Shown here piece after piece: positions 1-64,000 of a stretch of 64,000 bases of DNA. Every line of letters begins with the position of its first letter. Positions within the stretch are counted from its first letter, which is position 1. Under the pieces are notes generated by a model. The model had not been told where the DNA came from and did no database searches. It was given only the letters and a program-made list of their open reading frames with translations. The stretch spans positions 1-64,000 of the forward strand of contig JANLFN010000010.1 of NCBI GenBank assembly GCA_024655885.1. The letters run 5' to 3'. The position numbers were made by a program, and so were the translations under genes. The DNA comes from Eubacteriales bacterium (GTDB lineage: Bacteria > Bacillota > Clostridia > Acetivibrionales > JANLFN01).

Positions 1-39
1 TGGCCGGCAGCGGCCCGGGAAAGTAGGTCGCCGCCAGAT
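1..39 (+). rRNA. rrf: 5S ribosomal RNA, 3' end only
   Basis: The first bases carry the conserved 3' end of bacterial 5S rRNA: a GGCCCGGGAAAGTAGG block followed by TCGCCGCCAG. The rest of the gene lies outside the window. The strong terminator immediately downstream fits the end of an rRNA operon. The exact 3' nucleotide is uncertain by a few bases. Confidence 0.85.
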
Positions 40-47
40 TGATTCCG

Positions 48-80
48 ACACCCTGGGGGATATCCCCCAGGGTGTTGTTG
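48..80 (+). terminator. Terminator of the rRNA operon
   Basis: Bases 48-75 form one uninterrupted perfect palindrome (ACACCCTGGGGGAT and its complement), followed by the T-rich tail TTGTTGTG. It sits directly after the 5S 3' end. Confidence 0.85.
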
Positions 81-102
81 TGTACTTGAAAAAATACTGC
101 AC

Positions 103-139
103 AACAAGATCTTGTTCATACTTCATTTCTGAGTATAAT
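103..139 (+). promoter_or_regulatory. Possible nadABC promoter with overlapping palindrome
   Basis: TATAAT at 134-139 lies 16 bp after a weak -35, TTGTTC (112-117). A perfect 14-bp palindrome, AACAAGATCTTGTT (103-116), covers the -35 and could be an operator. NAD genes in Firmicutes are often repressed by NiaR, but I do not recognise this as a known NiaR box. Confidence 0.4.
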
Positions 140-176
140 CCTTTACAAAAGCTCTGCAACATATTAAAATAATCTA

Positions 177-207
177 AAGCCTCAAGCTTTGAAAGGCTTC
201 ATTTTTT
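177..207 (+). terminator. Possible attenuator hairpin in the nadA leader
   Basis: AAGCCT (177-182) pairs with AGGCTT (194-199), with a further CAA/TTG inner pairing, and is followed by ATTTTTT. It lies between the putative promoter and nadA, so it could attenuate the operon. The stem is short and the call is weak. Confidence 0.3.
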
Positions 208-267
208 ATAAATAAATTTGATCAATGTGTACGGAATAAAAAACATGAAAATGTGGAATGAGTGTAT

Positions 268-1179
268 ATGGAGAAGAACAGGCTGATAGAAGAAATTAAT
301 GCGTTGAAAAAAAAGAATAAAGCCATTATTGTCGCCCATAACTATCAGGTAAATGAGATACAGGAAATTGCCGATGTGGTGGGGGATTCCTTTGCATTGA
401 GCAAATACTGCGCATCCAGCGACGCGGATGTAGTTGTTTTTTGCGGAGTCCGTTTTATGGCGGAAAGCGCTAAAATATTATCTCCCGGTAAAACGGTGCT
501 GCTGCCGGAAATCGATGCAGGCTGCCCCATGGCCGATATGATAACGGCAGAGGAGCTGAGGGAGGAAAAAAAGAGGCATCCTGGGGCTGCCGTGGTATGC
601 TACATTAATTCCTCGACGGAGGTTAAAGCGGAGAGCGATATATGCTGCACTTCTTCCAATGCGGTCAATGTGGTGAAAGCGGTAGACCAACAGGAGGTCC
701 TGTTTGTTCCCGATAAAAACCTGGGCAACTATATTTCAAAAATGGTGCCGGAAAAAAGGCTTATCCTCTGGAACGGTTTTTGCATTACCCATCATAGGAT
801 TAACAGGGATGAGGTGGAAAAAATAAAAACCCTGCACCCCGAGGCGCTCATTTTAGTTCACCCCGAATGCCGGCCCGAAATACTGGAGCTGGCGGACTAT
901 GTGGGAAGCACCAAACAGATCATGGATTATGCGAAAGCATCCGGCCATTCCAAATTTATTATCGGGACCGAAATGGGCGTATTGTACAAGCTTAGAAAAG
1001 ATAGCCCCAACAAGCTTTTTTACATGATGTCCCAGGGTCTGGTATGCCCCAATATGAAAAAAACAAGCCTGAACAGTGTCTATGAAGCTCTCAGGGATTT
1101 CAAATACAAAATCGAGCTGGATGAGGATATCCGGATAAGGGCGAAAAAAGCGCTGGACAGGATGCTTGAGATTAACTAG
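268..1179 (+). CDS. nadA: Quinolinate synthase NadA
   Basis: NadA condenses iminoaspartate with dihydroxyacetone phosphate to quinolinate, the second step of de novo NAD synthesis. It is a cytoplasmic [4Fe-4S] enzyme. The 303-residue protein has the three cluster cysteines with family spacing: C86 in AGCPMAD, C172 in NGFCITHH and C260 in GLVCPNMK. The N-terminal AHNYQ motif is also present. I chose ATG 268 over GTG 262 because it puts GGAATG seven bases upstream and gives the usual N-terminus. It is the first gene of nadA-nadB-nadC, with 15 bp to nadB. Confidence 0.95.
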
Positions 1180-1194
1180 AAGGAAGGCATTGCT

Positions 1195-2790
1195 GTGGAT
1201 ATTTTCAGATACCTGGTTGATTTTGACCCCCGGGAGATGGAGAAGGAGTATTATGATGCCGTCATAATCGGAAGCGGCATTGCCGGTGTCTACACCGCCC
1301 TTGAAATTCCGGGGGAAAGAAATATTGCGATCCTCACCAAGGAGAGCATTGACATGAGCAATTCGGTACTTGCCCAGGGGGGAATTGCCGTTTCCCTTGA
1401 CAAGGAGGATTCACCCGAGCTTCATTTCAAAGACACGCTATACGCGGGCGCGGGCCTGTGCGACGAGGAGAGCGTGTGGGTCCTTGTAAATGAAGCGGCC
1501 TTCAACATCGACCGGCTGTGCGGCTTTGGGATCAATTTTGACCAAAAAAGCCCCGGGGAGCTTGCCTTGAGCCGTGAAGCCGCCCACAGCAAAAACCGCA
1601 TCATCCACGCCGGGGACACCACCGGGAAGGAGATATGCGACAAGCTCATATCCGGCGCAAGGGCGAAGAAGAACATACACATAAAGGAGAGGACCTTTGC
1701 ACTGGACCTGCTGACAGAGGGAAACAGCGCCAGGGGCGTGCTTGCTTTTGATGAAAGCTCCTCTGCCTATAAGCTGTATCTGTCCGGCATCGTCGTATGC
1801 GCCACAGGAGGATACGGGCAGCTCTATGCCGGTACCACAAACCCCGAGGTGGCTACCGGGGACGGGATCAGCCTCGCATACAGGGCGGGAGCGGAGTTGA
1901 TGGACCTGGAGTTCGTCCAGTTCCACCCCACGGTTTTATACCATCCTGAAAACAAGAACTTCCTTATTTCGGAGGCCGTGAGGGGGGAAGGCGCATTACT
2001 CAGAAATATACGGAACGAACGGTTTATGCCCCGGTATCATGAGCTGGCCGAACTGGCCCCGAGGGACGTGGTGGCGAGGGCTATTACCCGGGAAATGGAA
2101 AAAACCGGAGCCGACCACGTATACCTGGATATAACCTTCAAAGACAGGGAATACCTGGAAAACAGGTTCCCCAATATCTTTAAAACCTGCTTGGACTATG
2201 GGATCGACATCTCCAGGGATTATATCCCCATCGCTCCTGCGGAGCATTACTGTATGGGGGGTATAAAGACCGACACATACGGAAGAACCAATATAAACGG
2301 GTTCTTTGCCTGCGGCGAGGCGGCATGCAACGGGATTCACGGGGCAAACAGGCTGGCAAGCAACTCCCTGCTTGAGGGGCTTGTTTTCGGGCATATCATA
2401 AGCAGGGAAATAGGCAGGCTGCTTGCAGCACGGCCCGGCGGGGAAGCCTCACTTCCGGCGGGCTACTCTTCAGGCCGCAGGGATAGATGGATGGATGAGA
2501 GTGAGGTCAGGGCCGATATACAGAGAACCATGACGGAAAAGGTAGGAATTGTAAGGGATGGAAAGGGACTGGCCCATGCCCGGGAGAAGCTGGAACGTTA
2601 CCGGACGCAGCTGGGACACAGGCGGAATGAAACCGTCAGGCACTTTGAACTGCAGAATATGCTGCTGCTGGCGGGGCTTGTGACGGAATCCGCCCTTGAA
2701 CGGGAAGAAAGCCGGGGTGCCCATTACCGGAGGGATTTTGAAAAGACCGACGATGTCCGGTGGAAAAGGCATATAGTCAAGAGGCGGTAG
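1195..2790 (+). CDS. nadB: L-aspartate oxidase NadB
   Basis: This FAD enzyme oxidises L-aspartate to iminoaspartate, the substrate of NadA. The 531-residue protein has the Rossmann dinucleotide motif GSGIAGVYTA near residue 27 and the family block SNSVLAQGGIA. It also has the active-site region EFVQFHPT, the HGANRLASNSLLEGLVFG signature and a C-terminal helical domain, like succinate dehydrogenase flavoproteins. It starts at GTG behind an AGAAGGAAGG Shine-Dalgarno overlapping the end of nadA. An 82-bp gap separates it from nadC. Confidence 0.95.
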   Translation: MDIFRYLVDFDPREMEKEYYDAVIIGSGIAGVYTALEIPGERNIAILTKESIDMSNSVLAQGGIAVSLDKEDSPELHFKDTLYAGAGLCDEESVWVLVNEAAFNIDRLCGFGINFDQKSPGELALSREAAHSKNRIIHAGDTTGKEICDKLISGARAKKNIHIKERTFALDLLTEGNSARGVLAFDESSSAYKLYLSGIVVCATGGYGQLYAGTTNPEVATGDGISLAYRAGAELMDLEFVQFHPTVLYHPENKNFLISEAVRGEGALLRNIRNERFMPRYHELAELAPRDVVARAITREMEKTGADHVYLDITFKDREYLENRFPNIFKTCLDYGIDISRDYIPIAPAEHYCMGGIKTDTYGRTNINGFFACGEAACNGIHGANRLASNSLLEGLVFGHIISREIGRLLAARPGGEASLPAGYSSGRRDRWMDESEVRADIQRTMTEKVGIVRDGKGLAHAREKLERYRTQLGHRRNETVRHFELQNMLLLAGLVTESALEREESRGAHYRRDFEKTDDVRWKRHIVKRR

Positions 2791-2872
2791 GCTGCCGCCA
2801 AAAACCCTGCGGGCAAAGGGCCCGCACTCCGGGAAACGCTGGCGAAAAAACTGAACGGGAGGAAGAGTTCAC

Positions 2873-3706
2873 ATGCTCGACAATTTTTATATCAATGATA
2901 TTATCCGCAATGCTTTAAAAGAGGATATTCCCTTTGGAGACATAACCACCGACAGCCTGATTGCAGCGGACTCAGTTTCTCGGGCACGCCTTATTGCAAA
3001 AGAAAACGGGATTATAGCGGGACTTGAAGTTTGCGAGGCGGTATTCAAATTTCTGGACAGCGGTGTTGAGTTTGAAAAAAATGTGGCGGAGGGGGTGCCT
3101 GTGAAAAATGGAGATGTCATAGCACATATCCGCGGAAATACAAGGGCGCTTTTAAAAGCGGAAAGAACGGCGTTGAATTTTTTGCAGAGACTTTCGGGGA
3201 TCGCTACGGCAACAAACCAGCTGTGCGCCAGGGTTGCGGGCCTGCCCGTAAAAATCGCGGATACGAGAAAGACGACGCCGGGCCTCCGGTTTCTGGAAAA
3301 ATACGCGGTGAGAACAGGTGGAGGAAGCAACCACAGGTTTTGCCTTTCGGACGGCGTCTTAATAAAGGACAACCATATCAAAGCCGCGGGAGGCATTAAA
3401 AAGGCCGTTGAGCTGTGCCGGGAAAAAATACCTCACACCGTAAAAATCGAAGTTGAAACCGAGAGCCTTGAACAGGTGAAGGAAGCCCTTGAGGCCAGAG
3501 CCGATATAATCATGCTGGACAATATGAGCCTGGACAGGATGAAAGAGGCCGTGAAGTTTATCGGAAAAAGGGCGCTGGTGGAAGCCTCGGGCAATGTGAG
3601 CCTTGAAAATGTGCATGATGTTGCCTGCACAGGAGTGGACATTATTTCTGCGGGCTGGATAACCCATTCGGCCAGAGCGCTGGATATAAGCCTCCGGATC
3701 TTATAG
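2873..3706 (+). CDS. nadC: Nicotinate-nucleotide pyrophosphorylase (quinolinate phosphoribosyltransferase) NadC
   Basis: NadC converts quinolinate and PRPP to nicotinate mononucleotide, CO2 and PPi, finishing the de novo branch encoded by this operon. The 277-residue length is typical. Visible motifs are NFLQRLSGIAT, DTRKTTPGLR, and the phosphoribosyl/quinolinate-binding segment RTGGGSNHR...KDNHI, plus VEVETESLEQ and MLDNMS. The start is ATG after GGGAGGAAGAG. A terminator at 3831 ends the operon. Confidence 0.95.
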   Translation: MLDNFYINDIIRNALKEDIPFGDITTDSLIAADSVSRARLIAKENGIIAGLEVCEAVFKFLDSGVEFEKNVAEGVPVKNGDVIAHIRGNTRALLKAERTALNFLQRLSGIATATNQLCARVAGLPVKIADTRKTTPGLRFLEKYAVRTGGGSNHRFCLSDGVLIKDNHIKAAGGIKKAVELCREKIPHTVKIEVETESLEQVKEALEARADIIMLDNMSLDRMKEAVKFIGKRALVEASGNVSLENVHDVACTGVDIISAGWITHSARALDISLRIL

Positions 3707-3761
3707 GCGGCAGCCGGATGTCCATGGCCTGTATAGAAGGCATCAGGATGTAAGGACAGCC

Positions 3762-3962
3762 TGTGGATAAAACTGAAAATTATCCACAAAATATACACCG
3801 CCCTGTGGAATTACATAAAGCCTATTTTTGAAACCCGCATGCACAAAGGCCTGCGGGTTTTTAAAAATAAAAAGATATCCACAACCCTGTGGATATAAAG
3901 AGGCAAAATTCCAGAAAAATGCCTTGTCCTTGAGTTAAACCGGAGGGGCTCCCTGTGGTTAA
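3762..3962. other. Cluster of DnaA-box-like sites
   Basis: Two perfect consensus DnaA boxes face each other: TGTGGATAA (3762-3770) and TTATCCACA (3780-3788). A perfect inverted pair with one mismatch each follows: ATATCCACA (3875-3883) and TGTGGATAT (3888-3896). TGTGGTTAA at 3954-3962 is a further one-mismatch box. Five sites in 200 bp of non-coding DNA suggest a DnaA-binding cluster. No AT-rich unwinding element or dnaA/dnaN genes are visible, so I do not call oriC. Confidence 0.6.
3831..3862 (+). terminator. nadABC terminator
   Basis: AAACCCGCA (3831-3839) and TGCGGGTTT (3852-3860) form a perfect 9-bp stem with a 12-nt loop, followed by TT and an A/T run. It lies 125 bp after nadC. Confidence 0.65.
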
Positions 3963-4121
3963 AGTTATCTCTACCATTAAAAATGAACTTTTATTTTAAC
4001 CTTGTCCTGATTTTTAGGCCTGCTTTCTATTTCCTCCTTTCTTTTTTTAATTTTTCAATAATTTTTTTGTCCTGTATTGGGAAGTATAATCTTGAAATAT
4101 ATTATTGAAAGGATGGGAAGC

Positions 4122-4553
4122 ATGAAAGTAAAGGATATAATGACCAGGAGCGTTGCGTATGTAAATCCTGCGAGTACTGTGACGGAAGCCGCACAGCTGA
4201 TGCAGAAGCATAATGTGGGCTCCATTCCCGTTTGCGACCAGAACGGCGTCATTGGAATAGTAACGGACAGGGATATTGTTGTAAGGAATATCGCCCATGG
4301 AAAAAATCCCACACAGACACCCGTAAAGGATGTGATGACTTCGAGTGTGACAACGGTAACTCCAGATATGGATATCAGCGAAGTTACCAGAATGATGGCG
4401 TCCAGCCAGGTGAGAAGGGTGCCCGTGGTGGAAAACAACAGGCTTGTGGGAATCGTATCCTTGGGAGACGTAGCCACGGATGCCAAATTCCAGACGGAGG
4501 TTTCAGGCACCCTGTCGGAGATATCCACACCTTCAAAGCCGGAGAAAATGTAG
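4122..4553 (+). CDS. Two-CBS-domain protein
   Basis: This small cytoplasmic protein of 143 residues consists of two CBS domains in tandem. The first (about 7-62) begins IMTRSVAYVNPASTVTEAAQLM and the second (about 70-128) begins VMTSSVTTVTPDMDISEVTRMM. Each ends in the expected GIV(T/S)...D element. Tandem CBS pairs bind adenine nucleotides and often regulate partners. I chose ATG 4122 because MKVKDIM is the standard beginning and AAAGGATGGG precedes it; an in-frame start at 4077 lacks support. It is monocistronic, with its own terminator. The specific target is unknown. Confidence 0.88.
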   Translation: MKVKDIMTRSVAYVNPASTVTEAAQLMQKHNVGSIPVCDQNGVIGIVTDRDIVVRNIAHGKNPTQTPVKDVMTSSVTTVTPDMDISEVTRMMASSQVRRVPVVENNRLVGIVSLGDVATDAKFQTEVSGTLSEISTPSKPEKM

Positions 4554-4564
4554 CCTGATTTTAT

Positions 4565-4623
4565 AAGGAAGACTGAAGAGAACCTGCCCGTACCCCAAAG
4601 GCAAGCTTCAGCCTTCCTTTTTT
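4565..4623 (+). terminator. Terminator after the CBS gene
   Basis: AAGGAAG-A-CTGAAG (4565-4578) pairs with CTTCAG-C-CTTCCTT (4606-4619), with a single A/C mismatch, followed by a T run. It lies between convergent genes (CBS and gerQ). Confidence 0.7.
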
Positions 4624-4656
4624 ACAGAGCCCTTATTTGGATTCACCGGAGGCTGA

Positions 4657-5172
4657 TCAGGACTCCGATGTCCTGGACGGACTGGGGATGACCGCTGTTC
4701 CCAGGGGAAATATGGTGACAAATTTGATAGAGTATAAGTCGCACATGATGATTTCGCCTGTGGACTCCTGCCGCAGCAGTATATAGCTTGCTCCCACCCC
4801 CACCAGCGTGCCTGACCTGTCGGTGATGTTATTGGAGCCGATTAAAAAATCCACCCGCATACTTCTCCCTATCTGGGTTCTTAAAAATCCTGCCGTATAT
4901 TGGGGATTTACAAGGGTTTGAGCTGGTATGGCACCCCCTGAAGGAACTGCCGCAGCAGAAGGAACCGTCGGGGTGGAGACCAATGAAGGCAGCTGCTGTA
5001 CGGCCGGCTGGCTGTAAGCAGGTCCGAGGGGCATTCCGGTGGGGTATCCCTCCGGCGAAATTGCCGGCAAAGGGTATAACGGCATACCCGTGGCGCCGGA
5101 CGGGACATTAAATGCAGGCGCCATCTGGTCATATGCTTGTCTTGAGCATGGATAGGAATCGTAATAACTCAT
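4657..5172 (-). CDS. gerQ: Spore coat protein GerQ
   Basis: GerQ is an inner-coat protein that retains the germination lytic enzyme CwlJ in the spore, and in Bacillus it is crosslinked by transglutaminase. The 171-residue protein has a Pro/Tyr/Gln-rich variable N-terminal half (about 1-110). A conserved C-terminal domain (about 112-165) follows, with IGRSMRVDFLIGSN, YILLRQ and YSIKFVTIF, matching the GerQ pattern of a short beta-rich region after a low-complexity head. A strong AGGAGG precedes ATG 5172. It lies 26 bp downstream of cwlJ on the same strand, the classic gene pair. Confidence 0.82.
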   Translation of the reverse strand: MSYYDSYPCSRQAYDQMAPAFNVPSGATGMPLYPLPAISPEGYPTGMPLGPAYSQPAVQQLPSLVSTPTVPSAAAVPSGGAIPAQTLVNPQYTAGFLRTQIGRSMRVDFLIGSNNITDRSGTLVGVGASYILLRQESTGEIIMCDLYSIKFVTIFPLGTAVIPSPSRTSES

Positions 5173-5198
5173 AATCTACCTCCTGATTTTAATTCATT

Positions 5199-5636
5199 TT
5201 AAGTTTCATAGTACAGCGGCGTGGGAATATAAAAGCAGTGCTGCTGTATTCTGTTGTGGATTACCCCCGAGCCGTTCCGGGGAAAATACTGGGCGCAGAC
5301 GGGCTGGAAAGGGTTATAGTACCACAGGCTTTCATCCACGCCGATCAGTTTGTTGCCCGACAGCGCCCAGTCCGCTATTTCATAATGGATATCCTCCGGG
5401 GTGCTTACCCAAACGGTCTGGGGGTTGATCTCCCCGTATACGGTGGACATCATGCAGGTGAATTCGCCGGGCTCTTCAATGATCCTGCGCAGGTCTCCCT
5501 GTCCCGTTCTCAGATACTGGCCCCCTGCCACGTTGACCCTGTTCATGACCACCGTGGCCACCCCCTTCATTCCGATCTCGCCCTCCCCTCCGGCTTCACA
5601 TTTGATGAGACGTGCAAAAAGTTCTCTAGTTGTCAT
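5199..5636 (-). CDS. cwlJ: Spore cortex-lytic hydrolase CwlJ
   Basis: CwlJ is a SleB-family (Hydrolase_2) enzyme that degrades cortex peptidoglycan during germination. The 145-residue protein has no signal peptide, as expected for a coat-located CwlJ and unlike SleB. It has the family motifs ARLIKCEAGGEGE (catalytic Glu expected at E14), VATVVMNRV and the C-terminal HNRIQQHCFYIPTP. I chose ATG 5636 because AAAGGTGG lies 12 bases upstream and the length then matches CwlJ (about 142); more upstream in-frame starts fall in the repeat array. It forms an operon with gerQ. Confidence 0.88.
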   Translation of the reverse strand: MTTRELFARLIKCEAGGEGEIGMKGVATVVMNRVNVAGGQYLRTGQGDLRRIIEEPGEFTCMMSTVYGEINPQTVWVSTPEDIHYEIADWALSGNKLIGVDESLWYYNPFQPVCAQYFPRNGSGVIHNRIQQHCFYIPTPLYYET

Positions 5637-5660
5637 AGGCGTATTTGACCACCTTTCTTG

Positions 5661-5740
5661 ATTCATGCTGAAATGTTGGCTGCGCAAATGCTGAGATTTT
5701 GCTACACAAAGGCTGAGATGTTCGCTTCACGAATGCCGAG
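5661..5740 (-). repeat. Tandem 22-23 bp hairpin repeat (module C), 3.5 copies
   Basis: On the minus strand the units read CTCGGC/CTCAGC/CTCAGC/TTCAGC, each followed by a small inverted repeat. Copies are 5718-5740 (arms ATTCGT and GCGAAC around GAA), 5696-5717 (TTTG/CAAA), 5673-5695 (imperfect) and a truncated copy to 5661. It is the same unit as at 51551-51693. It ends beside the cwlJ ribosome-binding site. Confidence 0.75.
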
Positions 5741-5788
5741 TCTCTTGCCCCGGCAGTAGAAAGGTTGAAGTAGTTCTTATAAGGCGTT

Positions 5789-5900
5789 CAAGGTTAAGGT
5801 TGTAGCTGTTCTTACCGGCGGTTCAAGGTTAAGAACGCACAAAGCTTTTTTCAACCTCAGCCTTGCCCTTCTCCGAAGCTCTTCTGCAACCTTAACCTTG
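5789..5900. repeat. 14-bp perfect inverted repeat (AAGGTTAAGG / CCTTAACCTT)
   Basis: CAAGGTTAAGGTTG (5789-5802) and CAACCTTAACCTTG (5887-5900) are exact reverse complements. The same AAGGTTAAGG/CCTTAACCTT pair occurs at 22983-22993 and 23115-23125. It appears to be an inner arm of a larger mirrored repeat element. Confidence 0.7.
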
Positions 5901-5956
5901 CCCTTCTCCAGAGCCCATCTCCAACCTTAGCCTTGCCATTCCCCAAAGCCCATCTC
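5852..5956. repeat. Three tandem 35-bp repeats (module B)
   Basis: Units 5852-5886, 5887-5921 and 5922-5956 are each exactly 35 bp. They share CAACCT, then CCTTGCC, TTC, CC and an AAGC/GAGC-type block near the end. A related single copy on the opposite strand occurs at about 51461-51496 (GGTTGCAG...GGAGAAGGGC). No coding function is visible. Confidence 0.75.
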
Positions 5957-5960
5957 CAGT

Positions 5961-5989
5961 CTCAGCCTCTCAGCCCTCAGCTTCTCAGC
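5961..5989 (-). repeat. CTCAGC tract (module A)
   Basis: Four CTCAGC hexamers are separated by CT, C and TT. The tract mirrors GCTGAG motifs at the other side of this non-coding block (5712). It is the same family as the tracts at 22948, 23131, 49931, 51419 and 58876. Confidence 0.75.
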
Positions 5990-6207
5990 TTTTTATAATA
6001 CAGTATATTAACATAACCTATAAGAGGTAACTGAAAAGCCGCTTTTTTTACAAATAATTATTTAAATCCATAATAAAAGAACTTAAGCAAATATTTCATC
6101 GTTTTAAATACGGATACCGGTAAAAAATAAAATTGCAAGGCTTGCAAAAGGGAGGCGCCGTTGATTTGAAAAACAGGCCTCCCTGCCTTGAAAAGGAGGA
6201 ATGAGCT

Positions 6208-6381
6208 GTGAGTAGACATAGGGGAATTATGTCGGATGCCTTGAAGGCAGAGATCGCTAAGGAACTTGGGGTCTACAATACGGTGAAAGCCGAAGGTTGG
6301 GGTTCCGTATCTTCGAGGGACTGCGGCAGCATGGTTAAAAAAGCCATTGAAATGGCCGAAAGGGGCCTCAACGGCAGGTAG
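6208..6381 (+). CDS. Small acid-soluble spore protein, alpha/beta type
   Basis: This 57-residue protein begins MSRHRGIMSDALKAEIAKEL and continues with GVYNTVKAEGWGSVSSRDCG and a NMV-like SMVKKAIEMAE segment. That is the conserved layout of alpha/beta SASPs. These coat spore DNA in the A-form and protect it from UV and heat, and the E-I-A site is where the GPR protease cleaves at germination. It starts at GTG 6208 with AAAAGGAGG eight bases upstream. It lies in the spore-gene neighbourhood of cwlJ/gerQ. Transcription by sigma-G is expected from the family, but I could not identify the promoter. Confidence 0.9.
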   Translation: MSRHRGIMSDALKAEIAKELGVYNTVKAEGWGSVSSRDCGSMVKKAIEMAERGLNGR

Positions 6382-6384
6382 CAT

Positions 6385-6435
6385 CTCCTTGAAGCAGCAA
6401 AGCCGGTGTCATGCCGGCTTTGCTGCTTCAAGGAG
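6385..6435 (+). terminator. 22-bp perfect hairpin after the SASP gene
   Basis: Arms 6385-6406 and 6414-6435 are exact reverse complements (CTCCTTGAAGCAGCAAAGCC...), with a 7-nt loop. It starts three bases after the SASP stop. There is no T run afterwards, so it may protect the mRNA 3' end rather than terminate. A single GCTGAG motif follows at 6437. Confidence 0.6.
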
Positions 6436-6470
6436 GCTGAGAAGTTCGCCTCCATTCTTTCAAATCCCTC

Positions 6471-6499
6471 TTGATATAGCCTTGTACAAATGGTATAAT
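6471..6499 (+). promoter_or_regulatory. Sigma-A promoter P1 upstream of the S-layer gene
   Basis: TTGATA (6471-6476), a 17-bp spacer and TATAAT (6494-6499), with TGG before the -10. It is close to ideal. It precedes a leader of about 340 nt to the S-layer start at 6850, containing the hairpin ACGGCG-GTG-CGCCGT (about 6563-6578). Confidence 0.7.
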
Positions 6500-6671
6500 T
6501 TTCTTGCCTTTATTATTCATTGTGCTGCAAAGGAGGACATGGGACCGGTTTTTCTGGGAAATTTATACGGCGGTGCGCCGTGCAATTTTCCTGAAAAAGA
6601 GAGGGGAAGATGGGTGCGGAACGGCAGTATTTCAGTTCTGTTACATTTTCTTTACACTTGGTTTCAATATG

Positions 6672-6701
6672 TTGACTCGTCAAACAGCGCGATGATATAA
6701 T
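6672..6701 (+). promoter_or_regulatory. Sigma-A promoter P2 upstream of the S-layer gene
   Basis: TTGACT (6672-6677), an 18-bp spacer and TATAAT (6696-6701). It gives a leader of about 140 nt. Together with P1 it suggests strong, dual-promoter expression of a major surface protein. Confidence 0.65.
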
Positions 6702-6849
6702 GATTTTGAATTCAAGACAGGTAAAGTGCGCCAATCTTGAATCAATTTATAAGGCGGGTCGGGTTATCACAAAAAAGGGAAGAGGCGTAACCCGGCTTAT
6801 TTTAATAGAAGCCTGCTTCCAAAAAATATTACAAGGAGGATTTGAGAGT

Positions 6850-9800
6850 ATGAAGAATCTCAAAAAGTTATTGGCAGTCGCGCTTGCAGTAGCTATGATG
6901 ATCACAGCCATGGCGCCCGCTTTTGCTCAAGAAGCAGCTGCTCCTGCTCTGTCTGCCGATGCGACCATTTGCAAGGACCTCGGAATGCTCCTCGGTGCAG
7001 ATGGCGGTGTTACACCCGAATATACTGCAACCAAGCCTTCCAGGATCCAGGCAGCCGTTATGTTCTTGAGATTGAAGGGCCTGGAAGACGAAGCCAGAGC
7101 TTTCACAGGCACGGACAATTTCTCGGACGTGACAGCCGGATGGGAAAAGCCCTACACGGCTTACCTGAAAGCCAACCCCGATCTTGGATTTGTGGGAATC
7201 GGCGACAACAAGTTCGATCCCAACAGCAAAATCACAGCGGCCCAGTACTACAAGGTAGTATTGACAGCCCTCGGATACGTAGTAAAAGCTGATGCCAACG
7301 CAGAAGGCGACTACGAATTCAAAGACGTTCTCACCTTCGCTGCAAGCAAAGGCTTGAAAGCCGTTGCGGACGTTACCGAATTCACGGTTGACAATCTCGC
7401 GACAGCTACCGTTGAAGGCTTAAAGGCAACGGTTAAAGGAGAAAACAAGACCCTGGTTGAGAAACTGGTAGAAGCCGGCACCATTGACGCTTCCAAGGCG
7501 GAAGACGCAGGCATCTACAGCCCGGTTCCTCCGGCCCAGGCATTGGACATTGACAACGTGGTGGCGCTCAACAGCAAGGTTTTAGAGGTCACATTGAATA
7601 CGGCCGTTACCTCTACCTCCAAGTCGGACATCACCGTAAAGGATTCCGCGGGCAAAGCCATTGCCGTTGTTGACGCGAAAATAGCCGAATACGATCCGAA
7701 GAACAAGACCTTATTGTTCACCCTGGAATCCGACACCACCTCAGGCACCGTTTATACTGCCACCAACGGGAACACTTCCATTAATTTCGGCGGAAAATCC
7801 GTTGACACGACTAAACCGGAACTGGAAAGCAACGCTATTAAGGCAACGGATTACAACGAGATCAGCATAGACTTCGACGAGCCTGTGGTACTGGACGGCG
7901 CTACCGTAACCATTGCGGAAAAATACGGCGACAAAAACGCCCTGGCTGTTTCCGATGTGAGATACGGCGAATCCAACATGCAGCTCCGCTTCACCACGGC
8001 GGCCCAGACTTCTGCTAAGCTTTATGCCGTAACCGTCAGCGGGGTCAAGGACTTTGCAGGAAACGTGATAGACACCGACAGCTCCCAGACCTTTGCAGGG
8101 AAGGGTATGCCTACCGATGCCCTGAAAGTGGTCAATGCGGTAGCTACCGACTGCGATACCGTGCTTGTGCAGTTCAATGTAAAAGTTGATCCAAGCCTGG
8201 TTGCCGCAGACAAATTCTCCATCATGCAGCAGTATGGGTCAAACACTACTGTCACGGTTAATTCTGCCAGACTGGCAACCACCGATGATTATCTGAACGA
8301 TACGGAAACTGATAAGGTAGCCTATAATGATACTGGAAAATACGTTGTGCTCAATGTGGAACCGACCATGACAACAACCCAGTACAAGCTCACCGTATCC
8401 GGACTGAAAACCCTGTACGGCAAATCGCTGTCCGGGACCTCTGTCGATACATGGCATGCGTTTACGGGGAAGAAGAAGCCCAGCGATGCATTTAAGTACA
8501 GCAATCCTGTAGTATCCAGCAATACGACGATACAGATTACCTTCGACAATAAGGTAACCAAGGCAACTGCTGAAAACATTGCGAACTATTCAATCGCTCT
8601 GGCCTATGGCACAAAGGCAGCCCTTGCTGTTAAAAAGGCGGTGCTTGATTCCGACAATCAGAAGACGGTAACCCTGACTACCGATTCTATGGCAAGCGCC
8701 CTTTACAAACTGACTGTAACAGGCATTACCGACCTGTACGGCAACTCCATCAAGACGGCCGACAATGCCAATGTTAAGAATTTCTCAGGTATTGGAGTTG
8801 CAGATGCAATAACCAAGATTACATCCATTACAAGGCCCGACACCGACGCTCAAAAGAAAATTATTGTTACTTTCAACCAGAGCGTAGGCGATGAGGCTAC
8901 GGATGTTTCCCACTACTTTATTGACAATGGCGTAGGCTATCCTACCAAAGCCAAAAAGGTCAGCGGACAGCCGAAGCAGGTAGAACTTACCATTGGCGAA
9001 ACCAAATCCAATGTTGTCTACACACTGACTGTAAAGAATCTTCCCAATGCGGACGGAGTTGCTATGGCTGAAGCTGGTGTCAAGGCTACGTTTGTAGGAA
9101 ACAGCGATGAGTCCGTTAAGCCTCAGATCCAGGCGGTTATAGCGACAGACAACCAGACCCTGAAGATTTACCTGGACAGAAGCGCGACAGACAGCTCCAT
9201 GGATAGGTTTGGCGCAGCGGATAACGCCACGAACAATAGCGGAAGAATATGGGATTCAATGATAAACAAATTGATTTCCGGCCAGTTGACCTATACTAAA
9301 AAGAGCGGGTCATCAACTGCAACCGTGAACTTGGGTACCAACACCGAATTTGCATGGCAGGACAGTGACGATCCGAATATTTTGGTTGTAAGGGTTAGCA
9401 CCCCGGATGCTTTTGCTTCCGCCAATGTGCCGAGTGACGGCTCCTTTGTGCTGCATGCTCCATCTAATTTTGACCCGGATTACAATGATGTAAAATTTGC
9501 TCCCATTGAGGACGACCCTGCAGGCATAAGCATTGATTCTGTGCAGGCGCTGGACAAGAAGACTTTAAGGGTTTATTTCAGCTCTCCGGCATATGACCCG
9601 GGTGCAGCTAAATATCCTACTAGCGGCGGATATCCGAACATTAAGGATTTTGCAAAAGTTGGAACAAGCGATGATTATAATGACGGCAGCAACTGGACCT
9701 TTGCATCGGCAGCGCCTATAGACGACACCTTCAGGGTATGGGATTTCGTATTAAGCGGCAGCAACGCATTTGTAGACGGCAAGACCTACTACCTGATTGT

Positions 9801-10701
9801 AAACCCGACGAAAGCAACTCTTGCTGGGAAAATTGGAGATACCTATTTGGGAACGCCTCCAATTGTCACTATGGCGGACGAGGATGACAGCAGTAAAACA
9901 ACCGTACAGCAGGTCAGGGTATTCGCAGGAAACGGCGATAACCCCGCAAGTATTGATGATATCGATGTAGCGGCAACAGATACCAATACCCTGGTCGTAT
10001 ACTATCCGGAGGCAATGGACCAAGCCACGGCTGAAAATCCTGCAAATTATAACATTCTTGCATCCGGGAATTCTTCAAGCCTGGGAGCGCTCATGAGCGA
10101 CGGCAATCGTTTTACAACGGCGGATATCGGAGAGGTATGGTACGATAAAGCAAATTATACCGCAACCATCAAATTGCTGAAATCCTTCAAATCGTCGGCT
10201 AACACGGTATATTTGAACATCAATGGCGTTAAGAACGTTTCATTGCAAAAAGATGTGGATAACACAGTATACAGCCAGGTTGCGCTGAGCGATGCAGATC
10301 CGGCGCCGCTTGCTGTAACCTCTGCCACCTATGACGGACTCACCGGCAAGCTGACATTGTTCCTGAACATGCAGGTAGTTGATAACGGCGGGTTCTATAC
10401 AAGTTACGATTCTACGAAGCTTCTGCAAGACTTTGATATCGAAGTCCTGACAGGCACAAACACCTATACTCCTATAGATGCTTACATTCAGAGTGTGACT
10501 CTCAATAAGGGAGTAGTGGGCAGCAAAGATTCATGGATAGATATCCAGCTGAATCCTATACCCGGCATTGTAACTAACGGATTGGGTACGGTAAACATCG
10601 ACGCCAGCTTCACTACCGGATCCGGCATGCTGGGTGTAAACGGCCAGCCTCTGGACGACGATATGACGCAAATCACCTTCCAGCAGAAGGCCGGACACTA
10701 A
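6850..10701 (+). CDS. Probable major S-layer protein with SLH-like N-terminus and Ig-like repeats
   Basis: This secreted protein of 1283 residues has a signal peptide (MKNLKKLLAVALAVAMMITA, cleavage after about A26). An SLH-like anchoring region (about 35-200) shows FSDVTAGWEKPYTAYLK and FDPNSKITAAQYYKVVLTALG. A long series of SbsA-type Ig-like domains follows, each with a pattern such as TIQITFDNKVTKATAENIANYSI and YKLTVTGI.DLYGN. I chose ATG 6850 because ACAAGGAGG lies eight to ten bases upstream; the frame extends to 6700 but overlaps promoter P2. Two strong promoters, a strong RBS, regular codon use and a strong terminator fit an abundant S-layer subunit. Cell-wall anchoring is inferred. 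Confidence 0.85.
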   Translation: MKNLKKLLAVALAVAMMITAMAPAFAQEAAAPALSADATICKDLGMLLGADGGVTPEYTATKPSRIQAAVMFLRLKGLEDEARAFTGTDNFSDVTAGWEKPYTAYLKANPDLGFVGIGDNKFDPNSKITAAQYYKVVLTALGYVVKADANAEGDYEFKDVLTFAASKGLKAVADVTEFTVDNLATATVEGLKATVKGENKTLVEKLVEAGTIDASKAEDAGIYSPVPPAQALDIDNVVALNSKVLEVTLNTAVTSTSKSDITVKDSAGKAIAVVDAKIAEYDPKNKTLLFTLESDTTSGTVYTATNGNTSINFGGKSVDTTKPELESNAIKATDYNEISIDFDEPVVLDGATVTIAEKYGDKNALAVSDVRYGESNMQLRFTTAAQTSAKLYAVTVSGVKDFAGNVIDTDSSQTFAGKGMPTDALKVVNAVATDCDTVLVQFNVKVDPSLVAADKFSIMQQYGSNTTVTVNSARLATTDDYLNDTETDKVAYNDTGKYVVLNVEPTMTTTQYKLTVSGLKTLYGKSLSGTSVDTWHAFTGKKKPSDAFKYSNPVVSSNTTIQITFDNKVTKATAENIANYSIALAYGTKAALAVKKAVLDSDNQKTVTLTTDSMASALYKLTVTGITDLYGNSIKTADNANVKNFSGIGVADAITKITSITRPDTDAQKKIIVTFNQSVGDEATDVSHYFIDNGVGYPTKAKKVSGQPKQVELTIGETKSNVVYTLTVKNLPNADGVAMAEAGVKATFVGNSDESVKPQIQAVIATDNQTLKIYLDRSATDSSMDRFGAADNATNNSGRIWDSMINKLISGQLTYTKKSGSSTATVNLGTNTEFAWQDSDDPNILVVRVSTPDAFASANVPSDGSFVLHAPSNFDPDYNDVKFAPIEDDPAGISIDSVQALDKKTLRVYFSSPAYDPGAAKYPTSGGYPNIKDFAKVGTSDDYNDGSNWTFASAAPIDDTFRVWDFVLSGSNAFVDGKTYYLIVNPTKATLAGKIGDTYLGTPPIVTMADEDDSSKTTVQQVRVFAGNGDNPASIDDIDVAATDTNTLVVYYPEAMDQATAENPANYNILASGNSSSLGALMSDGNRFTTADIGEVWYDKANYTATIKLLKSFKSSANTVYLNINGVKNVSLQKDVDNTVYSQVALSDADPAPLAVTSATYDGLTGKLTLFLNMQVVDNGGFYTSYDSTKLLQDFDIEVLTGTNTYTPIDAYIQSVTLNKGVVGSKDSWIDIQLNPIPGIVTNGLGTVNIDASFTTGSGMLGVNGQPLDDDMTQITFQQKAGH

Positions 10702-10710
10702 AAGCTAAAA

Positions 10711-10742
10711 AAAGATGGGTTTTATAACCCATCTTTTTTTTT
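10711..10742 (+). terminator. Strong terminator after the S-layer gene
   Basis: AAAGATGGGTT (10711-10721) and AACCCATCTTT (10726-10736) form a perfect 11-bp stem with a TTAT loop and an extended T run. It lies 9 bp after the stop codon. Confidence 0.92.
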
Positions 10743-10767
10743 AACTTTTTTTATGGTACTGTTATAG

Positions 10768-10788
10768 AGCAGATTAATCTGCTATAAT
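10768..10788 (+). promoter_or_regulatory. Extended -10 promoter with overlapping palindrome
   Basis: TGCTATAAT (10780-10788) is an extended -10 without a good -35. A perfect 16-bp palindrome, AGCAGATTAATCTGCT (10768-10783), runs into the -10, the usual place for a repressor or activator operator. It lies 42 bp before the next SLH gene. Confidence 0.5.
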
Positions 10789-10829
10789 TGTGTATAACAG
10801 CCTAATACTTGAGAAAAGGGGTTGAAGGG

Positions 10830-13109
10830 ATGAGAACCGGGACAAGAGCTTTGATTGCTATTATGGCGTTCCTATGTACTTTCTGGTTACCTGCTTACGC
10901 CGGTGCGGAAAGTGGAGACACTGTCTCTGAAAAAGCTGGAGCTTTGATCAGGCTGTCCCTTTTAAAAGGAACAGGAGGAGATTTAAACCTCACGGCTCCT
11001 TTGAAGAGAAGTGAAGCGGCAGCTTTTATTGTGAGGCTTTTAGGCAAGGAGGGGGAAGTGAAAGCCAATGTCGCGAATTCCAGCGGTGAGTCCTTTAACG
11101 ATGTCAGCCCTGAGGCCTGGTATGCTCCCTATGTTTATTTCTGCAGCGGGAAGAAGCTCATTGACGGGTATCCGGATGGAAGCTTTAACCCGGGCGGAAG
11201 GATAAGCGAAAAGGAATTCTTGAAGATGGTGTTGATATCCTTGGGCTATGAGTATGGGAAGGATTTTTCATGGAGCACCCTGTATCCTCAGGCCTATATT
11301 GCCCAGCTGGTAAGCGGAAGCCGGTACGAGTATGACTCTGCCGACAACACGGATTTTACCCGGGGGGATGCGGTAGAAGTGCTGTACAATGCCCTTCTGG
11401 CGGAAGTAAAGGACCAGAACACTACAATCATCAAGAAATTGATCGCCGAAAAAGCCATATCAAGGGAGACGGCATTAGAGGCCGGCGTTTATAAAGACGG
11501 GACGGTATCGGCCATAAGTGCCGTAGAGCCTTATGATCAGGACAGTGTCAGGATTCGGCTAAATGAAAATGTGAAGGAGGTAAAAGCTGGAGATATACAA
11601 ATTTATGAGACGGATAAAAAAGAAAATAAGTTGAATTTTACTATAGAATCTCAGAAAGAGGGGGAAATCCTGCTCAAGGTTCCCGGACAGGCAGCGGGAA
11701 GAGGGTATACCGTTGAGATTGCAAAGGTAGAGGACCTGGAGGGCAATATAGTCAAGGACATAACCGGCGCCTTTACCGGATACACGGTAAGCGAAGCGGC
11801 CTCCGATTTCTTTAAGCTGAGCAGGATAGAGCCCCAGAGTAAAAATGTGATTAATGTCTATTTTACGCAGCCCCTCGGGGTTAACGCCGAAATCCCCACT
11901 TATTTTGAAATTCTGGAGAATGGAAACAGCTTTGTAAAAGGAGCTACCGGGACCATGACTGTAAAAGTGCTGAACAGCAACGATTACTGTATGTCCATTT
12001 ACATAAAGCAAAAAGCCTTCACGAGAAATACCCGCTACACCCTTAGGGTGAATGGGGACCTGACAAGCAAGTACGGGGTACAGCTGAATGAAGATAACGG
12101 AGAGAGTATTGAGATGGACTTTACGGGAAGGTCCAACGACAATGAGCTCCTTGCCGTCACCGGGGTGACGCAGGTGGCGCCAAGAACTCTTTTGGTAGAA
12201 TTCAACAGGGATGTGGACCCCGCCTCCGCACAGAATGCGTCCAATTACGCCATTGACAAGACCTCCATTAATGTATTGAAAGCCCAGATCAACGACAGTG
12301 GGGACGCAAAAGGAAGAAGCGTCTATTTGTGTATCGGACAGTCCCTTGCGGATGGAAAATCCTACGAGATGACCGTAAAGAACATCGCCGACCTGCTGAG
12401 AGGGTCGAGTATGGAACAGACGATTTATACCATTTATGGGAATAATGTGACTGATACAGATCTGCAGATACTGAGTGTCACTGCGGTAGACAACAGGACC
12501 CTGGAGGTCTATCTCGACAGAAGGCTTGATCCTGCCTCTGCAGTGAATTCTTCCCTGTATTCTGTAACCGGGAAGACAAAAAAAGGCTTCTCCCCCCAGG
12601 TGAAGGTATATTATGATCCATCCGAAGACCCCTTCAGGGTGAAGCTTTATATTTTGGGCAATGACCCCCTGGAAGGAGAATACATGTATAACCTTCGCAT
12701 ACGGTCGGTAATGAAGGATCTGGTAGGAAATATCTCGAGAAAGGACAGCTCCTTTGATTTTTCCGGAACTTCCGCAGCATGTGGGAAACCGGTTATTAAC
12801 GAGGCACTAATTATAGGAAAAGACACTATCAAGCTGAAGCTGAGCAGGGAGATGGCCCCCGGGGGTATAAACACCGTAGCGACCAACTACAAGCTAAAGT
12901 ATGAAGAAGGAGGCGTAACCAGATACAGGTCTCCTTCAAAAGCAATTTACATAGACAGTACCACACTGATTCTGAGGTTTGGATCAGCCCTTGATTTTAC
13001 CAAACAATACACATTGCGGTTTACGTCCCTGGTGGACTATGCCGCAGTTGCTGCAAGGACGGACCTGGACGGCTCAAACGGCGTGGAGGTTGTGGTGGGA
13101 AAAGACTGA
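10830..13109 (+). CDS. SLH-domain surface protein with Ig-like domains (paralogue 1)
   Basis: This secreted protein of 759 residues has a signal peptide to about residue 26 (LPAYAGA). Three SLH modules follow (about 30-215), containing LKRSEAAAFIVRLLG, the canonical FNDVSPEAWYAPYVYFCSG...IDGYPDGSFNPGGRISEKEFLKMV and a third, divergent copy. Four to five SbsA-type Ig-like domains make up the rest. SLH modules bind pyruvylated secondary cell-wall polymer. I chose ATG 10830 because AAAGGGGTTGAAGGG precedes it. The length is identical to the 14036 paralogue, and many segments align (SVRIRLNE versus RISVKLNE), indicating a local duplication. Confidence 0.85.
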   Translation: MRTGTRALIAIMAFLCTFWLPAYAGAESGDTVSEKAGALIRLSLLKGTGGDLNLTAPLKRSEAAAFIVRLLGKEGEVKANVANSSGESFNDVSPEAWYAPYVYFCSGKKLIDGYPDGSFNPGGRISEKEFLKMVLISLGYEYGKDFSWSTLYPQAYIAQLVSGSRYEYDSADNTDFTRGDAVEVLYNALLAEVKDQNTTIIKKLIAEKAISRETALEAGVYKDGTVSAISAVEPYDQDSVRIRLNENVKEVKAGDIQIYETDKKENKLNFTIESQKEGEILLKVPGQAAGRGYTVEIAKVEDLEGNIVKDITGAFTGYTVSEAASDFFKLSRIEPQSKNVINVYFTQPLGVNAEIPTYFEILENGNSFVKGATGTMTVKVLNSNDYCMSIYIKQKAFTRNTRYTLRVNGDLTSKYGVQLNEDNGESIEMDFTGRSNDNELLAVTGVTQVAPRTLLVEFNRDVDPASAQNASNYAIDKTSINVLKAQINDSGDAKGRSVYLCIGQSLADGKSYEMTVKNIADLLRGSSMEQTIYTIYGNNVTDTDLQILSVTAVDNRTLEVYLDRRLDPASAVNSSLYSVTGKTKKGFSPQVKVYYDPSEDPFRVKLYILGNDPLEGEYMYNLRIRSVMKDLVGNISRKDSSFDFSGTSAACGKPVINEALIIGKDTIKLKLSREMAPGGINTVATNYKLKYEEGGVTRYRSPSKAIYIDSTTLILRFGSALDFTKQYTLRFTSLVDYAAVAARTDLDGSNGVEVVVGKD

Positions 13110-13203
13110 AAAAGAAGCATGGCACCTCAGTGCTGCGAAGTTTGAATAATTTGTGCCGAAGGTTTTGTAAGAAAGGTGGGCATGAAAAATTAGGGGTGAC
13201 GAT

Positions 13204-13983
13204 ATGCGATTTCATTTCAAAAGTTATGTTACAGGCATTTTAACCGCATCAATGCTCTTTGTTGGATTTGCCGGCTATGGGGACAGCATCCTGCAGAGCA
13301 TTCAGGTAGCCTTTAATACTGTGAAAATTGAAGTTAACGGCCGGGCTGTGACTGCCGACAATATCCTCTATAACGGGACCACCTATGTTCCCCTCCGGGC
13401 CATAGCAGAAATGCTTGGCAAGGAGGTGGTGTGGGACGGCGCGGCAAACACCGCTCATATAAATGACAAAAGCAAACAGGGGGAGACGGGCGGGGGAGAA
13501 ACCGCACCGCCTGCGGACAGCGAAGGGCAAGATATCCGGCCTGCAGCCATCGGCGAGCAGGTGATTGTGAATTTTGAGCATAATCAATACGCCTTTAAAG
13601 CCTATATGACTCTCCGGGAGGTTGTCCGGGGGGAATATGCCTGGAGGCTGGTAAAAGAGGCCAACGCGACTAATTCCCCACCTAAAGAAAACCAGGAATA
13701 TCTTCTGGCCAGGTTCAACTTCTGGCTCAACGACAGTGAAAACGCAAGGAAATACACGCTGTCCACCGACAGCTTCACCCTCGTGTCCCAGGACGGCAAG
13801 GCTTATGGCCGGATTGCCGTCATAACGCCCAGGCCTTACCTGGGGGGAGAGCTGAATAAGGGGGACACCAGCGAAGGATGGGTTGCTTTCCTTGTGGAAA
13901 AAACGGATAAGAAGCCGCTGGTCTGCTTCGACGGGAGCGGCGGCGGAAGCGGCAAGATGTGGTTCAAAGCCTACCAGGAATAA
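13204..13983 (+). CDS. Secreted protein with copper-amine-oxidase N-terminal-like domain
   Basis: The 259-residue protein has an N-terminal signal peptide or anchor (about 1-25). A Cu_amine_oxidN1-type domain (about 35-92) carries the hallmark IEVNGRAVTADNILYNGTTYVPLRAIAEMLGKEV in two parts, ending in VVWDGAANTAHI. A low-complexity Gly/Glu linker (about 97-115) then precedes a beta-rich domain of unknown role (DUF4352-like in feel: YAFKAYMTL...FNFWLND...GWVAFLVEK). This N-domain is a common extracellular module of Clostridia and has no amine oxidase activity by itself. It lies between the two SLH paralogues and follows GGGGTGACG. Confidence 0.75.
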   Translation: MRFHFKSYVTGILTASMLFVGFAGYGDSILQSIQVAFNTVKIEVNGRAVTADNILYNGTTYVPLRAIAEMLGKEVVWDGAANTAHINDKSKQGETGGGETAPPADSEGQDIRPAAIGEQVIVNFEHNQYAFKAYMTLREVVRGEYAWRLVKEANATNSPPKENQEYLLARFNFWLNDSENARKYTLSTDSFTLVSQDGKAYGRIAVITPRPYLGGELNKGDTSEGWVAFLVEKTDKKPLVCFDGSGGGSGKMWFKAYQE

Positions 13984-14035
13984 TCCGGGCGGTGGAAGGG
14001 GTCCAACGATTACATAAGAAAAGGGTGATGTTAGA

Positions 14036-16315
14036 ATGTGCCTGAAGAGAATACTGTCTTTATTGATCATTGTCTGCCTTTGCTTTTCTTTTGCAGCCGC
14101 CGCCTCAGCAGAGGGCAGTACCTCCGAGGAAAAAGCGGTGGCGCTGAATAAGCTGGGCATATTGAAGGGAAACGGCAGCGATTACAACCTGGGAGGCCGT
14201 CTGAAGAGGAGTGAGGCGGCGGCCTTTATTGTCAGGATTATGGCCAGGGAAAAAGAGGTCCTTTCAAATAAGGCCGAATATGCCAATACCAGGTTTCCTG
14301 ATGTGGACAGCCAGAGCTGGTATGCCCCCTATGTGGGCTACTGCGCGGAAGAAGGAATTATCAGCGGCTACATGGACGGCAATTTCGGCCCGGAGGACAA
14401 TATCAGCGAAATGGCCTTCCTGAAGCTTGTTATGGGAGCCATCGGCTACAGGGAGGGCACCGATTTCACCTACAACAAGGTGTACCAGGCCGCCTACCAG
14501 GTAGGGCTCCTGGAGGACGGCAGCTACCAGGGGAAGACGGAGGACAACAGGGAATATACCCGGGATGGGGTTGTCAATGTGCTGTACAATGCCTTGAATA
14601 TCATTATGACCGACACAAAGCTGACGGTGATCCAGAATTTGATTGCCCAGGGGGTGGTGACCAGGGAGACGGCTGAAGCGGCCGGTGTCATTAAAGACAG
14701 TGTGCCTGCTTCCATTGAGTCGGTCACGGCAGAGGATGAAAACCGGATATCCGTTAAGTTAAATGAAGAAGTGGAAAATATTCCGGTAGAAAATATCGGC
14801 ATTTATGAAACCGATAAAACGGGAAACGCCCTGTCCGTGTCCATAGAATCCCAGAACGGGGCGGAGCTTGTTATAAAGACCGCGGACCAGACGCCGGATA
14901 CGGAATATACCATTGAGCTTCACGATATAAAGGACCTGGAAGGCAATTGGACGCCCTCTCTTACGGCTACCTTCAGCGGTTACAGGAATCCCGAAATCGT
15001 TTCGGATTATTTTAAAATCAGCAAGGTAGAGCCCGTAAATGAAAATGAAGTGACCCTGTATTTTACGCATCCTATCAATGCGAACAGTGAAAACACTTCC
15101 TTCTATCAAATTCTTGAGGAAGGAGGTTCCTTTGTGGAAGGCGGTCCTCAAAACCTGTCGGTGAAAGCGCTGAGTTCGAAGAAAAATGCGGTTTCCATCT
15201 GCCTCAGAAATAAGACCTTTAAAGATGGGGCCAGATACACCATCAATGTCAGCGGCAGCCTTACCAGTGCCTTTGGTGTAAAGCTCCTTGACGGCCAGGG
15301 AGACTCCATCCAGTTTACAGGGAAAGGAATAAAGAATGAAGGCCTGCTGGTCAGCGGCATCGGGCTGGTAGACAAGAAGACCCTGGCAGTTCAGTTCAAC
15401 AGGGAAATCAGTCCTTCTTTGGCGGAAAAAGCCTATTACTATGATGTTCTGGATTCCGATGAAAATTCAATCAAAGTTGAAAAAGCGGTTCTGGGTGGAG
15501 AAGAAGGAAACAAAGGAAAAGTTGTATATATCACCATATCGGGCAGCTTTTCGAAGGGTGGAAATTATGAATTGCTGATCAACTATATAACGGATGTTAC
15601 AAAGTTGTATTCCATCAATGAACAAAAGATTGCGTTCACGGCCGATTATTCCAGTGAGAAGAATGATCTGGCAATAGACAGTGCGGCCCAGATAGACGCA
15701 AACACGGTTATTGCCTATTTTAACAAGCCTCTTGATGCGGATGCGGCTGTGTCGGTTAATAACTATATCATCACAGGGGTTTCCACCTCCAGCTACAGCG
15801 CTCTTCCCATAAAGGCATTTTATGACCCTGCTGACAACCCCTATGTGGTGAAGCTGTACCTGCCGGAGGATAAACCGCTGAAAAGCTCGAAGACATATAA
15901 ACTTAAAATGTATAATACACTGGAAGACCTGTATGGGAACAAACCGTCGAAATCTTCGGAGTTTACTTTCACTGCCAGTACCTCTGAGACAGCCAAGCCT
16001 GAAGTGGGTGAAGCGGTGATAATTTCCAGCGACGCGATTAGAGTAACTTTCAGTAAAGAGGTTGCCATAGAAACACCCAATATCTTGGTTTCAAATTATA
16101 CTGTGGAGTATACGGATAATGGAACTACTATTACAAAGGTGCCGTTGAGTGTAACTCCTTTTGACGCTACGACATTCATATTAAAATTTGACGTACTGAA
16201 TCCAGAGGAAAGCTATACCCTTAAGTATACCTCGTTAAAGGACTACTCGGGGGCTTTCACGAGGACGGCTTCGGATGGAGACAATAAAATTGATGTTAAG
16301 GCAGGTAAACAATAA
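14036..16315 (+). CDS. SLH-domain surface protein with Ig-like domains (paralogue 2)
   Basis: This secreted protein of 759 residues has a signal peptide (about 1-26, ending AAAASA). Three SLH modules follow (about 28-215): LKRSEAAAFIVRIM, then FPDVDSQSWYAPYVGYCAEEGIISGYMDGNFGPEDNISEM in its usual position, and a third copy. SbsA-type Ig-like domains then run to the C-terminus. It has the same architecture and length as the 10830 protein. AAAGGGTGATG precedes ATG 14036. These paralogues probably decorate the cell wall beside the main S-layer protein. Confidence 0.85.
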   Translation: MCLKRILSLLIIVCLCFSFAAAASAEGSTSEEKAVALNKLGILKGNGSDYNLGGRLKRSEAAAFIVRIMAREKEVLSNKAEYANTRFPDVDSQSWYAPYVGYCAEEGIISGYMDGNFGPEDNISEMAFLKLVMGAIGYREGTDFTYNKVYQAAYQVGLLEDGSYQGKTEDNREYTRDGVVNVLYNALNIIMTDTKLTVIQNLIAQGVVTRETAEAAGVIKDSVPASIESVTAEDENRISVKLNEEVENIPVENIGIYETDKTGNALSVSIESQNGAELVIKTADQTPDTEYTIELHDIKDLEGNWTPSLTATFSGYRNPEIVSDYFKISKVEPVNENEVTLYFTHPINANSENTSFYQILEEGGSFVEGGPQNLSVKALSSKKNAVSICLRNKTFKDGARYTINVSGSLTSAFGVKLLDGQGDSIQFTGKGIKNEGLLVSGIGLVDKKTLAVQFNREISPSLAEKAYYYDVLDSDENSIKVEKAVLGGEEGNKGKVVYITISGSFSKGGNYELLINYITDVTKLYSINEQKIAFTADYSSEKNDLAIDSAAQIDANTVIAYFNKPLDADAAVSVNNYIITGVSTSSYSALPIKAFYDPADNPYVVKLYLPEDKPLKSSKTYKLKMYNTLEDLYGNKPSKSSEFTFTASTSETAKPEVGEAVIISSDAIRVTFSKEVAIETPNILVSNYTVEYTDNGTTITKVPLSVTPFDATTFILKFDVLNPEESYTLKYTSLKDYSGAFTRTASDGDNKIDVKAGKQ

Positions 16316-16328
16316 TATTACTTCTGAG

Positions 16329-16363
16329 AAGGCAGAAGTTCCTTTGAGGATTTCTGCCTTTTA
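16329..16363 (+). terminator. Terminator after SLH paralogue 2
   Basis: AAGGCAGAA (16329-16337) pairs with TTCTGCCTT (16352-16360), followed by a short T-rich tail, 14 bp after the stop. The rest of 16364-16560 is AT-rich with no gene that I can support. Confidence 0.75.
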
Positions 16364-16577
16364 TACTATATATAAGGGAATACAATTTTTCTCTGATTTT
16401 TTCAGTTTTACGTAAATACATTTCAATAAGGCCTTCCCTATTAAATCTTTTATCCCTTTTATGCTTTGAAGAGACAAAGCTGTAAAAATTAGAATTTGAT
16501 AATAAAAATGTTTCCGTGGTATAATCACATTAAAATTTGGATTTAAGCTACTCATATTTTTAGAAAGGATGAGAAAA

Positions 16578-17153
16578 TTGCGCAAGCTAATTCCATTTAT
16601 ATTGACCGTTGCCCTGTTATTGTCAGCATGTTCAAGCAACCAGGGAAATACAAACGGTGGAGGCTCTAATGCAGGAACGGGGCAGGCCAAGCTGCGGGAT
16701 ATCAATGTTACTGCCGCAAACAAGGCAGCATCTACCATTACAATGATCAAGAAAGAAGGAAATACGTTCAACTACCAGGGCCATGTGGAACTGTCCATAT
16801 CCAATGCGGCCGACATTTCAAGTATCGCACTGAAAAACATAGAATCCGCAGAAAACAAAAACGGCACTCTCACCGTGCATAAGGGAGGAAAGAAGGACTT
16901 TGACCCTACGGATGTAAAAAATATAGAAAGTGAGCTTCAAAACGGAATAAAGTATGGTGAGCTTACTTTTAAACAAACGGATATTGCCAGAAAGGATCAG
17001 ACGGCAGTCATTGATTTGCAGTACCTGATCATTGGCGTTGACCCTGCCGTGAAGAAGGAGGAGGTAAAAAGGGCGGTCAAAATGGAAGTGCTGGGTTACG
17101 ACAGCCAGGGACAGCTGATTGCCGATAAAAATATTGAAGTGACCATACCATAG
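16578..17153 (+). CDS. Lipoprotein of unknown function
   Basis: The 191-residue protein has a lipoprotein signal peptide ending in the lipobox LLSAC, with Cys at residue 18. A low-complexity NQGNTNGGGSNAGTG linker follows, then a soluble domain I do not recognise (FNYQGHVELSISNAADISSI...). TTG 16578 is preferred because AAAGGATGAG lies six or more bases upstream. The ATG at 16569 is immediately adjacent to the AAGG and would leave no spacing; using it adds three residues and does not alter the call. It is probably membrane-anchored on the outer face. Confidence 0.7.
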   Translation: MRKLIPFILTVALLLSACSSNQGNTNGGGSNAGTGQAKLRDINVTAANKAASTITMIKKEGNTFNYQGHVELSISNAADISSIALKNIESAENKNGTLTVHKGGKKDFDPTDVKNIESELQNGIKYGELTFKQTDIARKDQTAVIDLQYLIIGVDPAVKKEEVKRAVKMEVLGYDSQGQLIADKNIEVTIP

Positions 17154-17175
17154 AGATAAAGCCGGGAATAAAGAG

Positions 17176-17210
17176 CAGTGCCTCAAGTGATACAGGGGTG
17201 CTGTTTTTTT
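17176..17210 (+). terminator. Terminator after the lipoprotein gene
   Basis: CAGTGCC (17176-17182) pairs with GGTGCTG (17197-17203), two pairs being G-T wobbles, followed by seven T. The stem is moderate but the position is right. Confidence 0.55.
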
Positions 17211-17320
17211 GTACAGGATCAGACCTTTTTTATGCATCGGCAGTATAATTATCCAAACAAGCGCCCGAAATCTACCGGGATTCCATTACTGCAACTCCTC
17301 TCCTGGCATTTTTTGCTGTG

Positions 17321-17349
17321 TTGTTATTATAGGGGGATTTTGCTATAAT
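17321..17349 (+). promoter_or_regulatory. Probable promoter of the TolC-like pair
   Basis: TTGTTA (17321-17326), a 17-bp spacer and TATAAT (17344-17349), preceded by TGC (extended -10). The first TolC-like gene begins 113 bp downstream. Confidence 0.55.
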
Positions 17350-17461
17350 TACATAATAAGCCTATGTTTATGTATATAAGGGAATGCCGGGAAATATTTG
17401 CGCATTGTTTTCCGGCACATAGCAGCGGATGCGAATTTTAGACTGTACAGAGGGGGATTCC

Positions 17462-18748
17462 ATGAAAAGCAGAAAGTATAAATTTATTCCGGCCATCCTG
17501 CTCACGTTCATATTGACGCTCACATCCGTGCCGGGTATGGCTGAGGAACAACCGCAAGACGGTACGGTGCAGCTGACCCTGCAGCAGGCTGTGGATAAAA
17601 CGCTGGGCAATACAAACAGCCTTAATGTTATCGACCAGAACATCAAAGCCATGTGGGTGCAGGAAGACGCCCTGATGCAGCTGAGCAATGCCAGACAGCA
17701 GCAGCTGGACGCCATAGCGGATTATAAAAGGCTCTACGAAAAGGTCAAAAAAGGGGAGCCCCTGGGGCAGGGGAGCGACTTACTGGAGGCGGCCAGGTAT
17801 GCGGCATACCAGCAGATCTATGGGCCGGTGCCTCCCGACATTCCGCCGGACCAGATGTTTGACGATTATATAAGGGACCGGGACATCACCCATTATTCCC
17901 TGTGGGCGGAAATTCAAAAACTGAAAACCACAAAAGAAGTGACGAAGAACACGGTGGCTATCGGGGCGAGACAGCTTTACGAGCAGGTTCTGGTGCTCCA
18001 GGACAGCCTGGCCCTGCAGCAGGAGCTCTATGGCAATATGAGCGGGCAATATGAGCAAATGCTGGTGAAGTACCGGCAGGGGCAGGCGTCGGGGCTGGAA
18101 AAGGAATTGTCCGGGCTGGGCCTGGAGCAGCAGAAGCTGGAGGTCAATAAACTGGCCCGGACCCTGGACAATGTGGAGATGATGCTGAAGCAGCAGACAG
18201 GGATTCCCCTGACCGCAAAAATAAGCTTAAAGGCGGATGGAGCTTTGGCGGCAGTCCAGCTCAAGCCCTATGAAGATTATCTCAATAAAGCGCTGTCCGG
18301 CCGGTCGGAGATACTTAACGCAAAAATGGACCTTCAGGTCAAACAGCGGGAGCTGGATATAATGAAAGAATACATAAGGGATGAAAAGATGCCTGAAAGG
18401 CTGGAGGTCCAGAATGCCGCGGACGAGAAGTCCAATGCGCTGAAGGAAGCCGTCAATACCGTTACCGGCGATTTAAGCACCGGCTATGCGGACGTGAAGC
18501 TCAAGCAGAAGGAGATCGATATCGCCCAAGAACAGATGGACAACGCTTTACGCCAGTATAACGAAGGAAACCTGAGATATCAGCAGGGCTTGCTCCCGCT
18601 GTCAACCCTGTGGAACCTGGAGATCAGTCTGACCAATTGCAAAATAGCCTATAACAAAGCCGTCCGGGACTTCAACAGCGCGGTGTACAGGCTGGAAACC
18701 GCAAGCTCGGTGGGACCCGGCTACAATACGCAAATAGGAGGTCATTAA
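17462..18748 (+). CDS. TolC-family protein (first of pair)
   Basis: The 428-residue secreted protein has a signal peptide (about 1-25, TSVPGMA). Long heptad-rich helices with the TolC-type repeat opening LTLQQAVDKTLGNTNSLNV (about 37-55) and a second copy of the helical hairpin (LKQKEIDIAQEQMDNALRQYNEGNLRYQ) follow. In Gram-negatives TolC forms an outer-membrane channel. In monoderm Clostridia such proteins are secreted or surface-bound, of unproven role. ATG 17462 follows GAGGGGGATTCC. The next gene starts one base after its stop, so the two are co-expressed. Confidence 0.75.
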   Translation: MKSRKYKFIPAILLTFILTLTSVPGMAEEQPQDGTVQLTLQQAVDKTLGNTNSLNVIDQNIKAMWVQEDALMQLSNARQQQLDAIADYKRLYEKVKKGEPLGQGSDLLEAARYAAYQQIYGPVPPDIPPDQMFDDYIRDRDITHYSLWAEIQKLKTTKEVTKNTVAIGARQLYEQVLVLQDSLALQQELYGNMSGQYEQMLVKYRQGQASGLEKELSGLGLEQQKLEVNKLARTLDNVEMMLKQQTGIPLTAKISLKADGALAAVQLKPYEDYLNKALSGRSEILNAKMDLQVKQRELDIMKEYIRDEKMPERLEVQNAADEKSNALKEAVNTVTGDLSTGYADVKLKQKEIDIAQEQMDNALRQYNEGNLRYQQGLLPLSTLWNLEISLTNCKIAYNKAVRDFNSAVYRLETASSVGPGYNTQIGGH

Positions 18749-18749
18749 C

Positions 18750-19877
18750 ATGAAGCATAAAAAATACAGGGTGCTATGCAGCATACTGGCGGCGGTTCTT
18801 ATGGCGGGATCCTTGAGTTCCGCCGGATTTGCCGCCGATTCCGGTTCTAAGGCCTACAGCCTGCAGGAATTAATCGACCATGCCGTTAAATCCAGTGCCG
18901 ATTTGAGCTTGTACGAGGACAAGATCAAGGTGGCCCAGAGGCGGGTTGCGGAAGCAAAAGCCAGGTCCGAATATGCCGCCCAGAACTTCACAAGCCCTTA
19001 CGACCAGACCCTGGAGCACAAAAAAGAGCAGCTTCTTTATCCCCTGCAGAGGCAGGCGGAATTGGAGCAGCTCCAATGGGAAAAGGACGATAAAACCCGC
19101 CGGCTGAAGCTGGATATCACCAGGCTTTACTATCAGATCCTGCTTAAGCAGCAGCAGATAGAAAAGCAGTCCGCAGCCGTTGAGCGGGCCAAAAACGAGT
19201 ACCAGGCCCAGAAAAAGAAGGTAGAATTAGGGACAGCGGCCGACTCCACCCTTTTACCTCTGGAAATTGCCCAGGAGCAGGCCGTTGCAAAAATCAATAC
19301 CCTCCAGAAAGATAAAGACAAGCTGGTTATGGACATGAACAACACGGCCGGGTTTAGCCTGGACCAACCCCTCACCTTAAAACAGGCCGACTTGCCCGAG
19401 GCGGACCTGGGGACACCGGACCTGGATAAAATCATTGCCGGTCTGCTTTCTTCCAAGTATTCACTGAAGAAAATACAGAACGATAAAGCCGTTACGGAAC
19501 AGGAACGCTGGCTCACAGCCTCCTTCAACACCTCCGGCAGTCCCAACGATTCGGCGGTGAATGCGCTGGACGATAAGCTGCTGAATGCCGGCTACGATCT
19601 GCGGGATGAGAAAATCAACATTGAGTACAAGGTCAGGTCTGACTACAATACGGTCCAGAACCTTAAAGACGACATCACCATAAAGAAGCTGGAATATGAC
19701 AAGGCCGTAAAGCTTGCGGACACGGCCAAGCTCCGCTACGACCTGGGACTTGTGAGCGCGCTGGATTACCAGAAGGCCCAGGGGGATGTGGATGATGCCT
19801 GGACGGCTTATCAGCAGGCCAGGCTGGACTATTACATGGCCGTGCAGGAGTTTAAGGATTATATAGAGAACAGGTAA
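18750..19877 (+). CDS. TolC-family protein (second of pair)
   Basis: The 375-residue secreted coiled-coil protein has a signal peptide (about 1-28, SAGFAA). AYSLQELIDHAVKSSADLSL then matches the TolC repeat opening, and two long helical hairpins follow (LYYQILLKQQQIEKQSAAVERAK; KLRYDLGLVSALDYQKAQGDVDDA). The TAGGAGGTCATTAAC Shine-Dalgarno overlaps the end of the first gene. The GLVSALDYQKAQ segment is the typical TolC turn motif. A pair of different TolC-like subunits suggests a hetero-assembly at the surface, which is inference. Confidence 0.75.
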   Translation: MKHKKYRVLCSILAAVLMAGSLSSAGFAADSGSKAYSLQELIDHAVKSSADLSLYEDKIKVAQRRVAEAKARSEYAAQNFTSPYDQTLEHKKEQLLYPLQRQAELEQLQWEKDDKTRRLKLDITRLYYQILLKQQQIEKQSAAVERAKNEYQAQKKKVELGTAADSTLLPLEIAQEQAVAKINTLQKDKDKLVMDMNNTAGFSLDQPLTLKQADLPEADLGTPDLDKIIAGLLSSKYSLKKIQNDKAVTEQERWLTASFNTSGSPNDSAVNALDDKLLNAGYDLRDEKINIEYKVRSDYNTVQNLKDDITIKKLEYDKAVKLADTAKLRYDLGLVSALDYQKAQGDVDDAWTAYQQARLDYYMAVQEFKDYIENR

Positions 19878-19907
19878 CGGAGACGGGACAAATAAAAAGT
19901 TTGTTAT

Positions 19908-19942
19908 AAAAAGCAGGGATAAGTTTTACCCCTGCTTTTTAT
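19908..19942 (+). terminator. Terminator after the TolC-like pair
   Basis: AAAAAGCAGGG (19908-19918) and CCCTGCTTTTT (19930-19940) form a perfect 11-bp stem with a T tail. Confidence 0.9.
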
Positions 19943-19974
19943 GATAAATGAACATGCTCAACCGCGTCCATACA

Positions 19975-20004
19975 TTGACATCATTGTTATATAAATGATA
20001 TATT
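19975..20004 (+). promoter_or_regulatory. Probable promoter of the TPR-Wzy-loaP operon
   Basis: TTGACA (19975-19980), an 18-bp spacer and TATATT (19999-20004). A second possible extended -10, TGATATAAT, lies at 20029-20037. Confidence 0.55.
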
Positions 20005-20145
20005 TTCATTTAAATGCTTTCGGTTCTCTGATATAATTAAGTTGTCCGCAATACTTCCGGGACTTTGCTTAATTCTCATGATGGGATGGAATATGCAATT
20101 CCTCCGGCAATCCGGCTTACTATGTTCAATCAGGGGGGGACGCAG

Positions 20146-20625
20146 TTGAAGGGGAATATCCGGAATTGGGCTTTTCTTGTGCTCTTGCTGCTTGTCTGCA
20201 CTGGCATTGCCGTGGTTTCGCAGCTTGCTGAGGAGCAAAATAAACTGTTTCTTAAAGATTATGAGGACTTCCGGCAGGCAAAAAAAATGCTTCAAGCGGA
20301 AAAATACAACGATGCCTATTCAACCATCAATACCCTTTTCACAAAATATCCGGACAGCTATGAGCTGGCCTGGAATTTGGGGCTTTGCCTGTCAGCCATG
20401 GGACAGCTCCCTGAGGGGGAAAGCTATATGGTCCGGGCCAGAGAGATGAACCCGTCGCTGGTGCTGAATGACCTGTATTTGCTGCAATACGGCCAGGTGG
20501 AATACAATTTGAAGAAATATGATGTAGCAAAGCGGTATTTTGAACGCGTCCGGGAGTACTCAAAGGATAAGGACAAGCTTGCCGCTGCGGAAGATGCCTT
20601 AAAACGGATTTCCAATATTCCATAA
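20146..20625 (+). CDS. Membrane-anchored TPR protein
   Basis: The 159-residue protein has one N-terminal membrane helix (about 8-27, WAFLVLLLLVCTGIAVV). A tetratricopeptide region (about 40-150) follows: AKKMLQAEKYNDAYSTINTLFTKYP, then YELAWNLGLCLSAMGQLPEGESYM and YGQVEYNLKKYDVAKRYFERV. TTG 20146 is preferred because AGGGGGGGA lies five bases upstream; ATG 20122 upstream has no RBS. It is followed by an O-antigen-ligase-like gene and loaP, so a role in surface polysaccharide assembly is likely but unproven. Confidence 0.65.
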   Translation: MKGNIRNWAFLVLLLLVCTGIAVVSQLAEEQNKLFLKDYEDFRQAKKMLQAEKYNDAYSTINTLFTKYPDSYELAWNLGLCLSAMGQLPEGESYMVRAREMNPSLVLNDLYLLQYGQVEYNLKKYDVAKRYFERVREYSKDKDKLAAAEDALKRISNIP

Positions 20626-20718
20626 GTCTGTGGGTGACACGTGCTTTAACCCTTAAAATAAGCAGGTTGGGAAACTCAATTGTAAAGTTTGCTATCTATA
20701 TTAGAAAAAGGTGATATT

Positions 20719-22404
20719 GTGAAAGGCACGATAAAAAAGAGCAATACAAGGGGTGGAGGGGATAATAAACCGAAAAAAAGCAGCGCTCCCGGGAGGAAAA
20801 ATGAACTGCCAGATTTAATCACAGACAGAGCAAACCGCTGTTACAATTATATCGTCATTTTTTGCCTGGCTGTGATTCCGCTGCTGGTCCACACAAAAAT
20901 CCTGAGGTTTATTGCCCCGAAGTTCAGTGACGGGGATGCCGCCACCGGTTTACACTACGACACCTTTTCGTATTACAAGTGGATAGGATTGATCCTGGCA
21001 TCCGTTTTTGCCGTAATCCTGCTTATTATAAAAATGACTGCCGGAAAATACAGGCTGAAGCCCGGGTATATCAACCTCCCCCTGCTGCTGCTGGTTTTAC
21101 TGCTGCTTATCTCCCTTTTTACAGCCCAGTATAAGGCTGTGGCCCTTTACGGGCTGTACTGCCAGCTGGAGGGGGTTTTAACCTACCTGTGCTATTTCGC
21201 CTTATTATTTTGCCTGTCCAATGGGAATTTTGATTTTAACATAGGAAAATATATCAACATCTGCCTGACGGCCGTAGTGCTGGCCAACACCGTAGTTTCC
21301 GTCAGCTTCTTTTTCGGGTGCAATTTTGGCGAAAACCCCATAGTCCTTGCGCTCATGAAGCCGTTTTCGGTCAAGGAAAACCTCACCATGCAGCTGTCCA
21401 CGCTTTTGGCCAATCCCAACTACAGCAGCGGCTTTAGCGCCGCCGCCTGCAGCTATTTTTACGCCATGTCGCTTGCAGAGGATAGGAAAAGAGAAAGAAT
21501 CCTTGCGGCGCTGATGTCTTTTATTTCGTTTATGGCCGTATTGGCTTCCGTATCCAGCAGCGGATTTTTCACCCTCTTATTGGTACTGCCCGCAGTCAGC
21601 ATCCTGACCCTGGTGAAGGTCCGGAAACTGTCTGCAGTAAAGGTTATGGCAGCGAATGCGGTCCTGTATGTCCTGATGCTTTGCCTTTTTATCTTTTCCA
21701 GCCATAAGGTTTTCAATGAAACCATGGGGACTGTTCCCCAAATGGTAAAAGCTGTATTGGAACATGAAGAATTGTTACCAACCCATGGGGTTTACAACGA
21801 ACCCGTAGAGGCCGGTTCACAGACTGCGAAAGCGGTGTCGGGAGAGGGAGAGCTGTCCGGAAAGCCGCCGGCCTCTACAGGGCAGCTGCCTGAATTTGAT
21901 TTGCCCCAGCCCGGCGTATCGGCGGGGTCGGGGAGGCTGTACATCTGGAAGCATACGGCACGGTTGATTTTGCAGAAGCCTTTTCTGGGATATGGCATGG
22001 ACACCATTGCCTATTATTTTCCCCAGTATGACAGGGATAAAATCGCCAACTTAGACTCTTACAGCCAGATGCTTTCAAAGCCCCACAGCCTGTACCTGGC
22101 CGTGGCTTTCGGCGCGGGAATACCGGCGCTGGCTGTTTTGCTCCTGCTGTTTATTCTGCATTTCATCAGCAGCTTAAGAGGGATGCTTGCGGAAAAGGAG
22201 GCGGGCCTCTTCAGGCTGCGCCTTGCATTGCTGGCCTTTTACATTGCTTTTTTGATCCAGTGGCTGTTTAATGACTCCATCCTGGGCACCTCAGCCATTT
22301 TTTGGGTCTTGACAGGCATCGCCGCATCCCTTAATTATAATTATGAGAAGGAAATGCGTTCAAAAATGAACTATGGAGAGGATAAAAGCTATGCGGGGAA
22401 ATGA
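20719..22404 (+). CDS. O-antigen ligase/polymerase-like membrane protein
   Basis: This polytopic membrane protein of 561 residues has about ten to twelve hydrophobic helices. A large extracytoplasmic loop (about residues 345-400, Pro/Glu-rich) precedes the Wzy_C/WaaL-type segment FLGYGMDTIAYYFPQYD...KPHSLYLAVAFGAGIPAL. WaaL/Wzy-like enzymes polymerise or transfer lipid-linked glycans on the outer face. GTG 20719 follows AAAAAGGTGAT. The gene overlaps loaP by 14 bp. A second, larger homologue is at 26414, so the two may act on different polymers. Confidence 0.8.
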   Translation: MKGTIKKSNTRGGGDNKPKKSSAPGRKNELPDLITDRANRCYNYIVIFCLAVIPLLVHTKILRFIAPKFSDGDAATGLHYDTFSYYKWIGLILASVFAVILLIIKMTAGKYRLKPGYINLPLLLLVLLLLISLFTAQYKAVALYGLYCQLEGVLTYLCYFALLFCLSNGNFDFNIGKYINICLTAVVLANTVVSVSFFFGCNFGENPIVLALMKPFSVKENLTMQLSTLLANPNYSSGFSAAACSYFYAMSLAEDRKRERILAALMSFISFMAVLASVSSSGFFTLLLVLPAVSILTLVKVRKLSAVKVMAANAVLYVLMLCLFIFSSHKVFNETMGTVPQMVKAVLEHEELLPTHGVYNEPVEAGSQTAKAVSGEGELSGKPPASTGQLPEFDLPQPGVSAGSGRLYIWKHTARLILQKPFLGYGMDTIAYYFPQYDRDKIANLDSYSQMLSKPHSLYLAVAFGAGIPALAVLLLLFILHFISSLRGMLAEKEAGLFRLRLALLAFYIAFLIQWLFNDSILGTSAIFWVLTGIAASLNYNYEKEMRSKMNYGEDKSYAGK

Positions 22405-22903
22405 CTGGTATGCGCTTTTTGTTATTACCGGTGAGGAGGATAATGTAAAGGAGCGGTTGAAATACCGGTTCGAAGACAGATTCAGGATACTGGTGCCCAA
22501 GCGCAGGCTGAGGGAGAGAAAAAACGGGATGTGGCACGATATTATAAGGGTGCTGTTTCCCGGGTATGTCCTCATAAACGGGACTATGGACAATGAAGAA
22601 TATTACCGCTTGAAGGGCGTCCCCGGACTTTTAAAGCTGCTTCGCGCCGGGTACGACCCCTTAAGGGTGGAATATCATGAGATGGAAATCATCAATCAAT
22701 TGATTTGCAATGATGAAACCATAGGCTTTTCCGACGTGCTGGTGGAAAACGGCAGGGTGGTTGTGGTGGACGGCCCCCTTGTTTCCATGGAAGGGCTGAT
22801 TGCCGGCATCGACCGGCGGAAAGGCCGGGCCAAGGTAATCCTCAACTTCATGGGCGAGCCCAGGACGGTGGAGCTGGGGATATCGGTGCTGCAGCCGGCC
22901 TGA
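22391..22903 (+). CDS. loaP: NusG paralogue, transcription antiterminator LoaP
   Basis: The 170-residue protein has a NusG N-terminal domain (about 1-105): DWYALFVITGEEDNVKERL, LVPKRRLRERKNG and FPGYVLINGTMD. A C-terminal KOW domain (about 118-170) follows: ENGRVVVVDGPLVSMEGLIAGIDRRKGRAKV in parts, then LGISVLQPA. LoaP proteins bind an RNA hairpin in the leader of long polysaccharide or polyketide operons and make RNA polymerase read through terminators. ATG 22391 follows GGAGAGG and gives the standard MRGNDWYAL start. It is encoded directly upstream of a 24-kb exopolysaccharide operon, its most likely target. Confidence 0.85.
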   Translation: MRGNDWYALFVITGEEDNVKERLKYRFEDRFRILVPKRRLRERKNGMWHDIIRVLFPGYVLINGTMDNEEYYRLKGVPGLLKLLRAGYDPLRVEYHEMEIINQLICNDETIGFSDVLVENGRVVVVDGPLVSMEGLIAGIDRRKGRAKVILNFMGEPRTVELGISVLQPA

Positions 22904-22947
22904 CGCTGCCCAACGCAAGGTTGAAGAAATCACCCTATCGGTTGTCT

Positions 22948-23186
22948 GCTGAGAAGCTGAGGGCTGAGGGGCTTCTGCGATACAAGGTTAAGGCTGCTTT
23001 TGCCTCAAATAGGGAACCTCTGACAGTTTAGCCCTCACCTCTAACTCCTCTCCCGCATCAGGAGAGGAGAATCCTCTCCTTTACATACTCTGGGGTGTCT
23101 TTCCTCATTGCTTTCCTTAACCTTGACTTTCTCAGCCCTCAGCTTCTCAGCCCTCAGCCTTCTCAGCCCTCTCAGCCCCTCAGCTA
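22948..23186. repeat. Long mirrored repeat element built from GCTGAG/CTCAGC and AAGGTTAAGG/CCTTAACC
   Basis: The left end (22948-22976) holds GCTGAG motifs and the inner left arm is CAAGGTTAAGG (22983-22993). The inner right arm is CCTTAACCTTG (23115-23125), and the right end (23131-23183) is seven CTCAGC motifs separated by short pyrimidine spacers. The centre has GGAGAGGAG/CTCCTCTCC hairpins. It is an imperfect inverted repeat of about 240 bp between loaP and the convergent peptidase gene, and it touches the peptidase stop codon. Confidence 0.75.
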
Positions 23187-24062
23187 AGAATTTTCCTCCT
23201 TGGTGAAAATTCCCGCATCCACCCATTCCTGCTTCAGCACCGACCACCAGTCCAGCGCCAGCCCCTGCAGGACATATTCATAGGGCAGCCAGCCGTAACC
23301 TTGTTCTCCCCATTCTACTCCCCAGGAGTTCCGGATCAGGAGGGCGCCATGGACGGTCTTGCCGTCGGCCGGATTTGAGATTTCCTTGCCATCGTCATAG
23401 CCCACGGCGGCCACCGCATGCCCGCCCAGTATTTTTTCGCCTCTTGAGGGAAAAGGGATACAGCCGTCGGCGTCTGCGTGCCTTACCGATTGATAGACGG
23501 TAAAGCCGAAGACGGAGGGTATGCCTGCGGCCAGGTATTTTTTCACGCTTTTGAGCACTTCTTCCGGGGAGACGTTGGAGGGGTCATGCCGGAAATAGCT
23601 TATGCACTGATAGTTCTGGGCAAAGGCGTAGCAAAAGGCATCCGGCTCGTCATCAAAGCGTTCGGTCTCATAGGGCCAGTATTCTTCGGGGGGCATGCCG
23701 AACAACACCAGGGCTCCCAGGGCAGATTTAAGGAAAGCTCCGGTGTCGCCCTTGAAATGGAGAAGGTTTCTTGTGACCTTGTACAAAAATAGCCGGGACG
23801 CGTCCAGGTGCTTTCCAAAGGATTTGTTCTCAAAATATTCTACTACGCCCGCAACCGCATGGGCGGTGCAGGAGCCGATGTCTCCCTGGTTCTCCACAGG
23901 AGAGCACCACTTTCTTAAATCCACGTTTGAGGGCAGCGCCTCCTCCCCGTTTATCCGGAGCCTGGAGAGAAGGGGCAGGATCTTCTCATGCCCTTCCGTG
24001 TAATCCCGCATGTCGGGATAGTCGGGGAGCCATCCGAATTTGTATTGGAATTTGCCGGACAT
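23184..24062 (-). CDS. C1 family (papain-like) cysteine peptidase
   Basis: The 292-residue protein has the papain catalytic set: Q59 and C65 in ENQGDIGSCTAHAV, H215 in GGHAVAAVGYDD and N245 in RNSWGVEWGEQGYGWLPY. No signal peptide or propeptide is visible, so the cytoplasm or spore is the likely location. It begins with a short FGWLPDYPDMRDYT segment common in bacterial stand-alone C1 peptidases. GTGAGGTG precedes ATG 24062. It is on the opposite strand to both neighbours, so it is its own unit. Its stop codon TAG is immediately followed by CTGAGG of a repeat array. Confidence 0.85.
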   Translation of the reverse strand: MSGKFQYKFGWLPDYPDMRDYTEGHEKILPLLSRLRINGEEALPSNVDLRKWCSPVENQGDIGSCTAHAVAGVVEYFENKSFGKHLDASRLFLYKVTRNLLHFKGDTGAFLKSALGALVLFGMPPEEYWPYETERFDDEPDAFCYAFAQNYQCISYFRHDPSNVSPEEVLKSVKKYLAAGIPSVFGFTVYQSVRHADADGCIPFPSRGEKILGGHAVAAVGYDDGKEISNPADGKTVHGALLIRNSWGVEWGEQGYGWLPYEYVLQGLALDWWSVLKQEWVDAGIFTKEENS

Positions 24063-24172
24063 AACAACACCTCACAAAATTATAATATATTACATTATAT
24101 TCCATTAAATGGCATATGTCAACATTTTATTTAACTTTGCCAAAAAAAAGATACGAATGTTACATAATCTTA

Positions 24173-24201
24173 TTGACGTAATGAAAAAACTCAGGTATGA
24201 T
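24173..24201 (+). promoter_or_regulatory. Sigma-A promoter of the exopolysaccharide operon
   Basis: TTGACG (24173-24178), an exact 17-bp spacer and TATGAT (24196-24201). It predicts a transcript start near 24208 and a leader of about 290 nt before the first gene at 24498. Confidence 0.75.
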
Positions 24202-24207
24202 AGTTTA

Positions 24208-24497
24208 AGGCGATGTTCATACAATGAACAAAGCGAAGGCCTGCAAAAAATCGAAAATTCCAGTCCGGTGTTTCGGCCCGTCCTGTGAATCTAGAGGTTA
24301 TAGCCTTGTCGTCGGGTGTGCGGCTTTATGGCTGTTGTTTTAATCATGTTATTGATAAGCAACAGGCAACTGCGGACACAAGGGCGAAGCTATGCGCTCA
24401 TCGAGGATTAAATTAAAATTCAGTAAAATAAAACAATCGAATATTTATACCATAAAATACACTGCCTCACGTTTAAAATGTTTTGAAAGGACAGGCT
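24208..24497 (+). promoter_or_regulatory. Long 5' leader of the exopolysaccharide operon, candidate LoaP target
   Basis: The leader starts with a hairpin, GTTCAT-ACA-ATGAAC (24215-24229). GC-rich self-complementary segments follow to about 24400: CCGGTGTTTCGG, CCTTGT/ACAAGG and CTGTTG/CAACAG. It is then AT-rich up to the Shine-Dalgarno. I do not recognise a known riboswitch class. Position and length suit a LoaP-recognised RNA element, but I cannot point to the exact hairpin. Confidence 0.4.
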
Positions 24498-25730
24498 ATG
24501 GAAGAATTTGACCTGAAGCTTTATTTAAAAGTGCTGCTGAAAAACTGGAAATGGATTGTTTTCTTTATATCACTTACTTTAGTTGTAAGCATTGCATATA
24601 ATTATGCTTTAAAAAAACCGCCGGTCCTGTTATACCAGACCGAAAGCAGCGTGGATGCGACCAAAGCGGTCCTGCTTGATAAAACCTTCCCGTCGGTAGT
24701 CCTGACAAAGGAAGTTAAACAGGAGCTTATTGACAAAGCTTTATCCGACTTGAAGCTGGACGGACGGGATTTCGATATAAAGTTTGATGAGTCTAAGGCA
24801 AATACCCTGAAAATTGAAATCGTATCCTCAAAAGAAGAGATGTTGCCGCTGCTTACAAATACACTGTTGGATAATGTGGTTGCACAAATCAAAAATAAAT
24901 ATTATGTGAATCAGGAGGATGTACTGGGGCAGCTGGACGGAGAGTATAAAAAGAAGATCATGGATCCAAAAGGAAACCTGGATATGAACATGCTAAAAGC
25001 CCTATACCAGGATAAGAAAAAAGCAGATGAAACAAAATCCCCCGAATTAAAATCCGCTGAAAAGATGATTTCCGATTTGGACGCACAAATTGAGGCAACA
25101 AAAGCAGCCGGAGCGCAAATTGAGGAAGATGAGGCCAGGATAGAGGGAAATCTGGAGTTGTATAAAACCGGTATTGCTTCCAATGAAAGCAATATTAGTG
25201 AAACGGATATCCGGCTGAAGGAATTGAAATCCAGGCAAAAGGAAATGAGCAGTTCATCCCCTGAAATCACCGGTTATATTCAAAAACAAATCCTGTATCT
25301 GGAACAGAACCGGGCCATATATGTTTACTATAAAGATTACTATACAGAGGCAGTACGCCAGGCGGAAAACCAGCTTACGCAAACACAGGGTCTGAAATTG
25401 CAGAATGAAAACCAGCTTGCGCTTCAAAATGCACAGTTGGAAAGCAATAAGGCTTTGTTAAAGCGATTAACCGATTATCATAACAAGCAGGTTGAGAATT
25501 ATAAGAAACTATATACTGTTGCATATAACAACAATATATTGAAGACAGCCATTCTTAAGAAGGCAACAGGGGTAAATAAAGTTCCTTTTGTGGATACAAG
25601 GCCGAGACAGGTGATTGTATCCGCGTGGCTGGCATTCATCCTTGCATGCTGCTTCGCCATATTGAAGGAATACCCGCTAATATCCGGAAAACGGCTTATT
25701 AAAACGAAAAACCAGGATTTGCAGCCGTAA
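24498..25730 (+). CDS. Wzz-like polysaccharide chain-length/co-polymerase protein
   Basis: The 410-residue protein has the Wzz architecture. A first membrane helix (about 20-40) sits in KNWKWIVFFISLTLVVSIAY, an extended coiled-coil extracytoplasmic domain (about 45-360) is rich in Lys/Glu/Gln heptads, and a second helix (about 372-392) is followed by a short cytoplasmic tail. Wzz proteins control polymer length. No tyrosine-kinase domain is fused, and none is encoded nearby. ATG 24498 is preferred because AAAGG lies seven bases upstream. It is the first gene of the main polysaccharide operon. Confidence 0.8.
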   Translation: MEEFDLKLYLKVLLKNWKWIVFFISLTLVVSIAYNYALKKPPVLLYQTESSVDATKAVLLDKTFPSVVLTKEVKQELIDKALSDLKLDGRDFDIKFDESKANTLKIEIVSSKEEMLPLLTNTLLDNVVAQIKNKYYVNQEDVLGQLDGEYKKKIMDPKGNLDMNMLKALYQDKKKADETKSPELKSAEKMISDLDAQIEATKAAGAQIEEDEARIEGNLELYKTGIASNESNISETDIRLKELKSRQKEMSSSSPEITGYIQKQILYLEQNRAIYVYYKDYYTEAVRQAENQLTQTQGLKLQNENQLALQNAQLESNKALLKRLTDYHNKQVENYKKLYTVAYNNNILKTAILKKATGVNKVPFVDTRPRQVIVSAWLAFILACCFAILKEYPLISGKRLIKTKNQDLQP

Positions 25731-25786
25731 GCCTTGTCTAGAAAATGAATCAGTTATTCTTAAAAGATGAGGGAGAATAGATCACT

Positions 25787-26371
25787 GTGCGAAATGAATT
25801 TCTGGTATTAAACAATATAGAGAGAGACCGGGATGCCACACAGAGGGATATTGCCAGGAATACGGGCATGTCGCTGGGGAATGTCAATATCCTCATTAAA
25901 CGTCTTGTTAAAAAAGGACTGCTGAAGATGGAAAGGCTGAACCCCCGTACGATAAAATACATCCTCACCCCGGAAGGTATGAAGGAAAAGGCCGCGCTCA
26001 CCTATAATTATATAGTGGAATCCTACCGGCTTATCAATGACATTGATTCAAAAATAGGCTTGATTATAGATTCCTATCGGCATAACGCCGCCCAGGAGGT
26101 TTTGGCTTTCGGCAGCCGGGATGAAATTTTGCAGATACTTGAAAACAAGCTCAGGCAAATAGGGGTTGCATATCAATACATACAAAGCTTAGACGACCTG
26201 CTGCAGAGCCTGAATAAAAAAACATGCGGTATGGGTGCGGGCAGCGGCTTTGCCGAAGAAAACGGCAAAGCTGCGGATAAGGCCCTGATTATTGTATGGC
26301 AGCCAGCTTACTCGGAAATGTTGCATATAAACGCAATACAGCATGTCAACCTTTTAGATCAGATATTTTGA
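25787..26371 (+). CDS. Winged-helix transcriptional regulator (MarR-like, EPS-associated)
   Basis: The 194-residue protein has an N-terminal winged helix-turn-helix (about 1-75): NNIERDRDATQRDIARNTGM, SLGNVNILIKRLVKKGLLK and a wing RTIKYILTPEGMKEK. It resembles the short MarR-type regulators that accompany exopolysaccharide loci. A Gly/Asn-rich linker and a C-terminal part of unknown fold (about 90-194) follow. It begins at GTG with GAGGGAG upstream. Its place between wzz-like and polymerase-like genes suggests local autoregulation. Confidence 0.75.
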   Translation: MRNEFLVLNNIERDRDATQRDIARNTGMSLGNVNILIKRLVKKGLLKMERLNPRTIKYILTPEGMKEKAALTYNYIVESYRLINDIDSKIGLIIDSYRHNAAQEVLAFGSRDEILQILENKLRQIGVAYQYIQSLDDLLQSLNKKTCGMGAGSGFAEENGKAADKALIIVWQPAYSEMLHINAIQHVNLLDQIF

Positions 26372-26413
26372 TCAGATATAAATACAAACAAAACAACAGG
26401 GGTGATGGGGTCA

Positions 26414-29400
26414 ATGGCGGAAAAAACCAGGATTAAGACTCAGCCAGGCAGCAAAACGAAACAGTCCGGTCAAAAAAGCAAGAAGAAGGATTATAAATAT
26501 CCGGTCTCTGAAAATATATTGAAGTATTTTAGGCTGGTTTTATTGGCGGCGGTTTTAGTGGTTGTATTTTATCCCCCCTATTTAAGGGGCCTTTATTTTG
26601 AGGATGAGGTGCTTTCTGCGGAGATTTTTGTGTTTTCCGTTTTCATTTTATTCTGGATTTTGAAGCTTGTTAAAAGAGATAAGAGGTTCCTCGAAACGCC
26701 GGTAGACTATGCCTCCTTTGGGCTTGTCATCGTGTATTTCCTGTCCATTTTTGTTTCCGTCAGCACCAGGATGGCCCTGGCCGAATGGCTGAAATACTGC
26801 ATGTACTTTGCCGTATTTTTTATGTTGTCCGAGCTTACAACGACTTATAAATCGAAAATCGCTGTTTTGTGGGTCATTGTCGCTTCGGGCACGGGAGTAG
26901 CCATATTGGGAATAGACGGAGCCTCGGGAGAAAGGGTGGCAAAACTCCTCAACCAGTTTTTTAAGTCTCTCGGCGTGCAGCAGGATTTGTTTTTTCAGCT
27001 GCTGTACGGAGGACGTGCTTCGTCCACCCTGCAGTATCCCAATACTCTCGGGTCTTATTTAATGGCTGTTTTCTTTATTTCCCTGTGCTTGATGATTATT
27101 TCATCAAAGTTAGGGGTAAAGATGATTGCCGGTGTTTCCGGCTTTATTCTGCTGTTGACCTTCGTGTTTACCTTCAGCCGCGGAGCCTTTCTGATCTTTC
27201 CGCTGGCGGCATTGATTTTCATGCTGGTCCTGCCTAAGGGCAGCAGAATCAAAGGGGTGGCGTTTGCTTTTGCCCCCCTGATACCGGTTGCATTGATTTC
27301 TTTTAAGCTTTCAACCTATTTGATCAACCCTACGGGCGATGAGCAAAGAATCTGGATGTATGCTTTATGGGGCACCCTGGGGACGGCGGCTTTAACGGGA
27401 ATCATTCATTTTGCCGTCAAGTGGCTTGAGAAAATCAGCTGGAAAGTATATATAAGCATCCTGGCGGGAGTAATTGCCATAAGCGCTGCCGCGCTTGTAT
27501 TTGCCCTGAATGCGACCCTGCCGCTGGAGCTTTCCCATCCGGCGGGCCAGCCGGACAGCCCGGTGACGGTACAAAAAAATGTGGTACTGGAGCCCAACAG
27601 GGAATACAGGCTTGTGTACAAAGCGGATGCATCGGTGAGCGGGGACAAGCCCAACGCATACACCATTGATATTCTGAACAACACGGAAAAAAACATACTT
27701 TTTGGCGGAAATACGAACCTCGCGGCTTATCAGGGAAAACAGACCAACGGGACGGAAGAAAGGCAGCTGGCCTTCAGGCTTCCCCAAGAAAGCAAAATTG
27801 TCAATATTGTTTTTACCAATACCTATCAGGACACAAAAGCCACCATTTCCAATGCCAGAATAGTGGACGGCGCCACAGGGAAAACCGTAAAAAACCTTGT
27901 CTTGAGGTATAAATATATTCCTTCGTTTTTATCCGCTATGTTCGAGGGACTGCAGGCGAATTACAGTACGCTGTCAAGGGCGGTTTTCTACAGGGACGGG
28001 TTAAAAATCTTCAAGGACCACTGGGTTATCGGCGCCGGGGGCGGGGCGTGGCCGCTTCTTTATTATGCCTACCAGTCCTACCAGTACTGGAGCAGCCAGG
28101 CACACAACTATGTCCTTCAGCTTGGAATAGAAACCGGCATAGTTGGGCTGGCCGTATTTATATTGCTATTGGCCTCCGTTTTGCTGATGCTCATACTGGA
28201 ATACAGGAACAAACGGGAAAATGATGTAAGGGAAAGAATCTTGCAGGCGGCGGTTTTTACAGCCATTACCGCTTTGGTTGCCCACTCGCTTATCGATTTT
28301 GACCTTTCCCTTTCGGCGGTATTCCTGCTGCTGTGGGAGCTGATCGCCCTCTTTAATTCCAGGTATAGAAATAAAACGGGCACCGAAGTCATTGAGCATA
28401 AAACGCTTTTTGTAAACAAATTCCTTGAAAAGCTGGATGCCCTGAGAAGGGTCCGGTATTTAAAGCTGTATCCCGCAATCGGACTTGCGGCTGCGGTGGT
28501 ATTTATTATTTTCCCCATTCTATTTGTAACAGCCAAGGGATATGCGGCACAGGCGGCAAAAATGCCGCAGAGTTCAAGGGGCCGGGAAATTGCTGCGGAA
28601 TACATGAAAAAAGCCGTGGGTACGGATGGGTTCAACCCTGTATACCGGATGCAGTATGCCAATTTGCTTATACAAAAGGGGAACGTGAGCCAAAATGATT
28701 TGAGGATAGCCAGGGAGCAGGCGGATACGGCCCTGGCCCTTGCCAAGCATGATTATGACTACTATGAAGGCAATAAAAGAGTCAATATCTTACCCCGGCT
28801 GGCCCAATTTTATTTCGCGGCAGGAGATGCTGAAAACGGATTGAAAGCCGCCGACCTTGCAACGGCCGCACGGCCGCTCCTCCCGGATATGTGGCAGATA
28901 AGGGTAAATGCCTACTATGAGGTAATCAAGTATTACGTGCAAAAAAAGGATAATACCAATGCATCGAAATATATTGACAGGGCTCTGGCTATGATTGGCG
29001 AGGCAAGGACCATTAATCAGGGGAATATGAACCCGTTTAAGTTTTCGGACAGCACCTATGAAATGCTGGAAAAAGCGGCCTATGCCAAAGAGAATATAGG
29101 AAAGCCGGATTTTGCTTCAATGAATAACATGGTATTTTGCAGTATTCCCGCAGCAGATGTGGATATCAACGGTATTCCCGACCAGTGGTCCGTATATAAT
29201 AACGTTGATTACATTAAAATTGCGGCTTCCGGGGGATTGATAAGGGCGGATAATATTTCCGCCGATAAGGAAGGCTATATCCGCAGCAGGAATTTGAGCC
29301 TTAAACCCGGCACGGCCTACAGGATTGAACTGGAGCTTTCAAATAGTACAGGCATTGAATCGATACCATACTTCATAGAAGGAGTCACTGCCCAGCCTGA

Positions 29401-29536
29401 ACAGTTAAAGCTTTCCGGCGGTTTGTATACTGCGGAGGTGACAACTCCTGCAGACTTCACGCCGGGCACCAATGCGCTGCTCCTTGGGGTGAAGGGGAGC
29501 TACGAGATCAGGATCGTAAGGGTTGTAGAGAAATAA
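26414..29536 (+). CDS. Large O-antigen ligase/polymerase-like protein with TPR and C-terminal domain
   Basis: The 1040-residue membrane protein has about twelve helices in its first 650 residues. The Wzy_C/WaaL motif GAGGGAWPLLYYAYQ...SSQAHNYVLQLGIETGIVGL is within this part (about 540-590). A TPR-like region (about 730-900) and a C-terminal beta-rich, probably extracytoplasmic domain (DINGIPDQWSVYNN...) follow. An unusually large extracytoplasmic loop (about 370-500) looks beta-rich and carbohydrate-binding. ATG 26414 follows AGGGGTGA. This is the likely repeat-unit polymerase of the locus. Confidence 0.8.
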   Translation: MAEKTRIKTQPGSKTKQSGQKSKKKDYKYPVSENILKYFRLVLLAAVLVVVFYPPYLRGLYFEDEVLSAEIFVFSVFILFWILKLVKRDKRFLETPVDYASFGLVIVYFLSIFVSVSTRMALAEWLKYCMYFAVFFMLSELTTTYKSKIAVLWVIVASGTGVAILGIDGASGERVAKLLNQFFKSLGVQQDLFFQLLYGGRASSTLQYPNTLGSYLMAVFFISLCLMIISSKLGVKMIAGVSGFILLLTFVFTFSRGAFLIFPLAALIFMLVLPKGSRIKGVAFAFAPLIPVALISFKLSTYLINPTGDEQRIWMYALWGTLGTAALTGIIHFAVKWLEKISWKVYISILAGVIAISAAALVFALNATLPLELSHPAGQPDSPVTVQKNVVLEPNREYRLVYKADASVSGDKPNAYTIDILNNTEKNILFGGNTNLAAYQGKQTNGTEERQLAFRLPQESKIVNIVFTNTYQDTKATISNARIVDGATGKTVKNLVLRYKYIPSFLSAMFEGLQANYSTLSRAVFYRDGLKIFKDHWVIGAGGGAWPLLYYAYQSYQYWSSQAHNYVLQLGIETGIVGLAVFILLLASVLLMLILEYRNKRENDVRERILQAAVFTAITALVAHSLIDFDLSLSAVFLLLWELIALFNSRYRNKTGTEVIEHKTLFVNKFLEKLDALRRVRYLKLYPAIGLAAAVVFIIFPILFVTAKGYAAQAAKMPQSSRGREIAAEYMKKAVGTDGFNPVYRMQYANLLIQKGNVSQNDLRIAREQADTALALAKHDYDYYEGNKRVNILPRLAQFYFAAGDAENGLKAADLATAARPLLPDMWQIRVNAYYEVIKYYVQKKDNTNASKYIDRALAMIGEARTINQGNMNPFKFSDSTYEMLEKAAYAKENIGKPDFASMNNMVFCSIPAADVDINGIPDQWSVYNNVDYIKIAASGGLIRADNISADKEGYIRSRNLSLKPGTAYRIELELSNSTGIESIPYFIEGVTAQPEQLKLSGGLYTAEVTTPADFTPGTNALLLGVKGSYEIRIVRVVEK

Positions 29537-29954
29537 CTGGATTAGCGATATAGTGAACGTTACTAAGATCAAAGTGTATTGAAAGTGTTTAAAACTGTTT
29601 TCTCTATAGAAAAACACTACAAAGAGTCGCTGTTTTTTCGGATTTTTCTTATTTGAGTAACCTCTTCCGTGAGTTTATATATATACTGTTTGCAATAATA
29701 CCTAACTGATCTGAGCAGTGACTTTATTAGGAACTAACTTGAGGTTGACGTCAGCTGTGTACCTGCAGTCTACCATATTAGACAGCGATAGAATAATGAA
29801 CGCATTATAGTCAATTTCTTTTTTTCTAGAACGGAGTTTTCACCTCTTGCTATATTTTGAAGTTTACAATTTACATTTTCAAAGTTTACGTTAGTACAAA
29901 AGTTGCGTAAGTAATAATGAACGATGAATCAAAAAAAGTAAGGAAGTATAATCA
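29537..29954 (+). other. 418-bp AT-rich gap at the boundary of the AT-rich block
   Basis: I see no gene, tRNA, strong terminator or clear promoter here. An AGTGTTT/AAACACT inverted repeat lies near 29584-29617 without a T run. The base composition changes abruptly here from the moderate-GC upstream genes to the AT-rich glycosyltransferase block. Confidence 0.5.
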
Positions 29955-31007
29955 ATGCCTCTTGTAAGTATTATTGTCCCAATCTATAACATGGAAAAAT
30001 ATTTACGTCAGTGTATAGATAGCCTTGTTAATCAAACATTAAAAGATATTGAGATTATCCTTGTCAATGACGGCTCAACAGACAGCAGTCTTAGCATATG
30101 CAGAGAGTATGAAAAAGTGGATAATAGGATAAAAGTTGTGGATAAATCGAATGGAGGTGCGGCTTCGGCACGTAATGCTGGATGTGACATTGCAACAGGA
30201 AAATATCTAGGTAATGTTGACCCGGATGATTGGGTTGAACTCGATATGTACGAAAAAATGTTTAACATAGCAAGTAAGTATGATGTAGATATAGTTATAT
30301 GTGACATGATTGACGAATATAAGCATAAATCTGTTAAAGCTGAACATTTTCTTGAAGATGGATATTATAATTATGAAAAGATAAATGCACATATATATCC
30401 ATATTTGGTTTCAACTGGAGTATTTAGATATGGGATTATTGATGGAAACTGTCATATGTTGTTGCGTAGAGAGATTATTACATTGAACTCCATAAGGTTT
30501 TTTGAAGAAGCTAAGCGTATGGAAGATTACCTCTTTATGGTCGAATATCTTCTTCATACTAAGTCTATTTATTATCTAAAAGGTGATTACTTTTACCATC
30601 ACAGAAAATTGTTCAGTAGTGACAGGGTAGAAAAATATTATACTGATTTATGGGACTCGTTGGCTAAAGTTAATCAGAAAATATGGAATCTTATTAAAGA
30701 TATTGAAGGATATAATTATAAGCTACAATGGGCACATACCTGTATTCTCGCTGCTAAGGATGGAATAACTAATGAGATTAATACAAACAATAAAAGATCT
30801 TTTAAGGAAAAAGTGAGTACAATTAATCTAATATGTAACTACAAAGACTTAAATCGAGCTATTGAATTAGTATATTCAACCAAATTACCATTTATATATA
30901 AATTTTTCATATGGTGTTTAAAGAAAAAATATATACTTTTACTTTACTGCATTGCATTTGTAAATAATAAAATAATTTTTCCAGCAAGAATTTTATTAAA
31001 AAAATAA
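29955..31007 (+). CDS. Glycosyltransferase family 2
   Basis: The 350-residue protein has a GT-A fold N-terminal domain: VSIIVPIYNMEKYLRQCIDSLVNQTL, ILVNDGSTDSS, GGAASARNAG and the metal/nucleotide motif VDPDDWVE (DxD-like). It uses an NDP-sugar to extend a lipid-linked glycan on the cytoplasmic face. The C-terminus is AT-rich and weakly hydrophobic. An AAGGAAG Shine-Dalgarno precedes ATG. It is the first gene of the AT-rich, probably transferred block; donor and acceptor are unknown. Confidence 0.85.
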   Translation: MPLVSIIVPIYNMEKYLRQCIDSLVNQTLKDIEIILVNDGSTDSSLSICREYEKVDNRIKVVDKSNGGAASARNAGCDIATGKYLGNVDPDDWVELDMYEKMFNIASKYDVDIVICDMIDEYKHKSVKAEHFLEDGYYNYEKINAHIYPYLVSTGVFRYGIIDGNCHMLLRREIITLNSIRFFEEAKRMEDYLFMVEYLLHTKSIYYLKGDYFYHHRKLFSSDRVEKYYTDLWDSLAKVNQKIWNLIKDIEGYNYKLQWAHTCILAAKDGITNEINTNNKRSFKEKVSTINLICNYKDLNRAIELVYSTKLPFIYKFFIWCLKKKYILLLYCIAFVNNKIIFPARILLKK

Positions 31008-31070
31008 TAATCAAAGGTAGTTTTTCAGATTGCAAAATGATGAAATTGTTCAAGATAGAAAGCATGAAAA

Positions 31071-32573
31071 ATGAGAAGTAAAAATTATGTTAATAATTTA
31101 ATCGCTGGATTGATTGAGCAGGCGGTTACGATTGGAGCAGGGATTTTTTTACCATATATAATTTTAACAGTTTATGGATCTGAGATTAATGGCCTCTTAT
31201 CATCTATAAAACAAATTGTGCAGTATTTATCATTAGTGGATACGGGACTTGCGGGTGCAGTCATATATGCTTTGTATAAACCGATTGCAGCAGGGGATAA
31301 CTATGCAATTAGCCGTGTGGTTTCTGCATCGCGAATATTTTATAATCAGGTAGGGAGTGTATGTATACTATTTTTGCTCATTATTGCTCTTGTATATCCA
31401 TTTATTATAAAAATCAATCCGGTTGGTTCAGTTGGCACTTTTTGCCTAACTGTAACTGTAGGTTGTACAAATATTGTGGATTTTTTTCTCCTAGCAAAGT
31501 ATAATGCGCTTTGTATGGCTGCGCAGAAATATTACTATGTTACTATAAGTCGATGTGTAGGTACATTAGTTTATATGATAGTTTTGATTGTATCTGTTAT
31601 ATCAGGCATGAGCATTGTTTTAGCCATGGTATTAACGCTTGTTAATCTGCCGTTAAGGTATATTCTAATTCGTTTAATAGTAAAGTATAATTTCCCACAT
31701 ATTTCATTTACTGCCAACCCTGACTATTCAGCTATTGACAAGCGTAACTCGGTGTTTTTGCAGAATATCAGCAGCTTTATTGCTACTAGTTCTCCTATAG
31801 TAATATTAACAATGTTTGGTTCACTGACTGATGTGAGTATTTATACAGTTTATAATATAATTTTTTTCTATATAACTTCTTTTGTAGGTATATTTACAAA
31901 TAGTTTAACTGCAGGATTTGGTGATGTTATTGCCAAGGGAGAATATCAGATACTTCAATCTACATTCAAACAATATTTAACTGCATTTTATGCACTTTTA
32001 ATTTGGGTATTTTCGTGTGCGTTACTATTAGGTAATTCATTTATAAGGCTTTATACAAAAGATGTTACTGATGCAAATTATGTTAAGCCTGTTTTTTTGG
32101 TTATGATCGCAATTTCCAATTTACTAATGGGTATTAAAATGCCGGGTTGGAATATGATTTATGCAGCTGGGCATTATAAGCAGACAAATAAGTTAGAATT
32201 TTCAGCATCGATAACTACAGTAATTATATCTCTAATAATGGTCAAGATATTAGGGATTTATGGAGTTGTAATTGGGACTACTTGTGGCAACTTAATTTAT
32301 GCAATAACTGGGCATAGGTATACAATAAAAAACATTGTAAACATTTCAATGAAGGACACTGTAGTGCTTATAATAAGGATACCTTTGATAGGCCTACTTG
32401 TAAGTTTACCTTTTTTGTTCATAAAAATATCAATAAATAATTTTTTAGAATGGTTTATACAAGCGATTTTTATATCACTTTGGGCAGCTATTATTGTTTT
32501 TACAGTAACATATGTTTTTGACAAAGATGGTATAAAAGCTTTATATAGCAGGATAAAACAAATTAAAGGGTAG
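31071..32573 (+). CDS. Wzx-like polysaccharide flippase (MOP superfamily)
   Basis: The 500-residue protein has about twelve to fourteen hydrophobic segments, with the typical flippase start NNLIAGLIEQAVTIGAGIFLPYIILTVYG and a conserved SIKQIVQYLSLVDTGLAGAV segment. Wzx proteins move undecaprenyl-PP-linked repeat units to the outer face for polymerisation by Wzy-type enzymes such as the 26414 protein. It is AT-rich like its neighbours. The start is ATG 31071, with a weak AGAAAGC upstream. Confidence 0.82.
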   Translation: MRSKNYVNNLIAGLIEQAVTIGAGIFLPYIILTVYGSEINGLLSSIKQIVQYLSLVDTGLAGAVIYALYKPIAAGDNYAISRVVSASRIFYNQVGSVCILFLLIIALVYPFIIKINPVGSVGTFCLTVTVGCTNIVDFFLLAKYNALCMAAQKYYYVTISRCVGTLVYMIVLIVSVISGMSIVLAMVLTLVNLPLRYILIRLIVKYNFPHISFTANPDYSAIDKRNSVFLQNISSFIATSSPIVILTMFGSLTDVSIYTVYNIIFFYITSFVGIFTNSLTAGFGDVIAKGEYQILQSTFKQYLTAFYALLIWVFSCALLLGNSFIRLYTKDVTDANYVKPVFLVMIAISNLLMGIKMPGWNMIYAAGHYKQTNKLEFSASITTVIISLIMVKILGIYGVVIGTTCGNLIYAITGHRYTIKNIVNISMKDTVVLIIRIPLIGLLVSLPFLFIKISINNFLEWFIQAIFISLWAAIIVFTVTYVFDKDGIKALYSRIKQIKG

Positions 32574-32586
32574 GAGAGAATCTGGA

Positions 32587-33471
32587 ATGAATATAATTGA
32601 AAAAATTAAAAATCGTATTAACGGTGACGCAGCCCGAAAACTTATAATTAACTTAAAACTAATTAGCCAATGTGATTTTAGTAATATGAGTGGGATTATT
32701 TCTTTTTTTTGCGGTTATAAAGCAGAGATGAACTATAGGTATAAGCAAATCCGAAGGAAATATTATGATAGTAAAAAAAATATATACAATTTTAATGGAG
32801 TAAAGATTCCTGATGAATCACATGAATTTTCATATTTTTTCGAAGATCTTGTTTTTGCATTTGATGATATCATTAATCCTATGATTTTCAAAAAAAAAAC
32901 ATATATAGAAGAGGGGCCCTATGAAGATGAAAATGTAGTAGTTACTGAAGGTGATATAGTATTTGATTGTGGTGCAAATATGGGAATTTTTTCAGCAGTT
33001 GCTGCTGCGAGAAGATGTAAAGTTTATGCTTTTGAACCTGTTCCGAAAACTCTGCAATATTTACTTAAAACTGCAGAAATGAATGAGAACATTGAAATAT
33101 GCCCATTTGCACTAACTGATAGAAATACAGATATTTTAATTACAGTACCTGAAGAACATGCTGGGGGATCATCCTTTGTAATGAATAGAGATGGAAAAAA
33201 CGTTATTGTTAAAGGTATAACACTTGATTCATTCGTTAAAGAAAACAACATAATGAAAGTGGATTTCATTAAAACAGATATTGAAGGTGCAGAACGTTAT
33301 TTGCTAATGGGAGCTAAAGAAATTTTAAGTAAGTTTAGCCCAAAGCTGTCTATATGCACTTATCATTTACCTGATGATCCTGAAGTTTTAGAAAAGCTTA
33401 TTAAAGAAGCGAATCCAAATTATATTATAAAACAAGGAGAGCATAAACTTTATGCGTATGTGCCTAAATAA
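32587..33471 (+). CDS. FkbM-family methyltransferase
   Basis: The 294-residue protein has an SAM-binding core of FkbM type: VFDCGANMGIFSAVAAARRCKVYAFEPVP (motif I and beta-2 acidic Glu), then PFALTDRNTDILI, LDSFVKENNIMKVDFIKTDIEGAERYLL and a C-terminal CTYHLPDDPEVLEKLI. Such enzymes O-methylate sugars in polysaccharide loci. TAGGAGAG precedes ATG. It is 13 bp after the flippase gene and in the same operon. Confidence 0.85.
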   Translation: MNIIEKIKNRINGDAARKLIINLKLISQCDFSNMSGIISFFCGYKAEMNYRYKQIRRKYYDSKKNIYNFNGVKIPDESHEFSYFFEDLVFAFDDIINPMIFKKKTYIEEGPYEDENVVVTEGDIVFDCGANMGIFSAVAAARRCKVYAFEPVPKTLQYLLKTAEMNENIEICPFALTDRNTDILITVPEEHAGGSSFVMNRDGKNVIVKGITLDSFVKENNIMKVDFIKTDIEGAERYLLMGAKEILSKFSPKLSICTYHLPDDPEVLEKLIKEANPNYIIKQGEHKLYAYVPK

Positions 33472-33487
33472 GAAAGGGTGACTGTCT

Positions 33488-34246
33488 ATGTTTAAAGATA
33501 ATAGTTTTGTGTACAAGTGCGTTAGAGGTGAGATGGGACTTGCAATGAAATCTTTTCAACTTGAAAAAAATGCAGAGGATATTTACAGAATAGATTACTT
33601 AATGCAACTGACAAGAGGCAAGTATATTCTTCATTTGGGCTGTGTATCAGATCCGGATATGATAAAGAATGAAATAGCCCAAGGTGTATGGCTACACAAG
33701 CTATTGACTGATAACAGTGCTGAGTGCCTAGGAATTGATATCAATAAAGAGGGTATTGAGTTTATAAAGAATAACATAAATATGAAAAATGTCATTTATG
33801 CGGACATTCAAAAAGACGGAATTTTGGAAATAATGAGACATAAATGGGATTTTATTGTATTAGGCGAAGTGCTGGAACATGTATGTGATCCAGTGTCATT
33901 TTTACGAGATATAGTGCAAAATTATGGGGAATTTATAGATAAATATATAATAACAGTTCCCAATGCTCTTTCTCTTATCAATGCTGTAGATGCAGCACTA
34001 AAAAACTCTGAAACTATCTATACTGATCATATGTATTGGTTTACACCTTATACACTTTATCGTGTTATTGATAAAGCAGGACTATTTCTTGACCATCTTT
34101 TAATGTGCTCTTCAGGTTCAAAAGAATATCTTGAAAACAGTCAAAAAGGAAAATTTTTAAGACGGTTTAGAAGTAAAATATACCACAATCTATTGACAAA
34201 GAGACCATTATTAAATAATGACATTATTATGGTATGCAAAAGATAA
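33488..34246 (+). CDS. Class I SAM-dependent methyltransferase
   Basis: The 252-residue protein has a Rossmann-like core: YILHLGCVSDPDM (a variant motif I), AECLGIDINKEGIEFI (acidic residue binding SAM ribose), WDFIVLGEVLEHVCDPVSFL (post-motif II of UbiE/bioC-type enzymes) and a C-terminal aromatic segment HMYWFTPYTLYRVID. It probably methylates a glycan residue. The motif I Gly pattern is atypical (LGCVSD), so activity is not certain. AGAAAGGGTG precedes ATG, 16 bp after the FkbM gene. Confidence 0.75.
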   Translation: MFKDNSFVYKCVRGEMGLAMKSFQLEKNAEDIYRIDYLMQLTRGKYILHLGCVSDPDMIKNEIAQGVWLHKLLTDNSAECLGIDINKEGIEFIKNNINMKNVIYADIQKDGILEIMRHKWDFIVLGEVLEHVCDPVSFLRDIVQNYGEFIDKYIITVPNALSLINAVDAALKNSETIYTDHMYWFTPYTLYRVIDKAGLFLDHLLMCSSGSKEYLENSQKGKFLRRFRSKIYHNLLTKRPLLNNDIIMVCKR

Positions 34247-34276
34247 TTACACTATAAACATAGAGGTAAAGGAGAT

Positions 34277-35368
34277 ATGATAATTGATATTTTTATAGGA
34301 ACTCTTTGTGGCAGAGGAGGCGATAGAATATGTGTAAATATTGCAAATGGTCTTGTTGATGCTGGTCATCAGGTACGCTTAGTTCTTGGACATTTGCAAA
34401 GTCCGGCTTACGTTGAATTGGTTGATAAAAGAGTGAAAATTATTAATTTTAATAAAAAAAGGGTTCGCTATATAATACCATCAGTAATAAAGTATATCTT
34501 TAAGCAAAAGCCTCAAGTTTTTTTTGTGGTTGGTGTTGAATCCGCAATTTTATTTAGTTTTATCCGTAAAATTTTCTTTCAGCGGTTTAAAGTTATTGTA
34601 CGTTGTTTGAATGCTTTAAATGCTCAGACCGTTACTGAAGAGTCGTTAAATTACTCTCTTTTGAATCATAGTGCAAAATTTATTTTTAATAAAGCTGATT
34701 GCTTAATCGCCCAATGTAAAGGTATGGCAGACGAGCTTGTACGTGATTATAAGGTAAATAAAAGTAAGCTTGTTGTTATTAATAATCCTGTAGGGCAAGT
34801 TATAATTGAAAAATCCGATACAACTTGTGGCACTATCGAAAAAAAAAATGAAATCTTGATGGTAGCGAGCTTGATTAAGCAAAAGGGAATAGATTATTTG
34901 TTGAAAGCGTTCAGAAAAACACAAGACACTTTTCCAGATCTGAAGTTAAGAATCATAGGCAGAGGCGAACTGGAAAATGAGATAAAAGAGGAAATAAGAT
35001 TGCTTAAACTTGAGGGACAAGTATTTATGGATGGCTTTAGAGAAGATGTATATAATGCTTATGCACAGGCCAAGGTTACAGTTTTGTCCTCTATTTATGA
35101 AGGATTCCCCAATGTTCTGCTTGAATCAATCACTATGGGAACTCCTGTTGTGGCTTTTGACTGCCCAACAGGTCCGAGTGAAATTATCATAGACGATGTC
35201 AATGGTTATTTAGCTAAATATCTAGATGTTGATGACCTAGCAGAGAAAATTATTAAGGCTTTAAACAAAAATTGGGATATTTCTGCAATAAAGAAAACTG
35301 CGGAAAAGTACCGACCAGAAAATATTATACCCCAGTATATAGAAGTAATAAAAAAGGTCTGTGAATAG
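34277..35368 (+). CDS. Glycosyltransferase family 4
   Basis: The 363-residue protein has a GT-B fold. The N-terminal domain opens with IFIGTLCGRGGDRICVNIANGLVDAGHQV, and the C-terminal domain has ILMVASLIKQKGIDYLLKAF, the RIIGRGELENE motif, GFREDVYNAYAQAKVTVLSSIYEGFPNVLLESITMGTPVVAFD (the EX7E motif region) and TGPSEII. It transfers a sugar from an NDP donor with retention. The AAAGGAG is very close to the ATG, so the RBS spacing is short. It is AT-rich. Confidence 0.85.
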   Translation: MIIDIFIGTLCGRGGDRICVNIANGLVDAGHQVRLVLGHLQSPAYVELVDKRVKIINFNKKRVRYIIPSVIKYIFKQKPQVFFVVGVESAILFSFIRKIFFQRFKVIVRCLNALNAQTVTEESLNYSLLNHSAKFIFNKADCLIAQCKGMADELVRDYKVNKSKLVVINNPVGQVIIEKSDTTCGTIEKKNEILMVASLIKQKGIDYLLKAFRKTQDTFPDLKLRIIGRGELENEIKEEIRLLKLEGQVFMDGFREDVYNAYAQAKVTVLSSIYEGFPNVLLESITMGTPVVAFDCPTGPSEIIIDDVNGYLAKYLDVDDLAEKIIKALNKNWDISAIKKTAEKYRPENIIPQYIEVIKKVCE

Positions 35369-35412
35369 AAGATTGTTCGAACAAAGATAGATGTATAAGT
35401 TAGGAGAACAAA

Positions 35413-37371
35413 ATGTGTGGCATAGCTGGGTTCTGGAATAAAGATTCAAAATTGGATTTGTTGGAGATAATAAAAAAAATGACTACTACTATAGTGCACA
35501 GGGGCCCAGATGATGAAGGTAGCTGGGTCGACTGGAACTATGGCATTGCATTAGGGCATAGAAGGCTTTCCATCATAGATTTATCACCTGCGGGGCATCA
35601 GCCGATGGTTTCAGCGAGTGGACGTTATGTAATCACCTATAACGGTGAAATATATAATTTTCATACAATTCGCAGAGAGGTTGAAGAGTATTGCCATGCT
35701 AAAGGGAACGGTATTAACCTGAGAGGGACATCTGACACAGAAGTGATGCTTGCGGCTATAGAAGTCTTTGGATTAAATGATGCGGTAAAACGGTTTGTAG
35801 GGATGTTTGCTTTTGCACTATTTGACCGTAAAGAAAGAAAGCTTTACCTTGTACGTGATCGTCTAGGAGAAAAGCCTTTATACTATGGTTATGTAAATTC
35901 AGACTTTGTTTTTTCTTCAGAATTAAAGGCGATTTGTGCTTATCCAGGTTTTAAAGGCAATATAGACATTGATGCGCTTGCTTTGTTTTTTCGCCATAAT
36001 TATATTCCAACACCGTACTCTATTTATAAGGGAATTTACAAGCTGCCCCCGGGGACAATTTTATGTATAGATGAATTAAACGATCATTTGCCTTTACCTG
36101 AAAGTTACTGGTCAGCCCATGATGTGGCCGAAAAAGGTTTGACAGAGCAGTTTTCGGGAAATGAGGAGGAAGCTTTAGGATATCTTGAATCTTTAGTTAA
36201 GACTTCCGTTAAAGACCAGATGATAGCGGATGTTCCCTTAGGAGCATTTTTATCAGGGGGAATAGATTCTTCATTGATTGTATCCCTTATGCAGACTCAG
36301 TCGACAAATCCTGTGAAGACCTTTACCATAGGTTTCAATGAGAAACGATATAATGAAGCGGAAGATGCAAAAAAAATAGCTGTGCATCTGGGGACTAACC
36401 ATACTGAACTGTATGTTAGTCCTGAAGAAGCAATGAAAGTTATTTGCGACCTGCCTACCCTATATGACGAACCATTTGCTGATTCTTCGCAAATCCCTAC
36501 ATTTCTGGTATCAAAGCTGGCAAGAAGCCGGGTAACAGTGAGTCTTTCAGGCGACGGGGGCGATGAACTGTTTGGAGGATATAACCGCTATTTTCTTACA
36601 GAAGATATATGGAAAAAGATAGGTTGGCTTCCGGCAGAATCCAGGGAAAAGGTGTCCAGATTTGTTAAACATATTTCTCCTCAAAAGTGGGATCGATTAT
36701 TTAACACATTTTTAACAACAGTGCCTTCAAAGTATAGAGTTAGATTGTTTGGAGATAAATTATATAAGCTTGCGGATCTACTGTCCAGTAAAACATATAA
36801 AGAAGTAAATTATAGACTGATATCTCATTGGAAAGAGCCGGAAGCATTAGTTTTAGGTTCCTCAGAACCTGATGCTGTGTTAAATAAGCTTAACGAAAGT
36901 TTTGAACAAATAGATATAAAATCTTTCATGATGTATTTAGACCTGGTAACCTATCTGCCCGATGATATCCTTGTCAAAGTAGATAGGGCTGCGATGGGGG
37001 TCAGCTTGGAATCCAGAATACCCTTTTTGGATCACCGTGTTGTTGAATTTGCATGGAAACTACCAATTTCGATGAAAATAAGAGATGGGAAGGGTAAATG
37101 GCCCCTGAGACAGATTTTATATAAGTATGTGCCAAAGGAGTTGATCGAACGGCCTAAAATGGGCTTTGGAGTACCGATAGACGACTGGCTCAGAGGACCT
37201 TTAAAGGAATGGGCTGAAGAGCTGCTGAGCGAGAAACGTCTTAAAGAAGAAGGATACCTAAACTATAAACTGGTTCGGGAAAAATGGAATGAGCATTTAA
37301 GTGGACGCTTTAACTGGCAGTACTATCTTTGGGATGTGCTTATGTTTGAAGCATGGTTTCAAAACCGATAA
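35413..37371 (+). CDS. asnB: Asparagine synthase-like glutamine amidotransferase
   Basis: The 652-residue protein has an N-terminal Ntn glutaminase domain with catalytic Cys2 (MCGIAGFW), HRGPDDEG and YNGEIYN. The C-terminal ATP-pyrophosphatase domain has GAFLSGGIDSSLIVSLM (PP-loop SGGxDS) and SLSGDGGDELFGGYNRY. In polysaccharide clusters such enzymes typically amidate uronic acids rather than make asparagine. With the UDP-glucose dehydrogenase and UDP-glucuronate epimerase in this locus, that role is plausible. TAGGAGAACAAA precedes ATG. Confidence 0.85.
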   Translation: MCGIAGFWNKDSKLDLLEIIKKMTTTIVHRGPDDEGSWVDWNYGIALGHRRLSIIDLSPAGHQPMVSASGRYVITYNGEIYNFHTIRREVEEYCHAKGNGINLRGTSDTEVMLAAIEVFGLNDAVKRFVGMFAFALFDRKERKLYLVRDRLGEKPLYYGYVNSDFVFSSELKAICAYPGFKGNIDIDALALFFRHNYIPTPYSIYKGIYKLPPGTILCIDELNDHLPLPESYWSAHDVAEKGLTEQFSGNEEEALGYLESLVKTSVKDQMIADVPLGAFLSGGIDSSLIVSLMQTQSTNPVKTFTIGFNEKRYNEAEDAKKIAVHLGTNHTELYVSPEEAMKVICDLPTLYDEPFADSSQIPTFLVSKLARSRVTVSLSGDGGDELFGGYNRYFLTEDIWKKIGWLPAESREKVSRFVKHISPQKWDRLFNTFLTTVPSKYRVRLFGDKLYKLADLLSSKTYKEVNYRLISHWKEPEALVLGSSEPDAVLNKLNESFEQIDIKSFMMYLDLVTYLPDDILVKVDRAAMGVSLESRIPFLDHRVVEFAWKLPISMKIRDGKGKWPLRQILYKYVPKELIERPKMGFGVPIDDWLRGPLKEWAEELLSEKRLKEEGYLNYKLVREKWNEHLSGRFNWQYYLWDVLMFEAWFQNR

Positions 37372-37387
37372 GGAGAAAATTTCATAT

Positions 37388-38539
37388 ATGATTAAGGTAC
37401 TACACTTGATTACCGGGCTTAATACAGGTGGGGCTGAAATGATGCTCTACAAGCTACTGTCAAGAATGGACAGGGAAAAGTTTACTAATATTGTTGTTTC
37501 AATGCTTGATAAAGGATTTCTTGGGGATAAAATGAGTGAACTGGGAATCCCTGTCTATACGTTAAACATGAAAAGAGGCATTCCAAATCCTAAAGGGGTT
37601 TGGTTACTATATAAGATCTTAAAAAAAGAAAATCCTGATATTTTGCAGACATGGCTGTACCATGCGGATTTACTAGGCCTTATAGCGGGAAAGTTAGCAA
37701 AGGTTCCTCGTCTGGCCTGGAACATTCGATGCTCCAATATGGATATGTCCCAGTATTCAAAGTTATCTGGATTAATTCTAAAAATACTCGCAAAGACATC
37801 CGGCATGCCTGATGTTGTTTTAGTAAACTCTAACTCAGGACGCAATTTTCATGAAAATATTGGATACAAACCGCGAAAATGGGAAGTGATATTTAACGGC
37901 TTTGATTTAGATAGGTTCCATCCTGCACCGTCTAACTTAAAAAAGAAATTTAGAGAAGAGTTAGGATTGCCTGAAAATGCATTTCTGATAGGCATAGTTG
38001 CAAGATATGATATAATGAAGGGGTATGAATATTTCATCAATGCAGCTAAGTATTTTCTTAATACGTGTAAAGCAGATAAAAAAGTTTTTTTTATCATGGT
38101 AGGAAAAGGAGTCGACGAAAAAAACAAAGATTTATTACAACTCATTGAAAAGCTTTGTGTAAAGGATAATGTTTTTTTATTGGGGGAAAGAAAAGATATT
38201 AGTTCTATAATGTCCATATTGGACGTTATGGTATCGTCTTCTATATTCGGCGAAGGGTTCCCAAATGTCGTTGGAGAGGCAATGAGCTGCGCTATACCCT
38301 GTGTGGTGACTGATGTCGGGGATTCAGCGTTTATTGTTGGGAATAATGGAATTGTTGTCCCTCCTAAAAATGCTAAAGCGTTAGCGGAGGCTTTGCTTAC
38401 TATGTTTGAAATGAAATCGGAAAAACTGAAAGAGATAGGATATAGAGCACGGAAACATATTGAAAATATATACGATTTAGATATAATCGTAAAAAAATAT
38501 GAACAGATGTATGAATCAATGATCAGAATTTTGATATAA
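37388..38539 (+). CDS. Glycosyltransferase family 4
   Basis: The 383-residue GT-B enzyme has the N-terminal LHLITGLNTGGAEMMLYKLLSRM and VSMLDKGFLGDKM, then NGFDLDRFHPAP, IGIVARYDIMKGYEYFI, MVGKGVDEKNKDL and SIFGEGFPNVVGEAMSCAIPCVVTDVGDS, the retaining-enzyme EX7E region. I chose ATG 37388 because MIKVLHLITGL is the standard family beginning and AAGGAG lies 12 bases upstream; the longer frame overlaps asnB. Donor and acceptor are unknown. Confidence 0.85.
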   Translation: MIKVLHLITGLNTGGAEMMLYKLLSRMDREKFTNIVVSMLDKGFLGDKMSELGIPVYTLNMKRGIPNPKGVWLLYKILKKENPDILQTWLYHADLLGLIAGKLAKVPRLAWNIRCSNMDMSQYSKLSGLILKILAKTSGMPDVVLVNSNSGRNFHENIGYKPRKWEVIFNGFDLDRFHPAPSNLKKKFREELGLPENAFLIGIVARYDIMKGYEYFINAAKYFLNTCKADKKVFFIMVGKGVDEKNKDLLQLIEKLCVKDNVFLLGERKDISSIMSILDVMVSSSIFGEGFPNVVGEAMSCAIPCVVTDVGDSAFIVGNNGIVVPPKNAKALAEALLTMFEMKSEKLKEIGYRARKHIENIYDLDIIVKKYEQMYESMIRILI

Positions 38540-38617
38540 AGTTTATTTCTTTATATAAGAATAAATTTAAAAAATTCACAGCAGGAAGGGTCTGCTTTCG
38601 GATTGAGGGATATATTT

Positions 38618-39640
38618 ATGGCAAACCGCAAAACGATTCTTTTAACAGGCAGTGCAGGTTTTATAGGTTTTCATTTGTCAAACAGGCTGCTGAAGGAAGG
38701 GTACTCTGTTATTGGAGTAGACAACCTGAATAATTACTATGATGTAGAACTGAAGAAATCGAGGTTAAATCTCCTTGCAGAGAATAAAAACTTTTCTTTC
38801 ATCAAAGCTTCTTTGGAGGATTATAATTCCATACAGAAAATTTTTAACAGGAAAAAAATTAGCGTCGTAATCAATTTAGCGGCCCAGGCCGGCGTAAGGT
38901 ACAGCCTTGAAAATCCCCGCGCCTATATAGACTCTAATATCGCAGGATTTCTCAACATTTTGGAGGCCTGCCGCCACTGCCGGATTGAGCATTTGATTTT
39001 CGCCTCATCCAGCTCGGTGTATGGCGCCAATACGCACATGCCTTTTTCGGTTCATCACAATGTGGACCACCCTGTGAGCTTATATGCGGCCACAAAAAAG
39101 TCCAATGAACTTATGGCCCATGTTTACAGCCATTTGTACAATATACCGGCCACCGGACTCCGGTTTTTTACTGTCTATGGGCCGTGGGGAAGGCCGGATA
39201 TGGCCTACTTTTCATTTACCAGGGCTATTTTGGAAGGCAAGCCCATCAAGGTCTTCAATTATGGAAAAATGAAGAGGGACTTTACCTATATTGACGATAT
39301 TGTGGAGGGGATCGTGCGCCTCATACCGAGACCTCCCCTTCCCAACCCCTCATGGGACAGGGATGCGCCTGACCCGGCCTCAAGCTTTGCCCCGTATAAG
39401 ATCTACAATATAGGGAACAACCGGCCGGTGGAGCTGTCGGATTTTATCTCGGTGCTGGAGGAACATCTCGGGAAAAAAGCCGTGAAAGAGTATTTGCCCA
39501 TGCAGTCCGGGGATGTGGAGGAAACCTTTGCGGATATTGACGACCTGGCGGCGGATGTGGGATTTAAGCCTTCCACTCCTTTGGAAGAAGGGCTTAAGAG
39601 GTTTATCGGGTGGTACAGAGATTACTACCGTATAGGATGA
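38618..39640 (+). CDS. UDP-glucuronate 4-epimerase-like NAD-dependent epimerase
   Basis: The 340-residue extended SDR has [16 protein letters not shown] (NAD-binding GxxGxxG), [32 protein letters not shown] and YAATK (catalytic Tyr/Lys). [12 protein letters not shown] follows, as in UDP-GlcA 4-epimerases (LspL/GAE type). It would convert UDP-GlcA to UDP-GalA. ATG 38618 follows GAGGGAT. Base composition changes inside the gene: AT-rich to about 38870, then clearly GC-richer, so the gene may be a recombination mosaic. Confidence 0.82.
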
Positions 39641-39716
39641 TTTCTTCAGGGATATACGGATAAAACCAAAGAAATGCAACAGATTCACACAAAAGATCAT
39701 ATTAGGAGAAGCACAG

Positions 39717-40844
39717 ATGAAAAAACTTATTAATTGGATAAAAAGAAACAGGATAAAATCGTTGCTGCTATTTTTGCTCCTGTTCTTAACACTGTCCATA
39801 GGAGCCTTTATCCGGTATTTGGATAATCAATCTATTTTGAACGCCTCTTATACAACCGCGTATAATACCGGAAGGTCTACGGTTCTAAATATATATGACA
39901 TGGCTAAAGGCCTGCTGGCATATAAGAGGATAGCGGACAGCTTCGACCGGTATCCGGAAGGCTCAACAGAAAAGCTTAAGGCCATGGTTTCATGGGTACA
40001 TAATAACATCAGGCCCCAGTACGCGGCCCCTGATAGAGTGGTAGACGATAATTTTTATAATGTCCTGAGAAGAGGCTATGGGTACTGCGATAACGATGCT
40101 CAGGCGTTGGATATCATAGCCTTTATGAACCACTATGAGGTGCATTCTCTGGCTTTATATGATATCGATAGCAAAAAATCTCCTCATACTTTAAATGAAA
40201 TAAAATGGAATGGCATGTGGGTAGTCGTTGACCCCTGGAAAAACGTAGTATTTGAAAAAGATGGGAAGCTACTGGCAAAGGAAGATATAATCATGGATGG
40301 AAGCATCCTCAAACAGTATGGCTATGCGGAAGACATAACGCCCGATTGCTTTAAAAACAGTTTTGTTTTAAAGCCCTTCCCTCTGGTTTCTTTTAGCGAT
40401 ATTATCAATAAATTGAAAGAGAACAGGAATAAAGTAGCTGCCGTGAATAAAAATGCGGAGGAAAGAGAAGCGGAAGAAGAAAGAAAAACAGCCGAAGAAG
40501 CCAGGGCTGCAGGCAAAACCGGGAATACGGAAGAGCCAAAAGCAGTAAAGCCGGATGATGAAAAATTAAAAGAAGCAATTTATACATATGATCAAGCCAG
40601 GAAAGCAGATATAGCAGGGGATTACCAAGAGGCTTTTCAACTTTATAACAAAATAGAAACCGAAGACGCACCGGCGGATATCCGGGAGGCGGCGGATTTT
40701 CAAAAAGCCGTTGTCCTTTTAAAAGCGGGCGATTATGATAAAGCGAATGAATTGTTCAATAGTTTTTTGACAGGACACAAGGACTCGGAATGGATTCCCA
40801 GCGTATATTATTTTTTAGGCCAGATTTCAGCACTTCAGAAATGA
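39717..40844 (+). CDS. Membrane-anchored transglutaminase-like protein with TPR tail
   Basis: The 375-residue protein has one N-terminal membrane helix (about 15-33). A transglutaminase-like domain (about 80-185) carries a Cys/His/Asp triad in RGYGYCDNDAQALD, SPHTLNEI and VVVDPWKN. A charged Glu/Ala/Lys linker (about 240-285) and a YbgF-type TPR repeat (YQEAFQLYNKIE; YDKANELFNSFLTGH) follow. ATTAGGAGAAGC precedes ATG. The substrate is unknown. Transglutaminase-like domains in surface glycan loci may act as proteases or amide-bond enzymes. Confidence 0.7.
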   Translation: MKKLINWIKRNRIKSLLLFLLLFLTLSIGAFIRYLDNQSILNASYTTAYNTGRSTVLNIYDMAKGLLAYKRIADSFDRYPEGSTEKLKAMVSWVHNNIRPQYAAPDRVVDDNFYNVLRRGYGYCDNDAQALDIIAFMNHYEVHSLALYDIDSKKSPHTLNEIKWNGMWVVVDPWKNVVFEKDGKLLAKEDIIMDGSILKQYGYAEDITPDCFKNSFVLKPFPLVSFSDIINKLKENRNKVAAVNKNAEEREAEEERKTAEEARAAGKTGNTEEPKAVKPDDEKLKEAIYTYDQARKADIAGDYQEAFQLYNKIETEDAPADIREAADFQKAVVLLKAGDYDKANELFNSFLTGHKDSEWIPSVYYFLGQISALQK

Positions 40845-40874
40845 GTTTTTAGTGAAACAGTAAGGGGCATAGAA

Positions 40875-42221
40875 ATGCTTAATCAGGAATGTCAAAAAAA
40901 CCGGTACAAAATAAATACTATATTTATGATTGCAATAATACTATGTATGCTTATCGTGCCGTTTCTTGGCCTGGAGCACTCATTGTGGGCACTGTCATTT
41001 ATTGTGCTGAATATAGTATTCGCTGTTTATTTAAAAAAAAGCAATATTGAAAATTCTGAATATTTGACGCTGCTTAAAATGTGCCTGATTGGTTTTATAA
41101 TCAGGTTTATTATTGCTATTATATGTGTATACAATCCTTCTTTAGACGTTCCCGGCGACCAGCAGGCCTACCAAATGGAGGGGCTAAAAATTGCCGGAGG
41201 CTGGGCTAACGGCCATTTGCTCTTCAATTTGCCTGCAGCCCACTTCTTTTATTATGCCTATAACGCGCTTGTCTATTATCTTTTTGGTTTTTATCCATCT
41301 GTTGTCAGGATATTCAACTGCTTTTTCGGTGTTTTTACAGGGATAAATGTATACTTTATTTCCCGCAAAATGTTTGGGGATACCACTGCAAAAATAGCAG
41401 CTTTTCTGACAATATTTTTTCCTTCTACTTTATTTCAGCAGACAATGAATATGAAAGAGGCTCTTGTGACTTTTTTGCTGACGTTGATTATAAAAAAACT
41501 CATAGATTTAAAAAATCAATATGAGATTAAGTCATTTATTATTGCAATAGTGTCTGTATTTCTGTTAATAACAACAAGGGATTATGCGGGCATCTTTATG
41601 GGATTTGTTGTTTGCGCCTATTTTTTATTTACTGTGAAAATTTCGCCACTAAAAAAGATTGTAATTTTCCTGATAATATTTGCAATGGTTGGGCTTATAT
41701 CTTATAAAATCGGATTGGGGCCATTCGGCATTGATTATATTAAGAAATATAACCTGGCCTATATAGACCACTTAAGAAAAGGCGAATATCAGGGCGGCTC
41801 CGAGGTTCTGCAAGACATGTCCATCAGTACCATTCCGGGCCTATTGAAATTTATTCCCATTGCCTTCCTGTATTTTATGTTTTCTCCTTTTCCCTGGCAG
41901 CTTACAGGCTCTCTGATTCAATTTTTCAGTTCCATGGAAAATATAATATGGTATGTCCTGTTTGCTTTTTTCCCATCAGGAATATGGGCTGCATTTAAAA
42001 AGGAAAAGAGGATAAATACTGTTTTAGTCACGGTACTATTGGGATTCACATCGTTGTACACGCTGCAAATGGCTAATATGGGCCTGGCAAACAGGATGAA
42101 GGGCCAACTTTTGCCCATATTTTTTATATTTATCGCATTGGGCATAGCACAGTTTCACAAGAAAATGCTGCATAGGATTCAAAGCCATGCAAGGGACACT
42201 TCAAAATCGGGAGAGAATTAA
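40875..42221 (+). CDS. Polytopic membrane protein, possible GT-C glycosyltransferase
   Basis: The 448-residue protein has about eleven hydrophobic segments. An extracytoplasmic acidic loop DVPGDQQAYQMEG lies early (about 95-105), the position of the catalytic Asp in GT-C/PMT-like enzymes. MNMKEALVTFLLTLI and a further loop IDYIKKYNLAYIDHL follow. This pattern suggests a lipid-phosphate-sugar-dependent glycosyltransferase or polymerase, but I recognise no defined family. It is 30 bp after the transglutaminase-like gene and 28 bp before a GT4 gene. Confidence 0.55.
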   Translation: MLNQECQKNRYKINTIFMIAIILCMLIVPFLGLEHSLWALSFIVLNIVFAVYLKKSNIENSEYLTLLKMCLIGFIIRFIIAIICVYNPSLDVPGDQQAYQMEGLKIAGGWANGHLLFNLPAAHFFYYAYNALVYYLFGFYPSVVRIFNCFFGVFTGINVYFISRKMFGDTTAKIAAFLTIFFPSTLFQQTMNMKEALVTFLLTLIIKKLIDLKNQYEIKSFIIAIVSVFLLITTRDYAGIFMGFVVCAYFLFTVKISPLKKIVIFLIIFAMVGLISYKIGLGPFGIDYIKKYNLAYIDHLRKGEYQGGSEVLQDMSISTIPGLLKFIPIAFLYFMFSPFPWQLTGSLIQFFSSMENIIWYVLFAFFPSGIWAAFKKEKRINTVLVTVLLGFTSLYTLQMANMGLANRMKGQLLPIFFIFIALGIAQFHKKMLHRIQSHARDTSKSGEN

Positions 42222-42249
42222 GGTTTAATAATTTTCTGGAGAACAGCAA

Positions 42250-43413
42250 ATGGATTCTATAAATAAAATTAAAGTTTTGCATATGGCTACCATCGACTTT
42301 ACCATCGACAAAATGCTGATGGATAAAATGGGCTATTTACGGGGGTATGGCTATGATATCCGTTTTGCATCAAACAGCGGTAAGTACTTGAACAATATCC
42401 AGAATGCGGGGTTCAGGTTCCAGCCCATCAAGATGTCAAGGGAAATCAGTATTTTTAAGGATCTCCGGTCGATTTACAATACCTATAAATACTTAAAGAA
42501 AGAAAAATTCACTATTGTCCATACGCACACCGCAAAAGCCGGTTTTATCGGCAGGATGGCGGCAAAGCTCGCAGGTACGCCTGTTATAATCCATACATCC
42601 CACGGCCTTCCGTTTTACGAAGGCCAAAGCAGGATTAAGTATAACCTGTACCTTTTCCTTGAAAAGCTGGCCTGCCGGATGTCGGATTTTGTGTTCTCTC
42701 AGAATATGGAAGACGTGGAAAATATGAAAAAATTGAACTTCCGGCCGGCAGCCGGAATAGGCTATGAAGGCAATGGCGTAGACACCCATAAATTGGACAA
42801 AGAAGCCGCTGCGTTTGACGGCGATGAGAAAAAAAGAGAACTGGGGATTCCTGATAATGCCGTTGTTTTGGGCTATTATGCCAGGTTTGAACCTGTTAAA
42901 GGACATAAACTTTTTATTGATGCTTTTAGCAGTATTGTAAAAAAATATGGAAATGTCCTATGCCTTATGGCGGGGAAAGGCTTTTTGGAAGAAGAAATTA
43001 AACAATATGCCGCAATGAAAAATGTGGATAAAAATATAAGATTCCTTGGCTTCAGGGAAGATATTCATGAAATTATCAGCATTACGGATATCCTGGTATT
43101 GGCATCTGAAAAAGAGGGAATTCCACGTGTTGTCATGGAAGGCATGTACCTGGAAAAGCCGGTTGTGGCAACGGATGTGCTGGGAACCAGAGAATTGGTG
43201 GTCAGTGAAGAGACAGGCTTTTTATGTGCCTATGGAGATGCAGACGGCCTTGCGGCACGAATTGCTTTGCTTGTTGAGGATAGGGATTTAAGAATCAAAA
43301 TGGGAAAAGCAGGACGTGAACGGATCATTAATCATTTTACAGAGGAAATTGTCGCCGGGAGAATAGATGCCGTATATAAAGATTTGCTGGCCCGGAAGGG
43401 GATCACGGAATGA
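42250..43413 (+). CDS. Glycosyltransferase family 4
   Basis: The 387-residue GT-B enzyme has FTIVHTHTAKAGFIGRMAAKLAGTPVIIHTSHGL, a conserved GT4 N-domain block (HTHT...R.AA...G). LGYYARFEPVKGHKLFIDAF, MAGKGFLEEEIKQYA and LVLASEKEGIPRVVMEGMYLEKPVVATDVLGTRELV follow (EX7E). It resembles PglA/EpsD-type N-acetylgalactosaminyl or related transferases. TCTGGAGAACAGC precedes ATG. The stop overlaps the next ATG by four bases (ATGA), so the pair is translationally coupled. Confidence 0.85.
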   Translation: MDSINKIKVLHMATIDFTIDKMLMDKMGYLRGYGYDIRFASNSGKYLNNIQNAGFRFQPIKMSREISIFKDLRSIYNTYKYLKKEKFTIVHTHTAKAGFIGRMAAKLAGTPVIIHTSHGLPFYEGQSRIKYNLYLFLEKLACRMSDFVFSQNMEDVENMKKLNFRPAAGIGYEGNGVDTHKLDKEAAAFDGDEKKRELGIPDNAVVLGYYARFEPVKGHKLFIDAFSSIVKKYGNVLCLMAGKGFLEEEIKQYAAMKNVDKNIRFLGFREDIHEIISITDILVLASEKEGIPRVVMEGMYLEKPVVATDVLGTRELVVSEETGFLCAYGDADGLAARIALLVEDRDLRIKMGKAGRERIINHFTEEIVAGRIDAVYKDLLARKGITE

Positions 43414-44276
43414 TATTGGTTTTTGGTGCCACAGGCCTGGTGGGTGAATATGTTGTTTCCAGGCTGGCAAACGATTATGATATCAGGTGCTTTGTAAGAA
43501 AAGGAAGCAATAGAATCAATTTGAAAGGATATGGGAACCGCATAGAATTTTTTACCGGTGATCTGGATGAAGACTTTGAGCAGATTGCAGACTGCGGCAG
43601 GAATGTGGACTTAATCATCAGTATTGTAAATATAAGAAAAATTCCCGGCATTTTAAAAATTGCTGATTACCACCACATAAAAAGAGCAATTATCGTAAGC
43701 ACTACCGGAAAATATTCCAAATTCCAGGAATATTCGCAGGAATATTTGCAGCGGGAAAAGGATGTGAAAGAGTCAAATCTCGATTATACAATCCTAAGGC
43801 CTACAATGATCTATGGGGATGCAAGAGATAAAAACATTCACCAGATTATCCTTAAATTAAACAAATATAGAATATTTCCTGTGCTTGGAGATGGAAAAAG
43901 TAAATTTCAGCCGGTATACTTCAAGGATGTTGGAGATGCGATCATTTCGTGTGTAAATAACGCCAGGACAATTAAGAAATGTTATAATATTGGGGGGCAA
44001 ACCGTAATATCCTATGAGGACATGCAAAGGCTGATTGCCGGTAAATTAAATAGGCAGGTCATTTTCTTGAAAACAGGCTTCCCTTTAGCATATGTTATAG
44101 CCGCGGTTTCCAATATTGTACCCCTGGGGTACAAGCTGAGGATGGAGCAAATCCATAGGCTGAAAGAGGATAAGGTATTTGATTACAGCGAAGCGGCGAG
44201 GGACTTCGGGTATAGCCCCATTAGCTTTGATGAAGGCATTTCCAGAGAACTAAAGGCTATGGGCCTGATAAAATAG
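43410..44276 (+). CDS. NAD(P)-binding NmrA/atypical-SDR protein
   Basis: The 288-residue protein has the dinucleotide-binding motif ILVFGATGLVGEYVVSRL (GATGxVG), a second strand RCFVRKGSNR and YTILRPTMIYGDARDKNIHQII, then YNIGGQTVISYEDM. This is typical for NAD(P)-binding Rossmann proteins next to glycosyltransferases (NmrA-like or sugar epimerase-like). The catalytic Tyr of classical SDRs is not obvious. It overlaps the GT4 gene by four bases. It could be a sugar reductase or epimerase. Confidence 0.75.
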   Translation: MILVFGATGLVGEYVVSRLANDYDIRCFVRKGSNRINLKGYGNRIEFFTGDLDEDFEQIADCGRNVDLIISIVNIRKIPGILKIADYHHIKRAIIVSTTGKYSKFQEYSQEYLQREKDVKESNLDYTILRPTMIYGDARDKNIHQIILKLNKYRIFPVLGDGKSKFQPVYFKDVGDAIISCVNNARTIKKCYNIGGQTVISYEDMQRLIAGKLNRQVIFLKTGFPLAYVIAAVSNIVPLGYKLRMEQIHRLKEDKVFDYSEAARDFGYSPISFDEGISRELKAMGLIK

Positions 44277-44359
44277 AATTATCGTTATAGACGATAAATC
44301 TGCAAAGAGATACAGTCGCAAAATATTGAAATAACTTAAATAAAGTAGGTGCAAATAAA

Positions 44360-45682
44360 ATGAATAAAGTCTCCGTCATAGGCACCGGGTATGTGGGGCT
44401 GGTCACAGGCACATGCCTGTCCGAATTCGGCATGGAAGTCATCTGTATGGATGTAAATGCAGAGAAAATTGAAAAACTGAAGGAAGGGATTCTTCCAATA
44501 TATGAACCGGGGCTGGACAGTCTGGTGAAAAAAAACTGCCGGTCCGGAAGGCTAAAATTTACAACCGACATGAAAACGGCCGTTGAGAAATCAACCACTA
44601 TATTTATAGCTGTAGGCACGCCCCCTCAAGAGGACGGATCTGCCGACCTGGCCCATGTAGAAGCAGCGGCCAGGGAAATAGCGCGGTACATGAATAGGTA
44701 CAAGGTGATCGTAAATAAAAGTACGGTGCCTGTTGGAACTGCCAGACAAATAACCTGCATTATCAATGAAGAACTTTCCAGATTAAACAGGAAGATAGAA
44801 TTTGACGTCGTTTCCAATCCTGAATTTTTGAGGGAAGGTGCCGCGGTAAGGGATTTCATGCATCCGGACCGTGTTGTCATTGGCACTGAAAGTGAAAAGG
44901 CCAGGGAAATACTGAAAAATATCTACAATGTCCTTTATTTAATTGATGTGCCTTTTGTGTTTACAAACTGGGAAACCGCTGAGCTGATCAAGTATGCCTC
45001 CAATGCTTTTCTTGCTACAAAAATTAGCTTTATCAATGAAATCTCCAATTTATGCGACAAAGTGGGTGCGGATGTCCATCATGTGGCGAAAGCCATGGGC
45101 ATGGATGGGAGGATAGGCAGCAAGTTCCTTCACGCCGGCCCGGGGTATGGCGGCAGCTGCTTCCCGAAAGATACGCAGGCACTGATTAGAATAGGACAGA
45201 ATGCCGGCGTGGATATGAAGGTTGTGGCTGCGGCTGTGGATGTAAACAACAGGCAGATTGAAGTGATGGTGGATAAAATTGAAAAAAGGCTGGGGAATAT
45301 CGGCGGCAAAACAATCAGTATTCTTGGACTTGCTTTTAAACCGGAGACAGACGATATAAGGGAATCGCCGGCTATCAAGATCATTCAGAGCTTATTAAAT
45401 AAAAATGCGGTGATAAAGGCATTTGACCCCATTGCGGTAGAGAATGCCAGAACACTTGGCTTGAAAGACGCGCCCGTTATTTACTGCGAAGATGAGTATA
45501 GCTGTGCCCAGGACTCTAATGCGGTAGTTTTAATGACGGAATGGAACCAGTTCAGGAATTTGGATTTGGAACGTATAAAAAAAATGATGAGGGACCCTAA
45601 TTTTTTTGATTTAAGAAACGTGTATGAACCGGAGAACATGAAGGCTCTGGGTTTTTATTACGAGGGTGTGGGAAGAAGATAA
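44360..45682 (+). CDS. ugd: UDP-glucose 6-dehydrogenase
   Basis: The 440-residue enzyme of the UDP-glucose/GDP-mannose dehydrogenase family has the NAD motif VIGTGYVGLVTGTCLSEFG, NKSTVPVGTA, SNPEFLREGAAVRDFM and the catalytic cysteine block GPGYGGSCFPKDTQAL. It also has the C-terminal SILGLAFKPETDDIRESPAI. It oxidises UDP-glucose to UDP-glucuronate in two steps, feeding the UDP-GlcA epimerase of this locus. TAGGTG precedes ATG. Confidence 0.92.
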   Translation: MNKVSVIGTGYVGLVTGTCLSEFGMEVICMDVNAEKIEKLKEGILPIYEPGLDSLVKKNCRSGRLKFTTDMKTAVEKSTTIFIAVGTPPQEDGSADLAHVEAAAREIARYMNRYKVIVNKSTVPVGTARQITCIINEELSRLNRKIEFDVVSNPEFLREGAAVRDFMHPDRVVIGTESEKAREILKNIYNVLYLIDVPFVFTNWETAELIKYASNAFLATKISFINEISNLCDKVGADVHHVAKAMGMDGRIGSKFLHAGPGYGGSCFPKDTQALIRIGQNAGVDMKVVAAAVDVNNRQIEVMVDKIEKRLGNIGGKTISILGLAFKPETDDIRESPAIKIIQSLLNKNAVIKAFDPIAVENARTLGLKDAPVIYCEDEYSCAQDSNAVVLMTEWNQFRNLDLERIKKMMRDPNFFDLRNVYEPENMKALGFYYEGVGRR

Positions 45683-45717
45683 GAGATGGTGGATTATAAC
45701 ATGGCTTGGGGGGCAGT

Positions 45718-46323
45718 ATGAAAAGGTTGTTCGATTTGATTTTTTCGATCATTATGACGGTAATACTTCTTCCGGTATTTATCTTGATCGCACTGGTGAT
45801 AAAGCTTTCCTCCAAAGGCCCTGTGATTTTTAAGCAGCGCCGGATCGGGAAAGATAAAAAAGAATTTTTTATCTACAAATTCAGGACCATGTATCTTGAG
45901 ACTCCCCAAAATGTTCCAACCCATCTTCTGGAAAATCCGGACCATTATATTACCCCTATAGGCAGATTTTTAAGGAAAACCAGCCTGGATGAACTGCCGC
46001 AGCTGTTTAATATCCTGAAAGGGGAGATGAGCTTTGTAGGTCCAAGACCTGCATTGTACAACCAGTACGATTTGATTTCTCTCAGGGATGGGTGCGGGGT
46101 AAATAGGGTCAGGCCCGGAATCACCGGATGGGCTCAGGTCAACGGCAGGGATGAACTGGAGATACCTGTGAAGGTAGAATTTGACAGATTTTATGTAGAA
46201 CATTATTCCTTATGGCTGGATGCAAAAATTATTTTTATGACTTTTTTGAATGTAATATTGGCAAAAGGCGTTGTTGAAGGGAAACAAACAGTTGATGAGG
46301 ATAAAATAACGGCGGACAGGTGA
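45718..46323 (+). CDS. Undecaprenyl-phosphate sugar phosphotransferase (monotopic PGT)
   Basis: The 201-residue bacterial sugar transferase of the PglC-like type has a re-entrant N-terminal membrane helix (LFDLIFSIIMTVILLPVFILIALVIK) and GPVIFKQRRIGKD. It also has FIYKFRTM, the catalytic Asp-Glu in LRKTSLDELPQLFNILKGEMSFVGPRP and GITGWAQVNGRDEL. It moves sugar-1-phosphate from an NDP-sugar to undecaprenyl phosphate, starting repeat-unit synthesis. ATG 45718 follows GGGGGGCAG. It probably uses the product of the CapD-like dehydratase pathway downstream. Confidence 0.9.
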   Translation: MKRLFDLIFSIIMTVILLPVFILIALVIKLSSKGPVIFKQRRIGKDKKEFFIYKFRTMYLETPQNVPTHLLENPDHYITPIGRFLRKTSLDELPQLFNILKGEMSFVGPRPALYNQYDLISLRDGCGVNRVRPGITGWAQVNGRDELEIPVKVEFDRFYVEHYSLWLDAKIIFMTFLNVILAKGVVEGKQTVDEDKITADR

Positions 46324-46415
46324 GACATTAATATCTGCAGGATATCTGCTTTCCAAAGCTTTATTAATTAATGCCTGGTTTGTAATATTTTTTTAATGTT
46401 CGGAAATGTACATAT

Positions 46416-46425
46416 CTGGTATAAT
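46416..46425 (+). promoter_or_regulatory. Extended -10 promoter for the capD-like unit
   Basis: TCTGGTATAAT at 46415-46425 contains TGG-TATAAT, an extended -10, without a recognisable -35. It would give a leader of about 135 nt to the gene at 46569. The leader has short stems GCCG-GAAAT-CGGC (46501-46513) and CGGCC/GGCCG (46519-46544). Confidence 0.5.
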
Positions 46426-46568
46426 CTGCATATAGTGATATGAAATTGCGGCTGAATAATGTCGAAAAGGGAAAAATGAAGCAAATTCTGTTGTAGAGCG
46501 CCGGAAATCGGCATCTAACGGCCGGGACTGCGAACCAATGGCCGTGAAGCGACAGTGAAGGGGGTCCT

Positions 46569-48425
46569 ATGCAGCAGAAAATAAGGTCCGGCTTTTTAGC
46601 TATATTTGACATAGCGTTAATTAATATATCGGTAGCATTAGCTTATCTGCTCAGGTTTGACGGTGATTTTAAAAATATTCCTCCTGAATTGAGGATTAAT
46701 TTTGTCCATCTTGCCATAGCTGCCACGGCTATCAAGATTGTGTGCTATATCTTCTTCCGGCTTTACAGCAGCCTGTGGAAATATGCCAGCATCTATGAGA
46801 TGATTTCCATTGTAGGAGCGGCTTTTGTCAGCAACGCCATTGTTTTGGGCTTCATTTTTATTGCCCGGCTTGCCGTGCCCAGGAGTATTTTTATCATTAC
46901 GATTTTCATCGATACGTTTTTAATCGGCGGAGTCAGGTTTTCCTACCGGATTTTCAGGAGGCTTATCCGGGGGGAAATAATCCGGTTCAAGGGTTCAAAG
47001 AGGGTGCTCATTGTGGGCGGAGGAGAGGCAGGGGCCATCATCATCAAGGAATTGAACCAGCATGCGGAGCTAAACTCCATCCCGGTGGCCATTATTGACG
47101 ACGACAAATATAAGCAGGGAAGAAAGATTAATGGAGTACCTATCCTGGGGCAGAGAAAAGACATTGTAAAAGTTGTTGAGAAAAAGAGAATTGACGAAAT
47201 CATTATAGCCATTCCTTCGGCAAACAAGAAGAACATCAATGAGATCTATGACGAGTGCGCGAAAACCGATTGCAAAGTAAAGATACTGCCTTCGGTTTCC
47301 GAGCTGATTGACGAGTCGGTCATCGTCCAAAAGATCAGGGATGTAAATATTGAAGACCTGCTTGGCAGGGACCCCATCCACCTGGATGTGGATGAAATCG
47401 CTTCGTACCTTACGGGGAAGGTCGTCCTTGTGACGGGAGGCGGAGGCTCCATAGGGTCCGAGCTGTGCAGGCAGATTGCGGGCTATAATCCGAAGCAGCT
47501 GATTATACTGGATAATTATGAGAATAATGCCTATGATATACAGAATGAGCTGCTTTATTCCTATCCCGGTTTAAATCTTGCAACCGTTATAGCCAACATA
47601 AGGGAAAAGCACAGGATGGACAGGGTCTTCAGCAAGTATAAACCGGACGTGGTATTCCATGCCGCGGCCCACAAGCATGTGCCGCTGATGGAGGCAAATC
47701 CTACCGAAGCGATTAAGAACAATGTGTTCGGCACCCTGAATGTGGCCGAATGTGCAGATAAATACGGGGTGGGAAGATTTGTGCTGATTTCCACGGATAA
47801 GGCCGTTAATCCCACCAATATCATGGGAGCCACCAAAAGGATGGCGGAAATGATCATCCAGGGCATTAACCGGCACAGTAAAACCGAATTTGTGGCGGTG
47901 CGTTTCGGGAATGTGCTGGGCAGCAACGGCAGCGTCATACCGCTGTTTAAGAGGCAAATCGAGCAGGGGGGACCGGTTACGGTTACCCATCCGGAGGTCA
48001 TCCGGTATTTCATGACCATCCCCGAGGCGGTCCAGCTGGTTATCCAGGCAGGGGCCATGGCCAAAGGCGGAGAGATATTCGTGCTTGACATGGGGCAGCC
48101 TGTTAAAATATATGATCTGGCAAAGAACCTGATCCGGCTGTCGGGGTTTGAGCCTGACCTGGATATAAAAATCGAGTTTACGGGCTTAAGGCCCGGGGAA
48201 AAGCTGTATGAAGAACTGCTGCTTGCAGAAGAGGGGATGCAGGCAACCAAAAATGATAAGATTTTTGTTGCCCAGCCGGTTTTTACCGATCTGGCGCTTT
48301 TAAAAAGAGAAATAGACTACCTGAAGGAAATCGTCATGACGAATGGGGATGAAGCGGTGGACTATATACAGACCATTGTGCCTACGTACAGGAAGGCTGA
48401 AAGGGCCGGGGGAGGCAGAGGCTGA
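46569..48425 (+). CDS. CapD/WbpM-type nucleotide-sugar dehydratase (membrane)
   Basis: The 618-residue protein has four N-terminal membrane helices (about 10-115) and a CoA-binding-like Rossmann domain with VLIVGGGEAGAIIIKEL. The catalytic extended SDR domain (about 285-560) follows: VLVTGGGGSIGSELCRQIAGY, AAAHKHVPLMEANPTEAIKNN and STDKAVNPTNIMGATKRMAE (Met in place of the usual catalytic Tyr, as in this family). It is expected to catalyse 4,6-dehydration of UDP-GlcNAc, making the precursor of bacillosamine/fucosamine-type initiating sugars. GAAGGGGGTCCT precedes ATG. Confidence 0.88.
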   Translation: MQQKIRSGFLAIFDIALINISVALAYLLRFDGDFKNIPPELRINFVHLAIAATAIKIVCYIFFRLYSSLWKYASIYEMISIVGAAFVSNAIVLGFIFIARLAVPRSIFIITIFIDTFLIGGVRFSYRIFRRLIRGEIIRFKGSKRVLIVGGGEAGAIIIKELNQHAELNSIPVAIIDDDKYKQGRKINGVPILGQRKDIVKVVEKKRIDEIIIAIPSANKKNINEIYDECAKTDCKVKILPSVSELIDESVIVQKIRDVNIEDLLGRDPIHLDVDEIASYLTGKVVLVTGGGGSIGSELCRQIAGYNPKQLIILDNYENNAYDIQNELLYSYPGLNLATVIANIREKHRMDRVFSKYKPDVVFHAAAHKHVPLMEANPTEAIKNNVFGTLNVAECADKYGVGRFVLISTDKAVNPTNIMGATKRMAEMIIQGINRHSKTEFVAVRFGNVLGSNGSVIPLFKRQIEQGGPVTVTHPEVIRYFMTIPEAVQLVIQAGAMAKGGEIFVLDMGQPVKIYDLAKNLIRLSGFEPDLDIKIEFTGLRPGEKLYEELLLAEEGMQATKNDKIFVAQPVFTDLALLKREIDYLKEIVMTNGDEAVDYIQTIVPTYRKAERAGGGRG

Positions 48426-48462
48426 GGAAAGGTTAGATACAGGGATTTTTAGCGGGAGTACG

Positions 48463-48945
48463 ATGAATAAGCACAGGATAAAACTTGATAAAAATACTTT
48501 AATTTTGCTTGTACTTGCAATAGCCTGGATGACGGTCATATTCTTCTTTTCCTCCCAGCCGGGGGAGGATTCCGCCCGGCAAAGCGGAAGAGTGGTTGAG
48601 TTGCTTTTAGGCATTTTCAACAGGGTGTATAATCATCATCCGCCGGCCTTTATAGTGGATTGGCTCCTGAAGAGCGACCACTTTGTGAGAAAAGGCGGAC
48701 ATGTGGCTGAATATATGGTGCTCGGAGTACTGGTTATAAATTTGCTTAAACGGTGGGACTTGAAAAAATATTTCATAATTTCGTTATCCGTGTGCTTTAT
48801 TTATGCCTCTTCGGATGAAGTGCACCAGCTGTTTGTCCCCGGCAGGGCCGGGAGGGTGAGCGATGTGCTGCTGGACACGGCGGCCGCCCTGGTGGGCATG
48901 GGCATTGTGGCCGGCCTGCGAAGGGTGAGGAAGCCCGGATTGTAG
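48463..48945 (+). CDS. VanZ family membrane protein
   Basis: The 160-residue protein has four predicted membrane helices and the VanZ signature: AWMTVIFFFSSQPG near the start, then HFVRKGGHVAEYMVLGVLV and YASSDEVHQLFVPGRAGRVSDVLLDTAAALVG. VanZ proteins of unknown biochemistry are linked to teicoplanin resistance and the cell envelope. I chose ATG 48463 with GGGAG upstream; the longer frame overlaps the dehydratase gene. Confidence 0.85.
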   Translation: MNKHRIKLDKNTLILLVLAIAWMTVIFFFSSQPGEDSARQSGRVVELLLGIFNRVYNHHPPAFIVDWLLKSDHFVRKGGHVAEYMVLGVLVINLLKRWDLKKYFIISLSVCFIYASSDEVHQLFVPGRAGRVSDVLLDTAAALVGMGIVAGLRRVRKPGL

Positions 48946-48992
48946 TTAAAGCTGCAGTTGAAGAAAATCAGGAATAGTTAGGGAGTTGCGAA

Positions 48993-49970
48993 ATGGCAAA
49001 GTATTTGGTGACCGGCGGTGCCGGTTTTATCGGCTCCACCATTGTGGAGCGTCTGGTGGAGCGCGGGTACGAGGTCCGGGTGGTGGACAACCTGTCCACA
49101 GGCAAACTTGAAAATATACAGGGGCTGATGGGCAAAATAGAGTTCCTCTGCGGCGACCTGGCGGACTTTCGCGTGGCGGAAAGGGCGGTGGACGGCGTGG
49201 AGTACATCCTGCACCAGGCGGCGCTTCCTTCGGTGCCGCTGTCGGTGAGCGACCCCGTGGCCGTTAACCGGAGCATCGTGACCACCACCGTCAACCTTTT
49301 TAAAGCGGCGGCCGACGGCAAAACCGTAAAAAGAATAGTACAGGCCGTATCTGCGGCGGCTTACGGGGATTCCCCCCAGCTTCCCAAGAGGGAGGATATG
49401 GACCCCGATCCTTTGTCCCCCTACGCGGCTGCAAAGCTGGCCCAGGAATACTACGGGAGGGCCTTCTGCAATGTCTATGGCCTGGAAATATTATCCCTCC
49501 GCTACTTTAACGTGTTTGGCCCCAAGCAGGATCCCAAATCCTTTTACGCCGGGGTGATACCTATTTTTATTTCCCGGATGCTGCAAAACAAGAGGCCCAC
49601 CATTTTTGGCGACGGACTTGCCAGCCGGGATTTTATCTATATAGATAACGTGGTGGAGGCAAACCTTGCGGCGTGTACCTGCCAATGGCCGGGAAGGGCC
49701 GAGACCGTCAATATCGGGAGCGGCAGGTCCATAAGCTTGAACGGGCTGGTTGACAAGCTGAATGGGATTTTAGGCACAAAATTGTCTCCTGTCTACGCAG
49801 AGGCGAAAGCCGGCGATGTGAGGCATTCGGTGGCGGATATAGCCAAAGCCCGGGAACTGCTGGGCTATGAGGTTAAAGTTGATTTTGACGAAGGGCTGGC
49901 CAGGCTGGTTGAGTGGTTCAAAGGGAGAGAAGCTGAGAAGGCTGAGGGGCTGAGGAAGCTGAGAGGCTGA
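48993..49970 (+). CDS. NAD-dependent nucleotide-sugar epimerase (GalE/WbpP-like)
   Basis: The 325-residue extended SDR has TGGAGFIGSTIVERLVERG, LHQAALPSVPLSVSDP, YAAAKLAQEYY (catalytic Tyr/Lys) and RDFIYIDNVVEANL, close to UDP-GlcNAc/UDP-Glc C4 epimerases. In the serine motif, the usual SSS(A/V)YG is replaced by AVSAAAYG, leaving only one Ser, which may weaken activity or mark a subfamily. The last 15 or so residues (REAEKAEGLRKLRG) are encoded by GCTGAG repeat sequence, and the stop TGA lies inside a GCTGAG copy. GGGAG precedes ATG. Confidence 0.8.
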   Translation: MAKYLVTGGAGFIGSTIVERLVERGYEVRVVDNLSTGKLENIQGLMGKIEFLCGDLADFRVAERAVDGVEYILHQAALPSVPLSVSDPVAVNRSIVTTTVNLFKAAADGKTVKRIVQAVSAAAYGDSPQLPKREDMDPDPLSPYAAAKLAQEYYGRAFCNVYGLEILSLRYFNVFGPKQDPKSFYAGVIPIFISRMLQNKRPTIFGDGLASRDFIYIDNVVEANLAACTCQWPGRAETVNIGSGRSISLNGLVDKLNGILGTKLSPVYAEAKAGDVRHSVADIAKARELLGYEVKVDFDEGLARLVEWFKGREAEKAEGLRKLRG

Positions 49971-49975
49971 GGCAA
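49931..49975 (+). repeat. GCTGAG tract running through the 3' end of an epimerase gene
   Basis: Five GCTGAG/CTGAG copies with A/G-rich spacers span the last 13 codons and the stop of the 48993 gene. The direction matches the walR and peptidase cases, with GCTGAG on the coding strand. Confidence 0.75.
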
Positions 49976-50012
49976 AGGAAAAAAGTGTTGAAAATTAGGA
50001 TAGAGACAGGAC

Positions 50013-50051
50013 AAAAAGGGCTTGAGACTGAATTGTCTCAAGCCCTTTTTT
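50013..50051 (+). terminator. Bidirectional terminator
   Basis: A perfect 16-bp stem: AAAAAGGGCTTGAGAC (50013-50028) and its complement (50035-50050), with loop TGAATT and A and T runs on both sides. It lies between convergent genes (epimerase and spo0E-like). Confidence 0.92.
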
Positions 50052-50111
50052 GGTCTATCCCCACTTGCCGCTTCAGCGGCGGGTCCTGAAAATCCTCTTG
50101 CTCTGTCCTGC

Positions 50112-50288
50112 CTAATCTCTGGCTCTTTCCTTTTGCACGGTCCTGCTGTAGCGCAATAAGACCCTGTCCAGCCTTTTGCTGTAGCTCTGGACCTGGCTGC
50201 TTTGCAAGTCGTAATGGTTGCTTTCGATGAGAGCGTTTAACCTGGCGTACATTTTTGTGATGACATGATACAATAGTTCCTTCGACAT
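50112..50288 (-). CDS. Spo0E-like aspartyl-phosphate phosphatase
   Basis: The 58-residue protein has a helical hairpin, KMYARLNALIESNHYDLQSS and VQSYSKRLDRVLLRYSR. Its S-x-x-L-D motif (SKRLD) is the Spo0E-family signature. These proteins dephosphorylate Spo0A~P and delay sporulation. ATG 50288 is preferred because AGGGGGG lies seven bases upstream; ATG 50294 is too close to it. It is transcribed toward the bidirectional terminator. The partner regulator is not in the window. Confidence 0.75.
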   Translation of the reverse strand: MSKELLYHVITKMYARLNALIESNHYDLQSSQVQSYSKRLDRVLLRYSRTVQKERARD

Positions 50289-50517
50289 GAACATACCCCC
50301 CCTACTTGAAAATGACTGCCTGAATATTGCTCCTTTAATGCTCAAACTCAGGTGCCGATCCTTCACTGGGATAAAACGCTTTACGTGTTTCATTGCGTAT
50401 AATGTTCTTATAATATAATCTAATTATAGCATAATATGGCAAAATATAAAGCATTATGGGAAATTATTACGTCGGATTTAGCCCGGCGTCCTGGGAAGAT
50501 GCATATAATGGTGTGAA

Positions 50518-50562
50518 TGTTTTAAAATTGTTATTACTCTTTTAAAAGATTAATGTTATAAT
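50518..50562 (+). promoter_or_regulatory. Possible walR promoter with WalR-box-like direct repeat
   Basis: TATAAT at 50557-50562 has no good -35. TGTTTT-AAAAT-TGTTAT (50518-50534) is a near match to the WalR direct repeat TGTWAH-N5-TGTWAH, with one mismatch in the first half. This suggests autoregulation, weakly supported. Confidence 0.3.
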
Positions 50563-50566
50563 GGTA

Positions 50567-50706
50567 ATTGGCTGTTGGTTGATAGTTGTTGGTCGATAGC
50601 TTTGTCCCTTAAATTTTAACGCGTGCTATCTTTACACGCTTTTTCCATATTAAAATCCTTATTGTTTTTCCTGATGCCAACAACCGCCGACGAATAACCA
50701 ATAACC
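50567..50706. repeat. Mirrored TTGG/CCAA repeat in the walR leader, with a central hairpin
   Basis: The left part (50567-50600) repeats GTTGGT-type units and the right part (50676-50706) holds the complementary CCAACAACC and AACCAATAACC. Between them GCGTG (50621-50625) pairs with CACGC (50635-50639), followed by five T, a possible attenuator. The element type is unknown. Confidence 0.5.
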
Positions 50707-50724
50707 GAAGCGGGAGTGTATTTT

Positions 50725-51420
50725 GTGAATAAAAAAATTCTTATTGTCGACGATGAGAAGAATATTGTCGATATCCTCAAATTCAACCTCAAAAAAGAAG
50801 GCTTCGAGACAATGGAAGCCTATGACGGGGAACAAGCCGTTGACATGGCATTGAGCCAGAAACCGGATTTGATACTGCTGGATATCATGCTGCCGAAAAT
50901 GGACGGTTTTACTGTTTGCCGCAAAATCAGGCAGGAGTCTTCCACTCCCATTTTAATGCTGACGGCGAAAGAGGAGGAAGTGGATAAGGTCCTGGGACTG
51001 GAACTGGGGGCGGATGATTACATTACCAAGCCCTTCAGCCCAAGGGAGCTGATGGCCAGGGTAAAGGCCAACCTGAGGAGGACCGTGCCCGAGGAATCCC
51101 TGAAAAGTGCGGGCAACTGCATAAGATGCGGAAGTGTGGTAATCGATATGGACCGCTATGAGGTAAGGCGGGACGGCACGGTGATTGAACTGACGCTGAG
51201 GGAGTTTGAGCTGGTAAAATTCCTTGCACTCCAGCCGGCCCAGATTTTTTCGAGGGAAAGCCTCCTGGAAAAAGTATGGGGCTATGAGTATTACGGGGAC
51301 GTGCGCACGGTGGATGTCACCGTGAGGCGGATCAGGGAGAAGCTGGAGAGGGATCCGGCAAATCCTGAATATATTCTCACCAAAAGAGGCGTGGGGTATT
51401 ATTTCAATAAATTGTGCTGA
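50725..51420 (+). CDS. walR: Response regulator WalR (OmpR family)
   Basis: The 231-residue protein has a receiver domain (about 1-118) with phospho-acceptor D53 in LLLDIMLPKMDG, plus D8/D9 and K102-type residues (IVDDEKN; DDYITKPFSPREL). A winged-helix DNA-binding domain (about 130-230) follows: LTLREFELVKFLA, KVWGYEYYGDVRTVDVTVRRIREK and YILTKRGVGYYF. It controls wall-hydrolase and envelope genes. GTG 50725 follows GGGAGTG. Its identity as WalR rather than PhoP rests on the yycH-yycI-walJ neighbours. The stop TGA lies inside a GCTGAG motif starting a repeat array. Confidence 0.88.
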   Translation: MNKKILIVDDEKNIVDILKFNLKKEGFETMEAYDGEQAVDMALSQKPDLILLDIMLPKMDGFTVCRKIRQESSTPILMLTAKEEEVDKVLGLELGADDYITKPFSPRELMARVKANLRRTVPEESLKSAGNCIRCGSVVIDMDRYEVRRDGTVIELTLREFELVKFLALQPAQIFSRESLLEKVWGYEYYGDVRTVDVTVRRIREKLERDPANPEYILTKRGVGYYFNKLC

Positions 51421-51500
51421 GAGGCTGAGAAAGCTGAGAAGCTGAGAGCTGAGGGGCTGAGGTTGCAGAAAGGCTTTGGAGAAGGGCAAGGTTAAGGCAA
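51419..51500 (+). repeat. GCTGAG array plus one 35-bp-type unit between walR and walK
   Basis: The tract runs GCTGAG x6 with short purine spacers (51417-51463) and starts at the walR stop. GGTTGCAG and GGAGAAGGGCAAGGTTAAGG (51461-51496) follow, the reverse complement of the 35-bp unit at 5852-5956. Confidence 0.75.
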
Positions 51501-51550
51501 AAGAGCTGAGGAAAAGATAAAGGCGAAAAGAGTGGAAAAATTTTTCAGCT

Positions 51551-51693
51551 CTCAGCATCCGTGAAACGGATATCTCAGCCTTGCGAAGCAGGAGACTCAG
51601 CATTCGCAGAGCGAATATCTCAGCATTTACGCAGCAAAGTTTCAGCGTTTGGGAAGCAAACAACTCAGCGCTCAGCATTCATGAAATGAATAT
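51551..51693 (+). repeat. Six tandem 22-23 bp repeats, each with its own hairpin (module C)
   Basis: Units start at 51551, 51574, 51596, 51619, 51641 and 51671. Each has CTCAGC (or TTCAGC) followed by an inverted repeat that differs between copies: ATCCGT/ACGGAT, CTTGC/GCAGG, ATTCGC/GCGAAT, imperfect, GTTTG/CAAAC and ATTCAT/ATGAAT. An extra 7-bp CTCAGCG lies at 51664. The paired arms change together. It lies in the walR-walK mRNA. Confidence 0.8.
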
Positions 51694-51724
51694 GCCCCTG
51701 ATTTTAAATGGCTGTGAGGTGCCT

Positions 51725-53524
51725 ATGTTTTTGAAGAGTCTGCAGTGGAGACTTGTATGGATATTCATGGCAATTACCGTTTCTATCACCATCGTAATAT
51801 GGTTTTGGCTTAATCAGTCGGTAGAGCTGTCCTATTATCAAACCTTCAAGAAGGATATCGAAAGGAACTACAACAACTGGGAGATGAAGGACAACCCAAG
51901 CCCCGAGGAGATTATCTACGATTTAAGGGAAAACAGAAACTCCATTCTTATTTTCCGGGTAAGAGACTATTTGAGCATTACGGTATTTGATAAAAAACAG
52001 AATAAAATCATCTATTCCTCCGATTCGAAGTACAATAATTCCAATAACCCCGAAGGGTTCTACTACGACATTTTGAAGTCCAAAAACCTGAACGAGGTGC
52101 TGCTGGGCAGTGAAAAAGGGGATCAAAATCCCCGTGCCGCAAAGGACAATGACGGGAGGGTGTTTTTTGACTATGCCCGGTCCAAAGGGGACTTCATAGT
52201 GTATTTCAGGTTTTACCGGGAAGAGTGGGGCGGAATTATCGACAAGTTCAACAATATTTTGCTGGTAGGATGCGTATTTGGCATTGTGGCCTCCATGGCC
52301 TTGGGGTATATCCTTTCCAAAACCATTACCGTTCCCATCGTGGATATCATGCATAAAGCCCAGAGGCTTGCGGCAGGCGATTTTGACCAGGCACTGGCCG
52401 TGAAGTCGGATGACGAGATCGGCAAACTGACCGGCGCCTTCAACTACATGGCGGGAGAGCTGAAAAATACCTTGCTGGAAATCTCCCGGGAAAAGAACAA
52501 GATTGAAACGATTTTGAATTATATGACGGACGGTATCATCGCATTTAACCTGCAGGGAGAGGTCATTCACGCCAACCCGGCTTCCCGGAAGATGCTGGGG
52601 GTGGGAGAGTTTGACAAAAACTTTAATGATTTTTCCCGCCAGTATGAATTGGGGATCCGTCTTGAGGATGTGCTGTACCTCGGCTCCACAGGGAATAAGG
52701 AGAGGAACGTGGAGGTGGATGGCCGGTATCTAAGGGTGCATTTTGTGGTGTTTACGGATGAGGAGGATAAGGCAGGCGGCGTTATTGCCGTACTTCAGGA
52801 TATCACCGAGCAGGAGAAGCTGGATAAAATGAGAAGGGAATTTGTTGCAAACGTGTCCCACGAATTGAGGACCCCGCTGACTTCCATAAAAAGCTATGCA
52901 GAAACGCTGATGGACGGGATTTTGGAGGACAGGGACACCGCAGAGAGGTTTTTGAGCGTCATAAACTCGGAAGCGGACAGGATGACGCGGCTTGTAAAGG
53001 ACCTCCTGCAGCTTTCCAGGTTTGACAGCCGGCAAATGCAGTGGAATATTCAGGACCTGTCCTTTGTAGACCTGGTGACGGGCACCGTTGAGAAAATGCA
53101 GCTGGAAGCCAGGGACAAGGACCTCTGCGTGGAGAGCTACGTCATAGGGGATATACCGAATATAAAAGGGGACCGGGACAGAATTGAGCAGGTTGTGCTG
53201 AATGTGCTGAGCAATGCGGTCAAGTATACTCCCCGGGGAGGCAAAATCACCGTCTATATCGGGAAAATTTACAGCGATGTGTATATGAAGGTTGTAGACA
53301 CGGGAATAGGCATACCCCGGGAAGACCTGCCAAGGATATTCGAGAGGTTTTACAGAGTTGACAAGGCGCGCTCCAGGGAGATGGGGGGCACCGGCCTGGG
53401 ACTTTCCATAGCCCGGGAAATTGTGGAGGCCCATGGGGGGACCATATCGGCCAGCAGCGAGGTGGAAAAGGGCACCGAGATTACGGTGAGCCTGCCCGTA
53501 CAAGGGCTTGCCCGGGAGATGTAA
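51725..53524 (+). CDS. walK: Sensor histidine kinase WalK
   Basis: The 599-residue membrane kinase has TM1 (about 10-32), an extracytoplasmic sensor (about 33-172) and TM2 (about 175-197). HAMP (about 198-250, ending near ADGDF-like AAGDFDQALAV) and PAS (about 265-365, IIAFNLQGEVIHANPASRKMLGVGE) follow. HisKA has H379 in FVANVSHELRTPLTSIKSYAE, and HATPase_c has VLSNAVKYTP, DTGIGIPREDLPRIFERFYRVD and GGTGLGLSIAREIVEAHGG. ATG 51725 follows GAGGTG; in-frame sequence upstream is repeat DNA. It is the partner of WalR and is restrained by YycH/YycI. Confidence 0.9.
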   Translation: MFLKSLQWRLVWIFMAITVSITIVIWFWLNQSVELSYYQTFKKDIERNYNNWEMKDNPSPEEIIYDLRENRNSILIFRVRDYLSITVFDKKQNKIIYSSDSKYNNSNNPEGFYYDILKSKNLNEVLLGSEKGDQNPRAAKDNDGRVFFDYARSKGDFIVYFRFYREEWGGIIDKFNNILLVGCVFGIVASMALGYILSKTITVPIVDIMHKAQRLAAGDFDQALAVKSDDEIGKLTGAFNYMAGELKNTLLEISREKNKIETILNYMTDGIIAFNLQGEVIHANPASRKMLGVGEFDKNFNDFSRQYELGIRLEDVLYLGSTGNKERNVEVDGRYLRVHFVVFTDEEDKAGGVIAVLQDITEQEKLDKMRREFVANVSHELRTPLTSIKSYAETLMDGILEDRDTAERFLSVINSEADRMTRLVKDLLQLSRFDSRQMQWNIQDLSFVDLVTGTVEKMQLEARDKDLCVESYVIGDIPNIKGDRDRIEQVVLNVLSNAVKYTPRGGKITVYIGKIYSDVYMKVVDTGIGIPREDLPRIFERFYRVDKARSREMGGTGLGLSIAREIVEAHGGTISASSEVEKGTEITVSLPVQGLAREM

Positions 53525-53652
53525 TTTATTTTTAAATGGGATGTAATGGATTTGTAATATAAAATGTTGTATAATAAATATAAAGAATCAGGGAAATTGT
53601 GAAAATTTATGTAGGACAGCCAGTCATATTTCCCGGTATGGAGTGTTGCACT

Positions 53653-54156
53653 ATGTTAAGAAAACTATGCACCATAATTATTCTTGTATTTATTACAACA
53701 GCTTTTACGGTTCCGGCTTTCGCAGCGGGAAACGATATTTACAGTAAGGCTACCGGCGAAACGGGCAATCTATATGTGACTATTACAAAACCGGACAGCG
53801 ACCAGGACTTTACCTTTAAGAAGTCCTACATCCTGTGCGGCAAAACCGACCTGGAGGGAATCCATGTCAAATTGTTGAGATACAACAAAAACTCAGGGGC
53901 CTATGAAAGCTTTAACAATACGGATGGGGTGAGCAGCTGGACCATAGGCAGTTCGGGGATCTTTATGAAAGAGGTGCAGCTGGAAACGGGCCTTAATGAT
54001 ATGAGGGTGGTGGCCTATAAAACCGATGCGGAGGGCAACGTCAGCGGAGGATACCAGATAACCGATTTTGCAATTACCGTATCCAATGAATCTGTGAAGG
54101 ATAAAATCATCGACAGCGCATTGAAAGCAATGGATATATTTAAAGGGTGGTTTTAA
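53653..54156 (+). CDS. Secreted protein of unknown function in the wal operon
   Basis: The 167-residue protein has a signal peptide (about 1-25, FTVPAFA). A probable beta-sandwich domain follows: LYVTITKPDSDQDFTFKKSYILCGKTDLEGIHVKLL, W-containing SSWTIGSSGIFMKEVQLETGLND and VVAYKTDAEGNVSG, as in bacterial Ig-like stress or surface modules. A short amphipathic tail ends it. I do not recognise a family. ATG 53653 follows GGTATGGAG. It lies between walK and yycH, so a role sensing or modulating WalK from outside is possible. Confidence 0.65.
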   Translation: MLRKLCTIIILVFITTAFTVPAFAAGNDIYSKATGETGNLYVTITKPDSDQDFTFKKSYILCGKTDLEGIHVKLLRYNKNSGAYESFNNTDGVSSWTIGSSGIFMKEVQLETGLNDMRVVAYKTDAEGNVSGGYQITDFAITVSNESVKDKIIDSALKAMDIFKGWF

Positions 54157-54220
54157 TTGAGGAAGGACCCTTGGAAAGTGTGATATCTAAAACAAATAAG
54201 CGTATAATCTGGGGTTACGG

Positions 54221-55690
54221 ATGAGGTTGGGCAAGGAAGCATTAAAATCCTATGTATTGATTCTATTACTGATCACAAGCGTTTTGCAGGTAGGAATCCT
54301 ATGGATGCGTCAAAACTATGGGCTTCCTTTTAATTTTTTATCGGAAGTTTTTTCAAGCCAAAAAACCGATTTTACGGCCGACGGCAGTGAATACTTCAAG
54401 CCCTCCAAAATTGTGGTTTCCGGGGGGGATGAATCCCACTGGATCATGAATCAGGGTTCAAACCGGTATGCGCTGCTGTGGAAAGAGATTGAGAGCAATT
54501 ATATTAAAAGTATTTTTCAAAATAACTTGCAGCCCGCATCAAGCGTTCCTTATTCGGAAGAGGAATGGGGGAAGCAGGTGATTAAAAATGCGGTTGTGGC
54601 GGATTTTAAGACCAATATCCCCACCCCGCTCCTTTCATGGTTTTACAAAATTTCCGCCCCTCCTTTCGATGAGCCTGCCGGAATTCACAAACTGGCCGTG
54701 CTGCCCAGAGAAGATGTGAATAACGGCATCACCCTGTACATAACGGATGACTCCAAAATATATAAATACATATTTCCGGTCCAGCTTGGGTGGATCACCA
54801 GGGACGGGTACAAGAAAATTTTTGAGGACATCCGGCAGGATGAGTCTCTGAGAAAGTATATGGTCATTGCGGAGTCCGATTACAGGAATAAGGGAAAAAG
54901 TCCCATTGCCCAGGATATACTGATGTTCGCAGGGGCCAGCCTGTCCAGCTATGAGGGCATACGCAGCGTTTATTGCGAGGCTCCCGAAGCGTTCACGGTA
55001 AAGGACCGAAAAAACCCTTCGGAGCTGGAAAATCTGTCCTCCTTGATTACGGCCGGTGAGAAAGAGGTGTATGACTGGGCGGAGGATGTCTACGGGGCGA
55101 CGGTATTCAAAAACCTGAACAACCTGTATAAGGTTTACGGTGACGGCTTGCTGGAATACAAGTATATAGGGACCCCGGACGACAGTGAAAAAAGCAGTGT
55201 GGGCAGCGCCTTTGAAAAGGCTGTGGAATTTATAGGCAAAAGGAAAAATTTGTTTTCAGGGGCCAACCTGTACTTTTCCGGGATTCAGACCGTAGAAAAA
55301 GGTGTCTACGAAATCACCTTTGATTATTGGGTGGACAGCGTGCCTGTCTTTGTGGACTACAAATCCAATGACAGGGACGGGGTGCAGCTTTCCCACGCGG
55401 TCACCATAAGGGCAAACAGCAAGAGGGTCACGAGCGCCTGGTGGATTATCAAAAGGTTTGAGCAGGGAAAGGAAGACAAGTATAACATCAATTTTGCGGA
55501 TTTTCTGGACAATACCTTTACCGACTATTCCAAGTTGAAAAATGACAAGGATTTCTTTATCAGCGATATAAGCATATCCTATAGCATCCAGCCCTATTTG
55601 GAAAAACAGAGCATGGAACCGGTGTGGGTGGTGTCGGCCAAGGGGCAAAAAAATTACGTCTATCCCATGCAGAAAAGAGAAGGTGGCTGA
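54221..55690 (+). CDS. yycH: WalK regulator YycH
   Basis: The 489-residue protein has one N-terminal membrane helix (about 9-26, VLILLLITSVLQVGILWM). The long extracytoplasmic domain is typical for YycH (FKPSKIVVSGGDESHWIMNQGS; VYCEAPEAFTV; the C-terminal repeat-like YSIQPYL...WVVSAKGQKNYVYPM). YycH with YycI binds WalK and dampens its activity. Identification rests on topology, size and its position directly before a yycI-type gene, rather than on catalytic motifs. It is followed by YycI with a 2-bp gap. Confidence 0.75.
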   Translation: MRLGKEALKSYVLILLLITSVLQVGILWMRQNYGLPFNFLSEVFSSQKTDFTADGSEYFKPSKIVVSGGDESHWIMNQGSNRYALLWKEIESNYIKSIFQNNLQPASSVPYSEEEWGKQVIKNAVVADFKTNIPTPLLSWFYKISAPPFDEPAGIHKLAVLPREDVNNGITLYITDDSKIYKYIFPVQLGWITRDGYKKIFEDIRQDESLRKYMVIAESDYRNKGKSPIAQDILMFAGASLSSYEGIRSVYCEAPEAFTVKDRKNPSELENLSSLITAGEKEVYDWAEDVYGATVFKNLNNLYKVYGDGLLEYKYIGTPDDSEKSSVGSAFEKAVEFIGKRKNLFSGANLYFSGIQTVEKGVYEITFDYWVDSVPVFVDYKSNDRDGVQLSHAVTIRANSKRVTSAWWIIKRFEQGKEDKYNINFADFLDNTFTDYSKLKNDKDFFISDISISYSIQPYLEKQSMEPVWVVSAKGQKNYVYPMQKREGG

Positions 55691-55692
55691 TT

Positions 55693-56532
55693 ATGGACTG
55701 GTCCAGGGCAAAAACTGTGCTTATCTTTGTTCTGCTGGCGCTGAATATTTTTTTGCTGGCGAACCTTGACCCGCTTGATTCAGGCAGTGCCGTTTCAAAA
55801 GAAACCGTCGGCAATGCGGTAAAGATTCTGTCGGGCAGGGGAATTACACCGGAGTGTGAAATACCCCGGACGGATACCGATCCTGGAAAGCTGACCTTTG
55901 ACGAGCAAAGCGGACTTCCCAAGTCCCAGATAGCCGGCATTCTCCTGGGGAAGGACCATTGGTCCCCCGATGAAATGAAAAATGGAAAGGCGATGGCCGA
56001 GGGGAGCAGGAGCCTGGTTTTTAACAGCGATCACTCCCTGGCTTACAGCGACAGCCGCCCGCAGGAAAATCTGGATATTTCCAATAGAGAAAACGTGGAA
56101 AAAAGTCTTGCAAAATACCTGGATTTACTGGGCCTCCCCGCTTCAGCTTACTTTGTGGATTCTTATAAAGCCGGCCCCGACGGCAGCATTACCGTAATCT
56201 ACAGGGAAAAATTCAAGGGGTATATTGTTTTTGAAAACTATCTGGAAATTACCGCGGGTAAAAGCGGGGTTTTGAGGCTGCAGTGCGAGTATAAAAAGAT
56301 AGAGAATTTAAAAAAATCGGGCTCACGGATTATTCCCGCGTACCAGATCCTCCTCAAAGAATATGGCCCGGAGATGGGGCCGGCGGTTATAACAAACATC
56401 GATTTGGGGTTTAAGGAATCCAGGCTGGAGCAGGACATGAAGGAAATATATAAGCAGCCGGTATGGAGGATAAGGACCGGGGATGGAAGCGAACGTTTTT
56501 TTAAAGCCTCCAACGGGGAAGAAATTAAGTAA
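55693..56532 (+). CDS. yycI: WalK regulator YycI
   Basis: The 279-residue protein opens with MDWSRAKTVLIFVLLALNIFLLANL, the very conserved YycI start (W-S-R/K-A-K-T plus one membrane helix). An extracytoplasmic YycI domain with LAYSDSRPQ and VYREKFKGYIVFENYLEI follows. It acts with YycH on WalK. ATG 55693 follows AAGGTGG; the longer frame into yycH is a shadow. The murA gene follows at 56752. Confidence 0.82.
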   Translation: MDWSRAKTVLIFVLLALNIFLLANLDPLDSGSAVSKETVGNAVKILSGRGITPECEIPRTDTDPGKLTFDEQSGLPKSQIAGILLGKDHWSPDEMKNGKAMAEGSRSLVFNSDHSLAYSDSRPQENLDISNRENVEKSLAKYLDLLGLPASAYFVDSYKAGPDGSITVIYREKFKGYIVFENYLEITAGKSGVLRLQCEYKKIENLKKSGSRIIPAYQILLKEYGPEMGPAVITNIDLGFKESRLEQDMKEIYKQPVWRIRTGDGSERFFKASNGEEIK

Positions 56533-56751
56533 ATGGAACGATTCAACCTGAAATGCATTTTTTTGTTTTATTTAAGGCCGCAAAGTGTTATAATAAAAAA
56601 GGTATGGCTATAAAAAAGAGATAACTTTTTTGAAATGCATGGATGGAAATTGCCGGAGCAAGAAAAGGATAATTTCCTGTGCAGGATGGAAAAATAGCCT
56701 GCCTGTAATTCTGATTTTAATGCAAAAGATAAAAAGGCTGGTGCATGTGTT

Positions 56752-58011
56752 GTGGATAAGCTGGTTATTAACGGTAACAGGCCTCTTTGCGGTGAGGTAT
56801 ACGTCAGTGGGGCAAAAAATGCCGCGGTTGCGGTTATTCCCGCTGCATTGCTGATCGAGGGGACCTGCAGAATTGAAAACGTACCGGGAATAAAAGATGT
56901 AAGGATACTTGAGGACATTCTTACCCAATTGGGTGCCAGAATAGAGTTTGACGATAAAAATTCAATCGTGATAGATTCGCAGAACATTAATACATATTCC
57001 GCCCCGTACGACATGATCAAAAGTATGAGGGCGTCTTACTATCTTTTGGGTGCTTTACTGGGGAGGTTTAAAAGAGCGGAAGTGGCATTCCCGGGGGGGT
57101 GCGACTTCGGCTTCAGGCCCATAGACCAGCATATAAAAGGCTTTGAGGCTTTGGGCGCCAGGGTAGAGGTGGAGCATGGGCTGGTCAAGGCCTATGCCGA
57201 AAAGCTGGTGGGGAATAAGATATATCTTGACGTTGTGAGCGTGGGAGCCACCATCAATTTGATGCTGGCGGCAGTGAAGGCGGAGGGGACCACCGTGATT
57301 GAAAATGCCGCCAAGGAGCCTCATGTTGTGGATATAGCCAACTTCCTCAACTCCATGGGGGCCAATATAAAAGGGGCCGGAACGGATGTCATCAAGGTCA
57401 AAGGCGTAAGCGCATTGAGCGGTGGGGCGACTTATTCCATCATCCCGGACCAGATCGAAGCCGGCACTTTTATGATTGCTGCGGCCGCCACCGCCGGAGA
57501 TGTGACTGTAAGGAACGTCATTCCAAAGCATATGGAGTCATTGACGGCCAAGCTGATGGAAATGAATATCCAGGTGGTCCAGGGAGAGGATTGGATAAGG
57601 GTCATCGGCGGTGATCGGATTCAAAAGGCCAATATCAAGACCCTGCCTTATCCGGGCTTCCCAACCGACCTGCATCCGCCCACGGCGGTTCTGCTGTGCA
57701 GGGCGGAGGGGACCAGCACCATTACCGAGGGAGTCTGGGACCAGAGGTTCCAGTATGTGGATGAGCTTAAAAGGATGGGAGCCAAAATTAAAGTTGAGGG
57801 CAGAATTGCCGTAATTGAGGGTGTTCCCCGTCTTACTGGCGCCCCCATCAGTGCCACCGATTTAAGGGCGGGAGCGGCCATGGCCATTGCGGGGCTGGCA
57901 GCGGAAGGACGAACCGAAATATACAATGTAAAATACATAGACAGGGGCTATGAAAACTTTGAAGAAAAGCTTAGAAAGCTGGGAGCGGATATTCGCAGGG
58001 TTACGGAGTAA
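56752..58011 (+). CDS. murA: UDP-N-acetylglucosamine 1-carboxyvinyltransferase MurA
   Basis: The 419-residue enzyme transfers enolpyruvate from PEP to UDP-GlcNAc, the committed step of peptidoglycan synthesis. It has K22 ([14 protein letters not shown]), the fosfomycin-reactive Cys117 in [15 protein letters not shown], the [13 protein letters not shown] region and the C-terminal [35 protein letters not shown] block. It begins at GTG, with a weak Shine-Dalgarno (AAAAGG, 14 bases upstream). Its position between yycI and walJ puts wall synthesis under the same transcript as WalRK. Confidence 0.92.
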
Positions 58012-58068
58012 ATAGAGAAGCAGTGGCTATTCAATCTACAGTCCTTTAACCGAAGAAGAGGTGCGCGG

Positions 58069-58860
58069 ATGATAAAATTTTGCAGCCTGTTTAGCGGCAG
58101 CAGCGGAAACTCCATATTTTTAAGCGCCAACGGCACAAAGCTGCTGATTGATGCAGGGCTGAGCGCCAGAAAAATTGTGGAAGCGCTTTATTCCATAGGG
58201 GAAGAACCCTCGAAATTAAATGCTATTTTAGTTACCCATGAACATATTGACCATATCCGGGGAGCAGGAGTGCTGTCAAGAAAATTCAACCTGCCTGTCT
58301 ATGCCAACGAAAACACCTGGGAGCAGATGGAAAGGGAAATCGGCCCCATGAATGTCAAAAACAAAATGGTTTTTAATACGGGAAGGGAGTTTGAGGTGGG
58401 AGAGGTGTGTGCCAAGGCCTTTTCCATTCCTCATGATGCCGCCGAGCCTGTGGGCTTCAATTTTTTCATCCAGGATAAAAAAATCACCACGGCCACCGAC
58501 ATAGGGCACATCAACAGGGAACTGCTGCAGCACTTTGAAAGGAGTGAGCTGCTCTTATTGGAATCCAACCACGATATTGAGATGCTGAAAGTGGGACCTT
58601 ATCCGTGGCATTTAAAAATGAGGATTTTAGGGGAGCGGGGGCACCTTTCCAATGAAATGGCGGGCAAGGTTGTGGCTTACCTGGCGGAAAAGGGGACAAG
58701 GAGGTTCCTGCTGGGGCACCTGAGCAAGGAGAACAATTTTCCCGAGCTGGCCTACCAGACGGTCTGCAATGAGCTCAGCGAGAAAAAAATCATCCCGGGC
58801 TGGGATGTAACCCTGGATGTGGTGCTGAGAGACAGGGTGGGGAAAGTGATAGAACTGTAG
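58069..58860 (+). CDS. walJ: Metallo-beta-lactamase-fold hydrolase WalJ (YycJ)
   Basis: The 263-residue MBL-fold protein has the WalJ-type start KFCSLFSGSSGNSIFL and the metal motif VTHEHIDHIRGAGVL (HxHxDH). H at FSIPHDAAEPVGF, TDIGH and LLLESNHD follow, then GHLSKENNFPE. It is implicated in DNA repair and cell-wall homeostasis in walRK clusters and acts in the cytoplasm. GAAGAGGTG precedes ATG. It is followed by a GCTGAG array and rlmH. Confidence 0.88.
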   Translation: MIKFCSLFSGSSGNSIFLSANGTKLLIDAGLSARKIVEALYSIGEEPSKLNAILVTHEHIDHIRGAGVLSRKFNLPVYANENTWEQMEREIGPMNVKNKMVFNTGREFEVGEVCAKAFSIPHDAAEPVGFNFFIQDKKITTATDIGHINRELLQHFERSELLLLESNHDIEMLKVGPYPWHLKMRILGERGHLSNEMAGKVVAYLAEKGTRRFLLGHLSKENNFPELAYQTVCNELSEKKIIPGWDVTLDVVLRDRVGKVIEL

Positions 58861-58875
58861 CTGGAGACAAAAACA

Positions 58876-58935
58876 GGCTGAGAAAGCTGAGGGGCTGAGG
58901 CGCTTTCAGCGCAGGCTGAGGGCGCGGCGCCGCTT
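58876..58935 (-). repeat. GCTGAG array with GCGC hairpin units between walJ and rlmH
   Basis: GCTGAG copies occur at 58877, 58886, 58894 and 58915. On the minus strand 58898-58920 reads CTCAGC, then CTGCGC-TGAAA-GCGC, then CTC, a variant of the 23-bp hairpin unit. A GGCGCGGCGCCGC palindromic stretch follows (58921-58933). Confidence 0.65.
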
Positions 58936-58967
58936 TGAGCGAAGAACAAGGGATAAGGCTTAGATTT

Positions 58968-59447
58968 ATGAAAATAACCGTCATCGCAGTGGGAAAATTG
59001 AAGGGAAAATATCTCAAGGATGGGATCGCCGAGTACGGCAAAAGGCTGAGCCGGTTCTGCGATCTGGAAATCATCGAGGTGGAAGACGAGCAGGTACCCG
59101 AGCACTTAAGTGAGGTGCAGGAGCTGCAGATAAAAAAGAAGGAAGCCCAAAGGGTTCTTAGAAAGGTCAAGGACGGTACTTTGCTGGTTGTTCTGGACCT
59201 AAAAGGCGAAATGCCTGATTCAGAAGAATTTGCCGCAAAGCTCCGGTCTTTTTTTGTGTCCGGGAATTCCCATATTTCCTTCGTCATCGGAGGGTCCCTG
59301 GGACTGGACCCCGAGCTCATAAAAAAGGCACACTACCGGTTCTCCCTGTCCAGGCTGACCTTCCCGCACCAGGTGGCAAGGCTGGTCCTGCTTGAGCAGG
59401 TCTACAGGGCATTTAAGATAATCAACGGTGAGACTTATCATCGTTAA
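58968..59447 (+). CDS. rlmH: 23S rRNA pseudouridine-1915 N3-methyltransferase RlmH
   Basis: The 159-residue SPOUT-class methyltransferase (YbeA/YydA family) is exactly the usual length. Motifs are ITVIAVGKLKGKYLKDGIAEY, then the SAM-knot block VIGGSLGLDPELIKKAHYRFSLSRLTFPHQVARLVLLEQVYRAFKI and the C-terminal YHR. It methylates pseudouridine 1915 in helix 69 of 70S ribosomes. ATG 58968 has AAGG nine bases upstream. It ends the wal cluster, as in Bacillus. Confidence 0.93.
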   Translation: MKITVIAVGKLKGKYLKDGIAEYGKRLSRFCDLEIIEVEDEQVPEHLSEVQELQIKKKEAQRVLRKVKDGTLLVVLDLKGEMPDSEEFAAKLRSFFVSGNSHISFVIGGSLGLDPELIKKAHYRFSLSRLTFPHQVARLVLLEQVYRAFKIINGETYHR

Positions 59448-59504
59448 CCTCAAACGTTTTTTCTCTTTGCTCTGATACCACGTGAAAAAGGGGACGCTTC
59501 TCAA

Positions 59505-59842
59505 CATTCTTTTATTTTTTTCCTTGAAATACAAGAAAAAGCTCAAATAAACCCGCTCGAAAGCGAATCTATTCAAGCTTTTCTTCTTTTTCATGGATCC
59601 AAATCCAAATCCACTTCCTTCATTTGTGGACTGCATATCCCGTTAAAAGGGAATGCCAACTGTTCAGCAAGGAGGGCGAGCTCTCTGACCCTGAATAACA
59701 TGCGTTAGGGACCACTAGCTAAGAATCCGTTTTCACTTTAGGTTGAGTAGCGTTTTCAAAACCTAGAAAAGTACTGGGTTTTGAAAAATTTTAACTATCA
59801 TAAATATTGCAACTGGTAATGATTCGCCGTTTAGTACAACCT
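59505..59842. other. Non-coding left part of the RAYT element
   Basis: About 340 bp lie between the left inverted repeat and the transposase stop. I see no gene. It contains AAAACCTAGAAAAGTACTGGGTTTTG (59758-59784 approx.), an imperfect hairpin that could end the minus-strand transcript or be part of the transposon end. Confidence 0.45.
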
Positions 59843-60772
59843 CTATATTCTGCAGTCGGCCAATTCATCAAAGATGCCTTTATATATGGAATTCTCTCTG
59901 CTAATCAGCTCATATCCCTTGTCGCATAATCTCGAACACCCTGAGATTGTTATATTGTATATACTGCTGCTTATGTCTTTATAACTGAGGCCGCACAATA
60001 CCCTTAATGCATATGCCGTGAATGCTCTGAATTCATATACTTTTCTTCTATATCCTGCAGCACGGCTATCTTTTTCCGCCGTCATCAGCTTTCCTGAAAT
60101 ATAGCTTATTACTTTTGAAGGCTGTATATCCCTTAGTATTATTTTCTTACCGCTGATATATTCATATTCTGCAGCTTTTTCCAGCCTTTTTTTCATTTCC
60201 TTGAGGCTTCCTATATCTCTTTGGTGGCTTACAAACGCAAAATACTTTTCCGCAAATTTCTTTGAATTATCCTTATTAAAAAGTCCCATGATAAAGCTTG
60301 TATCCACGAGGTTTTGAAAGTCCTTTCTCTGTCCTAAATATATTCCATAGGAAGAATACTTGTAATTTTCCTCTTTTCCTGCATAACCTTCAATATCATG
60401 GGCATTATTGTGGATGTATGCCGAAACGGCCAGATTGTATTCATCAGTGTCCAATATCCTGCTCTCAAACCTGTCCTGGAATACATGCCCATGCCTGTTA
60501 TACTTTTTATTATAATACCTGACATAGGCTGTATTGATGCTGTGCATGAATTTCGATACGTCAAAGCCGTTTGGGTCAAGGTGAAGATGCAAATGGCTGT
60601 CCATAAGACAGTAAGCATATATGTGGCACTGATATTTTTCTTTGTATCTTTTTAATAGCCCAATGTAATAATCCTTGTCGTCATCGTCTCTAAAAAGCAT
60701 AAATTCGGATACACTGCGGCACATTATGTGAAAAATCGCTTCAGGATGCTTTTCACGAGCTTTTCTCGGCAT
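59843..60772 (-). CDS. REP-associated tyrosine transposase (TnpA_REP, Y1/HUH family)
   Basis: The 309-residue protein has an IS200/Y1-like N-terminal domain (about 10-130): ARQ-like PRKAREKHPEAIFHIMCRS start, YLM-like YCLMDSHLHLHL with the HUH metal motif (H60, H62) and YVRYYNKKYNRHGHVFQDRF with the catalytic Tyr candidates Y83/Y86. A C-terminal region of about 170 residues with an HTH-like AYALRVLCGLSYKDISSSIYNITISGCSRL (DnaA-like) follows. It is transcribed against the neighbouring genes. Such transposases mobilise or maintain dispersed palindromic repeats. Confidence 0.88.
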   Translation of the reverse strand: MPRKAREKHPEAIFHIMCRSVSEFMLFRDDDDKDYYIGLLKRYKEKYQCHIYAYCLMDSHLHLHLDPNGFDVSKFMHSINTAYVRYYNKKYNRHGHVFQDRFESRILDTDEYNLAVSAYIHNNAHDIEGYAGKEENYKYSSYGIYLGQRKDFQNLVDTSFIMGLFNKDNSKKFAEKYFAFVSHQRDIGSLKEMKKRLEKAAEYEYISGKKIILRDIQPSKVISYISGKLMTAEKDSRAAGYRRKVYEFRAFTAYALRVLCGLSYKDISSSIYNITISGCSRLCDKGYELISRENSIYKGIFDELADCRI

Positions 60773-60873
60773 ATAGGTCCACCACCAGACATCTTTTTCT
60801 ATATTTTAACACGGAACATATGTTTTGTAAAGAATTTTTTGACATTTTTGTTAATTTATTGAGAAGCGTCCCC

Positions 60874-62492
60874 GATTTTGTTCCTTTTCGGGCAGGCTCC
60901 GGCTCAACACCCAGACCGACATGCTGGAGTTCAGCTTCGGGATGGAGGGCATCGACCCCCGGGAGCTGCCCGGCATATTCCGCGCCTTAAGGGAGAAAAA
61001 GAAATATTACCAGCTGAAAAACGGCAGCTTTTTGAAGCTGGATTCAAAGGAAATGGATAAAGTGGCGGACTTCCTGGACTACCTGGAGCTGGACAAAACG
61101 GATTTCCAGCAGGATTTTGTGGCCATCCCCAAATATAGGGCGGTGTACCTGGATCAAAAGATCCGGGATTCCCAGATTCACTTCCTGGAGAGGAATTCCG
61201 CCTTCAAGGAACTGGTGCAGAATATCCGGGAGCCGGAAGACATGGACTTTCCTTTGCCGGCAGGTATCCGGGGAACCCTCAGGGAATACCAGAAGTTCGG
61301 GTATAAATGGCTGAAAACCCTTTCCCGCTATGGCCTGGGAGGGATCCTGGCCGACGATATGGGCCTGGGCAAGACCCTGCAGGTGATCACCCTGATCCTT
61401 TCAGACCGGCTGGAGAAGGGACCTCACCCGTCCCTGGTGGTGGTGTCCACCTCCCTTGTCTACAACTGGTGCGCGGAGGTGGAGAAGTTTGCCCCCCAAT
61501 TAAGGACAGTGGCCATATCCGGAAGCAAGGCTGAACGCGCCAGGATGATGGAGGAAATCGGAGCAAGCGACCTGGTGGTGACTTCCTACCCCCTGATCCG
61601 GAGGGATATTGAGGAGTACAAGAAGCTTAAGTTCAGGTACTGCATCCTGGATGAAGCGCAGCATATAAAGAATCCCGGCTCGGTCAATGCCCGGTCGGTG
61701 AAGGAAATCAAAGCCGAAAGGCGGTTTGCCCTGACCGGGACGCCCATGGAAAACTCGCTGACCGAGCTGCCCAAAAAAATCGAAAACAGGATGGTGGCCG
61801 AGCTGACGGAAGAGCAGAAGAAGGTTTACCTGGCCTATTTGCAGAGGATCAGGAGCGAGATAGAAAGGGAAATCGCAGAAAGCGGTTTTGAGCGGAGCCA
61901 GATCAGGATATTGGCCGGGCTTACCAGGCTCCGGCAGATTTGCTGCCACCCTTCCCTGTTCCTGGAGGATTACCGCGGGGAGAGCGGCAAAATGCAGTTG
62001 CTGGAGGAAATCGTTCTGGATTCCATTGAAAGCGGACACAGGATGCTGCTGTTTTCCCAGTTTACCGGCATGCTCCATATGATAGAGAACTGGCTGAAGT
62101 CGGAAAAAATAGACTATATGTACCTGGATGGCTCCACTCCGGGGGAGGACAGGGGAAGGATGGTCAAAAACTTTAACGAAGGCCAGGGCAAAGTGTTTTT
62201 GATATCCTTAAAGGCGGGAGGCACCGGGCTGAACCTGACGGGGGCGGATGTGGTGCTCCACTTCGACCCGTGGTGGAACCCGTCCGTGGAGGACCAGGCC
62301 ACCGACCGCGCCTACCGCATCGGACAAAAAAAGGCGGTGCACGTGATCAAGCTGATCACCAAGGGCACCATTGAGGAAAAGATATTCAAGCTGCAGGAGA
62401 AGAAAAAGGAGCTGATCGATGCGGTCATACACCCGGGGGAGACCCTGCTGACCAAGATGACCCAGGAAGAAATCCGGTCCCTGTTTGAATAG
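60874..62492 (+). pseudogene. SNF2-family helicase remnant (5' half lost, internal deletion)
   Basis: An open frame extends from 60855; family-like sequence begins near 60890 (RLRLNTQTDMLEFSF), just inside the transposon's right end. About 530 residues remain: end of the SNF2-associated domain, GILADDMGLGKTLQ (Walker A), LDEAQHIKN, LTGTPMENS, SLKAGGTGLNLTGADVVLHFDPWWNP and DRAYRIGQKK. The N-terminal half (zinc-finger and associated domains of about 1000-residue homologues) is absent. In addition ENSLTEL runs straight into PKKIENRMV, skipping the roughly 60 residues normally between them. ATG 60921 could start a product, but a functional helicase is unlikely. Confidence 0.8.
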
Positions 62493-62733
62493 GGAGGAAA
62501 TATTTCCCGGTTTTATAAAATCCATTTCCCCGGGATAGCGGGAGGCTGAAAGCGGAGCTCCTATCCACGGCACCCACACCGAATGAGAAGGCTTAACCGG
62601 CTTTCTTTTTTTTGTCCCCAAAGGGGAGTTCCTGTGGGGGAGAGAGCCAGCGATTTTTTAAAAAAAATTAATTTTTTGTTGAATTCTTTTAAAATAACAG
62701 AGAATTATGGTAAAAAATAAAAATCATAGCAAA

Positions 62734-62761
62734 TTGACTTATGGAGGGAGAAGAATAAAAT
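62734..62761 (+). promoter_or_regulatory. Sigma-A promoter of the nucleotidyltransferase unit
   Basis: TTGACT (62734-62739), a 16-bp spacer and TAAAAT (62756-62761). The CIRCE operator begins 9 bp downstream, around the expected start site. Confidence 0.75.
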
Positions 62762-62769
62762 AAAAATTA

Positions 62770-62796
62770 TTAGCACTCAAATCGATTGAGTGCTGA
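62770..62796 (+). promoter_or_regulatory. CIRCE operator (HrcA-binding inverted repeat)
   Basis: TTAGCACTC (62770-62778), a 9-bp spacer and GAGTGCTGA (62788-62796) match the CIRCE consensus TTAGCACTC-N9-GAGTGCTAA, with one mismatch. It sits immediately downstream of a sigma-A promoter, as in heat-shock operons, but no chaperone gene follows. Confidence 0.85.
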
Positions 62797-62865
62797 TAAT
62801 GCAATAAGTAAACGCCTGCTGATTTTTAATGGATAACATTGATAATTAGAAAGGGGTTTTTTATT

Positions 62866-62940
62866 ATGGGAAATTTTAATACACAACTTAAAAGCAAAGA
62901 TAATGCATGCCGGAAACCTTATAGAGGGGGTATGCGCTGA
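62866..62940 (+). CDS. Short leader ORF, 24 codons
   Basis: The 24-residue peptide MGNFNTQLKSKDNACRKPYR plus GGMR has a good Shine-Dalgarno (AAAGGGG, nine bases upstream). Its TGA stop overlaps the ATG of the nucleotidyltransferase by one base (TGATG). It is likely translationally coupled. I recognise no family. It lies downstream of the CIRCE operator. Confidence 0.5.
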   Translation: MGNFNTQLKSKDNACRKPYRGGMR

Positions 62941-63956
62941 TGAAAGCACTTTTTCTTGCAGGAGGCAGGGGTACGAGATTAAAGCCCCTTACGGACAGGT
63001 TGCCCAAGCCTATGGTTCCAATCATGGGAAAGCCGTTGCTGGAAAGGAATATGTTAAAGCTCAAAGACTGCGGGATCGATGAGATTGTTTTAAGCACCTG
63101 CTACAAGCCTCAATCGATTGAAGAGTACTTTGGGGATGGGAGCCGGCACGGGTTAAAAATGCACTATGCCAGTGAAGATATTCCTCTGGGCACCGGAGGA
63201 GCCATTAAGAACACCGAAAGTTTCTTTGAAGATACCTTTCTTATCTTTAATTCAGATATCTTAAGCGACATTGACTACAGGGAAATGCTCAGATTTCATA
63301 AAACAAAATCCGCTGCCGTCACCATTGCGGTTACTTCGGTAGATAACCCATCCATGTATGGGGTCATTGAATATGATCAACAGGGCTATGCGGTTTCCTT
63401 CAAGGAGAAGCCCCAGCCTCAAGAAATTACCTCCAACTGCATCAATGCGGGGGTTTATGTGTTTGAGCCGGAGGTATTGAAAGAAATCCCTTCAGGCACG
63501 GTGGTATCGGTGGAGAGGGAGGTGTTCCCGATGCTGCTGCATAAAGGGTATAAAATTGCTGTCTATAAGGGTTGCTCCTACTGGATGGACATCGGGACCC
63601 CTGAAAAATATTTGCAGGTTCACACGGATATTCTGGCCGGAAAATGTAAGATCCCAGAAATTGACTTCTCCAGCCAGGGCGTATATCATGGGCAGAATGC
63701 AAGTATACATGGCACGGCGAAGGTATTGGGCCCCGTATATATGGGGGACAATGTGGAGATCGGCGCCTACGCGTCCATAGGACCCGGTACGGTGATCGGA
63801 AGCAATACGCGGATTGACATGGGAAGCCGAGTGGTGGGCAGCGTCGTCTGGGACAATGTAACCGTGGGAAGCGGAGCGGCGCTTTACAATACCATTGTCG
63901 TCTCGGATTGCCATGTGGAGAAGAATGATACGTATTATAACACGGTGGCGATTTAG
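62940..63956 (+). CDS. NDP-sugar nucleotidyltransferase with left-handed beta-helix tail
   Basis: The 338-residue protein has an NTP_transferase domain (about 1-230): MKALFLAGGRGTRLKPLTDRLPKPMVPIMGKPLLE (nucleotide-binding signature), IPLGTGGAIKN, FLIFNSDILSDID and YWMDIGTPEKYLQ. Hexapeptide repeats (about 250-330: ASIHGTAKVLGPVYMGDNVEIGAYASIGPGTVIG) follow. It resembles mannose-1-phosphate guanylyl- and glucose-1-phosphate transferases; the exact sugar is not clear. A GAGGGGG Shine-Dalgarno precedes ATG. It is under a CIRCE operator, which is unusual. Confidence 0.85.
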   Translation: MKALFLAGGRGTRLKPLTDRLPKPMVPIMGKPLLERNMLKLKDCGIDEIVLSTCYKPQSIEEYFGDGSRHGLKMHYASEDIPLGTGGAIKNTESFFEDTFLIFNSDILSDIDYREMLRFHKTKSAAVTIAVTSVDNPSMYGVIEYDQQGYAVSFKEKPQPQEITSNCINAGVYVFEPEVLKEIPSGTVVSVEREVFPMLLHKGYKIAVYKGCSYWMDIGTPEKYLQVHTDILAGKCKIPEIDFSSQGVYHGQNASIHGTAKVLGPVYMGDNVEIGAYASIGPGTVIGSNTRIDMGSRVVGSVVWDNVTVGSGAALYNTIVVSDCHVEKNDTYYNTVAI

Positions 63957-63964
63957 GGTTAAGG

Positions 63965-64000
63965 ATGAGGTATGTGGACTATAAGTTTATAAAAGCATGC
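63965..64000 (+). CDS. Start of a further gene, cut by the window end
   Basis: ATG 63965 opens a frame of twelve codons (MRYVDYKFIKAC) with no stop before the window ends. TAGGGTTAAGG lies directly upstream, though its spacing is tight. It is nine bp after the nucleotidyltransferase. Too short to name. Confidence 0.35.
   Translation, partial: MRYVDYKFIKAC

Follow-up and report, generated by a model that had tools for sequence, protein, structure and literature searches.

The mirrored block between a loaP-like gene and a peptidase gene (22948-23184) is, we hold with moderate confidence, the convergent-gene form of a lineage-specific, REP-like family of composite intergenic repeats made of three modules (A, B, and C), a family that would grow by tandem duplication, spread as blocks, and be tolerated or used as a transcribed intercistronic structure. 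The block was met in a 64-kb stretch of DNA (the window) belonging to a genome of 3.44 Mb in 65 contigs. In this genome, the family is dispersed and copied in blocks, its modules follow a fixed order and a polarity with respect to the neighbouring genes, its arrays lie close to stop codons, and the pairing of its B stems is maintained. The family is neither a REP of the GTAG/CGTC type nor an intrinsic terminator, and it does not look like a classical MITE.

The mirrored block and related elements in the window

The block is flanked on the left by a gene with a NusG domain (22373-22903, +; PF02357), which is consistent with its identity as loaP, and on the right by a papain-family peptidase gene (23184-24062, -; PF00112). 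The left outer arm (22948-22968, +), three copies of GCTGAG(RR) with a period of 7-8 nt, begins 44 nt past the stop of the loaP-like gene and on its sense strand. Its 21 nt are 100% complementary to 23131-23151, which is part of the right outer arm (23131-23184, -), an array of seven CTCAGC(YY) that reads as GCTGAG on the peptidase sense strand, starting from the TAG stop with which its final base is shared. Within the outer arms are the inner arms, CAAGGTTAAGG (22983-22993, +; a 35-nt-type module) and CCTTAACCTTG (23115-23125, -), which are 100% complementary over 11 nt, and both pairs of arms enclose a central palindrome, CCTCTCCTGATGCGGGAGAGG (23047-23067, -). The sequence-only reading, in which outer and inner arms were in inverted order between loaP and the peptidase gene, is thus borne out. 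In the predicted RNA fold of the block (-99.9 kcal/mol, z -5.5 with 200 shuffles), both arm pairs and the central hairpin are formed. A promoter search of the block found none, and an Rfam scan of the window gave no match at the gathering score. A link to loaP function was considered from the position of the block and set aside; arrays adjoin many unrelated genes. At the core of the block (23028-23071) lies a palindromic repeat of a second kind, CCCTCACC...CTCTCC-N-GGAGAGG; a variant of it is again intergenic near 77.8 kb of contig C7 (about 77836, L058), and the repeat is also present downstream of the family mate's orthologous peptidase gene (L100, 2574-2594).

The hexamer CTCAGC occurs 64 times in the window versus 23 expected, and AAGGTTAAGG, with at most one mismatch, 13 times versus 6 expected, values reached in both cases by none of 100 shuffles. 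The block at 5690-5989 had been said to have the same order of modules, and it does read GCTGAG / AAGGTTAAGG / CCTTAACC / CTCAGC. Its left arm (5666-5742, -) is of the 22-nt type, with CTCAGC and mini-hairpin modules, rather than of the 8-nt type; it is followed by 35-nt AAGGYTRAGG modules in both orientations with a spacing of 35 (5761-5968) and by a right arm of four CTCAGC (5961-5989, -). Elsewhere, five GCTGAG (49932-49971, +) form the C-terminus and TGA stop of an epimerase gene (48993-49970). In the element at 51.4 kb, an array of six GCTGAG (51416-51461, +), the first of which forms the TGA stop of a response-regulator gene, is followed by a GGGCAAGGTTAAGG module (51484-51497, +) and, before a histidine-kinase gene, by an array of CTCAGC and mini-hairpins with the stems ATCCGT, CTTGC, ATTCGC, and ATTCAT (51551-51691, +). 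A GCTGAG array with a GCGC-type hairpin (58877-58920, +) occupies the gap between a gene for a metallo-beta-lactamase fold and a SPOUT methyltransferase gene.

The sequence-only reading had proposed a search for empty sites in related genomes. An orthologous site free of arms exists in a relative, G010, where the convergent peptidase/loaP pair is kept without the arms and with a gap of about 81 nt versus 280 nt here. In the family mate, G001, the central palindrome (CCTCTCCTGATGYGGGAGAGG) is found at the same place and in the same orientation downstream of the orthologous peptidase, again without arms. Since the palindrome is arm-free in G001 and the arms are absent from G010, the mirrored block is a mosaic of an older central palindrome and lineage-specific arms. 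In G010, an intrinsic terminator, GGGCTGAG-TTACA-CTCAGCCC with a T tract, overlaps the peptidase stop (L098, about 2357-2387); this stop, TGA, lies inside the hexamer, and the site is the one at which the present genome has its CTCAGC array. The terminator is the only match to GCTGAG..CTCAGC..TTTT in the G010 genome. It may mark the starting point of the right array's growth, which, for a single locus, is a lead only.

Modules, order, and polarity across the genome

Module A is a run of GCTGAG (in reverse, CTCAGC) with linkers of 1-3 nt and a period of 7-9 nt; module B, of 21-23 nt, is CTCAGC and, after it, a small hairpin whose loop is in most cases a 3-nt R-N-A; and module C is a 35-nt AAGGYTRAGG unit, the core pattern of which has 23 matches versus 5 in the control (at most one mismatch). 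The pattern CTCAGC-N1-4-CTCAGC occurs 95 times in the genome versus 0 for the reversed control pattern, and CTCAGC-N14-19-CTCAGC has 50 matches versus 0 in controls, a count that takes in module-A arrays too. Tandem pairs with N1-3 number 94 here, 1 in the sole family mate, and at most 13 in 59 other genomes examined, the 13 being in a class-level relative in which the listed places are single pairs on many contigs. The exact 21-mer was found in three stretches of the species collection, none of them from a near relative. The high count here compared with relatives, together with this absence of the 21-mer from near relatives, indicates that the family has expanded in this lineage.

Arrays differ from copy to copy, and their unit length varies from 7 to 9 nt. 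Among elements, there are 182 pairwise matches of at least 40 bp, and the best whole-element pair, the 51.4-kb element of the window and that at 83.0 kb on C7, aligns over 223 bp at 76% with the same orientation and hairpin order, which shows that multi-module blocks have been copied between loci. Two paralogous small genes (L061, 2390-2500; L078, 2457-2570) have the same GCTGAG array at their ends followed by different cores, as if modules had been swapped at a fixed site.

Clusters, taken as groups of three or more hexamers with a tandem pair among them, number 32. Both orientations are present in 19, and in 17 of these, GCTGAG strictly comes first and CTCAGC last, whereas permuting the labels 10,000 times yields 1.1 on average and 7 at most. 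The exceptions are C7 83002, with one extra GCTGAG at its end, and L062. In these clusters, 10 of 12 C-module hits are oriented like the hexamer closest to them, and 9 of 12 are inside the arms. In the genome-wide comparison that the sequence-only reading had proposed, the modules thus recur in a fixed order; the finding that was to count against it, modules occurring independently and in random order, was made in its first half, since modules do occur separately, but not in its second. Its idea of one modular element forming a long stem holds for the modularity, the long stem, and the order, which is fixed elsewhere too, but a mosaic has to replace the single element: 13 of the 32 clusters have one orientation alone, and the central palindrome is older.

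The placement of arrays relative to genes was determined with gene calls from a simple, purpose-written codon-usage script. By these calls, 49 of 50 A-type arrays (the other, in L071, was beyond the 900-nt gap limit) are in gaps between genes, of which there are 35 (26 co-directional, 5 convergent, and 4 divergent). Where the gap is co-directional, the array that first follows the stop codon is GCTGAG in the sense direction in 24 of 26 cases (binomial p = 1e-5), at a distance of -21 to 170 nt from the stop and, in 19 of the 24, of at most 24 nt; in the convergent gaps, all 7 arrays are GCTGAG when read away from the gene end closest to them. The stop codon is inside the array in four gaps (49970, 51420, 73086, and L078 2557). 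The hairpin (B) arrays tend toward the start side of the next gene, with CTCAGC on its sense strand, a tendency to which no p-value was assigned. At the least, annotators should be aware that, in this lineage, repeats able to supply stop codons remodel both the ends of genes and the gaps of operons.

Elements are also wedged into an operon. Here, hemC is separated by 137 nt from cobA/hemD, which is separated by 84 nt from hemB (hemC and hemB were assigned from Pfam, cobA/hemD from position and sequence); both gaps are filled by an element, and another, of about 170 nt, follows hemB. By comparison, the corresponding gaps measure -77 to 52 nt in six relatives, the relatives used in this analysis being 44-72% identical in protein. 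This widening of the hem gaps indicates that the elements are insertions or the result of local growth, and their position inside operons makes it unlikely that they are strong terminators. Other neighbours likewise separated by elements in this genome are mnmE/mnmG-like genes, ketol-acid reductoisomerase (ilvC)/leuA-like genes, and response regulator/histidine kinase genes.

Hairpins and the hexamer shared with Elusimicrobia

The pairing of B stems was followed in 13 modules that had been selected by a spacing of 17 nt between YTCAGC tags and not by pairing. Standard pairs make up 93.6% of cells versus 82.0% in shuffles, 5 of the 6 stem pairs have changes on both sides, and partner columns that were slid as a control are only 31-51% paired. 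The covariation score is 0.513 versus 0.270 and was reached by 0 of 500 shuffles, a count that is not a probability, the copies being related repeats of one genome. Hairpins (taken as perfect when they have a stem of at least 6 and a loop of 3) are within 12 nt of 21 of 194 non-coding hexamers versus a background of 2.2% (p = 4e-9; positions not independent), and 13 of the 16 perfect hairpins by hexamers have an R-N-A loop on the CTCAGC strand versus 14 of the 69 that lie away from hexamers in this DNA. G-N-A triloops are exceptionally stable in DNA, and the R-N-A loops hint at a role for these hairpins at the level of DNA. As to folding of whole gaps, z is below -2 in 16 of 33 (30 shuffles each; 2 of the 35 gaps, over the length limit, were left out). 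A stable stem is therefore common but not general, which is a counterpoint to a general role for the stem, and function is not claimed for all copies. If the repeats are kept for their structure, this one genome would contain many cases in which the pairing of a stem is held while its sequence changes, and would offer a natural test of REP-like repeats working as folded nucleic acid.

The same tag is found in two rumen Elusimicrobia MAGs, with 34 (G060) and 21 (G062) tandem hexamer pairs versus 0 in controls in each, and in a third genome, a Parvularcula MAG, with 6. The Elusimicrobia genomes were found via an exact array match, so the shared hexamer was selected for but the shared hairpins were not; 37 stretches were examined, 32 of them from these two genomes. 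At their loci, CTCAGC arrays are accompanied by mini-hairpins with different stem sequences (GGGAAC, AAATGC, and GGACAC). A hairpin is within 12 nt of 26 of 83 non-coding hexamers in G060 (background 8.7%, p 5e-9) and of 7 of 22 in G062 (background 8.9%, p 0.002), positions again not being independent, and the loop on the CTCAGC strand is R-N-A in 14 of 18 and 2 of 5 hairpins, respectively. Other intergenic tandem runs in these genomes have the form (CCAATCTT)n, (GGGTGAAT)n, and (CCTATAACC)n (L057, about 935-985; L111, about 500-540; L135; L143), which suggests that short-unit arrays are general in the intergenic DNA of Elusimicrobia. In passages from an Endomicrobia genome paper, CRISPR repeats are the only ones mentioned (PMC11257099).

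A universal sense-GCTGAG polarity was considered and had to be rejected. Among the 43 Elusimicrobia arrays, 8 are at edges, 7 in predicted genes, and 5 in divergent or convergent gaps; of the 23 that are co-directional, 19 have CTCAGC on the sense strand and 4 GCTGAG, and these 19 count against a common mechanism. The sense-GCTGAG arrays are nearer the stop in 4 of 4 cases, while those with sense CTCAGC are nearer the start in 11 and nearer the stop in 8. Inside predicted genes, 7 of 7 arrays have CTCAGC on the sense strand (L057, 1194-2678; L147, L151, L152, and L153), which fits the exclusion from coding sequence of the GCTGAG strand with its TGA; such in-gene arrays would add amino acids without stopping translation.

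One very speculative explanation for what is shared is that CTCAGC is the recognition tag of an undescribed, transposase-independent activity that generates single-stranded DNA mini-hairpins, with perfect stems and R-N-A triloops, and spreads them between genes, both here and in rumen Elusimicrobia, either by cross-phylum transfer or because the same tag arose twice. This idea, which we consider very improbable, is based on the hexamer arrays with adjoining hairpins in three genomes, the R-N-A loops, and the lack of a Y1 transposase in Elusimicrobia, a search of both genomes for PF01797 (Y1_Tnp) having given 0 matches. If the tag shared by two phyla did have a common cause, a hairpin-propagating activity would await identification. 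The present genome carries a spore-protein gene.

Competing explanations and comparison with known repeats

The sequence-only reading had also raised the possibility of a MITE-like element with a matching transposase end. Movement of a MITE or a REP-type element by one of the genome's own Y1 (RAYT/IS200-like) transposases would account for the placement by stop codons, as with REPs, and for a design of tag plus palindrome like theirs (PMC3733652), and the genome does have six PF01797 matches, one of them in the window. The transposase search for shared terminal inverted repeats of the MITE type, which covered the Y1_Tnp family, nevertheless gave no matching end: the five loci inspected outside the window lack adjoining non-coding CTCAGC or GCTGAG, and the copy in the window is flanked by inverted GGGGACGCTTCTCAA repeats of its own, unrelated to the family. 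The ends of the family's elements are tandem arrays. Y1_Tnp genes are also similarly numerous in array-free relatives, the two Elusimicrobia with the same arrays have none, and the stems here, unlike those of REPs, vary in sequence. The linkage to a Y1/RAYT transposase was rejected on these grounds, and we regard such a mode of movement as very unlikely. The Y1_Tnp gene of the window (59843-60772, -) lies between perfect inverted copies of GGGGACGCTTCTCAA at 59490-59504 and 60859-60873, and the whole (59490-60873) forms a small unit of the IS200/RAYT-like kind that has no relation to the CTCAGC family. A known mobile carrier was likewise rejected: a search of viral contigs for the exact array found none, the mirrored block has no similarity to plasmids, and the 51.4-kb element has none to phages.

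Another possibility is that the long stem ends both the loaP and peptidase transcripts, as a terminator or bidirectional insulator, and that the family is a terminator system. The canonical terminator at the orthologous peptidase stop of G010 is built on the same hexamer, and the array could have grown out of a stem of that type; but the GCTGAG..CTCAGC..TTTT pattern has 0 matches in the present genome, the family lacks the GC stem followed by a T tract of an intrinsic terminator, and the only terminator-like site in the mirrored block is a weak one of 5 bp (1 found, 0.5 expected). Moreover, the array at 49970 is followed, after about 50 nt, by a stem-loop of its own kind with a T tract, and elements are found within hemC-cobA/hemD-hemB, an operon in relatives, where termination would be harmful. 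As a general explanation, a terminator family was rejected on the operon placement, the missing pattern matches, and the weak site, and it seems unlikely to us. Similarly unlikely is that the arrays are plain mutational debris, that is, low-complexity DNA between genes that is prone to slippage and whose structure is under no selection: the variable unit length of 7-9 nt, the differences between copies, and a z of -2 or above in 17 of the 33 folded gaps are what such debris would give, but strict polarity, fixed module order, and double compensatory changes in stems are not expected from slippage alone, and the reversed-pattern control is 0.

In the REP-like composite family that we favour, arrays would lengthen by tandem duplication through slippage, and single-stranded DNA hairpins may be the sites at which copying or template switching spreads hairpin blocks, with no dedicated transposase. 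Insertions would persist chiefly at sites that are not harmed by an added stop codon or by a lengthened stretch between cistrons. At gene ends, the GCTGAG orientation would be favoured because it provides TGA in every frame and places the 5' arm of the stem beside the stop codon, although the polarity could result from an insertion bias and not from selection. Once transcribed, the element would fold as an intercistronic or 3'-end stem, as is thought for REP sequences; the mirrored block, with its 21-bp and 11-bp stem between convergent genes, would most likely serve as a structure at the 3' end of the mRNA rather than as the terminator.

Among the matches listed in a literature search of open-licence papers, nothing was recognisable as the CTCAGC/GCTGAG family, and we know of no enzyme that explains the CTCAGC repeats here or in the two Elusimicrobia. 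Heterocystous cyanobacteria have STRR repeats, simple heptamer arrays that are not known to include inverted arms or hairpin units; these resemble the present ones as degenerate short tandem repeats located between genes in some genomes. We know of no shared tag or polarity rule for the elements of sponge mitochondria. These organellar elements, compositionally divergent and hairpin-forming, invade intergenic DNA and are scattered in distribution (PMC2800124), and in their divergent intergenic hairpins and scattered occurrence they are like those here.

There is also a likeness to the TAACTGA heptamer repeats of Beggiatoaceae, Cyanobacteria, and Bacteroidetes, which are intergenic and mostly just upstream of start codons (PMC4679880). 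Both are short direct repeats concentrated between genes, many per genome, absent from close relatives, distributed over scattered phyla, and provided with stop triplets (PMC4679880); the present arrays count as short tandem repeat arrays of the STRR/TAACTGA kind. However, the TAACTGA unit is fixed at 7 nt, with no hairpin module in the description available from that source (PMC4679880), whereas the arrays here have variable linkers, lie just after stop codons, and come with inverted partner arrays and hairpins.

REPs are found near the 3' ends (<20 bp) of the upstream gene, mostly in unidirectional or convergent gaps, can provide the stop codon, and are thought to act as RNA (PMC3733652). 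The present family differs from REPs of the GTAG/CGTC type in that its tag is CTCAGC or TTCAGC in the 13 aligned modules (which were chosen by that tag), GTAG/CGTC being absent from them; in that a conserved palindrome is replaced by stems that change with compensation (5 of 6 pairs on both sides); in the lack of a linked RAYT at the Y1_Tnp loci inspected; and in its tandem arrays of 7-9-nt and 35-nt modules. What it has in common with them is the short palindrome with a tag, placed near the 3' ends of genes in unidirectional and convergent gaps.

What the first reader, a model, noticed from the sequence alone, without database searches (positions are those of the whole stretch)
51551..51693. 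Tandem 23-bp repeat with copy-to-copy covarying hairpin arms
Six units share CTCAGC but their following inverted repeats differ in sequence while staying self-complementary: ATCCGT/ACGGAT, CTTGC/GCAGG, ATTCGC/GCGAAT, GTTTG/CAAAC and ATTCAT/ATGAAT, mostly around a GAA or AGA turn. Changing both arms together indicates selection or generation of hairpins rather than of sequence. The array lies inside the walR-walK transcript, just before an essential kinase. I know no named bacterial repeat of this form.
Basis: seen in the sequence. Interest (0 to 1): 0.85.

Follow-up and report, generated by a model that had tools for sequence, protein, structure and literature searches.

The report
Comb-like repeat element between operon genes
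The small covarying hairpins are one half of a roughly 280-base inverted-repeat element, one of about 28 in this clostridial genome, that can fold into a comb; a related bacterium has elements of the same layout in the same gene gaps but with different repeat sequences.

Summary
The hairpins at 51551-51693 form the 3' arm of a larger element (51416-51693). Its 5' arm is (GCTGAG N1-3)n, starting at walR's stop codon. GCTGAG pairs with the CTCAGC clamps, so a single strand is predicted to fold as a stem with side hairpins. The genome holds about 28 such dispersed elements, 11 with hairpin arrays, nearly all in short gaps between co-directional genes (walR-walK, mnmE-mnmG, rpsG-fusA, hemB-hemL, ilvD-ilvB). 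Hairpin arms covary: 28 both-side changes against 10 expected; 0/500 shuffles reach this, P=0.015 in a tree-based count. No hairpin or GCTGAG family was found in 60 relatives. In the one same-family genome, 6 of 11 orthologous gaps hold inverted heptamer arrays with different cores (P=0.0007, or 0.011 against a stricter background). G-U and A-C mismatches are equal (51:46). That argues against strong RNA selection and favours DNA-level slippage, inter-locus copying and arm-to-arm template switching. No associated mobile enzyme was found: the six RAYT-type genes carry other repeats. The kind of element is known (BIME, BOX, cyanobacterial STRR). The interleaved-hairpin comb and the change of core at shared sites appear new.

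The parts
51416..51461 (+). 5' arm: six GCTGAG clamps spaced 1-3 nt; the TGA of the first is walR's stop codon
   Evidence: relatives end WalR at the same residue region with their own stop and no such array
51462..51540 (+). central module (GGTTGCAGAAAGGCTTTGGAGAAGGGCAAGGTTAAGG...), with a seventh GCTGAG at 51505; same module in other elements of the genome, 75-87% identical
51541..51693 (+). 3' arm: CTCAGC clamps alternating with 13-15 nt hairpins; pairs with the 5' arm into a comb
   Evidence: mean probability 0.75 that a CTCAGC base pairs with a GCTGAG base
51557..51571 (+). hairpin 1 ATCCGT-GAA-ACGGAT
   Evidence: stem probability 0.94
51580..51592 (+). hairpin 2 CTTGC-GAA-GCAGG (one wobble)
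51602..51616 (+). hairpin 3 ATTCGC-AGA-GCGAAT
51625..51639 (+). hairpin 4, imperfect ATTTAC-GCA-GCAAAG
51647..51661 (+). hairpin 5 GTTTG-GGAAG-CAAAC
51677..51691 (+). hairpin 6 ATTCAT-GAA-ATGAAT
5660..5990 (-). second hairpin-bearing element in the window, before a cell-wall-hydrolase-like gene
22948..23184 (.). element without hairpin array between convergent genes: (GCTGAG)3 ... (CTCAGC)7
49932..49972 (+). single-arm (GCTGAG)5 cluster at the 3' end of an epimerase-like gene
58877..58920 (+). GCTGAG cluster with hairpin GCGCTTTCAGCGC, upstream of rlmH-like gene
50725..51420 (+). walR/yycF-like response regulator
   Evidence: NCBIfam YycF 341 bits, above cut-off
51725..53524 (+). walK-like sensor kinase (HAMP, PAS, HisKA, HATPase_c)

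Best explanation
The feature is the 3' arm of a dispersed, modular inverted-repeat element that resides in gaps between co-directional genes. Shown: the 5' arm is a tandem array of a 7-9 nt unit (GCTGAG core), the 3' arm carries the complementary core, and in this genome the 3' arm of 11 elements also holds small triloop hairpins between the clamps, so one strand is predicted to fold as a stem with side hairpins. Shown: different elements share long homologous mosaic blocks, so their contents have been copied between loci. Inferred: the complementarity is made and kept mainly by DNA-level processes. Slipped-strand mispairing lengthens the short unit, template switching at quasi-palindromes copies one arm onto the other and keeps hairpins perfect, and conversion or transposition-like copying spreads successful versions. 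Inferred: the elements persist where they are tolerated, between a stop codon and the next Shine-Dalgarno, and the folded mRNA may tune or decouple neighbouring genes as a side effect rather than as the reason they exist.
For: Dispersed family and layout. Predicted comb fold. Mosaic homology between unlinked loci, ending with the element (W51 vs L062b 217 bp at 75%; L063 vs L064 118 bp at 85%; L063 vs L075 144 bp at 80%). Clustering of 9 of about 28 elements on a 112-kb contig, P=2e-7, fits copying to nearby places. Covarying hairpins. In same-family genome G001, orthologous gaps hold inverted arrays whose two arms match each other but whose core differs from element to element (AATTGAG, AATAGGT, AGATTAT, GTTGACA/GTGTAC, GTTCAGA). 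Mismatches in stems are strand-symmetric, G-U 51 against A-C 46; a 75% G-U share is rejected at 1.5e-6. Template switching is a documented way to create and mend hairpin stems (PMC8794818).
Against: No closely related genome was available to catch a template-switch or slippage event directly. In all 11 hairpin-bearing elements the hairpins lie on the 3' side relative to the downstream gene, which a purely neutral process would not demand. The tree-based covariation P is only 0.015. Loop composition (24 of 25 loops end in A, 17 of 25 start with G) hints at some structural preference.
Confidence: 0.5

Rival explanations
1. Selected mRNA structure: the comb is an intercistronic RNA that stabilises, processes or translationally decouples the two cistrons, and the hairpins covary because mRNA pairing is selected.
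For: Nearly all hairpin elements lie between co-directional genes, a few nt after a stop and 20-90 nt before a start, with hairpins on the 3' side in 11 of 11. Hairpins covary. Sense-strand folds are slightly more stable than antisense for most hairpin elements.
Against: G-U and A-C mismatches are equally common (51:46). Shuffle z-scores are no better for sense than antisense. Many other elements lie outside such gaps or have one arm only. walR-walK gaps of relatives lack any such element.
Confidence: 0.22
2. Non-autonomous mobile element: arms and hairpins are recognition structures of a transposase acting in trans (REP/RAYT or IS200/IS605 style, or a classical MITE).
For: Dispersed copies with shared blocks. 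Conserved hexamer followed by a hairpin of free sequence resembles guide plus hairpin of Y1 elements. Six Y1_Tnp genes exist in the genome.
Against: In the flanks of the Y1_Tnp genes that were read in full the repeat is GGGGACGGTTCT, with no CTCAGC cluster (part of the output was cut). No fixed termini or target duplications seen. Elements at shared sites differ wholly in core between genera, and copy number of clamps and hairpins varies freely.
Confidence: 0.22
3. Intrinsic terminators, attenuators or a known regulatory RNA.
For: Stable hairpins in gaps before genes.
Against: No U-run after the hairpins and no terminator-like site at the array; no Rfam match in the window.
Confidence: 0.06

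Closest known systems
[quoted passage not shown]
   Same: Degenerate 7-nt tandem units on both sides that base pair into one hairpin, vary in copy number, and take extra inserts that do not follow the heptamer
   Different: That case is one intron stem; here it is a dispersed gap element with regular hairpins between the clamps, in Clostridia
Pneumococcal BOX elements (boxA-boxB(n)-boxC; PMC3049150)
   Same: Dispersed modular intergenic element, terminal parts pair, internal hairpin modules vary in number
   Different: BOX modules are conserved in sequence and have TIRs, target duplications and a candidate mover; here hairpin sequences vary and the clamp recurs between hairpins
BIME / REP elements and REPINs with RAYT transposases
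   Same: Mosaic palindromic intergenic repeats in operons; RAYT genes are present in this genome
   Different: REP hairpins are sequence-conserved and flank their RAYT; here the RAYT genes carry a different repeat
TAACTGA heptamer arrays of Beggiatoaceae (PMC4679880)
   Same: 7-nt tandem arrays in gaps, oriented to the genes, in essential operons
   Different: Direct repeats only, no complementary arm, no hairpins
Quasi-palindrome template-switch mutation (PMC8794818)
   Same: Produces perfect stems and simultaneous both-arm changes
   Different: A mutation process, not an element family

Membership tests
REP/BIME mobilised by RAYT (Y1 transposase) | RAYT gene flanked by the same repeat | tested here: not met
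   Six Y1_Tnp genes; the flanks seen carry GGGGACGGTTCT repeats and no CTCAGC cluster (output partly cut)
REP/BIME mobilised by RAYT (Y1 transposase) | palindrome conserved in sequence between copies | tested here: not met
   arms vary with compensation
BOX-type modular element | modular parts with variable number of internal hairpin modules | tested here: met
   1-6 hairpins per element, shared blocks
BOX-type modular element | boxA/B/C sequence, TIR and target duplication | tested here: inconclusive
   No comparison with BOX sequences and no Rfam hit in the window; no clean empty site from a close strain to see target duplications
STRR-like heptamer arrays | tandem degenerate unit of about 7 nt | tested here: met
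   clamp spacing 7-9 nt; tandem score at period 6-9 highly significant in six of the 11 orthologous gaps of G001
STRR-like heptamer arrays | two complementary arrays that pair (Nostoc P6b form) | tested here: met
   (pairing predicted, not measured)
STRR-like heptamer arrays | common descent with cyanobacterial STRR | not testable with these tools
   units too short and variable
Rfam RNA family | match above gathering score | tested here: not met
   0 matches in window
Rho-independent terminator | GC hairpin followed by U-run | tested here: not met
Plasmid-borne repeat | similar sequence on plasmids | tested here: not met
   only short chance matches, best E 0.3

The most novel reading that the evidence does not exclude
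A class of gap-resident inverted arrays in which architecture is inherited but sequence is not: the same gaps between genes keep a pairing element over genus-level time, while its short core is replaced as a whole on both arms, and in one lineage the arm has become a comb of self-complementary, freely varying hairpins kept by structure alone.
Probability: 0.35. Interest if true: 0.8.

Novelty: new variant of a known kind. Interest (0 to 1): 0.57.

Why it matters
Covariation is usually read as proof of functional RNA. Here strong covariation occurs in a dispersed repeat where the mismatch pattern shows no preference for RNA pairing, so the family could separate selection for structure from mutational creation of structure. 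If orthologous gaps really keep the element while its core sequence is replaced, it would be a natural test case for template-switch and concerted evolution inside essential operons.

Tried and rejected
RAYT/Y1 transposase as mover: six genes found, the repeats in the flanks seen are of another family. Terminator or internal promoter: nothing above shuffle expectation at the array. Known RNA family: none in Rfam. Plasmid relatives: none. Translated N-terminal extension of the downstream protein: the array is open in the gene's frame in only about 4 of 11 cases and conserved starts have their own Shine-Dalgarno. Clamp-number correlation between arms: rho 0.55, P=0.08, inconclusive. Sense-strand preference by fold z-score: none. 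Literature searches by sequence string and by heptamer or interspersed-repeat terms found no description of these clostridial elements.

Full report
What is in the window. Upstream, at 51416-51461, lie six GCTGAG hexamers spaced by 1-3 nt, with a seventh at 51505; the TGA of the first GCTGAG is the stop codon of walR. GCTGAG is the reverse complement of CTCAGC. The whole stretch 51416-51693 is therefore one inverted-repeat element: a compact 5' array of clamps, a central purine-rich module, and a 3' array in which each clamp is followed by a 13-15 nt hairpin. Folding predicts a long stem made of GCTGAG/CTCAGC pairs with side hairpins. In the ensemble the clamps pair with probability 0.75 and five hairpins are well formed. 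The smallest relative, L062a, shows the same comb clearly, with clamp pairing at 1.00.

Genome-wide. Pattern searches gave 63 hits of GCTGAG triplets and none for the reversed pattern, and 22 hits of the framed hairpin against none reversed. A covariance model found 28 matches, 23 of them at E below 0.03; many of these are the units the model was built from. These group into about 28 elements, by my own count of clusters of three or more hexamers. Eleven carry the hairpin array. They lie between walR and walK, mnmE and mnmG, rpsG and fusA, hemB and hemL, ilvD and ilvB, argC and argB, two hydrogenase-type subunits, and similar pairs (names from the sequences, not all checked by profile). For the copy at 5.66 kb the upstream neighbour is uncertain. 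Others have clamps only, or one arm only, at the 3' end of a gene. Nine of the 28 are on this 112-kb contig (P=2e-7). Elements share mosaic blocks: for example 217 bp at 75% between the window element and L062b, and 118 bp at 85% between L063 and L064.

Covariation. In 25 aligned units 93% of stem cells pair, 28 cells carry a change on both sides (10 in shuffles, 0/500 as high), and slid controls fail. A tree-based count, which does not credit inherited pairs twice, still gives an excess (5 against 1.75, P=0.015). A collinear example: ATCCGT/ACGGAT in the window against ATTTGT/ATGAAT in L074, within a block 84% identical.

Strand test. Pairing selected on the transcribed RNA should tolerate G-U and avoid A-C. 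Hairpin stems show 11 against 7, long arms of this genome 14 against 10, and long arms of the relative G001 26 against 29. The pooled 51:46 rejects a true G-U share of 0.75 (P=1.5e-6) and of 0.65 (P=0.008). Fold z-scores are as negative on the antisense as on the sense strand. This argues for DNA-level generation or maintenance. I did not run a positive control on known structural RNAs.

Relatives. Neither the framed hairpin nor the GCTGAG array occurs as a family in 60 related genomes; isolated hits are at control level or in coding repeats. Named relatives were found through WalK (best Anaerobacterium chartisolvens, 57%). Their walR-walK gaps are short and empty of the element. The one same-family genome, G001, also has no element in walR-walK, before murI, before nuoF or before moxR. 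It does have inverted tandem arrays in the rpsG-fusA, ilvD-ilvB, mnmE-mnmG, homocitrate-synthase-like, mutS and purH-purD gaps, and by eye a single-arm array in leuC-leuD. Their cores are AATTGAG, AGATTAT, AATAGGT (twice), GTTGACA/GTGTAC and GTTCAGA, and the two arms of each element match each other. An automatic call gives 6 of 11 against 19 of 95 sampled co-directional gaps of 50-420 nt. After removing the overlapping gaps, Fisher P is 0.0007 against all sampled co-directional gaps and 0.011 against those of 50-420 nt. The sample is partly biased towards contigs fetched for other reasons, and simple ORF calling mislabels some gap orientations. Shared permissive sites with independent insertion cannot be excluded.

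Mechanism. I favour slippage plus template switching plus inter-locus copying at DNA level (confidence 0.5). Template switching is a documented creator and mender of stems (PMC8794818). A selected mRNA element and a trans-mobilised element remain rivals. Against the latter, six Y1_Tnp genes exist, but the flanks I could read carry a different repeat.

Known relatives by kind. BOX elements (PMC3049150) are modular with internal hairpins. In the Nostoc tRNA-Leu intron, degenerate heptamers on both sides pair into one hairpin and accept inserts (PMC3488679). TAACTGA arrays (PMC4679880) share the heptamer unit and the gap location. None has clamps alternating with sequence-free hairpins. Searches by sequence string found no description of the clostridial arrays, within an open-access library only.

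Verdict. It is a new variant of modular gap repeats, not a new biochemical system.

Noticed in passing
window 60404-60739 (-): RAYT-like Y1 transposase gene, one of six in the genome; the flanks read around other copies carry GGGGACGGTTCT repeats.
   Followed up: partly
L193:8194-8561, L195:10931-11123, L187:4232-4387 (genome G001): The same-family genome carries many gap elements built of other heptamers (GTTCAGA, GTTGACA, AATAGGT), in roughly 10-20% of sampled co-directional gaps.
   Followed up: partly
L201:12029-12296 and L210:13401-13536: This genome also has heptamer arrays with another core (GTTTAAC/GTTTAAG), one of them between ribosomal protein genes.
   Followed up: no
L073, L077, L079, L081, L082: A second element type without the triloop array, with GCATTATAC hairpins outside the clamps and 4-nt-loop hairpins such as GAGGC-GGAT-GCCTC between clamps.
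   Followed up: no
window 51557-51691 and other units: Loops are mostly GNA (GAA, GCA, GTA); from memory such triloops are unusually stable in DNA (GCGAAGC), which would fit a DNA-level origin.
   Followed up: no
contig C7 of the genome (112 kb): Nine of about 28 elements sit on 3% of the genome, as if copying is local.
   Followed up: partly
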